Shown here in pieces: positions 1-38,901 of a stretch of DNA of 38,901 nucleotides. This DNA comes from a virus. Numbering within the stretch: the stretch's first letter is position 1; each line of letters opens with the position of its first letter. The stretch spans positions 1-38,901 of IMG/VR virus record IMGVR_UViG_3300047444_000812; one strand, 5' to 3'. Below the pieces are notes generated by a model. It was not told where the DNA came from and ran no database searches. It saw only the letters and a list, made by a program, of their open reading frames with translations. The translations under genes were made by a program, and so were the position numbers.

Positions 1-195
1 CAGGAAACGCTCGTGATCACCATTGAGCAGAGCACCGGTAGTGACCATTTCGGTGTAGAGGAGGGCGTTTTTTGAGAGTAGGCGCAGGAAGAAACGGCAG
101 TGGCGGTCGGTCCAGTCCATCATAGGTGCAACGGAGAACCGCCGAGACAGCGTAGAGCCTGTATTTTCTGGGGATGTAGCTGATTTTTGTACCAT
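1..195 (-). CDS. dusA: tRNA-dihydrouridine synthase A, 5' part (partial, phage-reconstituted start)
   Basis: DusA reduces uridine in the tRNA D-loop, using FMN. The minus-strand reading from 195 begins [13 protein letters not shown], continues into [20 protein letters not shown] and runs off the left edge. The [15 protein letters not shown] block is the N-terminal signature of the family. The first ~24 codons lie inside the prophage and replace the host codons now stranded near 38.6 kb, so the phage restores an intact reading frame. The start ATG sits inside an integrase arm-type repeat (TGTACCA at 188-194 on plus). No strong ribosome site is visible, and transcription must now start from phage DNA. 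Confidence 0.9.
109..122. other. attL core in dusA
   Basis: This is the left attachment core, GGTCCAGTCCATCA on plus, which encodes the MMDW part of DusA. It aligns with GTTCCAATCCATCA at 35804-35817 and 38600-38613 with two mismatches. The neighbouring integrase and the severed dusA start at the far end make this the left junction. The exact crossover base cannot be fixed because the phage N-terminal codons mimic the host ones. Confidence 0.8.
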
Positions 196-290
196 TTTAC
201 TCTACGTGTTTAAGGCAGGTTTTCGGGGGTAAATGGGCGTTTTTCAGAGGTCATTGGTACAATGTACCAACCCCTTTCACAATTGTACCA
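188..290. repeat. integrase arm-type repeats, left arm
   Basis: Copies of TGGTACA or its complement TGTACCA occur at 188-194, 255-261, 263-269 and 284-290. The same heptamer occurs as a pair with 11-bp register beside both right-hand cores (35728 and 35739; 38528 and 38539). Repeats shared by both arms of an attachment region are expected for tyrosine integrase arm sites. The 255-269 pair forms a palindrome over the possible upstream int start. Confidence 0.6.
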
Positions 291-297
291 GTTGACC

Positions 298-1422
298 ATG
301 GCCACGATCAGAGCACGGAAACGCACCGACGGCAGCATCAGTTACACGGCACAGATACGCCTGTTTCGCGATGGAGCGCAAGTTTACCAAGAGAGCCAGA
401 CCTTCGCCCGAAAACAGGCCGCACAGGCTTGGGTTCGAAAGCGTGAAACTGAATTGGATCAGCCTGGTGCCATCGAGCGGGCTAACCGCAAGGGCGCTAC
501 AGTCAAGGAGATGATTGACCGTTATTTGCTTGAAATGGAAAAGGTCCGGCCATTGGGCAAAACCAAGTCGGCGACGCTCAAGGCGATCAGTGAATCGTAC
601 CTGGGCAAACTCAATGATCAGGACATTAACAGCCAGCAGTTGGTGGAATATGCGCTATGGCGCATGGGCGAGGAGGGCGGGAGTGTCCAGCCCCAGACGG
701 CCGGTAACGATCTCGCCCATCTCGGTGCCGTGCTCTCGATTGCCCGGCCTGCATGGGGGTATGAGATTAACTCCCACGCAATGGCAGACGCCCGAAAGGT
801 GCTGAAAAAGCTCGGCTACAACATGAAAAGCCGTGAGCGCGACCGACGGCCTACCCTGGATGAACTGGACAAACTGCTGACGCACTTTCGAGGAATTCAA
901 GCCCGGAGGCCAACTTCGATCAACATGCTCAAGTTGACGGGATTTGCATTGTTTTCCACTCGTCGACAGGAGGAAATTACGCGTATTCAGTGGGCGGATC
1001 TGGACGAGGAAGGCCAACGGGTGTTGGTACGCGACATGAAGAACCCCGGCCAGAAGATAGGCAACGATGTTTGGTGTCATTTACCGCCAGAGGCCTTGGC
1101 CATTCTTCAGACAATGCCAAAGTCGTTACCCGAGATTTTCCCCTACAGCGCTGAATCCGTGTCCACGTCCTGGACCAGGGCTTGCAAGATCCTGGGCATC
1201 GAGGATTTGCACTTTCATGATCTGCGTCATGATGGTGTGAGTCGACTGTTTGAAATGGATTGGGATATTCCACGAGTCGCTAGCGTTTCGGGGCACAGGG
1301 ATTGGAACTCGATGCGTCGTTATACCCATCTACGTGGTCGCGGCGATATTTATGCGAATTGGAAGTGGTTGGAAAAAATCCTGCAGGCGCCCGTTAAATT
1401 GGGCGCCAGGACGTTGAGGTAG
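298..1422 (+). CDS. int: Phage integrase (tyrosine recombinase, dusA-specific)
   Basis: This enzyme catalyses site-specific integration and excision at dusA. From ATG 298 it has 374 residues. An N-terminal arm-binding region (RARKRTDGSISYTAQIR) and a core-binding domain precede the catalytic domain. Recognisable catalytic residues are R222/R223 (STRRQEE), H307 and R310 (HDLRH), H333 (SGHRDW) and the nucleophile Y342 (RRYTHL). An upstream ATG at 262 would add 12 residues and has a weak AGAGG before it; 298 is preferred because MATIRARKR is the usual start of such integrases. It lies next to attL with arm-type repeats in its leader, so autoregulation is likely. It converges with the PrtN-like gene, one base apart. 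Confidence 0.93.
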   Translation: MATIRARKRTDGSISYTAQIRLFRDGAQVYQESQTFARKQAAQAWVRKRETELDQPGAIERANRKGATVKEMIDRYLLEMEKVRPLGKTKSATLKAISESYLGKLNDQDINSQQLVEYALWRMGEEGGSVQPQTAGNDLAHLGAVLSIARPAWGYEINSHAMADARKVLKKLGYNMKSRERDRRPTLDELDKLLTHFRGIQARRPTSINMLKLTGFALFSTRRQEEITRIQWADLDEEGQRVLVRDMKNPGQKIGNDVWCHLPPEALAILQTMPKSLPEIFPYSAESVSTSWTRACKILGIEDLHFHDLRHDGVSRLFEMDWDIPRVASVSGHRDWNSMRRYTHLRGRGDIYANWKWLEKILQAPVKLGARTLR

Positions 1423-1423
1423 C

Positions 1424-1699
1424 TCAGCTGCTTCGCGGTGGGCTGTTCAACTGATTGATCTCTTTGATGGCAGCAGCACGCTGCGCATCGAGGTAGTCAG
1501 CGAGGTCCGAAACGTGAATCCCTTTCGCGCTCTTTTGACTGGGTTCCAATCGAGTTATTGGGATTTTTATCTGCCCAGCTAACACTTTGCGTTGAAACAT
1601 ATCGGTGGTGAGGTGCGTGAAGTAATCATCACAAACACGCGCCAACGGAATGATGGCCTGGCCGTCGTATTGGGCAAGCAGCACGAAAAGGGTTTTCAT
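1424..1699 (-). CDS. PrtN-like pyocin activator family protein
   Basis: This 91-aa protein (MKTLFVLLAQYDGQAIIPLA...) matches the PrtN family. PrtN is the transcription activator of pyocin genes in P. aeruginosa, and relatives sit beside integrases in many Pseudomonas prophages. The start at 1699 has AAGGA upstream, and its ATG overlaps the stop of the preceding 43-codon ORF (ATGA), which implies translational coupling. Its place beside int at the end of the early operon would suit a Cox-like excision or promoter-control role; that role is inferred. Confidence 0.8.
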   Translation of the reverse strand: MKTLFVLLAQYDGQAIIPLARVCDDYFTHLTTDMFQRKVLAGQIKIPITRLEPSQKSAKGIHVSDLADYLDAQRAAAIKEINQLNSPPRSS

Positions 1700-1827
1700 T
1701 TTGCTGTCCTTTTGTTGGTATTTCCCACCAGGTGCGCGGCTGGGCATGGTTGCAGGTTCCTTTTGCCAACCGAAAACGTGTTCGTGATAGCCTCGGCGGT
1801 GCCATCGTTGAGGGTTCGAGCTTGCAT
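1696..1827 (-). CDS. Small 43-aa ORF upstream of the PrtN-like gene
   Basis: The ORF begins MQARTLNDGTAEAITNTFSV, has AAAGGAGAG seven to eight bases before the ATG, and its TGA overlaps the PrtN-like ATG. The leader, a hairpin followed by CACTGAAAGGAGAG, is nearly the same as that of the 45-aa ORF upstream. No function is recognised. It may be a real small protein or a leader peptide that couples translation into the PrtN-like gene. Confidence 0.5.
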   Translation of the reverse strand: MQARTLNDGTAEAITNTFSVGKRNLQPCPAAHLVGNTNKRTAK

Positions 1828-1855
1828 GGTTCTCTCCTTTCAGTGGTGGTCGGTG

Positions 1856-1877
1856 CCGAGGGGTTGCAGCCCCTCGG
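1856..1877 (-). promoter_or_regulatory. Hairpin in the leader of the 43-aa ORF
   Basis: CCGAGGGG and CCCCTCGG form a perfect 8-bp stem around a TTGCAG loop. No T-tract follows on the minus strand. A second hairpin with the same loop lies at 2050-2065 before the next small ORF, so the element appears duplicated. It could be a processing, stability or attenuation signal. Confidence 0.5.
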
Positions 1878-1890
1878 TACCATTCCCTTT

Positions 1891-2028
1891 TTATCGGGCG
1901 AGCCAGATCAGCAGATCGGGCACTTGTATTGCGGCAACAGCGATTAGAAACCCCGTGATGATCGTGCTGAGCAAGTTGCCCAACAAATCCCTGCTGCCTT
2001 GATTCGGTTCATCATTGGTGCGCTGCAT
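1891..2028 (-). CDS. Small 45-aa single-pass membrane protein
   Basis: The reading frame MQRTNDEPNQGSRDLLGNLL continues with a hydrophobic segment, STIITGFLIAVAAIQV (residues 21-36), and ends at 1891. A strong AAAGGAGAG precedes the ATG at 2028. A single transmembrane helix with a short polar N-terminus is visible. It is part of the early minus-strand operon between the 100-aa protein and the PrtN-like gene. Function is unknown; superinfection exclusion or membrane signalling are possibilities only. Confidence 0.6.
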   Translation of the reverse strand: MQRTNDEPNQGSRDLLGNLLSTIITGFLIAVAAIQVPDLLIWLAR

Positions 2029-2049
2029 GGTCCTCTCCTTTCAGTGTTG

Positions 2050-2065
2050 GCCGGTTGCAGCCGGC
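2050..2065 (-). promoter_or_regulatory. Hairpin in the leader of the 45-aa ORF
   Basis: GCCGG-TTGCAG-CCGGC forms a 5-bp stem. It occupies the same position relative to the ribosome site as the 1856-1877 hairpin and has an identical loop. The two leaders share TTTCAGTG and the GGAGAG ribosome site. Confidence 0.45.
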
Positions 2066-2066
2066 G

Positions 2067-2369
2067 TTACATGTCGCTGTCTCGCTTTCGCACCAGGTGC
2101 AGCTCCAAGCCTTCAAATTCGTCGTCGTCCTCAATGCTCGACTGCCAATCCAATACCGCCTGGATCTGCTGCCGCGAGCAGTTCAGGACCAAAATCTCGC
2201 GCTGACCGTTCGTTGCGCGAACCTCTAGGATGTCGACGAGACCATCAGCCCCGTAGGCGTCGGCCTGTACGGTTTTTCGGTGATCGTTGCCCATCTGGCG
2301 CATTACCTCGATGACGCGGTCCTGCAGCGGGGGCGATGTGTCACTAGCGGCGAGTATTTGAATTTGCAT
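2067..2369 (-). CDS. Hypothetical phage protein, 100 aa
   Basis: The protein begins MQIQILAASDTSPPLQDRVI. It ends in an acidic stretch (IEDDDEFEG) followed by a basic tail. The start at 2369 has an AGGA about eight bases upstream and lies 26 bases after the primase-helicase stop. The alternative start at 2417 would overlap that gene. No domain is recognised. It probably belongs to the replication operon, but its role is unknown. Confidence 0.65.
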   Translation of the reverse strand: MQIQILAASDTSPPLQDRVIEVMRQMGNDHRKTVQADAYGADGLVDILEVRATNGQREILVLNCSRQQIQAVLDWQSSIEDDDEFEGLELHLVRKRDSDM

Positions 2370-2395
2370 CCATAAGTCCTGTCGGCGATTGACGG

Positions 2396-5203
2396 TCAGG
2401 CCTGAAAAATCCAGCACTTCACGATGGGTTGCTTGGTAACGACGGCGTTGGAATGCTTCGCCTGGTGGGCACGCACCGCGCTGTCCGTTGCCTTGTTCGT
2501 GTCGATCAGCTTCCGCGAGCGGGAATCTTTTAGGCGCTCCCGCAGTTCGCTAATGTCGGCGACCTTCTGGCGGTGCTCGGCTGCACACTTGACGAAATCG
2601 TTGAGATTGATGGCGATGGTGTGGTCTTTCTTGCTGTGGTTGACGACCGGGCCGTCAGCGTCCAGGCCTTCGAGGTACTCGTAGACTTCCCAGAATTCGG
2701 CCACGACCGGGTGGTCGGAGCTGATCGACGCTTGCCGCTCGATCGCCATGCGGATTATCTGGGTGCGGGTGTGGCTGATCTGAGCATCGCTGAGGGGCAC
2801 AACCAGGCGCAGGCAGTCGAGCAGGGCAAGCAGTTGGGCATGGTTCTTGTTGATCCGTTCTACGCGGATGTAGCCGCGAAGCTTGTTGCCACAGTGGTCA
2901 CAGTTATCCTGCTCATTCTTAAAGGGCGTCTCACATGCGAAGCAATGGCTGTGCAGGGTGCGTAGCTTGGCCTCGTAACCGGGTATGCGCTGGGCAAACA
3001 AATCCATCACTTCTGATTCTTTGCGAACCGCTTGTAGCAAGAAGTTGCTGAGCTTTGCGCCTTCCAGAGAATTGAGCAGGTCGGCCGCCGCGCGGCTTTC
3101 GGCCGTTACGGTTGGCCGTACAAAGTGCAGTTTCACGATCCGGGTCATGATCGCTTCGGACGCGACAACCGGTGCGTTCTGGCTGATGGCAATGGTTGCG
3201 CGGAAGGGTGGCTCGTAGGTCTCGTTACCCGCAGTTTTGACACCCTTGGTCGCGAGCGTGCCGCCGCCGTAGTAGTCCTTCAGTTCGTCCCATTCAAACG
3301 TTTTGGCGTGGACCTTATCGTCGCCGCTGCGATCCGACTCCAGCAGCACGACGGGCATGCCGGAGATTTGACCCATCAAGCGACTACGACCGGCCTTGGT
3401 GGATTTGGACGGGTCGAAGCCTTCATACCCTTCGCGGCCCAGCAGTTTCCACAGCAGGGTGAGCAAGGTGGTTTTACCCGCACCGGCTTCGCCCGTGGCC
3501 TCCAGGAAGGGGAACGACTGGTACCGCGCGCGGATCTGCTCGGCGAACAACGAACCAAACCAGAAGGTCAACGCGACGGTGCCCTGGGCGCCAAAGCATT
3601 GCCAGAGCAAATCCAGCCAGCGCGCGTCGTAGTCTTTGGTGTCCTTCTGCAGCGCGATCTTCACGCCTTTCTGCAGGCTCTTGAGTTTCAGTTTGCCCAG
3701 CTCGAAGAACTCCTCCTCGTTGATGGTGATGAGCTGCCCTTCCTTGATGGCGATGTCGTTGAATACATAGCAGCCGTACTCCCGGCTGTACCCTACGTAG
3801 TCGATGGTTTGCACGGTTTTGATGCCGAAAAGCTGGTCTTTCATGATCTTGTCCAACTGTTGTCCACTACCGGTGAACACGGCTCCGGCGCCCATGCCGA
3901 GAAGTCTTTTTTTGAATTCGCTGGCGGCTGCCACCTGGCCACCGGTGAAGGTGTTTTTCACTGAGCCGCCGTCATGGGGGAAATCGACGCGGAAGAAGTA
4001 CCAGGACTCATCGGTAATCTCGTTGCGCTGGAAATACAGGGCCTTGGGATAGCAGTTGGCGATCTCGACCACGCAGCCGGACATGCGCAGCGCCTTGGCG
4101 CGACGTGCTTTGTCGTTCAGCTGTTGGTCTTCATGGTTGTCGCTGGCATCCAGTGCCTGCATGGCGCTGTTGAACTTCGAAATGTCCAACTTCCACCAGT
4201 ACAGGCGGGAGTCGAAGCCGAAGTGAAACTCCTCGCGCTCGCGCCACTGGTACATGAGCAGGGCTTTTTCCACGGCGCTTTCTGCGATCAGCAAGGCACC
4301 GTGATGCTTGGCCTCGTCCAGCTCCTTGTCGATCCGCTGGGTGCGGGCTTCGACGTCGTCCATGAACGCCCAACCCTGATGCAGATCGTTCCAGTCGACC
4401 TTACGAGAGTCGGGCTGAGGGATCTGCGCAGCCTCGCAGGTGAACCCAAGGTCACGTGCCTGTCGGACCCACATGCGGGTGTATTTGTGCGCACCAGGTT
4501 CGTTGTCCAGTGCCCAAATGAGCTTTGGCGTTTTACCGCCGCGAACGCTGATCAGGGCTTTCAGCGACTCCTCTGGATAGGCGTTCGAGGAAAGCGCGGC
4601 AACGGCGGGGATGCCATTCAGCACAAGGGCAATGGCATCAAAGATGCCTTCGACGATCCACAGTTCGTCCACCTGCAGCAGATCCACACAGGGCGGCACC
4701 CACCAAACACCCTTGTAGCTATCGCCGGGTTTAAAGCGCGCCTTCTTCTTGCCGAAGCGGTTCGGCTTGTCGATGAGGCGTTCCCAGTAGCCGCCCTTTT
4801 CGAGTGGAAAGCGAACGGTGGCCGAGCCAATGTTCAGATCCCGGTCAAAGTAATGCTCCTGGGAGTACCAGCCTTCAATCTGGCTAACGTCGAAGCCGCG
4901 GGCGAATGTCAGATAGGCCTTGGCACTCGCAGCAGGTTGATCGTCGGTGGCCGGCGCGCGCTTGCTCCAGTCGTCGAACAGGTCGCTATACAGCTCCTTG
5001 ACCGGCTCCATATACCGGCATTTCTGCTCGCGGCCGCAGCGTATGAACCACGGCTCGTCGTAGCGGGAAAACAGCCGCCGCTGATTGCACTGGGGGCACG
5101 TGCCCTTACGCATGTACTGGGTGCCGGCCATGTGTTGCAGACCATAGTCAGCCTCAAGCCGTTGGAGTACATCGGCACGCAGTTGGTGGTCCATGGTCTT
5201 CAC
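2396..5203 (-). CDS. Phage DNA primase-helicase (zinc ribbon, TOPRIM, P-loop ATPase)
   Basis: This 935-aa replication protein has an N-terminal zinc ribbon (C36, C39, C56, C62). It is followed by a TOPRIM primase domain with E185 in WIVEGIFDA and D233 in ALDNE. The helicase part has a Walker A motif, GEAGAGKTT, near residue 570, and LLESDRSGDD as likely Walker B. A second Cys4 cluster lies near residues 754-775. The start is GTG at 5203, overlapping the upstream stop as GTGA with GGAG eight bases before; ATG 5194 is an alternative. P2 itself uses a rolling-circle protein A, which is absent here, so this protein likely drives theta-type or P4-alpha-like replication. Confidence 0.9.
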   Translation of the reverse strand: MKTMDHQLRADVLQRLEADYGLQHMAGTQYMRKGTCPQCNQRRLFSRYDEPWFIRCGREQKCRYMEPVKELYSDLFDDWSKRAPATDDQPAASAKAYLTFARGFDVSQIEGWYSQEHYFDRDLNIGSATVRFPLEKGGYWERLIDKPNRFGKKKARFKPGDSYKGVWWVPPCVDLLQVDELWIVEGIFDAIALVLNGIPAVAALSSNAYPEESLKALISVRGGKTPKLIWALDNEPGAHKYTRMWVRQARDLGFTCEAAQIPQPDSRKVDWNDLHQGWAFMDDVEARTQRIDKELDEAKHHGALLIAESAVEKALLMYQWREREEFHFGFDSRLYWWKLDISKFNSAMQALDASDNHEDQQLNDKARRAKALRMSGCVVEIANCYPKALYFQRNEITDESWYFFRVDFPHDGGSVKNTFTGGQVAAASEFKKRLLGMGAGAVFTGSGQQLDKIMKDQLFGIKTVQTIDYVGYSREYGCYVFNDIAIKEGQLITINEEEFFELGKLKLKSLQKGVKIALQKDTKDYDARWLDLLWQCFGAQGTVALTFWFGSLFAEQIRARYQSFPFLEATGEAGAGKTTLLTLLWKLLGREGYEGFDPSKSTKAGRSRLMGQISGMPVVLLESDRSGDDKVHAKTFEWDELKDYYGGGTLATKGVKTAGNETYEPPFRATIAISQNAPVVASEAIMTRIVKLHFVRPTVTAESRAAADLLNSLEGAKLSNFLLQAVRKESEVMDLFAQRIPGYEAKLRTLHSHCFACETPFKNEQDNCDHCGNKLRGYIRVERINKNHAQLLALLDCLRLVVPLSDAQISHTRTQIIRMAIERQASISSDHPVVAEFWEVYEYLEGLDADGPVVNHSKKDHTIAINLNDFVKCAAEHRQKVADISELRERLKDSRSRKLIDTNKATDSAVRAHQAKHSNAVVTKQPIVKCWIFQA

Positions 5204-5445
5204 TGCGCACGCTCCATGGCGACGGCGCCGAGCTGCTTTTTCAGCTCATTGCGAGTCCGGCAAATGCCGGCAAGGTGCGGAACGTCCTGAAGCACCTTGG
5301 GCGCTCGCTGTGCACTGGGTACATTCCGATAGCGATCGGAGTACCAAATGTCGGCCATGGTGGTGTCGTACTGGCTGTTGAGCCAACGCAGGTATTGCTC
5401 TGCCTGCTGCTGATTCAACTCCAGTTGGATGGTGATATTGCTCAT
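5200..5445 (-). CDS. Hypothetical phage protein, 81 aa
   Basis: The protein begins MSNITIQLELNQQQAEQYLR and ends VAMERAQ. It is translationally coupled to the primase-helicase through a GTGA overlap. The start at 5445 is preferred over 5457 on codon context, with a weak GGTGG upstream. The pattern suggests a small helical protein. Its position just before the primase-helicase suggests a replication accessory role, which is inferred from context alone. Confidence 0.7.
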   Translation of the reverse strand: MSNITIQLELNQQQAEQYLRWLNSQYDTTMADIWYSDRYRNVPSAQRAPKVLQDVPHLAGICRTRNELKKQLGAVAMERAQ

Positions 5446-5515
5446 TTCGGCCACCAATAAAGTGCAGTTTCCCCTTACCCACGGAAAGCGGGCATTCGGT
5501 AGGGGCGGTTCAGAT

Positions 5516-5890
5516 TTAGTTCGAGGTGTCGCGGGAGGTCAGCAAGCGCGCTGGTAAGAAGCGGGCCGGAACGGGGTAGCGCTTCTGTGTTTGTGTATCC
5601 AACAACCAGACCAGGTAGCGATAGGCACTGCTGGCCGGATGGATGCCCAACCGAGCTACACGCTTCGTGGTCATGCTTTCGAACTCAGTCACTGCCAGCT
5701 CGGCAATGCGTTGCACCAGGTGCTCAGGCACTTCGAGTGACTGGATGAGGTAGCGCCTGCAGTTTTCAATCAACTGGCAATCGCCGGACAGGTGTTGTCC
5801 TTGTTGGCGATACAGGTAAGCCACGGCCGCTTGCTGCATGGCGGCGCGATAGTCATTGGTGGGGTTGATCGTCAGGGTGATGGCGTTCAT
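5516..5890 (-). CDS. Hypothetical phage protein, 124 aa
   Basis: The protein begins MNAITLTINPTNDYRAAMQQ and is predicted to be mainly helical. It overlaps the stop of the Ogr-like gene (ATGA), with GGAGG ten bases upstream. No known domain is recognised. It is part of the early operon; such genes are common beside Ogr in Pseudomonas P2-like prophages, but no activity can be assigned. Confidence 0.75.
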   Translation of the reverse strand: MNAITLTINPTNDYRAAMQQAAVAYLYRQQGQHLSGDCQLIENCRRYLIQSLEVPEHLVQRIAELAVTEFESMTTKRVARLGIHPASSAYRYLVWLLDTQTQKRYPVPARFLPARLLTSRDTSN

Positions 5891-6180
5891 GCGAGTGTGG
5901 CCTCCATTTCCAGTTGATCCAGCAAATCAGGTTGATCGTTGGCTGACTTCATCGCGGCACGACGCAGGGCGATATCCGCGACGGGAAGGCGAACGGCAGG
6001 ATTCGCCATGCCGCTCGGGCTCATTTCATGAGTCATTTCAAACTCGGCTCGCACGGACCAGCCGCAGGCCTCGTTGACGCATTGCAGGTAAGCCACGCGC
6101 AGGAAAATGTGAGTGCCTTCGCTGGTTCGGATTCGCATACGCCCCATGCAGTGGGGGCAGACAAGTTTGTAAGTGCTCAC
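5887..6180 (-). CDS. ogr: Ogr/Delta-type late gene activator
   Basis: This 97-aa protein has the Ogr zinc-finger layout: CPHC at residues 8-11, then YLQCVNEACGW with two further cysteines, followed by the conserved ANPAVRLP stretch. In P2, Ogr binds a short palindrome upstream of late promoters and contacts RNA polymerase. The start is GTG at 6178-6180, overlapping the upstream TGA as GTGA. In P2, ogr follows gene D; here it sits in the early operon with the regulators and replication genes, so late activation would follow early transcription directly. Candidate operators occur at 14817, 20480 and 28080. Confidence 0.88.
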   Translation of the reverse strand: MSTYKLVCPHCMGRMRIRTSEGTHIFLRVAYLQCVNEACGWSVRAEFEMTHEMSPSGMANPAVRLPVADIALRRAAMKSANDQPDLLDQLEMEATLA

Positions 6181-6650
6181 TGATCGGCCTCCTTGCTGTG
6201 CAACTGGATCGTGGCCAGGACCTCGGCATGGCGCGCGCTCAGGTATTTGCTGTGAGCCGCGAGTATTGCTGCGGCCTCGCCCTTCTCGATTACGCCATCG
6301 GCCAACGCTTTTTCGATGATCTGATCGACCACACCACGCTTGGCTGCCGTGCTGACCGAACGGCTATACAACTCGATGTTGTCCAGGGTTTCAGGGGCGG
6401 CGATCGGCACGAACATACCGCTGTAAAGGGAAGCCACGTACTCAGGGAAAAAACTGGTGCCGGCGTCCCGCTCAAGCATGTGAATCTGGTCATCGCTTAA
6501 TGGCCGGCTGCCGGCGTTTTCATAAACGTGGTTATCGAATTTCTTGAGTTCGTAGCCAAGGCGCGCTGCTGCGCATTCGCGACCGCCTGGGTAAGCGCAG
6601 ACCACTGCACTTACTACTTGGCGTCTGGTTTCTAGCACTGGGCGTTTCAT
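6177..6650 (-). CDS. YmfL-family putative regulatory protein
   Basis: The 157-aa product (MKRPVLETRRQVVSAVVCAY) carries the PGGRECAAARLGY and KRGVVDQIIEKAL blocks typical of YmfL-like phage regulators. It occupies the CII-like position, after the Cro-like gene in the early operon. ATG 6650 is chosen because AAGGAGGG lies ten bases upstream; 6680 would lack this. It probably controls the lysis-lysogeny switch, by analogy with CII-position proteins of P2-type phages. Confidence 0.75.
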   Translation of the reverse strand: MKRPVLETRRQVVSAVVCAYPGGRECAAARLGYELKKFDNHVYENAGSRPLSDDQIHMLERDAGTSFFPEYVASLYSGMFVPIAAPETLDNIELYSRSVSTAAKRGVVDQIIEKALADGVIEKGEAAAILAAHSKYLSARHAEVLATIQLHSKEADQ

Positions 6651-6679
6651 CTTCTGGTTTCCCTCCTTGGCTAGCAGCA

Positions 6680-6880
6680 CTACTGTGCAACCTCGCCGTC
6701 TTTGATCCCGAGCAAAACTGCTGCCCGGTGTGCTTCGCCTCGACGACCTTTTTTGCGTCCATTGAGTAGATCACTGACCAAATTTTTGTTCAGACCATGT
6801 TCGCGGCTGAACTCCGCAATACTTTTTCCCCGACGGTCTAGAGCTGCTCGGGCTTGCTCGGGGGTTAGAAGGGCATGCAT
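6680..6880 (-). CDS. Cro-like DNA-binding protein, 66 aa
   Basis: The protein begins MHALLTPEQARAALDRRGKS and contains a helix-turn-helix of the lambda-repressor type (SIAEFSREHGLNKNLVSDLL) followed by a basic GRKKGRRGE. It is the first gene of the leftward early operon and diverges from the repressor gene at 6974. ATG 6880 is preferred to a TTG at 6889. No good ribosome site is visible, and the start lies just beside the 10-bp repeats, so it may have a very short leader. Confidence 0.8.
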   Translation of the reverse strand: MHALLTPEQARAALDRRGKSIAEFSREHGLNKNLVSDLLNGRKKGRRGEAHRAAVLLGIKDGEVAQ

Positions 6881-6910
6881 AGTGTTCAACCGTGTTTAAT
6901 CGTGTTCGAC
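6881..6910. promoter_or_regulatory. Operator: three direct 10-bp repeats
   Basis: Three decamers follow one another with no gap: AGTGTTCAAC, CGTGTTTAAT and CGTGTTCGAC. The consensus is (A/C)GTGTT(C/T)(A/G)A(C/T) in exact 10-bp register, so all copies face one side of the helix. They lie between the divergent repressor and Cro-like genes, where the repressor operators belong. The arrangement differs from the inverted repeats of most repressor operators. Confidence 0.65.
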
Positions 6911-6973
6911 AGCAAGGATTCTTGGGCAGAAAACTGTTCAAGTCAACTGGTATTGATCAAAAAAGTGCTCATT

Positions 6974-7309
6974 ATGTCTGGAGTAGGTGAACGCCTACGT
7001 GAAGAAAGAGATCGCCTGGGTATGAACCAGACCGATTTTGGTATTGCTGCGGGTGTTAGCCGAGGAACTCAGAAGGCGTATGAACTTGAGTCAAGCTCGC
7101 CTGATGTACGCTACTTGGCGGCTTTACAAGGCATGGCTGTGGATGTTCATTTCATACTTACTGGTAGTCGGCACTCGATAGATGCCGCGAACCTCAGCGA
7201 AGAGGAATCATTGGTCCTCGCACAATTTCGCTCTCTTCCCGAACATGACCGCGCCTCTGTCAAACGCCTCACTGGTGCACTTGCTGCCACTACGCAGGTG
7301 AAGCTGTAA
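6974..7309 (+). CDS. Prophage repressor, XRE family, no peptidase domain
   Basis: This 111-aa protein has an N-terminal helix-turn-helix (residues 3-60, GERLREERDRLGMNQTDFG) and a short C-terminal segment (74-106, LSEEESLVLAQFRSLPEHD), probably for dimerisation. It lacks the S24 LexA-like peptidase domain, so RecA-stimulated self-cleavage is not expected. ATG 6974 is chosen by homology of MSGVGERLREER to other XRE starts; no strong ribosome site precedes it. It diverges from the Cro-like gene across the 10-bp repeats and is followed by a terminator at 7410. Confidence 0.88.
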   Translation: MSGVGERLREERDRLGMNQTDFGIAAGVSRGTQKAYELESSSPDVRYLAALQGMAVDVHFILTGSRHSIDAANLSEEESLVLAQFRSLPEHDRASVKRLTGALAATTQVKL

Positions 7310-7409
7310 TTTGCCGGCTTCAAACCTGCGTTGATGCCCAGTAGAAATGCTTCAGGTGACGTCCGACCGGACTGCCGCGACGGACTCATCAAAATGCTCA
7401 AAGTATTAA

Positions 7410-7432
7410 GCCCGGCCAAGTGCCGGGCTTTT
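7410..7432 (+). terminator. Rho-independent terminator after the repressor
   Basis: GCCCGGC-CAAGT-GCCGGGC is followed by TTTT. The 7-bp perfect stem ends repressor transcription and separates it from the LexA-controlled unit. Confidence 0.85.
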
Positions 7433-7462
7433 CATTTGCGGTGCCAACGAACCGTGACCGTG

Positions 7463-15319: not shown

Positions 15320-17998
15320 TCAGCATCCGACCGACCACCAGGAAATGTTCCCAGCGGAAGCCGTGTAGTTGTTTTGCAGGCGGATAACGGAATTCGAAAT
15401 GATTGAGGCGCCAGGCGCATAAGATGCCGTTGTGGCCATGGTTGTGTAGTTCATTGCGGCAGATACGATCAGCGCGGTGGTTGGGTAGGCTATGGGCAAC
15501 GCGATGTCCAGGATGGGACCTACGGTTCCTGGAGTAGTGCTTGCAGCCGGGATGCCATTAACCACACCCCACTGAAAAATCAGGCCTAGCATCCACGACG
15601 GGAAAACCACGTAACCGTTCTGACCGAGCGAAATGGCAAACCCGAACCGCATTTTTTTTGGCGTGACGATCGTTGCGTCGTCCGTGCCAGCATTTGTTTG
15701 TACTTGGGTGGCAATCTTGGCCCAGCCAAACGCCGCTTCCGTGGCCTGTGCCACAACTTTCGCGATGGCCTGAAACACCCGCAGCGGAGTCATTGGTAGG
15801 GCATTGTCGGTGCCAGTCTCTGCCTGTGTTTGGGTCGGTAACGCGATGCCGTAGCCACCCAGCGTGGTTGGCTTGCCCGTAGTGATTTTGGCCCAGTCCA
15901 GCACCGGGATATCTGCTGCGACCAATGGCGCGCCTGCCGTCACGCGACCATATTGATCGACGGTGACTTTGGGGTATGTGCCAGCGACCACGCCGCTAAC
16001 GGTCAGAGCAACCTGGTTGCCCACCACATCAATGCCCGCTCCCGCTGTGACGGTGCCCGCGCCGGCGAATTGCGACACGGTGATGGCGGTAGTTCCCAAT
16101 GTGCCGCCCGGGTCGATAGTGCAGACCCAGCCGGTGTCGGCGTTTTGCGTCCCCTTCTCGACGAAGACGAAAGCTGACACCAGTTCGTTCCAGGTGTCGG
16201 CGTCGGTGGTGCGGATCCAAGCGCCTGCCGCACAAAGGTAAAGGCCGTTTTGGCTGGGCGTGGTCTGGTTCTTGACCAGGACACGGGCCCCGGCGGTGAC
16301 TGCGATCCCATCAATGGTCTGTGTGCCCGATAGGGCGATATTCGCGGTGGTTGCCACCAGCACCGACGTTTTGACATCCAGTCCGCTGATCAAGTTGTCG
16401 ACGTATTGCTTGGTCGCGACGTGCAGCGCGGCAGTAGGGTCCGCTGCCAGGTTGATCTGCGCCCAGGATGGTGTCGCGCCACTGTGGATCGACTGCGGCA
16501 ATGAGAACACCACGTTGCCGGTGGAGCCTGACACAGTGATCTGATTGGCGGTACCGGCGACCGATAACACCCCGGTGTTGGCCAGTGTCGGGTTACCGGC
16601 AACACCATCGCCATTGCTAACACTGAGACCGGCGCCCACGGCAATGCTACGAGCAGCGGCCGTTCCAGGACCGGTGTTGGCATATAGCCCTGTGGTGACC
16701 AGCGCAGCCAGCGCCGTCAGATCTGCGTCCAATGGCTGAGCATCGGTGATGCCATAGCCGCCCAGCGTCGTTGGTTTTCCCGAGCCGATTTTGGTCCAGT
16801 CCAGTGCCGGAATATCAGCAGCGACCAAAGCCGCTCCCGCCGTCGCACGCCCATATTGGTCGATGGTGAGCTTGGGGTAGGTGCCTGCCGTGATGCCGCT
16901 GACGCTCAGCGATATCGTGGGGTTCCCCGCTGCACCGTCGCCGTTGGCTACCGATACGCCGGCACCTGCCACAATGCTGCGCGATGCAGCGGTGCCGGCA
17001 CCGGTTCTGGCCAATATGCCGTTGGTGCTGATGGCCGCCAGTGCGGTGAGTTCCGCGTCCAGCGGTTGCGCATCGGTGATGCCATAGGCGGCCAGGGTGG
17101 TGGGGTTAGTGCCTGCCATGACGCGTCCGTACTTGTCGACCGTGACACTGCGGTAGGTGCCGGCGCCGATACCGGTACGGCCGCTGATCATTTCAAAAGT
17201 CAGCGAGGTGGTGCCTAGGACAATCGGCGCATCCGTGACCAACTGCCAGACGCTGTCACCGCTGGCGGTGCCTTGCTCGACGTGTACGAACAGGCCTGGG
17301 GTTACTTCGACACTGGCGTCCGCATCGGCCGCTCGCGACCAGGCGCCGGTTGCCGAGAGGTAAATGCCATTGTCCTTGGCGGCAGCCTGATTCTTGACCA
17401 AGACGCGCGAGCCAGCCGGCACGGAAGTACCGTCAATGGTTTGCACACCGCTCAGGGTGATGGCGGCCGTGGTAGCGACCAACACCGAATACTTGAAATC
17501 TTGCTTGTTCAGTTCTTCCAGGACTTTTGCGTCGACGTAGGCGCGGGTGGCCAAGACCACGCTGGGATCGATCTTCAGTTCAACGTTGCTGGAGTTGCTG
17601 ACGATCATGTTCATCCGCACGACCTGTGTGCGGCCAGAGCCTTGTGTGAGCAATGGCTTGTACGAGGGGGCGCAGTTGGCGATAGCCACCAGGTCGCCAT
17701 CGGAGTCGTACAAACCAATTTCGCGAATCCACCAGCCGCCCACATCCTCCGGAATGACCTGCTCGGCGATGATGACGGCGGCGTTTGCCGGATCGACCTT
17801 TAGCTGATTCAGCGGCGCGCGACGGCGCTCATTGATCAGTGATGTCTGCGCGGCCGAGGGCACCGGCTCGGTACCGTTAGCATCGCCGACGCCCATCTGG
17901 GTGATTTTCCAGGCGATGCCCAAGGCATCAGCATTGGCCTGCTTGGCGACACCGATGTTGGTCAGGATGGCGAAGAACTGAGAGGTTTGGTCGATCAT
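15320..17998 (-). CDS. H: Tail fibre protein (P2 gpH position)
   Basis: This is the 892-aa receptor-binding fibre. The N-terminal baseplate-attachment domain (residues 1-165, MIDQTSQFFAILTNIGVAKQ) is followed by a repetitive shaft. One module (VLVATTA..L.G.QTIDG...LVKNQ) occurs twice, and a shorter one (AGTYPK.T.DQYGR.TAG.......PTTLGGYGI) occurs three to four times. The C-terminal tip (residues about 795-892, GQNGYVVFPSWMLGLIFQWG) resembles R-pyocin-type tips and likely binds LPS. It overlaps gene I as ATGA. The internal repeats could allow length changes by recombination. Confidence 0.93.
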   Translation of the reverse strand: MIDQTSQFFAILTNIGVAKQANADALGIAWKITQMGVGDANGTEPVPSAAQTSLINERRRAPLNQLKVDPANAAVIIAEQVIPEDVGGWWIREIGLYDSDGDLVAIANCAPSYKPLLTQGSGRTQVVRMNMIVSNSSNVELKIDPSVVLATRAYVDAKVLEELNKQDFKYSVLVATTAAITLSGVQTIDGTSVPAGSRVLVKNQAAAKDNGIYLSATGAWSRAADADASVEVTPGLFVHVEQGTASGDSVWQLVTDAPIVLGTTSLTFEMISGRTGIGAGTYRSVTVDKYGRVMAGTNPTTLAAYGITDAQPLDAELTALAAISTNGILARTGAGTAASRSIVAGAGVSVANGDGAAGNPTISLSVSGITAGTYPKLTIDQYGRATAGAALVAADIPALDWTKIGSGKPTTLGGYGITDAQPLDADLTALAALVTTGLYANTGPGTAAARSIAVGAGLSVSNGDGVAGNPTLANTGVLSVAGTANQITVSGSTGNVVFSLPQSIHSGATPSWAQINLAADPTAALHVATKQYVDNLISGLDVKTSVLVATTANIALSGTQTIDGIAVTAGARVLVKNQTTPSQNGLYLCAAGAWIRTTDADTWNELVSAFVFVEKGTQNADTGWVCTIDPGGTLGTTAITVSQFAGAGTVTAGAGIDVVGNQVALTVSGVVAGTYPKVTVDQYGRVTAGAPLVAADIPVLDWAKITTGKPTTLGGYGIALPTQTQAETGTDNALPMTPLRVFQAIAKVVAQATEAAFGWAKIATQVQTNAGTDDATIVTPKKMRFGFAISLGQNGYVVFPSWMLGLIFQWGVVNGIPAASTTPGTVGPILDIALPIAYPTTALIVSAAMNYTTMATTASYAPGASIISNSVIRLQNNYTASAGNISWWSVGC
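15920..17510 (-). repeat. Repeated modules in the tail fibre gene
   Basis: A long module of about 110 codons is present at about 16020-16370 and again at 17170-17500. A module of about 50 codons (GTYPK..DQYGR) recurs near 15920, 16840 and 17110. The copies are diverged but clearly alignable at protein level. Confidence 0.75.
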
Positions 17999-18612
17999 GA
18001 GAATACATCCAGGGTGTCAATGGTATGGTCGCGGCCGCCCCGGCCAATGACGCCGGTGACTTCGATGTCACGCTGGACGGGTGGATACACGCTGAGCTCG
18101 TCGCCTTCGATTACGGCAGAGCCCACGTAAAGTTGGCCGGTGGTTTCGAGGCTGATGGCCAGGCCGGTCAGGTGCCGGCTACGGGGCTTGGCGTCATCGA
18201 TGAGGAAGGTCAGTTCCTGGTACATCTCGTCGGTGATACCGGTGTCCAGCACGCCGACCTTCAAGGCGAAGGTGCCGGGTACGCCTGCAGGGACGGTGTT
18301 GAACCACTCGACGACCTCGATCAGGTAGCCCAGGGGTTCGACGACGCGGCGTAGTGCACCGATGGTGCCTTTGCGGGAATGGATGTAGTACGCCGAGCGA
18401 ATGGCGGCACGCTTGGTGGTCTCGGTCCATTTGCTGTCCCAGCGATCCACGGAAAACGCCCAAGCCAGGTACGGCAGTAGCTCGAGTGGGCATTCATTTG
18501 GGTTCCAGAGCTGGCGCAACGGAATTGGGGTGCGCTGAATCTGCGCCAATGCTTCGGCCGCCAGCCGTTCCAACTGACTGGCATTGCGCGGCAACAGCGA
18601 CACCGCGCCCAT
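17995..18612 (-). CDS. I: Phage tail protein I, baseplate
   Basis: The 205-aa product (MGAVSLLPRNASQLERLAAE) matches the P2 gpI family, with the block LLPYLAWAFSVDRWDSKWTE. It is a baseplate component linking gpJ to the fibre. It is coupled to both neighbours by ATGA or short overlaps. Confidence 0.92.
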   Translation of the reverse strand: MGAVSLLPRNASQLERLAAEALAQIQRTPIPLRQLWNPNECPLELLPYLAWAFSVDRWDSKWTETTKRAAIRSAYYIHSRKGTIGALRRVVEPLGYLIEVVEWFNTVPAGVPGTFALKVGVLDTGITDEMYQELTFLIDDAKPRSRHLTGLAISLETTGQLYVGSAVIEGDELSVYPPVQRDIEVTGVIGRGGRDHTIDTLDVFS

Positions 18613-19523
18613 TACTCCACCCCTTGAGTGAGCGTGATGCCGGTGCAGTAGGGCGCTTGGTATGGCGTGGCAGCGATATCGGTCCAGTTATCCAGCTCGA
18701 CTTTACGCACGCCCTCGACATGTAGCGCGGCGTGGATGGCGGATTCGGAAACCTCCATGGCCAGTCGGCGACGTTGTTGTGTGTAGTCGAGCAAGCGCTG
18801 ATAGGCGGCAGCGAGGATCGGTTCGGATTCGGGGCCGCTGGTTTTTAGGTACAGCCGCGCCTTGACTTGGTAGGGGAGGACAGTCGCGCTCTGCACGGTC
18901 AGGCGATCGGCGACCGGACGGCGGTCTTCGTCGCTGAGGTAGGTGTTGACCGCGTTGAGCAGGCTCGCATCTGCGCTGCCATCTCCCAGCAAGGATTGCA
19001 CCGTAACCACCACCACAGCGGGGCTTGGGCTTTCCGCTGTGGCATCGGCCACGCGACCGTCGGCGGCGCGAGCGTGAAAGATATAGCTGTTGCGCGGGCC
19101 GGCGGTGCTGAGCCCTTCCCAGGCCATCTGGGCACGCTCTCGCAAACTATCGTAGCTCTCCAGGATCTCGGGAATTGGCGGCACGGGAGTGGGGTTGCCG
19201 ACCTGCACCACCAGGCGTTCGACGTTGTAGTTGGCGGCCAGATTTTCCAAATCGGCGCCTTGGGCGAGGGCGAGCATGTTGGCCACGGCACCCTCATTGA
19301 CCCGCTGGCGCCAGATGGTTTCGCGGTAGGCGTTCTCCTCAAGCAGTTTGGTCAGTGGTTCAGATTCCAGCTCAAGACGCGCGGCGATTTCTGCTTGCTG
19401 CTCAACCGGCCACAGGCTGATGGCGTACGCCTTGCGTTCGGCCAGGATCAATTCGAAGTCGATTTGCTCAACGATCTGCGGTGGCGGGAGCTGGCTGAGG
19501 TCGATCGGGACAAAGGTGTTCAT
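18612..19523 (-). CDS. J: Baseplate protein J
   Basis: The 303-aa protein (MNTFVPIDLSQLPPPQIVEQ) belongs to the gpJ/gp6-like baseplate wedge family. The RERAQMAWEGLSTAGPRNSY segment is characteristic. It overlaps gpW by four bases and abuts gpI, in the P2 order V-W-J-I-H-G. Confidence 0.93.
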   Translation of the reverse strand: MNTFVPIDLSQLPPPQIVEQIDFELILAERKAYAISLWPVEQQAEIAARLELESEPLTKLLEENAYRETIWRQRVNEGAVANMLALAQGADLENLAANYNVERLVVQVGNPTPVPPIPEILESYDSLRERAQMAWEGLSTAGPRNSYIFHARAADGRVADATAESPSPAVVVVTVQSLLGDGSADASLLNAVNTYLSDEDRRPVADRLTVQSATVLPYQVKARLYLKTSGPESEPILAAAYQRLLDYTQQRRRLAMEVSESAIHAALHVEGVRKVELDNWTDIAATPYQAPYCTGITLTQGVE

Positions 19524-19864
19524 ACACTGGCCCCCAGTTGCAGCGGAATGCTCAAGTTGTGCTGTTCATTGCTATCGACCTCGGCGCCTTCGAGCTCCAA
19601 CACGACCTCACCCTGCAGGCTGACACCGCTGAACTGCACGCGACTGAGGCTAATGCGGGGCTCCCAACGCAGCACGGCCATGGCGGTCGCGGCATAAACA
19701 CGCAACCGCGTAGCGTCGTTGAAAGGCTGGTCGACCAGCTCCGGCAGCAAACTGCCATAGTCGCGACGCATAACTCGGGTACCAATGCGGGTGGTCAGGA
19801 TGTCGGCAATCGACTGGCGGATGTGTTCCAGGTTGCCGATGGCGCTGCCGGTTTCTCGATTCAT
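19520..19864 (-). CDS. W: Baseplate protein W (gp25 family)
   Basis: The 114-aa product (MNRETGSAIGNLEHIRQSIA) matches the gpW/gp25 lysozyme-like baseplate family, with the motif TRIGTRVMRRDYGS. It is part of the baseplate wedge and overlaps the V stop by four bases. Confidence 0.93.
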   Translation of the reverse strand: MNRETGSAIGNLEHIRQSIADILTTRIGTRVMRRDYGSLLPELVDQPFNDATRLRVYAATAMAVLRWEPRISLSRVQFSGVSLQGEVVLELEGAEVDSNEQHNLSIPLQLGASV

Positions 19865-20433
19865 AGGGGCTTCCCTGACTGATCGGGACCGGCCTTCACG
19901 CCGCCGTGCAGGTGTTTGACCAGGCTGATGCCGGCCGCGACGACGTCTTCCGAGACGGTGACCTTGCCGGTGATGGTCTGATTGCCGGTCTGGGTGTAGT
20001 CACCTTCATGGGTTATCGGGCCAACGATGTGAATTCCGCCCTTGCTGATCAGCTCGCTGGTGCCTGCCTCGGGCAAGACCGCGCGCAGGTGATGCGCAAC
20101 GCTGTCGTATTCGATGACGGCGCCATCGCGATAGGTCCGGCGTTGCAGGCCGTCGCGATCCCCATTGGCCGTATGCTCGTCGCTGAAAATGCCCGTGAGG
20201 GCTACGCCATTAGCGAGCTGTCCGGAGGGACTGAACAGAATGACCTGCTCATTTACGGTGGGCGGGTCCCAGTCCTGGTCCAGACCGGCGCGCACGGCAA
20301 TCCACGGTAGCCAGGTTGTGAGCAGATCCCCGGTTTTCACGCGCACGCGCGGTGGCTTCATCTGGACTTCGGCAACAGTGCCAAAGCGGATGAGATTTTC
20401 CAGCAGGCGGGAGAGGGCGGCGATATTGGTCAT
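19861..20433 (-). CDS. V: Baseplate assembly protein V (spike)
   Basis: The 190-aa product begins MTNIAALSRLLENLIRFGTV and shows TTWLPWIAVRAGLDQDWDPP followed by NEQVILFSPSGQLANG, the gpV OB-fold region. A beta-helix spike region follows, ending LVKHLHGGVKAGPDQSG, where the histidines probably bind the tip iron. It is the first gene of the V-W-J-I-H-G unit. The ATG at 20433 has no clear ribosome site and lies only 46 bases from the candidate Ogr operator. Confidence 0.92.
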   Translation of the reverse strand: MTNIAALSRLLENLIRFGTVAEVQMKPPRVRVKTGDLLTTWLPWIAVRAGLDQDWDPPTVNEQVILFSPSGQLANGVALTGIFSDEHTANGDRDGLQRRTYRDGAVIEYDSVAHHLRAVLPEAGTSELISKGGIHIVGPITHEGDYTQTGNQTITGKVTVSEDVVAAGISLVKHLHGGVKAGPDQSGKPL

Positions 20434-20479
20434 GTCGCCGATGGTGGCGCCACGCGTGCGCGTATGCAGCCAGGCAGAC

Positions 20480-20500
20480 TTGTAAACGGCAACAGTACAG
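20480..20500. promoter_or_regulatory. Candidate Ogr operator upstream of V
   Basis: TTGTA-N11-TACAG is in the same form as at 14817 and 28080. It lies between V and the divergent moron gene. Its centre is only 57 bases from the V start codon, so the leader would be very short if P2 spacing is kept. Confidence 0.65.
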
Positions 20501-20661
20501 TGGAATAAGTCGTTGGGATTCAGCGCATGGCGCCAAAAATTAAGGAAACCAGACGTAGTTAACGTTGACTTCGAATTTCGATGTACATCAAAACAGACGG
20601 GGGTGGCATAGTGATGGCGTTTATGGGTTGGACGGTTTAAGGCTCTCTAAAAGGATTGTTT

Positions 20662-21465
20662 ATGGCGCAGGATACATTTCACTACCCCGACACAGACCGA
20701 AATTTGCTCTATTCAGCAGTGCTGAAATCTGTGGCGGAGCTCGGCTTTAAACTAAAGTTTACCGATCGTGCCGGCGGCGTTATTTCATGCGATTCAAAAT
20801 GGAGCATGAAGAGCTTCGGTCAGCAAATAAACCTGACTGTCGCGACTGGTAGCCCGGGAGCTGTCTTAACTATCAGTACTTTTTCCGGTCAGGCTTTTGA
20901 CTGGGGGGAAGGAAAAAGCATAATCCAGTCCCTAAAAAATGCTGTCGACAAACAATTCGAAGCGATTGCGGATACCCCTGTAACAGCACCGTCATCTGCT
21001 ACCCAGGCACTCCCTAAAGATCTGGTTAATGAGCACCGTGCACAAGCTCAATCACTGCGTGAGACAGGCATCATTCGACAAAAGGACCACCGCACCGATA
21101 TTTTTCGAATCTCCTTGTTTGGTGTCGTAGCTGGCTTCGTGCTTATGTATTTCCAACCACAGAATGTCAAAGCACTTTGGCTTTTAGGGCTTGGCTTTGG
21201 TGGCTTAGCGGTTTGGTATGTGTGGGGCATGTTCATGCCAAAGCAGTGTGTTCGGTGCAGTAAGCACACGGTTAACTGCTTGAGTTCAGTGGATACGCTG
21301 GTGGGTGTTCGAACGGAGCAGCGCAGTGTTACCAACCTCAATACTCGTCAGACCGAGTGGGCTCGGGTCACCGTCAGTGATATGGAGAATCGCTCGAAGT
21401 ACCGCTGTACGTCATGCAAGCATGAATGGACTGAGACCAATTACTATAAAAAAGATGGTGGTTGA
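20662..21465 (+). CDS. Moron: membrane protein with zinc ribbon, unknown function
   Basis: This 267-aa protein runs against the flanking late operons and is more AT-rich than they are. It has a soluble N-terminal domain (about residues 5-105) and two predicted transmembrane helices (148-165 and 171-192). A C-terminal Cys4 zinc ribbon follows (C196, C199, C249, C252). AAAAGGA precedes ATG 20662. It splits the tail genes between V and S, a position where P2-like phages can carry extra genes. It is likely expressed in the lysogen. Membrane placement suggests superinfection exclusion or envelope modification, but this is inference only. Confidence 0.75.
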   Translation: MAQDTFHYPDTDRNLLYSAVLKSVAELGFKLKFTDRAGGVISCDSKWSMKSFGQQINLTVATGSPGAVLTISTFSGQAFDWGEGKSIIQSLKNAVDKQFEAIADTPVTAPSSATQALPKDLVNEHRAQAQSLRETGIIRQKDHRTDIFRISLFGVVAGFVLMYFQPQNVKALWLLGLGFGGLAVWYVWGMFMPKQCVRCSKHTVNCLSSVDTLVGVRTEQRSVTNLNTRQTEWARVTVSDMENRSKYRCTSCKHEWTETNYYKKDGG

Positions 21466-21473
21466 GAACTGCC

Positions 21474-21929
21474 TCACTGCGTTAACTGATTGAGCAACAT
21501 GTCGCGGATCAGATCGAGATCCGCATCGGTGAATCCTAGTACTTCCCGCTGCTTATATTTCACCTCCGGGGCACCACGTTCAGCACGATCTTTTAGTCCG
21601 TACTGGTGCACCCGGGCGATACGCGAAATTCGCCCGGTGAAACCGACACTGACCAGGTTGCTGTCGCTTTTGGCCTTGAGATAGCTGGCGGTGCGCAATT
21701 TGCGGAACATCTTAAGTTTGCGCTTGATGCGACCCTGTTTGCCACGCAAGTCGCGTGGCTTGCGGGACGCGTATTTGCTGCCGTCCGGATTACTCTGAGC
21801 CGTGATGCGTTGCTGTTGGCTGCGGCGCAGTTGCTGGGCGATGGTTCGAGCCAGTGTTGTTCGCGCCGGCGGCTCCAGCCGATGTAGCAACAGTCCGGCC
21901 CAATCTTCGAGCGCGTGTAGTTCACTCAT
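21474..21929 (-). CDS. S: Tail completion protein S (virion morphogenesis)
   Basis: The 151-aa product contains LEPPARTTLARTIAQQLRRS and a basic central region (RKPRDLRGKQGRIKRKLKMF), matching the phage virion morphogenesis (gpS) family. It joins the tail to the head. Its start overlaps the R gene by eight bases. Confidence 0.92.
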   Translation of the reverse strand: MSELHALEDWAGLLLHRLEPPARTTLARTIAQQLRRSQQQRITAQSNPDGSKYASRKPRDLRGKQGRIKRKLKMFRKLRTASYLKAKSDSNLVSVGFTGRISRIARVHQYGLKDRAERGAPEVKYKQREVLGFTDADLDLIRDMLLNQLTQ

Positions 21930-22458
21930 TGCCGGGGCGCTGCGGGTGAGGGCTGGTCAAGGCCATGGAATCGGTTGGCTGCGGTGACTGCCATTCGGCA
22001 ATCAGCTCACCATCGACAAACACCTGGATTGGGCCGTCGATCTGCTCGTAGGGCGTGTACTGCGGTTCGGTCGCATGCTTAGCGCTGTAGGTGCCATCAG
22101 CCTGTTTCTTGACAATGACACGTTCTGTCAGCGGTAGGCTGAGGCTCATGTCGACCTTGCTGTTGTCGATGACATCGGCCTCAAATTTGATGCCATCGGC
22201 GGACTTGTCCAGGTTGGCCAGCAACTCTGACTGATTCACGCGCAGCCAGCCGAGCAGGGGCAGTATCACGCTATCGGGGTGCCCGGCGAAGTCAGTCAGG
22301 ATGATTTGCAAGTCATAGGCGTACTCGAAGGACAAACCGGCAGCCGCGGTGCACCGAACCTTGCCGTTATCGATAAAGATCAATAGCCGGTCGGGGTTGT
22401 GCCTGAGTTCAGGGACGGCGGCCAGCAGGTGGGCGCGGAGGTTATCGGGCTTGTTCAT
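21922..22458 (-). CDS. R: Tail completion protein R
   Basis: The 178-aa protein begins MNKPDNLRAHLLAAVPELRH and matches P2 gpR. It pairs with gpS to finish the tail. ATG 22458 is used, with AGGTG upstream, because the upstream extension to 22605 is the out-of-frame image of the spanin genes. Confidence 0.9.
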   Translation of the reverse strand: MNKPDNLRAHLLAAVPELRHNPDRLLIFIDNGKVRCTAAAGLSFEYAYDLQIILTDFAGHPDSVILPLLGWLRVNQSELLANLDKSADGIKFEADVIDNSKVDMSLSLPLTERVIVKKQADGTYSAKHATEPQYTPYEQIDGPIQVFVDGELIAEWQSPQPTDSMALTSPHPQRPGNE

Positions 22459-22708
22459 GTTGCACCTGGTGTTGGTAAACCATATCGACCTGTGCGGCGC
22501 AGTCGGCCCAGGCGGCCTCGGCGCGATCCTGATCGGTGAGCAGTGTGCCGTTATTGTCCGGTTCCGTTGCCGGCAGCCGGCACGGAACCACGGCCGGACA
22601 GCCACTGACGATAAGCGTCGGCGCCGGTGAGGGCGGGGTGCTCGCGCAGCCGGCGAGCAGCATCAGGCAGAGGCTGGTCAGCCCAAATCCGTAGTTCGGC
22701 GTTTTCAC
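22442..22708 (-). CDS. Outer-membrane spanin lipoprotein (Rz1-like, LysC)
   Basis: This 88-aa protein has a lipoprotein signal, MKTPNYGFGLTSLCLMLLAG, ending at C21 (LLAGC lipobox), followed by a proline-rich stretch. It begins inside the Rz-like gene in another frame, the usual embedded Rz/Rz1 layout. It fuses the outer membrane to the inner membrane partner at lysis. Its end overlaps the start of R. Confidence 0.85.
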   Translation of the reverse strand: MKTPNYGFGLTSLCLMLLAGCASTPPSPAPTLIVSGCPAVVPCRLPATEPDNNGTLLTDQDRAEAAWADCAAQVDMVYQHQVQHEQAR

Positions 22709-22994
22709 GTTTCAATGCCTCGATCGTTTGTTCACGTTTGGTCAGGCTCTGGCGCAGTTGATCTTGCTGGATGCGCAAAGAGGCCTGCGAACCTCGTTCC
22801 TGTTGCAGGGTGTCGCGCAGGTTGTTCGCGGTAGCCAGATTGCGGTCTGCATCGTCACGGGCCGTCTTAGCGTCTTTCGCTGCCAGCTCGGTGTTCTTGT
22901 CGGCGATTGCGATGCGCTGTTCCTGGCCCCAAATCAACAAGGCCAGGGCGCCGAGCAAGGCGAGGCCATACAGCGTCTGGCGCTGGGAGCTCAT
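22551..22994 (-). CDS. Inner-membrane spanin (Rz-like, LysB)
   Basis: The 147-aa protein has one N-terminal transmembrane helix (residues 8-22, LYGLALLGALALLIWG) and a long periplasmic coiled coil (residues 25-100). It ends in a region like LysB (ADQPLPDAARRLREHPALTG). It works with the overlapping lipoprotein to disrupt the outer membrane. Confidence 0.88.
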   Translation of the reverse strand: MSSQRQTLYGLALLGALALLIWGQEQRIAIADKNTELAAKDAKTARDDADRNLATANNLRDTLQQERGSQASLRIQQDQLRQSLTKREQTIEALKRENAELRIWADQPLPDAARRLREHPALTGADAYRQWLSGRGSVPAAGNGTGQ

Positions 22995-23197
22995 GCGCGG
23001 TACCAGCCGAGCTTGTTCATGTCGCCGACATCCAGCTTGGCAAGGGGGCCGCGCACGATCACGACTCTGCAGCCCGGGGTCATGATGTGGAGGGCCTCAC
23101 ACAGCAGTGCCATGTCCTCATGATCGGTGGACTCAGGGACCACCAGAAGATCGCCATCCTTTACGTTCAGTCGTTGCACAGCGTCGAAATCGATCAT
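22991..23197 (-). CDS. Small hypothetical protein in the lysis cassette, 68 aa
   Basis: The frame MIDFDAVQRLNVKDGDLLVV has GGAGG four bases before the ATG, which overlaps the endolysin stop (ATGA). Its stop overlaps the Rz-like start. It has no transmembrane segment, so it is not a holin or antiholin of known type. Strict coupling on both sides makes it a real gene. Its role in lysis is unknown. Confidence 0.8.
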   Translation of the reverse strand: MIDFDAVQRLNVKDGDLLVVPESTDHEDMALLCEALHIMTPGCRVVIVRGPLAKLDVGDMNKLGWYRA

Positions 23198-24033
23198 GCG
23201 GCCTCCGGCACAGGGCAGCCGGCGGCATGCCGTTGATAGGCGCGCTCCAGCTTGGTGTCGTACAGATTGCGTTGGTAATCGGGGCCGTTGTAACCCTTGG
23301 CGAACACAGCCCATTTTTTTGTCCTGAGCGCTTTCAGCAGTGCCGGATCGGCCTCGAGGAAACGCACGAACGCTTCGAACTGCTCGTTTTCGTCCTTGGC
23401 CATGCGTGCGGCAAAATCCTGCACGCTGGAATAGCCCAGGCGTACCGCGTGAAAGCCCATGATCTGGAAGGCGCCCCAACTGGCCGACTCAAGCGCGCAG
23501 GTGTCATCGATGAGCCGCGCGTTGGCCAGCCTTTGGTGTTCGGCACTTCCGCCGGCATATCCCCCGGCGCGCGGGTTGACCAGGTTGGGTTGGCAGGTGG
23601 CCAGCTCATCGGCGTGGGCCTGCAGTGCAGTCACGTCATCTTCCGGGGTGCGTGGCTTGGTCAGCTGGCGATACATGATGTGCCGCTCGTAGAGAATCTT
23701 CGGCTTGCCGTTGTCGAGAAAGCCTGCGCCCAGACTCTCCACTTCATTGACGGCGAGGATGGCCGCGAGCTCGACACCCAGGCGCGCAGCCGCTGCCTTC
23801 AGCGTGGCGCTGCGCAGGAAGGCTGAGCAGTCGTCACCGATCAGCGCCCCCAGCGTCTTGCGGCCGGCGATACCGTCAGCGACCAACCCCATCTTGGATT
23901 GATAGACGCGCACCGCACTCTCTGTCGCATCACCAAACAGGCCGTCCACGAAAAGAGAGGCACCGGCCAGATTGAGGCGTTGCTGCAGCACGCGAACATC
24001 TTGGTTGCGATCACCATGGCGAAGGGTTGTCAT
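23194..24033 (-). CDS. Endolysin, N-acetylmuramidase with peptidoglycan-binding domain
   Basis: This 279-aa enzyme cleaves peptidoglycan. Residues 1-65 are a peptidoglycan-binding domain (VRVLQQRLNLAGASLFVDGL). The rest is the N-acetylmuramidase family seen in Pseudomonas phages, with the likely catalytic acid in VNEVES (E97 or E99) and the conserved SWGAFQIMGFH. There is no signal peptide, so export to the wall requires the holin encoded just upstream. Confidence 0.92.
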   Translation of the reverse strand: MTTLRHGDRNQDVRVLQQRLNLAGASLFVDGLFGDATESAVRVYQSKMGLVADGIAGRKTLGALIGDDCSAFLRSATLKAAAARLGVELAAILAVNEVESLGAGFLDNGKPKILYERHIMYRQLTKPRTPEDDVTALQAHADELATCQPNLVNPRAGGYAGGSAEHQRLANARLIDDTCALESASWGAFQIMGFHAVRLGYSSVQDFAARMAKDENEQFEAFVRFLEADPALLKALRTKKWAVFAKGYNGPDYQRNLYDTKLERAYQRHAAGCPVPEAA

Positions 24034-24353
24034 ACCTGGTCCACCTTGCGCTTGAAGAATTGATTGGCCAGCGCCCGAGTGCCTTCAACACCGAGCAGTC
24101 CAATGACCCCACCAAAGAACGGGCTGGTCGACGCGGGAATTCCTAGCAGGGACAGGCCGTGGCTACCAGCCAGAGCCAATGCGCCGCATAGCGGGGCCTC
24201 CAGCGCGACACGGCGCAGGGTGCCGCCGCCGTACATGATCCGCAGCGCCGCAATGACAGCAGCGAGGCCCCCGGCGTAGAGGGCGGACCAGTTTTGTTCG
24301 AGCCAGGTCGCGAGCCAGGCCCAGGTGTCCGGTTTGTCAGGCATGCGCTTCAT
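24030..24353 (-). CDS. Holin, three-helix phage holin family
   Basis: The 107-aa protein has three hydrophobic segments: ALYAGGLAAVIAALRIMY, APLCGALALAGSHGLSLL and FFGGVIGLLGVEGTRALA. It ends with a basic tail (FFKRKVDQV). It precedes and overlaps the endolysin, as holins do. Start codons at 24353 or 24344 are both possible. Confidence 0.85.
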   Translation of the reverse strand: MKRMPDKPDTWAWLATWLEQNWSALYAGGLAAVIAALRIMYGGGTLRRVALEAPLCGALALAGSHGLSLLGIPASTSPFFGGVIGLLGVEGTRALANQFFKRKVDQV

Positions 24354-24413
24354 TCCGCTGTCCGAGGTTGAGGGTGGGAAGCTGGTGTGTGTTCTGGGCC
24401 GGCAAGCGTTGAG

Positions 24414-24626
24414 TCAGTCCCATAGATTCACCATCTGTCGTTGTTCTGCTTGGGGGGCCACCTCTAGCAACTGCACCAGGGTGCCGTGCGGAAGGATCGG
24501 TCCAAGGTCGGCGAGCCCGGGATTGGCGTTCAATACTTCCTCAGTGACGCCTGCAGTCCGGCCGTAGATTCGCCAGCAAATGGCATCGACGGTTTCGCCC
24601 TGGTTGGCGATCACGGCAGGAGTCAT
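24414..24626 (-). CDS. X: Tail protein X
   Basis: The 70-aa protein has the LysM-like gpX signature: QGETVDAICWRIYG and then NPGLADLGPILPHGT. It is a baseplate or hub-associated tail component. It overlaps the small gene upstream by four bases and follows L, as in P2. Confidence 0.92.
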   Translation of the reverse strand: MTPAVIANQGETVDAICWRIYGRTAGVTEEVLNANPGLADLGPILPHGTLVQLLEVAPQAEQRQMVNLWD

Positions 24627-24823
24627 TCGGCCACCCCGGAATCACTGACTTGATCTGGGTAGCACCAGCTACCATCGGGGGAGACCAGCGCACCGGGAGA
24701 GGTTCCAGTTTCGACTTGACGGCATACGGCAAAGCCAAGTGGGTGCATGATTTCTCGATTAATGCGCTCGAGTAATCCGAGGCGTGAGATTTCGTTCCAG
24801 TCGATAAGCTCGAGCTTTTCCAT
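24623..24823 (-). CDS. Hypothetical phage protein, 66 aa
   Basis: The product begins MEKLELIDWNEISRLGLLER and contains CRQVETGTSPGALVSPDGSW. ATG 24823 shares one base with the stop of L (TGATG), and GGAG lies eight bases upstream. Similar small proteins lie between L and X in other Pseudomonas P2-like phages. The function is not known. Confidence 0.8.
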   Translation of the reverse strand: MEKLELIDWNEISRLGLLERINREIMHPLGFAVCRQVETGTSPGALVSPDGSWCYPDQVSDSGVAE

Positions 24824-25287
24824 CACAACAGCTCCACGGTGGTGTGGCTGATACCGAGAATGCTGCGCAGCGCTTTTCGGGCATCACGGCGCAGTTGGTC
24901 AGCGCTGCTTTCTTCCTCAGTCACCTTCTTCTCGCCGCTATTGGTGGCATCAAAACTGCTGTAGCGCTCCACCAGCTCGGCCAGCGCGTTGCAGTAAATG
25001 ACGCGGCGGTATAGGTGCAGCAGCTGGCTTTCGTCTTTGATTTGTTCCGCTGGCACGTCGGACAGAGAAGCAAAGCCCAGGGCCTGCTTGGCGGCCCGGT
25101 AGCCGGCAAGCTCACGGTTTGCCTCGATCATGGCGTTGACGGTCGCGACCTCGAGGCGATCGTCAGTGACCGCATCGGTGATACGCATGGCGGCGCGCAA
25201 ATGCTGGCCGTCAATCTCTGGCCAGAAGGTGCCGTTGCCGATCGGGAAGGCGATAGTCGGGATACCGCCGGCGATAAATCCGCTCAT
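24823..25287 (-). CDS. L: Head completion/stabilisation protein L
   Basis: The 154-aa product begins MSGFIAGGIPTIAFPIGNGT and contains FWPEIDGQHLRAAMRITDAV, the gpL signature. It closes the DNA-filled capsid and prepares tail joining. It lies downstream of M after a 102-base gap in which nothing else is recognised. Confidence 0.92.
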   Translation of the reverse strand: MSGFIAGGIPTIAFPIGNGTFWPEIDGQHLRAAMRITDAVTDDRLEVATVNAMIEANRELAGYRAAKQALGFASLSDVPAEQIKDESQLLHLYRRVIYCNALAELVERYSSFDATNSGEKKVTEEESSADQLRRDARKALRSILGISHTTVELL

Positions 25288-25389
25288 GCTTGTCGCTCGA
25301 ATAGGTCGGCGGTGGTCGGGACTTCACAGCTGGGCAAGGAGTAAACCTGCTGATCCGCCCCGAGCCGCCGGGTGCGTGGGGACGCTCGG

Positions 25390-26091
25390 TTAACTGGCTG
25401 GGCCAGTGTGTTTCTTGAGGAGGCGCTCAGCGCGTTCCAGATCTTTCTTGCCACCGCAGCTGCTGTGCAGTTCGATGGCTCGTTTGAGTAGATCGATGCC
25501 GGCTTGCAATTGACCGGGTTGCCCAGGCTTCACGTCGTCGATGCCTTCCAAGGTGGCGCGGCCGAGGGCGAGCACGAGCTTGGCGCGGGCTTCGTCGGGC
25601 ATGTCCTGGTCTTCGGTCAGTACAGCGGTGTCAGTGAGGATCTCCAGCGGGAAGGTGCCGCCGGCCTTTTGAGCCTTGAGTGCGGCCGTGGCCACTTCTT
25701 CGGCCACCAAACAGCCGGTGGTGCGGTTGAAACGGTCCGGCATCATCAGGCCGTGTTTCAGGACGTACTCAGCGACCTGCAGTCCGCCAGCAAAGTCGCC
25801 CGCATCGAAGCGCCAGACCATGAGGGTGGTGACCACGTCGTCTTGGGCGCCCTGCCCAGCAGAAAGGACGCCGTCAACGTAGGGCACGTAATCGGGAAGC
25901 ATCTCGGTCTTGAGCTTCGCCTTGCCCTCTTGAGACTGCACCTGCTTCAGACGGAATTGGTCCTGCTGCAGTTTGGACAGCATGACCTCGTAACCGGTGG
26001 CACCTTCCATCAGGGCGGCCGGAGCGACGGCTGCGGCCTCCAGTGCTGCGCGTTTGCGCAGCTGGCTGCGTTGGGCAAGGGTCAGCGACAT
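25390..26091 (-). CDS. M: Terminase small subunit M
   Basis: The 233-aa product matches the P2 gpM family, with DVVTTLMVWRFDAGDFAGGL and LKHGLMMPDRFNRTTGCLVA. With the large subunit encoded at 28147, it cuts at cos and starts packaging. Confidence 0.93.
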   Translation of the reverse strand: MSLTLAQRSQLRKRAALEAAAVAPAALMEGATGYEVMLSKLQQDQFRLKQVQSQEGKAKLKTEMLPDYVPYVDGVLSAGQGAQDDVVTTLMVWRFDAGDFAGGLQVAEYVLKHGLMMPDRFNRTTGCLVAEEVATAALKAQKAGGTFPLEILTDTAVLTEDQDMPDEARAKLVLALGRATLEGIDDVKPGQPGQLQAGIDLLKRAIELHSSCGGKKDLERAERLLKKHTGPAS

Positions 26092-26094
26092 GGC

Positions 26095-27102
26095 TTATAC
26101 CCTCTCGATGTTTTCGACCAGGGCGATCAGGCCGAGGTCTTCGACGACATACGCCTCGTTCGAGGACTGGTAGTCGGCAACGCGGTCGTATTCCGGCTCG
26201 TCCTTGAGGTGACGACGGCGAGCGCTGGCCTGGTAGTAAATGGACAGGTTGCTCAGCGTGGTGATGAGTACGCCGCCCGAGATGAAGAACGGCGCGTCCT
26301 CGATCGGCAGTCCGCCCAGACGGCCTTTATTGACGATTTCGTCGGCGGCGTTTTCTTCCAGGTTGGAGGCGGCACCTTTTTCGACGGCCTTGAGTTGTTT
26401 CTCGTGCAGCAAAGCGCGGTCCACAATCACGACCAGATCTGGGCGTTTGCGGTGCCATGGGTCCAGCATCTGGATGGCATCGAACACCAGTCCATCGAGA
26501 GTTTTGTAGTCGCCGGTGGGGCCTACGGTGATCTTGCCCGGGGTGTCGCCCTCATCGAGCACGCGCTCCGGTGCCGCGACGCGGACTTTCTGCAACCACC
26601 CGATGTTGACGTCTTGCAACAGCGGGTTGGTCGACAGATTGGTGTCGACAGCGACGCTGGTGCCGTTGAAGCCGATCATGATCCGATCCAAGCCTTGGCG
26701 TTCAGCGATCGAGCTGGACAAGCGCGGCTGAAAATCGGGGAATTTGGCCCAGGCATCCAGTTTTGCGTAAGGGAACGCGGTGTCGAAGTTGGTTTTTTTG
26801 CAGCTGTAGGTGTCCTTGCTCAGCCCGCTGACATCACGCGGCTGACGCGGATTGTTCGCGCTGGTGTTGGTGCGGCCGGCGGTTGGACCATTAACGCCCA
26901 GCAGGATTGCTTCACCTTCGGCCTCATCGACCGGGATGATGTTGATCTTTTTCAGGAAGCCGCTGGACTCCTGAATCGCGCTTTCCAATTTTTGCTGCGG
27001 TGTCGGCGCGACGGTGAATTTCACTTCTACCGAGTCGACGCCGTTGATCTTGGCTTGCTGCGACAGGTAGCCGTTGAAGGCGATTCGAGTTTCTTTACGC
27101 AT
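26095..27102 (-). CDS. N: Major capsid protein N
   Basis: The 335-aa product begins MRKETRIAFNGYLSQQAKIN and matches P2 gpN. GGAGAG precedes ATG 27102. In P2 it is processed by the O-encoded protease during head maturation. Confidence 0.95.
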   Translation of the reverse strand: MRKETRIAFNGYLSQQAKINGVDSVEVKFTVAPTPQQKLESAIQESSGFLKKINIIPVDEAEGEAILLGVNGPTAGRTNTSANNPRQPRDVSGLSKDTYSCKKTNFDTAFPYAKLDAWAKFPDFQPRLSSSIAERQGLDRIMIGFNGTSVAVDTNLSTNPLLQDVNIGWLQKVRVAAPERVLDEGDTPGKITVGPTGDYKTLDGLVFDAIQMLDPWHRKRPDLVVIVDRALLHEKQLKAVEKGAASNLEENAADEIVNKGRLGGLPIEDAPFFISGGVLITTLSNLSIYYQASARRRHLKDEPEYDRVADYQSSNEAYVVEDLGLIALVENIERV

Positions 27103-27140
27103 GGTGCTCTCCGAACTGGTAAGGGGCTGCGACGGGGGGA

Positions 27141-27995
27141 TCAGTAGTCAGCGAGGGCTTGCCCGTTACCGCCGGAAAGGGGCGGTCGGGGTTGCTGACT
27201 GAGGTCCTCGGTGGCGCCGAGGTGCTTGACCAGGTCGGCGAACGCGGTGTCGAGCTTTTCGAACTTGGCTTCCAATTCCTGGCGGGCTTTCTGTTCAGCG
27301 GCGAAGGCTTCGGCCTGTTCGCTGCCGTGGGTGGCCAGGCTTTCGATCAGTTCGCCCAGGGCGGCGAAGCTGGTGGCGTCCTTGCCTTCCTTTTCCTTGC
27401 TCTTGCCTAGGAGCTCGCCGACTTTCTCTTTGAGTGCGGCAAACATGCCGGTAGGGTCGGTGACTTCCTCGAATTCCAGGGCGGTTTCTTCCGCCGCTGA
27501 GAACAGGTTGTCCTTGTCCTGTTTGCGTTTGGTCAGGATGCCGTGCTGAGCGCTGAAGGACAGTGCCTCGGTGCCCAGACTGGCGGGGGTATCGGTGATG
27601 GCGAGGCCGACCAGGTAGGCCTTGCCGCTGTCAGCGAATTTCGGTTGAACCTCGATCGAGGTGTAGATCTTCTGGCCTGCTTTGTTCAGGGCCAGCAGCG
27701 CGTCATTGGGTTGAAGTTGGGCGAACAGGGCCAGCTTCTTGACCCCGGCAATCTCGACTTCTTCGGCCTTCAGCGCCAGAACATCGCCATACGCACCGAA
27801 TTCACCGCCGGGCATGTAGCCCTTGATGTGCTCGCAGTTCATCCGAGCGCCGTAGGTGTTCGGGCTGTAGGTGTTGGCCATGTCCTCGATCCAGCCGCGC
27901 TCGATATTGCGCCCATCGGTGGTGGCGCCTTCAACGGCGATGCGGGTCCATTTGGAGCGGTATTTCTTGGCTGGGGTATCGGTCTTGCCGGCCAT
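27141..27995 (-). CDS. O: Capsid scaffolding protein and maturation protease O
   Basis: The 284-aa protein begins MAGKTDTPAKKYRSKWTRIA. It has an N-terminal serine-protease domain (NTYGARMNCEHIKGYMPGGE) and a C-terminal coiled-coil scaffold (residues about 200-265). ATG 27995 is chosen for its GAGGA eight bases upstream; 28010 is an alternative. It starts the O-N-M-L late unit, divergent from the terminase ATPase. Confidence 0.93.
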   Translation of the reverse strand: MAGKTDTPAKKYRSKWTRIAVEGATTDGRNIERGWIEDMANTYSPNTYGARMNCEHIKGYMPGGEFGAYGDVLALKAEEVEIAGVKKLALFAQLQPNDALLALNKAGQKIYTSIEVQPKFADSGKAYLVGLAITDTPASLGTEALSFSAQHGILTKRKQDKDNLFSAAEETALEFEEVTDPTGMFAALKEKVGELLGKSKEKEGKDATSFAALGELIESLATHGSEQAEAFAAEQKARQELEAKFEKLDTAFADLVKHLGATEDLSQQPRPPLSGGNGQALADY

Positions 27996-28079
27996 GCTGG
28001 GAGTCCTCATTGCGGTGGCGTTGTGCCTGGCGATGAGGGCATGGTCGGCATCGCGCGATGGCGCGGCAATGTGGGGGAC

Positions 28080-28100
28080 TTGTAGCGGGGCGCCTTACAG
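28080..28100. promoter_or_regulatory. Candidate Ogr operator in the O / terminase divergence
   Basis: TTGTA-N11-TACAG is followed by GGGCGCGG, as at 14817. It lies between the divergent O and P genes, which in P2 are both driven by Ogr-dependent promoters. Only one copy is seen here, so it may serve both directions. Confidence 0.65.
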
Positions 28101-28146
28101 GGCGCGGAGATAGGGCCACGCGCGCGCGAACGGCAGCATCTGCGCC

Positions 28147-29901
28147 ATGAACTCTATCGTCGAACTACCTACTGATCACCGCCGGCATGCCAAGCACCTG
28201 TATTGGCAGGGATACCGTGTGTGCGAGATTGCCGAGCTGATCGGCGAGAAGGAAAAGACCCTTCACAGTTGGAAGGCTCGCGACGAATGGGACCGGGCCA
28301 CGCCGCTCGAGCGTATCCAGGCAGCCACTGAGGCCCGCTTGGTGCAACTGATCCTCAAGGACCCCAAGTCCGGCGCGGACTACAAGGAAATCGATCTGCT
28401 CCACCGGCAATTGGAGCGGCAATCCCGAATTCAGCGCTACCAGGGCGGTGGTACCGAGACAGACCTCAACCCTGAACTGGCCAAGCGCAACGCCGGGGAG
28501 AAGCGTAAGCCCAAGCGCAACGACATCCCAGAGGAAGCGGTCGAGAAGTTGATCGAGGCGTTTCTTGAGGGGTGTTTCGACTACCAGAAAGACTGGTACC
28601 GCGCGGGCAATCAACGCACACGCGCCATTCTGAAAAGCCGCCAGATCGGCGCGACGTACTATTTCGCCCGGGAGGCGCTGATCGATGCGCTGACCACTGG
28701 CCGCAACCAGATATTCCTGTCGGCCAGCAAGGCGCAAGCGCACATTTTCAAGGCCTACATCCAAGCCTTCGCCCGCGAGGTGGTGGACATCGATCTCACC
28801 GGTGATCCGATCATTTTGCCGAACGGCGCCGAACTGCATTTCCTTGGTACCAACGCCCGGACGGCCCAGGGTTATCACGGCAATTTCTATTTCGACGAAT
28901 TCTTCTGGACCTTCAAGTTCAACGAACTGAACAAGGTCGCCTCCGGCATGGCGATGCAGAAGCAATACCGCCGGACGTACTTCTCGACGCCGAGCTCGAT
29001 GGCGCATGAGGCCTATACCTTCTGGACCGGGGAGCGCTTCAACAAGGGCAAGCCGACCGCCCAGCAATTGAAGTTGGACGTCAGCCATGACGCCCTGCAG
29101 CAAGGCAAACTCTGCGACGACCGGATCTGGCGTCAGATCGTCACCATCCTGGATGCGGAAGAAAGGGGCTGCGACCTGTTCGACATCGACGAGCTGCGGC
29201 TCGAATACGATGCGGCGGCGTTCCAGAACCTGCTGATGTGCCAGTTTGTCGACGACGGCGCGAGCATCTTCCCCCTGAACATGTTGCAGCCGTGCATGGT
29301 GGACAGTTGGTCGATCTGGACCGACTACCAACCCTTCGCCGCCAGACCCTTCGCCGATCGGCAGGTGTGGGTTGGGTATGACCCGGCAGAGTCGGGCGAC
29401 ACCGCCGGCTTGATCGTGGTCGCACCGCCACTGGTACCGGGCGGCAAATTCCGCGTGCTGGAGCGTCACCAGTTCCGTGGCATGGACTTCGCCGCCCAGG
29501 CCGAGACGATTCGCCAGGTTACGCGGCGTTACTGGGTCACCTACATCGGCATCGACACCACCGGCCTTGGCAGTGCCGTAGCGCAGCTGGTGCGCCAATT
29601 CTTCCCCGCGCTGCGCACGTTCTCCTACAGCCCCGAGGTCAAGACCCGTCTGGTGATGAAGGCATGGGACGTGATCAGCAAGGGACGGCTGGAGTTCGAT
29701 GCCGGCTGGACGGATTTGGCCCAGTCGCTGATGGCCATCCGCAAGACAGTCACCGCCGGTGGGCGTCAGTTCACCTACACCGCCGGACGTACCGATAACA
29801 CCGGCCACGCCGATCTGGCGTGGGCACTCTTTCATGCATTGCACAACGAGCCGCTGGAAGGCCAGACCGTGGCCAACACCGGTTTTATGGAGATTTACTG
29901 A
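28147..29901 (+). CDS. P: Terminase large subunit P (ATPase)
   Basis: The 584-aa packaging motor has an N-terminal helix-turn-helix (YRVCEIAELIGEKEKTLHSW). A Walker A-like KSRQIGATYY lies near residue 163 and Walker B YFDEFFW near 247. A C-terminal nuclease region begins near residue 410 (VGYDPAESGDTAGL). The stop overlaps the portal start as TGATG. Confidence 0.95.
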   Translation: MNSIVELPTDHRRHAKHLYWQGYRVCEIAELIGEKEKTLHSWKARDEWDRATPLERIQAATEARLVQLILKDPKSGADYKEIDLLHRQLERQSRIQRYQGGGTETDLNPELAKRNAGEKRKPKRNDIPEEAVEKLIEAFLEGCFDYQKDWYRAGNQRTRAILKSRQIGATYYFAREALIDALTTGRNQIFLSASKAQAHIFKAYIQAFAREVVDIDLTGDPIILPNGAELHFLGTNARTAQGYHGNFYFDEFFWTFKFNELNKVASGMAMQKQYRRTYFSTPSSMAHEAYTFWTGERFNKGKPTAQQLKLDVSHDALQQGKLCDDRIWRQIVTILDAEERGCDLFDIDELRLEYDAAAFQNLLMCQFVDDGASIFPLNMLQPCMVDSWSIWTDYQPFAARPFADRQVWVGYDPAESGDTAGLIVVAPPLVPGGKFRVLERHQFRGMDFAAQAETIRQVTRRYWVTYIGIDTTGLGSAVAQLVRQFFPALRTFSYSPEVKTRLVMKAWDVISKGRLEFDAGWTDLAQSLMAIRKTVTAGGRQFTYTAGRTDNTGHADLAWALFHALHNEPLEGQTVANTGFMEIY

Positions 29902-30956
29902 TGAGCAGCCGCCGCAATCGCCGCCAGGTACAGCCCGCCGCATCTCAATCAATCGAAGGTGAACACCTGGCCCAGGCCGGGGGCGGTCAGTCGATGGCAT
30001 TCACCTTCGGCGATCCGGTACCGGTGCTCGATGGCAAGGAAATCCTCGACTACCTGGAGTGCTGGTCAAACGGCCGCTGGTACGAGCCGCCGGTATCGCT
30101 GGATGGGCTGGCGAAGTCCTCGAAGGCAAGCGTGTATCTGCAGTCGGGACTGATCTTCAAACGCAATGCTTTGGCCCGCACGTTCGTCCCGCACCGCCTT
30201 CTGAGCCGGCAGGCCTTCGAACAGATCGTCATGGATTGGGGCTGGTCGGGAAACCTCTACCTGGAGAAGCGCGACAACATGCTCCGGCAGGCCTTGGGCT
30301 TAAAGCCCTGCCTGGCGAAGTACATCCGCCGTGGCGTCGACCTGGACACTTACTACCAGGTGCAAGGCTGGAAGGATGAACACGAATTCAAGCCTGGGAG
30401 CGTATGTCACCTGCGGGTGGCGGACATCAACCAGGAAATCTACGGGCTGCCGGAATGGCTCCCGGCTTTGCAGAGTGCGCTGCTCAATGAAAGCGCCACG
30501 CTGTTCCGCCGCAAGTACTACCAGAACGGCAGCCATGCGGGATTCATCATGTACATGACCGACGCCGCCCAGAACGAGGATTTCGTCAACGATTTGCGGA
30601 CGGCGATGAAGAACAGCAAAGGCCCGGGCAACTTCCGCAACCTATTCATGTACGCACCTGGTGGCAAGAAGGATGGCCTGCAGCTGATTCCGATCAGCGA
30701 GGTGGCCGCCAAGGATGACTTCGGTGCGATCAAAAATATCAGCCGCGACGATCAGCTCGCGATGTTGCGTATACCACCTCAATTGATGGGGGTGGTTCCA
30801 CAAAACGCTGGGGGCTTTGGATCGATCCGCGATGCGGCTCAGGTTTGGGCTGTCAACGAGCTGGAGCCGGAGCAAGCCAGGCTGCTGCAGATCAATGATT
30901 GGCTGGGAGAGGAGGTGGTGAGCTTCCGGCCATATGAGGTACCGGCGCAAGGGTGA
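29901..30956 (+). CDS. Q: Portal protein Q
   Basis: The 351-aa product begins MSSRRNRRQVQPAASQSIEG and matches the P2 portal family, with FGDPVPVLDGKEILDYLECW and MYAPGGKKDGLQLIPISEVA. It forms the head vertex through which DNA is packaged. ATG 29901 overlaps the P stop by one base. Confidence 0.95.
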   Translation: MSSRRNRRQVQPAASQSIEGEHLAQAGGGQSMAFTFGDPVPVLDGKEILDYLECWSNGRWYEPPVSLDGLAKSSKASVYLQSGLIFKRNALARTFVPHRLLSRQAFEQIVMDWGWSGNLYLEKRDNMLRQALGLKPCLAKYIRRGVDLDTYYQVQGWKDEHEFKPGSVCHLRVADINQEIYGLPEWLPALQSALLNESATLFRRKYYQNGSHAGFIMYMTDAAQNEDFVNDLRTAMKNSKGPGNFRNLFMYAPGGKKDGLQLIPISEVAAKDDFGAIKNISRDDQLAMLRIPPQLMGVVPQNAGGFGSIRDAAQVWAVNELEPEQARLLQINDWLGEEVVSFRPYEVPAQG

Positions 30957-30982
30957 AATCCCCTGCGCAGTGAACGAGGCGA

Positions 30983-31008
30983 CGGGCTGGTGGTGGAACA
31001 CCAGCCCG
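30983..31008 (+). repeat. Strong hairpin after the portal gene
   Basis: CGGGCTGGTG-GTGGAA-CACCAGCCCG is a perfect 10-bp stem 27 bases after the portal stop. There is no T-run, so it is more likely a 3'-end stability or processing element than an intrinsic terminator. Confidence 0.55.
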
Positions 31009-31045
31009 ACGTCGAAACGCTCGAGCTAGCCGAGTGATCCAACCG

Positions 31046-31080
31046 AGGCCTCGCCCCTCTGCGCAGGGGGGGCGAAGCCT
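31046..31080 (+). repeat. Second hairpin, upstream of the methylase gene
   Basis: AGGC-C-TCGCCCC and GGGGCGA-A-GCCT pair with a single symmetric bulge around a 10-base loop. It ends 34 bases before the methylase start and could modulate its expression. Confidence 0.5.
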
Positions 31081-31113
31081 AAGCGAATCCATAGACAGAG
31101 ACAAGGATCACTT

Positions 31114-31878
31114 ATGTCGCAACCGATTTTCCCTTGGATGGGCGGCAAGCGCCGCATGGCAAAACACATTCTCCCTGAGTTCCCTGAGCACGAATGCTAC
31201 GTCGAGCCGTTCTGCGGTGGCGCAGCATTGTTCTTCATGAAAGAGCAGAGTCATGTGGAAGTAATCAACGACTTCGATGGTGAGGTAGTCAACCTGTACC
31301 GGGTGGTGGCGCATCACCTGGAGGAGTTGGTCCGGCATTTTCGCTGGTCGCTGGTCAGCCGAAAGATGTTCGAGTGGACCAACATGCAGATCCCAGAAAC
31401 GCTGACGGACATCCAAAGGGCGGCGCGGTTTTTCTACCTGCAGCAGCAATGCTTCGGTGCGAAGCCCACAGGTCGCACCTTCGGAACCGCTACCACTTCG
31501 CCGCCCCGGCTGAATCTGTTGCGTATCGAGGAAAAGCTCAGCGAGGCGCACCTACGGCTGGCCAGGACCACCATCGAGCACCTCGACTGGAAAGAATGCG
31601 TCCGCCGGTACGATCGCCCGCACACCTTGTTCTATCTCGATCCGCCTTATTGGGAAACAGCGGGGTACGCACCTGGTGGCTTCAGTTTCGAGCAGTACCA
31701 GGTCATGGCTGAACTGGCTGCATCGATCAAGGGCCGCATGATCATTTCAATCAATGACCACCCGCAAATCCGGGAAGTCTTCGCGGGGCTTCGGCTAAAG
31801 GAAGTGGCGTTCCGGCATATGGTTGGCGGGCAGGGTGGCAAGCAGGCCAATGAGTTGATTTATTTCAACTGGTCATAG
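31114..31878 (+). CDS. DNA adenine methylase, D12 class (Dam-like)
   Basis: The 254-aa enzyme has motif I-like PWMGGKRRMA (residues 7-16) and VEPFCGGAAL, and the catalytic DPPY in LFYLDPPYWE near residue 173. It methylates adenine N6, by family probably in GATC. An AAGGA lies upstream. It may protect phage DNA from restriction, regulate phage genes or mark cos. It is a common accessory gene beside the portal in phiCTX-like phages. Confidence 0.92.
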   Translation: MSQPIFPWMGGKRRMAKHILPEFPEHECYVEPFCGGAALFFMKEQSHVEVINDFDGEVVNLYRVVAHHLEELVRHFRWSLVSRKMFEWTNMQIPETLTDIQRAARFFYLQQQCFGAKPTGRTFGTATTSPPRLNLLRIEEKLSEAHLRLARTTIEHLDWKECVRRYDRPHTLFYLDPPYWETAGYAPGGFSFEQYQVMAELAASIKGRMIISINDHPQIREVFAGLRLKEVAFRHMVGGQGGKQANELIYFNWS

Positions 31879-31914
31879 GCGCACCAAACAGGCACTGAGC
31901 TGAATGACTTTACT

Positions 31915-31936
31915 GCCGCCTTCGGGCGGCTTTTTT
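31915..31936 (+). terminator. Terminator after the methylase gene
   Basis: GCCGCC-TTCG-GGCGGC is followed by TTTTTT. It ends the rightward P-Q-methylase unit. Confidence 0.88.
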
Positions 31937-31938
31937 GT

Positions 31939-31972
31939 GGGCAAAAAAAACCGCCTCAGCCGAAGTTGAAGC
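31939..31972 (-). terminator. Terminator of a minus-strand small unit
   Basis: On the minus strand, CCGCTT and AGGCGG flank a short loop and are followed by eight T. It faces the methylase terminator and lies just after the 33-aa ORF, which supports a separate leftward transcript. Confidence 0.6.
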
Positions 31973-31990
31973 GGTCCATCCTGTCGACCT

Positions 31991-32092
31991 TATTGCAGGT
32001 CGTCGAAGCGATCCCGCAGCAGTTCAAAGACGTGCTGAACACGTACACAAACCACCACGAAATCCCACGCATGTTTCAAAAACTTCAACATG
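31991..32092 (-). CDS. Small 33-aa hydrophobic peptide
   Basis: The minus strand has GGAGG eight bases before an ATG that opens MLKFLKHAWDFVVVCVRVQH and ends at a TAA near 31991. The peptide is basic at its start, hydrophobic in the middle and has an acidic end. A T-rich terminator follows at 31939-31972. It resembles small membrane peptides in size and layout, but no family is recognised. Confidence 0.4.
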
Positions 32093-32158
32093 CTTGGCCC
32101 TCCCGTAGCTGGGCCAGACCTCCAGCGCGCTTATCCCGGAACACGCACGCCTTTTGGA

Positions 32159-32175
32159 AACACACCACGCGTTCC
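32159..32175. repeat. 17-bp direct repeat, copy 1
   Basis: CACACCACGCGTTCCCT occurs here and again at 32577-32593, followed in each case by (A/G)TGAG. The sequence around copy 1 reads on plus as THHAFPMRW..., part of an open frame with an NPARLPRAVW stretch like that of Icd/Ash-type phage proteins. That similarity is recalled, not tested. Confidence 0.55.
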
Positions 32176-32177
32176 CT

Positions 32178-32378
32178 ATGAGGTGGCTAAGCCTGTGGCC
32201 CCCCTCTAATCCGGCACGGCTTCCTAGGGCCGTGTGGGGAGGTCCGGATTCACGTTCAACACCGCGTGAATTCTGGCCCGATGTTAACGAATTTTTCCCC
32301 GCCGTGGTGCGGCGAAATGGGTCACAGATGAATGACGGCCGACTTTCTTCGGTCGGAGCGTTGGTTTACATGGCTTAG
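32178..32378 (+). CDS. Possible Icd/Ash-like small ORF
   Basis: A plus frame reads MRWLSLWPPSNPARLPRAVW and ends MNDGRLSSVGALVYMA at 32378. The NPARLPRAVW motif recalls the Ash or Icd-like (host division inhibitor) proteins of P4-type elements. No clear ribosome site is present and the same DNA is full of hairpins, so this could be a relic or a non-coding region instead. Confidence 0.3.
   Translation: MRWLSLWPPSNPARLPRAVWGGPDSRSTPREFWPDVNEFFPAVVRRNGSQMNDGRLSSVGALVYMA
32209..32365. repeat. Cluster of stem-loops
   Basis: Four inverted repeats lie in succession. The first is AATCCGG...CCGGATT enclosing CACGGC...GCCGTG. The others are TTCACG...CGTGAA, CGCCG-TGGTG-CGGCG and CCGAC-TTTCTTC-GGTCGG. 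The density exceeds that of the surrounding DNA. This may be a structured RNA or a protein-binding region. Confidence 0.45.
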
Positions 32379-32449
32379 ACGCGTGTTGACCGAACGATAA
32401 ATTTTTTCTATTTATTTTGGCGCTGTTTATTTTTGCTCACGGAATAACC

Positions 32450-32484
32450 AAAAAGCCCCCAGCCCTTGCCCACCGGGGGCTCTG
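32450..32484 (-). terminator. Minus-strand terminator
   Basis: AGCCCCC and GGGGGCT form a 7-bp stem, followed on the minus strand by TTTTT. It would end a short leftward transcript starting near 32550, in which no convincing gene is seen. A small RNA is possible. Confidence 0.6.
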
Positions 32485-32490
32485 CGCGCC

Positions 32491-32507
32491 GGTATCAAAC
32501 TGATACC
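32491..32507. promoter_or_regulatory. Perfect palindrome, probable operator
   Basis: GGTATCA-AAC-TGATACC has 7-bp perfect arms, typical of a repressor site. It lies within the presumed short leftward unit that ends at 32450. Confidence 0.5.
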
Positions 32508-32576
32508 AGATAGACGTCACACACCGCCAATCGTTAATTATTGCCACTGCAAGTGCCACCTTGTAATCTCTTGTGC

Positions 32577-32593
32577 ACACCACGCGTTCCCTG
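32577..32593. repeat. 17-bp direct repeat, copy 2
   Basis: This is the second copy of CACACCACGCGTTCCCT, 418 bases from the first. The downstream sequence differs but is also C-rich. Confidence 0.55.
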
Positions 32594-32635
32594 TGAGCGT
32601 GCCGGTCCGGCCCCTAACTGGACTGGCAAGAAAAA

Positions 32636-32662
32636 GCCGCCCTCCTAAGGCGGCTTTTTTTT
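32636..32662. terminator. Bidirectional terminator
   Basis: GCCGCC and GGCGGC flank a 7-base loop, with A5 before and T8 after, so it can stop transcription from both sides. It closes the leftward three-gene unit 33410-32688. Confidence 0.85.
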
Positions 32663-32687
32663 ACCCTTCGTTTGCCCGCATGATGCG

Positions 32688-32864
32688 TCACAGCTCGACG
32701 CTAAAGCCCCGCAGCCCGATGCCATCGGCAAAGCGGCCCACGGCGGTTAGGCTCGCCCAGGTGCGCACCCGCTCGCGCCGTGAGCGCACCGGCACCCAGC
32801 GCGCGCCGTTGCCGCCCAAGCGGATCGACAGCCCCCAGTCGGGGCCGCCGTCGACCTTGGCCAC
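32688..32864 (-). CDS. Small protein without ATG start, about 58 aa
   Basis: The minus frame reads GGPDWGLSIRLGGNGARWVP and ends GRFADGIGLRGFSVEL at 32688. The codon pattern looks coding, and the frame is open upstream through NRRVCECLV. No ATG is present; GTG 32864 is the best start, and no ribosome site is seen. It follows the 71-aa gene with a 22-base gap, so it may be translated by coupling or be N-terminally truncated. No family is recognised. Confidence 0.5.
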   Translation of the reverse strand: MAKVDGGPDWGLSIRLGGNGARWVPVRSRRERVRTWASLTAVGRFADGIGLRGFSVEL

Positions 32865-32886
32865 CAGACATTCGCAAACGCGGCGG

Positions 32887-33102
32887 TTAGCCGTTGCGTG
32901 CGGCCCGACCCAGCGCCTTGAGTGCCGTATTGTGCGCCTCCGTTGCCCGCATTACGGCGTCGGCATACTCCATCAGGTAGGCGATTGCCTCGTCACCCCC
33001 GGCTTCTCCTAGCGCCTCCAAACACGCTAGCTGGCTAGCGCTGGCCGTCGAGTGTTCCTTGGCTTCGCGTATCAGGTAGGCCACAGCGTCTGTCTTGCTC
33101 AT
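32887..33102 (-). CDS. Hypothetical small protein, 71 aa
   Basis: The product begins MSKTDAVAYLIREAKEHSTA and is probably all helical. GGAG lies eight bases before ATG 33102. It is the second gene of a leftward unit (76, 71 and 58 aa) ending at the terminator at 32636. Small genes of this type are found near the portal/cos end in Pseudomonas P2-like phages. The function is unknown. Confidence 0.7.
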   Translation of the reverse strand: MSKTDAVAYLIREAKEHSTASASQLACLEALGEAGGDEAIAYLMEYADAVMRATEAHNTALKALGRAARNG

Positions 33103-33179
33103 CGATATCACTCCATATTGCACACCGACGCACCATTGCCCCGGGTTCCTTCCAGTTCGGTTCGTTATGGTAATGGCAG

Positions 33180-33410
33180 TCAATCCGGAAGGCGGTCGGC
33201 CGCGTCCACCAGTTCGCGCACACACCGCACCAGCTCGGCCTGCGCTTTTTGATAAGAAGCAGTCGCCTGCTCGGCCAGCGCCGCATATTCGTCGAACTTA
33301 TCGCTGTCGTTCGTTTCCATCAGGTCCAGAGCCGTACATATTGCTTTGCCATGCACATCCAGCATTTGCAAATGAGGCACAAGCGAAATCGCATCAATCA
33401 TCAGGGGCAT
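33180..33410 (-). CDS. Hypothetical small protein, 76 aa
   Basis: The product begins MPLMIDAISLVPHLQMLDVH and ends ELVDAADRLPD, with a helical C-terminal half. ATG 33410 has AAGGA about nine bases upstream; ATG 33428 is an alternative. It is the first gene of the leftward unit that starts about 200 bases from cos. No domain is recognised. Confidence 0.7.
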   Translation of the reverse strand: MPLMIDAISLVPHLQMLDVHGKAICTALDLMETNDSDKFDEYAALAEQATASYQKAQAELVRCVRELVDAADRLPD

Positions 33411-33614
33411 GGTGGGGATTCCTTTCATTGTGTGGAAATTGTTAACAGGTAACAGCGGAAAAGTCTTTCCAGTTAGGGGCAAAATTTTTCACTCGCTACA
33501 GCTGCATCGTGGTCCGATTACGGTCTGTTCGTAAAGGATGATGCCAGGCGCCGTTCGACCACTCACGTTTCGATCATTCGCCACGTAGGAGACGTTTCTA
33601 ACCTGGCGCGCGCA

Positions 33615-33633
33615 GTCGTCCCCCCGCCACGCC
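33615..33633 (-). other. Candidate cos site
   Basis: The minus strand reads GGCGTGGCGGGGGGACGAC, followed by TGCGCGC. Its first 12 bases equal the start of the phage 186 cohesive end, and the overall pattern (GGCG-GGCGGGG then ACTGCGCGC) fits the left end of P2 as I recall it. Orientation is correct: it reads toward the methylase, portal and terminase genes, as in P2. The surrounding 33411-33800 holds no other gene. Confidence 0.65.
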
Positions 33634-33814
33634 TGCGGGCTAAATGTGTCGTTTTATCTGCACTCCCTGCGGTTGCTTTGGCGCGGGCCTGGCTGGGCTT
33701 GCTCTCGCGTTACTGGGGCTGAAAAAGCCTGCGAATGCCTGCAAGGGCGGGCTGTTTTGTGAAGGCTGCTGGAGCGCAGTGGGGAATGGATTTTGAGAGG
33801 TGGCTCGGGAAAAG

Positions 33815-34085
33815 GGTTAGTTTTTGAAACGGCATCCTGAGAGCGGCTGAAGCGCCTGTATTTACTGGGTTTTGGAGCTAACTTTGGAGGGTTAGTTATG
33901 GTTAGGTCTGAGGTTAGTATTTTTTAAGATACTGATTTATAAGGGTTTTATTTACTGGGTTTTTAACATCTATAAAGGTTAGGAAATAACCCTGAGCTAA
34001 CCAAAACCTAACCAGCGGCAGTCGTCGCAAAGTCGCGCAGCACAAGGCTTTCAGGGCGGTCAGTAAAAAACTAACCTTCCTAACC
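33815..34085. repeat. GGTTAG iteron cluster
   Basis: GGTTAG occurs at 33815, 33890, 33900, 33912 and 33977. Its complement CTAACC occurs at 33997, 34008, 34071 and 34080. That is nine copies in 271 bases, with orientation switching near 33990. TTTACTG also repeats at 33861 and 33951, with its complement at 34061. No convincing gene lies here. Such iterons are typical of replication origins or regulator arrays. Confidence 0.75.
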
Positions 34086-34267
34086 GTTTTCCGAGGGGTC
34101 AACATGAAAAGCCGAAAGCACCTAGGGGGAGGGCGCTGGCTCAAGTCCGTCAGTTGCTGTGTACTCACGTTGGTGCGCAAACACTCCCAGAATTCAGTAA
34201 CTGTCACCGAAACTGTCACCAGTTCTATGCAGCGTCACCTTGATACCGCTGGAAGCCTTGAAAATAG

Positions 34268-34317
34268 TGGAGCGGGTGAAGCGAATCGAACCCTCGTTAT
34301 CAGCTTGGGAGGCTGAA
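34268..34317 (-). pseudogene. tRNA-Gly 3' fragment
   Basis: The minus strand matches the 3' portion of a tRNA-Gly: a perfect anticodon arm, TCAGC-CTCCCAA-GCTGA (CCC anticodon), then a T-arm with TTCGATT and the end CACCCGCTCCA. The 5' half is absent; the sequence to the right of 34317 does not supply GCGGGTG. One T-stem base is mismatched. Such 3' fragments usually mark an attachment site of an element that once used that tRNA gene. Confidence 0.65.
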
Positions 34318-34421
34318 AGCGGAAAGCTCAGATCGTAAAGGGGGGAAATGAGTCATAAGTAATGAGTACTAGTATGTCTGCTATGGTAGTAAAACATTTA
34401 CGGTATGCGAGAGAGTAGTTG

Positions 34422-35687
34422 ATGCTGACGAATAGAAGTGTTGTTTCGACACCTGAAGAAATACGCCAGGCGGTTTTAGATGCTCGCAATCTACTAGGGG
34501 GAGGAAGTTGGCTGGATGATCAGTCGAAATTATTACCCGCTGAGCCATTATTGTTTTCTAGCTTGAAGATGGTTTCCGAAGGGATGCTAGTCAATAGTAT
34601 GTCGAATGATATAAAGTTAATGCATCCGATAGCCGAGGCGATTGTAGGTGGAGAGCGAATACTTGCTGAGTATGAAAAAACCGGAAAATTATTCTTTGCT
34701 AATTTTTTGCATCTGCTTAACTCTGTTAGTGATGTTGCTAAATATAAAGATCGAATTTTTGGTGTTGATGAACGAGTTAATAAGCTCAAAACTCCAAAGT
34801 GGAGGTCTACACTTTATGAACTCCTATCAGCTTGCTCTTTAGCGTCTCAGTGTGACGTAAAATTAATTACTGAAGGTAACGACCCTACTCCCGATATGGT
34901 CGCGACCGAACTCGGGTTGTTTTTTGAATGCAAGGCAAGGAGCGAGCCAGAGCAGAAAGTCACGGCATTTGTTGATGCCTTTCGGAAGCAGGTGCTTGGC
35001 GAGGTGGTCAGGCTGTCGCGGCAAGCTAGCTATGGTTTGAAGATTCTGATCGATGTTCACGATGAAAAAATTCTGGGTGAGTTGGTGCGGTTGATTGGCG
35101 ATATGCTGAGCAAACACCAGCGTTCTCTATCAATGCCCGAAGTCGACATGACAATTGAGTATTACGATCCTCAACCATATGCATTGCCGTACCCAATGCC
35201 GATGCTTTCAAGTCAGCTTTGGCAGTGGATGGTCGGCTTTGATGATTTTGATAGCTGGCATTATGTTCTGCCAGGCGGAGAGTTTGAGTTGGATAATTGC
35301 TCAAATATCATGGTAAAGAATTTCAAGCGCCCATTGCTTGTATGTGTTAGGTCAACTGTATTAAGTTCAGTGTCGGCAAAGCTTCAGACCGCAATAAAGG
35401 ATGCCTGTAAAAGACAGTTGAGGGAGCACCGTCCCGGGGTTGTCAGGTTTTTAATAAATACTCGGTTCTTTTCATTGCAGTCTACTCAGGAGTCCATCTT
35501 TGTAGAGCTACAGTCTCTTGCCGTAAAACTTGTGGAGGAATATAAGAGCAGGCTCGCCGCTGTTTATTTTGATGTTGTAATTCCGCCTAAATTTGGGGAG
35601 GTTGGAGTCAGCTACCGGCAAATTTATGCTTCAAGAAAGAGCTATGCTCAAGTATTGGATTGTCTGCCTCCAATTATATTGCTTTGA
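34422..35687 (+). CDS. AT-rich cargo protein with PD-(D/E)XK nuclease-like motif, 421 aa
   Basis: No close family is recognised. Residues 133-171 show the order E133 (LYELLSAC), P157-D158 (NDPTPDMVA) and E169-x-K171 (LFFECKAR), with hydrophobic strands before each, as in PD-(D/E)XK nucleases. The N-terminal 120 residues look helical, and the C-terminal half is mixed alpha/beta. Base composition is clearly lower in GC than the phage genes. It starts at ATG 34422 after a GAGAGAG. It lies between cos and the attachment site, the slot that holds the cytotoxin gene in phiCTX. A defence or superinfection-exclusion nuclease is a reasonable guess, not a demonstration. Confidence 0.75.
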   Translation: MLTNRSVVSTPEEIRQAVLDARNLLGGGSWLDDQSKLLPAEPLLFSSLKMVSEGMLVNSMSNDIKLMHPIAEAIVGGERILAEYEKTGKLFFANFLHLLNSVSDVAKYKDRIFGVDERVNKLKTPKWRSTLYELLSACSLASQCDVKLITEGNDPTPDMVATELGLFFECKARSEPEQKVTAFVDAFRKQVLGEVVRLSRQASYGLKILIDVHDEKILGELVRLIGDMLSKHQRSLSMPEVDMTIEYYDPQPYALPYPMPMLSSQLWQWMVGFDDFDSWHYVLPGGEFELDNCSNIMVKNFKRPLLVCVRSTVLSSVSAKLQTAIKDACKRQLREHRPGVVRFLINTRFFSLQSTQESIFVELQSLAVKLVEEYKSRLAAVYFDVVIPPKFGEVGVSYRQIYASRKSYAQVLDCLPPIILL

Positions 35688-35727
35688 TTTTAACTAAAAA
35701 TTCTGGGCGGACTTTCAGATCTCTCGG

Positions 35728-35745
35728 TGGTACATAAATGGTACA
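35728..35745. repeat. Arm-type repeat pair at the inner attR-like site
   Basis: TGGTACA at 35728-35734 and 35739-35745 are 11 bases apart. The same pair with the same spacing is found at 38528 and 38539. Confidence 0.65.
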
Positions 35746-35803
35746 GGAACATCTAGGCTGTATGGAGAACCCTTATTTATAAGGGGGGGGCTGCGATCTA
35801 GTA

Positions 35804-35817
35804 GTTCCAATCCATCA
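35804..35817. other. Inner attachment core (attR-like)
   Basis: GTTCCAATCCATCA is identical to the outer core at 38600-38613. An AT-rich palindrome (CCCTTATTTATAAGGG, 35770-35785) lies between the arm pair and the core, as at the outer site. On the minus strand, sequence beyond the core still reads AFSVMDWNY, a decayed dusA start lacking three codons of FSVAPMMDW. This is what the old left junction of a second element would look like. Confidence 0.65.
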
Positions 35818-35873
35818 CCGAGAAAGCTGGTGATTTTAGGTCGTGCCCGGCAGCAAGCGATAGCCGATCGCAG

Positions 35874-36083
35874 TCACTCGGGCGTCATTAGCACTGCGAG
35901 AGTCATTTTGATGAACTCTTCGTTTCGGTCGATTGCAACCAGGGCACCACGAACGTTATTGGCGACATCCCCCGACCCGCGCTGCTCGACCCAAAGAGTG
36001 AGCTCCATGATTGCGGCTTCCAGGGCGAGCTGGTTTTCGTTGAGCTTGTACAGCAGGGAAGGGAGTAGGTCTGAATTTGGCAT
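35874..36083 (-). CDS. Conserved-looking small protein, 69 aa
   Basis: The product begins MPNSDLLPSLLYKLNENQLA and contains LWVEQRGSGDVANNVRGALV. ATG 36083 has GGAGG seven bases upstream; the longer reading from 36224 lacks support. It is an acidic, helical protein of a kind I have met repeatedly in Pseudomonas prophage and island ends. The function is unknown. It is the first gene of the passenger segment between the two attR-like sites. Confidence 0.7.
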   Translation of the reverse strand: MPNSDLLPSLLYKLNENQLALEAAIMELTLWVEQRGSGDVANNVRGALVAIDRNEEFIKMTLAVLMTPE

Positions 36084-36652
36084 CGCATTTCCTCCGTGAG
36101 CAGGGAAGCGTAGCAGCTTCAACACTTCATGAGAGGGATGAAGTCCGGTTCTAATTCCAGGCGTATTGAACCGCATCGACAGTGCTCGAGATTGGAGCCG
36201 AAAACGGTTGCTTAAAATTTGCATTTGCTATGGAGGATGAGGGAGAAGTGGCTTTTCGTTGTGGTCGACCGGCAGTAGTCGACCCGTTGCGGTCATTGGT
36301 GTTGCGGCTAATGATCCGAATCTCATGCCACGACGCCTTGGTCACAGATCATGTTTTTTCTAGCCGAGGTGAATGTTATATCAAAAAGATGCGGAAATAA
36401 TTGCATCATCGGCACATCCAGCGCTAAACGCTAGAAAAGATAAAGCCAACACTGGTGAGTGCTGCATACAGCAATTTAGAATAAACATTATTTAATTAAT
36501 TTCAAATGGTTATTGAAAAATTTACATATTAATTTTATTTTTGTGATGGCGGTCTACACTGGGTTGTAAAGATCGGAAGAGAAAGGTGTCAGCTTTAGTA
36601 AGTGTAATATTGAATTTTTAATGTGAACGTGTCGATCAATGTAGGGGGGCAC
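36084..36652. other. Region without a supported gene
   Basis: Overlapping plus (36182-36400) and minus (36151-36345) frames exist, but neither has a ribosome site or recognisable content. From about 36410 the sequence becomes very AT-rich and probably holds the promoter of the 36653 gene. Confidence 0.5.
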
Positions 36653-37060
36653 ATGAAAATCGGCACGTTAAAAAGCGTTTTGTCGGTGTGTATAAGACTA
36701 AGTCGTAATGCCGTTTATGCATTTTTTGTCATCGTGTATGGAATGTCGCTCCTAACTGCACCTGTGCTAGCAGATACAGTCGACCTGGAATTTTCCTATG
36801 GCTTTCCTTCTTTTGGAGGAGGACCTGTTGGGTGCAGTATAATGATGGATAGAGAAGCCTGTACGTCCGAGCCGTTGACTATTATCCCAGACGTTGATGT
36901 AGAAGTTTTAGCGGGATTTGCTGAGGTGAAATACTCTCAAATTAGGCCGCCAAATTGTGTTGTTATTACAGTGCGCCTTTGGGTTGATCATAAAGGATAC
37001 GAAGGGCGTGAGTGTCTGGCTCCATTTGCACATGCAATCGCTCATGTCAAAATCCCATAA
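36653..37060 (+). CDS. Small secreted protein with signal peptide, 135 aa
   Basis: The ATG at 36653 follows AGGGGGG. A long signal peptide with a basic start (MKIGTLKSVLSVCIRLSRNA), a hydrophobic core and a VLA|D cleavage site after residue 40 is clear. The mature part is about 95 residues with four cysteines (GCSIMMDREAC, PPNCVV, GRECL) that could form two disulfides. It would be periplasmic or exported. It is AT-rich and unlike the phage genes. No family is recognised. It precedes the Gly-rich gene by 128 bases on the same strand. Confidence 0.7.
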   Translation: MKIGTLKSVLSVCIRLSRNAVYAFFVIVYGMSLLTAPVLADTVDLEFSYGFPSFGGGPVGCSIMMDREACTSEPLTIIPDVDVEVLAGFAEVKYSQIRPPNCVVITVRLWVDHKGYEGRECLAPFAHAIAHVKIP

Positions 37061-37188
37061 AAAACTGCAAAGGTAAAGTGTGTGTTGTAGATGTTGGTGC
37101 TTGCTGATGTTTTGCTTGGTTCGTCGGTTTGAGTTTCAATTTGATTTCATTCAAATGGCATCATTCTTAAGTGTTTGAGGGCGGTGAA

Positions 37189-38253
37189 ATGAATTTTTAT
37201 AGCGATGAGATTCTGGTCGAGCCAATATTAAATTATGGCGTTGCAACTAAAAATATCGATTTGGTTGCGGGGCCGCCGTCAATTCCCCAAGATGTCCTTA
37301 CTGCTGTAAAGGATGCACCATTAACAAAATTTGGGGAGACAATTGATGAAAATCCCAAATCTTATTCAGCGCAAATACTTAAGTTTGAGTGGTTAACAAT
37401 AAATGCACGTGGAAGACTCGTTCTAACAAACTTCGCTTTACCTTGGATTGCAATCGTTGCAAAAAATATAAGTATTGAGAATGCTCCGAATTTGTCGGAA
37501 AAAGCAATAATCATGCGTGCGTCGGATGCAGATTTAGCTCGTTATCTGAATGGGCCGGATCGAGCGCCTTATCCAACAAGAGCACGCGATGGGGGCTATG
37601 ATACAGGAGAGGCCGGTAACTCAGGTGCTGAAGGTGTATGGGGGGGGGATGGCTATACAGCACATACACCAAAAATCTACGTTTTTTTTGAAAACATTGA
37701 TGTTGCAACTCAAGATCCACCTGCGGGTGGAGTGCACATTCGATTTGAGGTTGATGGACCTAAGGGGGGAGACGGTGGAAATGGTGGAAATGGACAAGAC
37801 GGAGGGGTCGGCGGCCGCGGAACCCCTTCTTCATGTGACCAAGTGACATTTCCCATCAATACGTGCACTTCGTGCAAATCTGGTCCCGGAGATGGCGGTC
37901 GCGGAGGGGACGGAGGGATAGGCGGTCGCGGGGGGGCAGCAGCACCGGGAGGAAATGCCGCTGACGTATGGTTCATCGGTCCTCAAACTAGTTTGGGAAA
38001 AACGGGATATTTCGGAGTATCACAAGCAGGTGGAAAGCCTGGTAGGCCAGGCGTCGGAGGAGGTCCTGGTAATCCAGGTAGTGGCGGCGGCGGAGGATAT
38101 CAGTGTAAATGTTGTCCTAATGGCGGGGGATCGCATGGGCCAGGTGTAGGTCCTAATCCTCCGACCCGTGGTTTGGGTCCTGTTTCTAATGTTCGTGGTG
38201 TTGATGGAGATATTTTCCGAATAGTGCGAGATAACTCCGACTTATGGCCCTGA
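37189..38253 (+). CDS. Collagen-like glycine-rich protein, 354 aa
   Basis: The start ATG 37189 has GAGG upstream; a GTG at 37171 is an alternative. Residues 1-185 are an unfamiliar beta-rich domain with no signal peptide. From residue 190 there are Gly-rich triplet-like tracts (GGDGGNGGNGQDGG, DGGRGGDGGIGGRGG, GRPGVGGGPGNPGSGGGGG) interrupted by Cys motifs (C216, C226-x2-C229, C306-x-CC). The tracts can form collagen or polyglycine helices. It may interact with the secreted partner upstream. It is unlike any phage structural gene here and is probably cargo. Confidence 0.7.
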   Translation: MNFYSDEILVEPILNYGVATKNIDLVAGPPSIPQDVLTAVKDAPLTKFGETIDENPKSYSAQILKFEWLTINARGRLVLTNFALPWIAIVAKNISIENAPNLSEKAIIMRASDADLARYLNGPDRAPYPTRARDGGYDTGEAGNSGAEGVWGGDGYTAHTPKIYVFFENIDVATQDPPAGGVHIRFEVDGPKGGDGGNGGNGQDGGVGGRGTPSSCDQVTFPINTCTSCKSGPGDGGRGGDGGIGGRGGAAAPGGNAADVWFIGPQTSLGKTGYFGVSQAGGKPGRPGVGGGPGNPGSGGGGGYQCKCCPNGGGSHGPGVGPNPPTRGLGPVSNVRGVDGDIFRIVRDNSDLWP

Positions 38254-38527
38254 GCAGTAAGTAAGACGAATATCGAACGCGGCCTTCAACGATGATTACG
38301 GAAGGCTTTTCCAGGTTTCCGCGAATTTCGTCGGCTATTTGAAGTGCCGCCCAAGCAAGACAGGTGGTGTTGCCCGGGAAAATTAGCTGCACTGATGCCC
38401 GCTAGAGCGGTACATGACCGCCAGAGCGATAGCTAGTTTATTGCGTGTCAATTGTCCGCTTTTGGCCGTTATCTACCGAATGTAAACGCAGTTTGCCGTA
38501 GAGAAAGGGGCAGTTGAGAGAGTGTAG
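38254..38527. other. Region without a supported gene
   Basis: A minus frame from GTG 38392 to 38186 is open but lacks a ribosome site and overlaps the end of the Gly-rich gene. Nothing else is recognised before the arm-type repeats. Confidence 0.5.
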
Positions 38528-38545
38528 TGGTACACGATTGGTACA
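38528..38545. repeat. Arm-type repeat pair at the outer attR
   Basis: TGGTACA at 38528-38534 and 38539-38545 has the same spacing as the inner pair. An AT-rich palindrome, CCCTTTATTTTAAAGGG (38569-38585), lies between this pair and the core. Confidence 0.65.
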
Positions 38546-38593
38546 GGTGAAATCGAAGATTGCTGCAACCCTTTATTTTAAAGGGGCCTGTCG

Positions 38594-38674
38594 CTAATCG
38601 TTCCAATCCATCATCGGGGCGACGGAAAAGCGGCGGGAAAGCGGGGCGGGGGTCGGTGCGGTCATCAGGGGCAT
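38594..38674 (-). pseudogene. dusA: Severed original 5' end of dusA
   Basis: The minus strand from ATG 38674 reads [20 protein letters not shown], then MMDWND and a stop at 38594. These are the native first codons of DusA, cut off by the insertion. The native promoter region lies to the right. The [13 protein letters not shown] stretch matches the phage-supplied version at 1-195 in protein, but with many synonymous changes. ATG 38665 is an alternative start. Confidence 0.88.
38600..38613. other. Outer attR core
   Basis: GTTCCAATCCATCA adjoins genuine dusA coding sequence on its right and phage-type sequence with arm repeats on its left, so it is the chromosomal right junction. Confidence 0.8.
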
Positions 38675-38739
38675 TGGAGTTCTGGGATGGGTGAGGCTGA
38701 GGGGGTGTGAGTTTATCAGGAATGGAAGTGGAGAGGGCC

Positions 38740-38766
38740 GAAGGGGCGTCCGGGAAGGGCGCCCCT
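38740..38766. terminator. Probable terminator between the host gene and dusA
   Basis: GGGGCG and CGCCCC pair around an 11-base loop with TTTT on the plus-strand side and AAGG on the other. It lies just after the stop of the edge gene and probably ends that transcript. Confidence 0.45.
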
Positions 38767-38775
38767 TTTGTGACA

Positions 38776-38901
38776 TCAGGACGGTTCAGCATCCATACGT
38801 CGTGCAATGACATCCAGCACATCGCAACCATCACGCAACGGAATGCTGCACAGCAACGCGAAGTCGCTGAGGATGACCGAGTCGGTACTGATTTCGCCGC
38901 G
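38776..38901 (-). CDS. Chromosomal gene of unknown function, 3' end (partial)
   Basis: The minus frame enters from the right edge and reads SVILSDFALLCSIPLRDGCD, ending MDAEPS with a TGA at 38776-38778. Only 41 codons are visible, and no family is recognised. It is host sequence upstream of the native dusA start. Confidence 0.65.
   Translation of the reverse strand, partial: RGEISTDSVILSDFALLCSIPLRDGCDVLDVIARRMDAEPS

Follow-up and report, generated by a model that had tools for sequence, protein, structure and literature searches.

The segment at 33804-34095 is very probably (about 0.88 by our estimate) the vegetative replication origin of a P2-like phage; judging from sequence comparison, it would be read by the phage's own TOPRIM primase-helicase, replacing gpA nick-and-roll replication. 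The window, that is, the whole stretch of 38,901 nt analysed (IMG/VR record IMGVR_UViG_3300047444_000812), is a phiCTX/P2-like prophage that encodes, besides the genes in Table 1, a PrtN-like gene, Ogr, tail and head genes, terminase and Dam. The array of short sites in this segment tracks the TOPRIM primase-helicase (phrog_1139), is mutually exclusive with gpA, and varies in motif together with the primase, not the integrase. The evidence points to a widespread P2-like branch, spanning phages of Pseudomonas, Stutzerimonas, Xanthomonas and relatives, Halomonas and the enterobacterial ESSI2, having swapped gpA rolling circle for an origin read by a primase-helicase, and a candidate origin was located in each. 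No description of this origin was found in the open-access papers searched.

Nine exact copies of one hexamer lie within 271 bp (33815-34085), with GGTTAG occurring five times on the plus strand and then CTAACC, its minus-strand form, four times (Table 1). The remaining 38.9 kb of the window hold ten more copies, which are scattered. The original prediction placed this cluster far above chance, and both its positions and its excess were confirmed: the GGTTAG count never exceeded four in 2,000 local dinucleotide shuffles, and the top count per 271 bp for all hexamers was seven, reached once, in 150 whole-window shuffles, so the cluster survives a look-elsewhere correction. A switch from plus to minus orientation had also been described, and it holds for the exact copies but is less clean when the degenerate, conserved sites of slots 3 and 8 are counted. 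The same symmetry had been claimed for TTTACTG; plus copies at 33861 and 33951 and a minus copy at 34061 follow it, but this is weak evidence because the whole window holds six copies against 2.0 expected. These TTTACTG elements occupy gaps in the array, are partly kept among relatives and constitute a second element. An outer inverted repeat closes the array on both sides and recurs at the array edges of distant phages, for example L336 (GTCGGGAAAA...TTTTCCCGAC), ESSI2 (CATCGGAAAA...TTTTCCGATG) and Smp131 (ACCACGGGAAAG...CTTTCCCGTGGT).

Table 1. Features of the candidate origin and of associated genes in the window.
Feature	Position	Strand	Basis or remark
Integrase	262-1422	+	
TOPRIM primase-helicase (phrog_1139), presumed initiator reading the array	2396-5203	-	PHROG bits 1213; Toprim_2; AlphaFold model
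C-terminal winged-helix-like domain, presumed origin-binding	2399-2737	-	Separate AlphaFold model, pLDDT 88; weak wHTH matches
Portal gene	29820-30956	+	
cos core (GGCGTGGCGGGGGGACGACTGCGCGC on minus strand)	33608-33633	-	Pattern common to P2-like phages; match to P2/Smp131-type cohesive ends
Left outer inverted-repeat arm, CTCGGGAAAA	33804-33813		Mirrors TTTTCCGAG; kept in 28 relatives
Putative initiator site, slot 1 (GGTTAG)	33815-33820	+	Motif scan, relatives' alignment, slot comparison
Degenerate site, slot 3 (CTAACT)	33878-33883	-	Kept in 28 relatives; GGTAAT-class slot -205 minus; inside plus half
Putative initiator site, slot 4 (GGTTAG)	33890-33895	+	Motif scan, relatives' alignment, slot comparison
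Putative initiator site, slot 5 (GGTTAG)	33900-33905	+	Motif scan, relatives' alignment, slot comparison
Putative initiator site, slot 6 (GGTTAG)	33912-33917	+	Motif scan, relatives' alignment, slot comparison
Presumed DNA-unwinding element, AT-rich, at the centre; TGATTTATAAGG-like core is conserved	33918-33976		Duplex stability; dyad centre
Putative initiator site, slot 7 (GGTTAG)	33977-33982	+	Motif scan, relatives' alignment, slot comparison
Degenerate site, slot 8 (ATAACC)	33986-33991	-	Kept in 28 relatives; GGTAAT-class slot -96 minus
Putative initiator site, slot 9 (CTAACC)	33997-34002	-	Least conserved copy; motif scan, alignment, slot comparison
Putative initiator site, slot 10 (CTAACC)	34008-34013	-	Motif scan, relatives' alignment, slot comparison
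Putative initiator site, slot 11 (CTAACC)	34071-34076	-	Motif scan, relatives' alignment, slot comparison
Putative initiator site, slot 12 (CTAACC)	34080-34085	-	Motif scan, relatives' alignment, slot comparison
Right outer inverted-repeat arm, TTTTCCGAG	34087-34095		Kept in 28 relatives

The sites occupy a set of slots that recurs with other motifs. In Dobby and related Pseudomonas phages, cos is almost unchanged, and an array of the same layout with the motif GGTAATT lies equally far beyond it. Relative to the last site, the slots of the GGTAAT class lie at -268+, -259+, -205-, -193+, -183+, -171+, -105+, -96-, -85-, -74-, -9- and 0-, and GGTTAG sites match them within 1-3 bp. Sites of the GGTTAG, GGTAAT and GGTTAC classes fall in matching slots, and AAGTAAG is a further variant word. 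The outer sites come first, followed by a run of sites with helical spacing (about 10-12 bp); beyond the AT-rich centre, this order is approximately mirrored. With -134 as the axis and a tolerance of 1 bp, five dyad pairs account for ten of the twelve GGTAAT slots, compared with at most four pairs in 1,500 trials of each of two null models of random layouts; because this slot set was picked as the modal one, the dyad-pair test was not a blind one. Among the exact sites of the window, only three dyad pairs agree within 2 bp. The computed dyad centre (~33946-33950) falls within the AT-rich stretch, where the 50-bp duplex ranks with the least stable DNA of the window (99.7-99.9th percentile); the ten least stable stretches listed lie near 36480, past the attachment piece described below.

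The array was originally placed beside cos, and the cos assignment was confirmed by the match to P2/Smp131-type cohesive ends (the 19-nt cohesive end of Smp131 is GGCGTGGCGGGGAGACGAG; PMC3931495); the array begins about 180 bp past it. A tRNA-3'-end-like piece at 34268-34317, common to many unrelated phages, is probably the attachment site. The left end of the record has no matching repeat of at least 11 bp; the left attachment junction therefore lies outside the window or is different. DnaA boxes are absent from the array, the only match in the window being at 36687, and GC skew, with no clear switch at the array, is uninformative. An RNA element was rejected as an explanation of the region on the basis of an Rfam search of 33000-35000, which gave no match, and a promoter cluster was likewise rejected, the promoter search having returned a single poor match, which lies beyond the array at 34240.

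The window lacks the P2 A family (PF05840) and encodes the TOPRIM primase-helicase, in agreement with the original statement that the one enzyme stands in place of the other. The AlphaFold model of the whole enzyme (pLDDT 84.7) matches DnaG catalytic cores over residues 82-309. Residues 324-934 match SCCmec Cch (5dgk; Foldseek E 2.6e-15, Z 22.8) and SaPIBov1 Rep (8tch; Z 20.4), the two best matches, both extending through the C-terminal domain, with the next at Z 14.4. The predicted fold, a DnaG-type primase with a SaPI-Rep/Cch-like helicase, resembles those of self-loading, origin-binding initiators, and the enzymes of some relatives match DUF927. A wHTH is predicted in the C-terminal domain, which in isolation has winged-helix topology with weak matches (best Z 4.6), including the Cch C terminus and PriRep1, and no significant Foldseek match; the P4 alpha domain was not among the matches listed, which were weak. 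The only match of its sequence profile against the PDB was the ORC2 winged helix (E = 1.2, not significant), and no single residue column of the winged helix splits GGTTAG readers from AAGTAAG readers. A zinc-ribbon-like insertion (CFACETPF...CDHCG; primase residues about 750-783) is found in the aligned primases of the GGTTAG and AAGTAAG phages and is missing in those of Dobby, Smp131 and other more distant phages.

Conservation of the motif over its flanks, proposed as a check for relatives with the same primase-helicase, was found in an alignment of 28 distinct relatives, in which motif positions are 93% identical to the window and the DNA between motifs 63%. Thirty further records, most with primases 84-96% identical to that of the window, were examined beyond cos. 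GGTTAG is missing from two close relatives, of which L351 has an AAGTAAG-variant array and L337 has transposase-like DNA instead; in L337 (G061), a natural insertion case, no array was seen in the 1 kb beyond cos. Scanning viral contigs for the cos pattern yielded 120 P2-like records, and a screen of the 1 kb beyond cos found arrays in only a handful of them. Among 50 of these records that were surveyed, 40 encode gpA (PF05840), none of these with an array, and the full-length phrog_1139 primase is encoded in G001, G014 and G047, all with the array, and in G002, whose record ends 346 bp past cos and has no array in that part. Six other records in the survey gave partial primase-like matches (E about 1e-20 to 1e-26), which were not counted as the phrog_1139 enzyme. 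The top hexamer count beyond cos was 3-5 in gpA records compared with up to 12 in primase records.

More distant primases come with other motifs and, in some cases, other locations. In phi3, whose primase is 30% identical to that of the window, and in its relative L227, 13-16 copies of GGAACA form an array that immediately follows the primase gene, at a distance from int and portal and, in phi3, also from cos. A scan of viral contigs with the phi3 primase returned one relative. Two primase-bearing, GC-rich records that extend >4 kb past the portal gene, G093 and G094 (L362-L364), gave no array by the same method and are possibly exceptions or carriers of a different origin type. No array was found in the examined parts of L273, L315 and L321. 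The apparent absence of the array from G089 and G090 arises because these records stop at the portal gene, and the ZY1 record covers only 1.5 kb past it. Loci of the PfPro group gave no array, and most of them end a few kilobases behind the primase gene, so this group is uninformative on conservation. The motif is kept with the same primase, switches with a divergent primase and is absent from gpA phages, which favours the originally proposed P4-alpha-like origin read by the primase-helicase.

The array lies about 200 bp from the tRNA-like piece at the right prophage end, and P2-type integrases have repeated arm sites flanking attP (PMC3931495), so arm-type (and excisionase) sites of the phage integrase next to attP were considered. 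The motif is, however, uncoupled from the integrase. In a comparison of 40 phages with known integrase, with motif classes assigned by eye and pairs that are not independent, the motif was common to 97 of 97 pairs with integrases <50% identical and primases at least 80% identical, but to just 6 of the 52 pairs in which integrase identity is at least 60% and primase identity <72%. L142 (primase 96%) combines a PfPro/Dobby-type integrase with GGTTAG, whereas Dobby, with the same integrase type, has GGTAAT, and the integrases of L432 and L400 are 90.6% identical while their motifs differ. The usual set of integrase arm sites is smaller than around twelve sites over 270 bp. The phi3 and Smp131 arrays are kilobases from int/attP; Smp131 attP adjoins int (PMC3931495), and the array is about 2.4 kb away. 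Binding sites of the terminase, as a cosB-like part of the packaging site, would fit the nearly constant cos-array distance (about 180-200 bp in most of the phiCTX-like group), but many P2-like phages share this cos type without having an array, the large terminases of the window and Dobby are 85% identical and their motifs nonetheless differ, and the arrays of phi3 and PfPro are not beside portal/terminase genes. Covariation and the location of the array in phi3, Smp131 and PfPro led us to reject both integrase and terminase sites, which we consider equally and highly improbable; the primase, and not attP or cos, explains the array.

Slightly less improbable, though still unlikely, is that the array binds a transcription regulator (repressor, Cox, Ogr or a stand-alone winged-helix protein) and not the initiator. 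This was the alternative named in the original prediction, and it gained no positive support. Regulators also use dispersed, oriented sites, and the Bro-N proteins that one relative encodes near cos end in a similar winged helix, so the sites of the array could also serve a regulator. Against this, no gene of appreciable length begins next to the window's array, and the sole promoter-like match is the poor one outside it. The link with phrog_1139, the exclusion of gpA, the AT-rich dyad centre and the position of the phi3 array behind the primase gene fit an origin and not an operator.

The origin reading can be compared with three known systems. P4 served as a positive control, and the same scan recovers its annotated origin sites. 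In P4 (ori1 and crr), the origin sites are recognised by the C-terminal winged helix of alpha, reportedly the subject of work by Yeo in 2002 (cited in PMC4234260). Like P4, the window combines short sites in multiple copies and both orientations, some at 10-11 bp spacing, with a phage primase-helicase. It is unlike P4 in its motif (GGTTAG compared with the P4 type I repeat TGTTCACC), in having one cluster where P4 splits its origin into ori and crr, separated by about 4.7 kb, and in having an AT-rich dyad at the centre and inverted repeats at the edges. Among temperate phages, P2 is the textbook case of rolling-circle replication; sister phages with gpA share the cos type and the head and tail modules with the window, whereas PF05840 is absent from the window and the gpA phages are without the array.

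In the SaPI origin (SaPIBov1 type) and the putative SCCmec Cch/Cch2 origin, a self-loading helicase recognises short repeats through its C-terminal domain, with two hexamers proposed; DUF927 has been assigned to Cch, Cch is related to SaPIBov1 Rep, and the SaPIbov1 and SaPI5 primases are of the AEP type (PMC7581432). The window likewise has a multi-copy short motif next to an AT-rich element, and the helicase part of its enzyme has, in the predicted model, the fold of Cch and SaPIBov1 Rep together with the C-terminal domain. By contrast, its primase is of the DnaG/TOPRIM type and fused to the helicase, and its phage group has a dyad slot layout and motif classes of its own. SaPI origins are usually directly downstream of the initiator gene, as are the phi3 and L227 arrays with respect to the primase gene, whereas in the window's group the array is at the cos side (33815 in the window, with the gene at 2396-5203).

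In the proposed mechanism, the TOPRIM primase/AAA+ helicase would bind the GGTTAG sites via its C-terminal winged helix; binding of the repeats by the initiator is supported indirectly by the covariation of motif and primase. The slots are fixed and roughly mirrored about the AT-rich centre, so two oppositely oriented sets of initiator could assemble. These sets would form on either side of the centre, melt it, load there as a pair of helicase rings and prime synthesis to left and right, yielding bidirectional theta replication. An iteron origin with a self-loading primase-helicase would in this way replace initiation by P2 gpA nicking and rolling. A broader picture, to which we give somewhat less than even odds, is that a large P2-like branch uses a dyad origin of about twelve slots with two head-to-head primase-helicase rings and theta replication. 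In this picture, the winged helix and the slot motif drift together through several classes, every one of which may therefore represent a separate replication-incompatibility group, and stand-alone Bro-N proteins with a similar winged helix may compete for the slots. The switch of motif at invariant slots offers a way to test how a self-loading helicase comes to read another DNA word with its winged helix, and the motif series also makes testable whether origin geometry dictates double-ring loading.

Parts of the primase-helicase have counterparts in other genes. Two tandem Bro-N genes near cos in Pseudomonas sp. H9 (L481:196-1071 and 1228-2025; G130) have a C-terminal end like the primase winged helix, and a 290-aa ORF in G120 has a similar winged-helix match; the module for origin binding thus seems to be in circulation among other proteins. 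A small gene directly behind the primase gene (271-273 aa; L484:1111-1932 and L483:890-1705) is a copy of the AAA+ helicase domain only. Such a gene was not seen in the window and is found behind the primase gene in G099, G100, G120-G123 and G134 as well.

Follow-up and report, generated by a model that had tools for sequence, protein, structure and literature searches.

The dusA prophage and its two attR-type sites

We analysed an IMG/VR provirus record (the window; 38,901 bases) that contains a Pseudomonas prophage integrated at dusA. Elements with a dusA-associated integrase (DAI elements, comprising prophages and islands) are described in passages of Farrugia et al. 2015 (PMC4482086) as integrating in the 5' end of dusA, restoring dusA and carrying the integrase gene beside attL; in the sense of those passages, the window prophage is a standard dusA-integrated prophage. 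To its left lies the 5' part of the dusA body (1..129, minus strand), and the attL core (109-122) falls within the fusion of dusA body and element. Translation indicated that the N-terminus of this left dusA copy is supplied by the element, being joined at the core and running to an ATG at about position 196. The left-arm integrase sites of the prophage (TGGTACA/TGTACCA) were located by motif position at 188-194, 255-261, 263-269 and 284-290, in the span 188..290, and these positions recur in about 25 related left ends. The prophage encodes a dusA-associated tyrosine integrase of 386 aa (262..1422, plus strand; Pfam PF00589, E 1.2e-16; PHROG integrase), which has hundreds of relatives in viral contigs. 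At the other end of the prophage, a 422-aa cargo gene (34419..35687, plus strand), for which no family match was found in Pfam, PHROG or PADLOC, stops 41 bp before the inner of two attR-type sites.

The original prediction placed two attR-like sites in tandem at this end, and both were found with all their parts. The inner attR-type site (35728..35817, plus strand) and the outer attR (38528..38613, plus strand) each contain two TGGTACA arms in an 11-bp register (35728/35739 and 38528/38539, respectively), a palindrome (CCCTTATTTATAAGGG at 35770-35785 and CCCTTTATTTTAAAGGG at 38569-38585) and the 14-bp core GTTCCAATCCATCA, which has the same letters at 35804-35817 and 38600-38613. The composite arm/palindrome/core pattern occurred twice in the window and in none of 100 shuffles. 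The R-type (right-arm) site was found in 86 of 398 Pseudomonas genomes, and a reversed control pattern in none.

The predicted likeness of the two sites held for the order of their shared features but not for their length. The outer site spans 86 bp, a layout shared by 117 of the 124 distinct R sites whose spacing could be measured in the loci examined, and its arms and core agree with those sites; it is thus a right arm and core of the dusA type. The inner site is 4 bp longer than normal and is the sole 90-bp layout among the 124. With this unique spacing, the inner site may be impaired or inactive. On the minus strand, the sequence to the right of the outer core translates as an intact dusA start, representing the native chromosomal dusA N-terminal codons (38603..38665). 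This flank is common to L007, L009 and L111, and it matches other dusA loci.

Between the two core ends lies a unit of 2796 bp (35818..38613, plus strand), delimited by core positions and profile mapping. No integrase was detected in 35818-38613 by ORF translation, Pfam, PHROG or a dusA-type integrase search, which bears out the claim that the segment lacks one; the dusA-specific integrase sits in the neighbouring prophage. The ORFs of the unit, all of them small, matched no integrase or relaxase family (Pfam, PHROG) and no gene family for own regulation or packaging hijack (Pfam, PHROG, PADLOC). A different base composition had also been proposed for the segment. It is indeed AT-rich (47% GC), but so is the prophage cargo that adjoins the inner site on the left (44-46% GC), and composition therefore cannot separate the segment from the prophage.

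The first ORF of the unit (35874..36083, minus strand) encodes a 69-aa peptide of unknown function without a Pfam match. It is frequent near the right ends of related prophages, with identities of 97% in L007, 91% in L166 and 88% in G001, and the only two matches from a search of a phage collection, both short, fell in its region. Two cargo ORFs follow. One encodes 145 aa (36623..37060, plus strand) with a hydrophobic N-terminus, possibly a signal peptide, and the other 360 aa (37171..38253, plus strand) with a C-terminal half rich in glycine. Neither yielded anything usable from Pfam, PHROG or PADLOC; no relatives of the 145-aa ORF were found, nor any of the 360-aa ORF in genomes or viral contigs, and a structure model of the latter, predicted without an alignment, was unusable (pLDDT 35). 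The cargo DNA (36300-38460) gave only short partial matches in the 398 Pseudomonas genomes, with no second copy of the unit among them. Rfam returned no matches in 34.0-38.9 kb.

A conserved left end and its recurrence at other dusA loci

The sequence right of the inner core had been interpreted as a decayed dusA start. Its minus strand does translate as AFSVMDW, without the A-P-M codons. We built profiles for this left end (Lf) and for the R arm and mapped them on the loci. Lf consists of the core plus CACCGAAAAGGCTGATG... and reads AFSVMDW, or PAFSVMDW in the window; its consensus on the dusA strand is GHERKTSAFSVMDW. The window copy (core + CACCGAGAAAGCTGGTGATTTTAGGTCG..., 35807..35861, plus strand) scored 61.5 with the HMM, and 24 copies were aligned. 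A search with the pattern core + CACNGARAARGC retrieved 8 viral contigs and 18 of the 398 Pseudomonas genomes. In 14 of the 398 genomes, and in further viral contigs, core plus Lf stood directly behind an R arm, and nearly every copy has the R arm ahead at a fixed spacing. Since the sequence is conserved across many units, AFSVMDW is not a one-off decay, and random decay of the window's own dusA copy was rejected as its source; it is a conserved end common to many units.

This end differs from that of an integrase-bearing element. About 25 integrase-bearing dusA left ends carry GTACCA/TGGTAC at +67, +133, +142 and +163 from the core, a few of them missing one or two of these arm sites. Among 13 unit left ends, 12 had no arm site within 300 bp, and the remaining one had a single site. 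In a DAI element, the left end rebuilds the N-terminus of dusA and has 4 arm sites; that of the window unit has 0 such sites and leaves the N-terminus unrestored. The dusA body was directly left of core plus Lf in none of the core plus Lf matches in Pseudomonas genomes, which fits an end that lacks the A-P-M codons and is thus unable to rebuild DusA. The pattern is consistent with an Lf that would be tolerated only behind another element.

The tandem layout of attR sites enclosing an integrase-less unit recurs at dusA in G182, G204, G244 and G003. Several dusA loci share the order of the window, in which a full prophage is followed by an integrase-less unit of 0.7-2.3 kb and then by the outer attR. 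The order in G182 is dusA, integrase, a 37.8 kb prophage, an R/Lf junction, 1.97 kb, R and the dusA 5' end. In G204 the prophage measures 38.2 kb and the unit 2.08 kb, and Lf is diverged; the corresponding sizes in G244 are 38.6 kb and 2.3 kb. The prophages of all three loci are intact. In both G182 and G244, the junction follows the last gene and the R of the phage itself, and the outer R is adjoined by sequence other than the usual dusA start in G204 and G244. The G003 prophage, which is closely related to that of the window, is followed by a 0.72 kb unit and then by a further integrase element. The unit persists in G267, where no dusA-type integrase was found, and lies beside a truncated integrase in G216.

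Unit sizes span 0.54-5.3 kb, and the cargo is mostly one or two genes. It comprises a NUDIX protein (G003), a SocA/Panacea-type antitoxin with a neighbour (G244), a PARIS AriAB fusion (G216; PADLOC E 7e-142), an HNH endonuclease (G267), an SMI1-like protein (G226), an SDR plus a TPR protein (G371) and an APH-like kinase (G216 contig 10). No unit among the mapped loci gave a dusA-type integrase match. These comparisons establish, at the level of sequence, the anatomy of the units and their recurrence.

Partner switching at the core and the proposed movement of the units

A right-end block of about 725 bp comprises a TPR gene, R and the core. Compared with its G371 copy, it shows 93-97% identity in G204, G182 and G313, and the G186 copy shows the same identity over about 435 bp. 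At the core the copies diverge, continuing into the dusA 5' end in G371 and into Lf in G204, G182, G313 and G186. Further switches, with homologous sequence on the left and unrelated sequence on the right, one of the latter being Lf, were found in L143/L228, L115 and L146/L252, and L148/L223. From the core onward, the window unit itself matches units in G001, L166 and L111 over about 410-480 bp at 77-89% identity, and the DNA left of the core differs between them. Because the partner switch falls at the core, these junctions were made by site-specific recombination, and the alignments show that such events were repeated.

Close relatives of the window phage differ in how they carry the unit. 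L007 is 87% identical to the window over the left 6.7 kb and has both a homologue of the unit's first ORF and a homologous right end; the inner site is absent, and homology to the window resumes at 35862, beside the Lf boundary. A degenerate Lf may remain there. L010 contains the phage attP (69-aa ORF, R, core and left end) and no unit. Read most simply, these sequences indicate that a unit can stay behind, travel with the phage or eventually become part of it by fusion.

We consider it probable that the segment is a CIME-like hitch-hiker in cis, one of a family of integrase-less dusA-site units. Each unit consists of half a core joined to a conserved left end that lacks integrase arm sites, followed by one or two cargo genes and then by a right arm plus core, and it sits behind an integrase-bearing dusA prophage. 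In lambda-type recombination, normal excision joins attL, with its left arm, to attR, with its right arm. Because the units have no left-arm sites, attL with the inner site and attL with the outer site are the only normal attL × attR pairs here, and by analogy excision between the inner and outer sites would not be expected. If the prophage integrase paired attL (around 110) with the inner attR, 35.7 kb would leave and the unit would stay; if it paired attL with the outer attR, 38.5 kb would leave, the unit included. The latter is a plausible genome size, since L007, with its fused unit DNA, is 38.3 kb, compared with 38.5 kb for the window prophage plus unit. In a unit left behind, the core and left end would serve the next dusA element as a half-site to land on, and in this way units would change phage partners at the core. 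We infer that the integrase of the present prophage is the catalyst and that the unit exits with the prophage, not alone. Counting against the hitch-hiker model are the unique 4-bp stretch in the inner site, the fusion of unit DNA in L007, the lack of matches elsewhere for the two cargo ORFs of the window unit, and a set of R-core-Lf junctions away from dusA (G204 at 4.35 Mb; G182 at 2.40 Mb), which the model leaves unexplained.

In G182 these junctions number three, at 2.40-2.41 Mb and in both orientations. The off-dusA junctions lie inside an interrupted intergenic palindrome, beside genes that were named by eye as TPR, ankyrin or DUF6124-like. The dusA body and its own 5' end are far apart in G371 and G226, and inversions broken in the island may explain these two cases. 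Inversions were rejected as the source of all off-dusA copies; G204 has an intact prophage and integrase at dusA, yet also an off-dusA TPR unit.

R-core-Lf junctions at dispersed places have the form expected of a unit circle, and they favour an independent mini-satellite mobilised in trans, which would excise between the inner and outer sites and re-integrate elsewhere via the prophage integrase. The unit has R arms and the same core at both ends, and integrase-less islands mobilised in trans are known (PMC3191183). However, the unit has none of the left-arm sites (+67/+133/+142/+163), and recombination between inner and outer sites would be an attR × attR-type reaction; in addition, the spacing of the inner site is abnormal, and the window unit and its cargo have no second copy in the 398 Pseudomonas genomes. 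The independent mobility of a minimal satellite, as originally suggested, is not supported by these observations, and we regard it as unlikely.

The unit might instead be a fossil, namely what remains of the right end of an earlier dusA prophage in front of which a newer prophage landed, the segment now being fixed. Its first gene and right end do resemble the right end of prophage L007, and the G267 and G216 units sit beside degenerate, integrase-poor remnants. However, one and the same conserved left end stands next to unrelated cargo in dozens of places, which random deletion would not bring about, and partner switching at the core shows repeated site-specific events, making this explanation improbable.

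We judged it very unlikely that the segment simply belongs to the phage genome and that the inner site is a non-functional internal repeat. A segment that is always integral in related prophages was the counter-case named with the original prediction, and it is half borne out: part of a unit can be integral, because L007 has the first gene and right end contiguous with the prophage and no inner site. In G344, moreover, the core is degenerate and R is absent. On the other hand, the phage attP in L010 occurs without a unit, G003 carries a different unit at the same place in the same phage family, and the junctions of G182 and G244 lie behind the last gene and the R of the phage itself. Finally, Lf partly resembles an arm of a common intergenic palindrome and ectopic Lf copies are flanked by inverted arms, but that Lf is a piece of a dispersed Pseudomonas intergenic repeat with a core-like word, and no mobile-element end, is hardly credible given the R arm at fixed spacing ahead of nearly every core plus Lf copy and the switch of homology at the core.

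Relation to known elements and biological meaning

As judged from passages on DAI elements (PMC4482086), the window unit shares with them the dusA-type right arm and core and the attachment point in dusA, and differs in having no integrase, left-arm sites or restored DusA N-terminus. The searched passages of Farrugia et al. 2015 (PMC4482086) contain no mention of tandem arrays or integrase-less units. CIMEs and tandem accretion have been described (Pavlovic 2004 and Bellanger 2011, as cited in passages of PMC5704250), as have the ssrA islands of Dehalococcoides (PMC3146451). Like CIMEs in the passages of PMC5704250, the unit is an integrase-less segment bounded by att sites and arranged in tandem with an element that is autonomous; it has no integration or transfer genes, and its att sites share the specificity of its neighbour. 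Its attR-type site is intact, and its left junction consists of the neighbour's R arm, with no left arm and with the abnormal inner spacing. CIMEs are presented in those passages as co-mobilised in cis, which for the unit is the presumed behaviour, indirectly supported by partner switching, and as decay products with attL and attR known from ICE/IME systems. Unlike CIMEs, the units are phage-associated, measure 0.5-5 kb and have a conserved one-armed left end, which is common to units whose cargo is unrelated.

Tandem dusA islands in Vibrio (PMC8409611) likewise place two elements in dusA, but both have integrases, unlike the unit. The microcin H47 island of E. coli (PMC3191183) is likewise small and integrase-less, with direct-repeat flanks and a recombinase from the host; independent excision was shown for that island, and its recombinase and site differ from those of the unit. 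Tandem accretion is thus known, and the phage-linked, one-armed family of integrase-less dusA units is a new form of it; we found no description of such a conserved family in the literature outside subscription papers. By its content, the unit does not qualify as a phage satellite of the PICI/P4 type.

Integron gene cassettes are single genes that carry a recombination site and are exchanged by an integrase encoded outside them. The cassette has a single attC site, whereas the unit is two-ended with a phage-type arm site. As a tentative extension, which we hold to be conceivable rather than likely, Pseudomonas dusA phages and their integrases may run a cassette system in which one-armed, integrase-less single-gene units are swapped at the att core between prophages, dusA and dispersed sites of the chromosome. 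Such a system would parallel integrons but operate on phage attachment sites, with a cargo that includes anti-phage PARIS and toxin-antitoxin genes.

If the hitch-hiker model is correct, prophage boundaries called from a single attR would be ambiguous. Prophage attachment sites would act as loading docks, at which cargo genes of 0.5-2.5 kb with suitable ends are taken or left by the choice of attR. This would provide a simple route for swapping the accessory genes that phages carry, among them genes for defence, of which the PARIS fusion in one of the units is an example.

Attachment sites of the phage and the window

A joined phage attP was found at positions 9386-9862 of viral contig L010. 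This contig is circularly permuted relative to the window and is probably the free or circular form of the phage. In the window, the inner attR-type site (35728-35817) is 90 bp long, compared with 86 bp in the normal layout; the extra 4 bp are accounted for by a G tract (35780-35795), which could be due to slippage or an assembly error.

Genes near the attachment sites

The 422-aa cargo gene (34419-35687) contains a PD...ExK-like motif (TPDMVATELGLFFECKA) and gave no family match; the product is possibly a nuclease. The 69-aa ORF at 35874-36083 had no Pfam match; many dusA prophages carry a member of its family close to their right att site. For the orphan 360-aa protein (37171-38253), one half of which is long and glycine-rich (GGxGGxGG), no relatives were found. 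Elsewhere, a 538-aa PARIS AriAB fusion (PADLOC, E = 7e-142) was identified as cargo of an integrase-less dusA unit in locus L218 (G216:C4, 6079-8448), with a truncated integrase remnant adjoining the unit.

Units apart from the dusA body and tandem elements

A TPR-gene unit was shared by five genomes (loci L142, L145, L148, L155 and L157) at 93-97% identity; its neighbourhoods differed and lay apart from the dusA body, and the unit ended at the att core. The dusA body and the dusA 5' end with the outer attR were located at 1.75 versus 4.74 Mb in Pseudomonas genome G371, and at 2.00 versus 4.85 Mb in G226; this separation by megabases suggests chromosomal inversions with a breakpoint within the dusA island.

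At three loci (L166, L209 and L253), an additional flank type ending in ..VPMMDW was present to the right of the outer right-arm site, beside DUF6124-like genes, and it may be the left end of another unit or island. Immediately beyond about 10 of the sampled right-arm sites (L185, L223, L231, L232, L238, L242, L264, L269, L276 and L278), a further dusA element begins with its left end and integrase: tandem prophages or islands are common.
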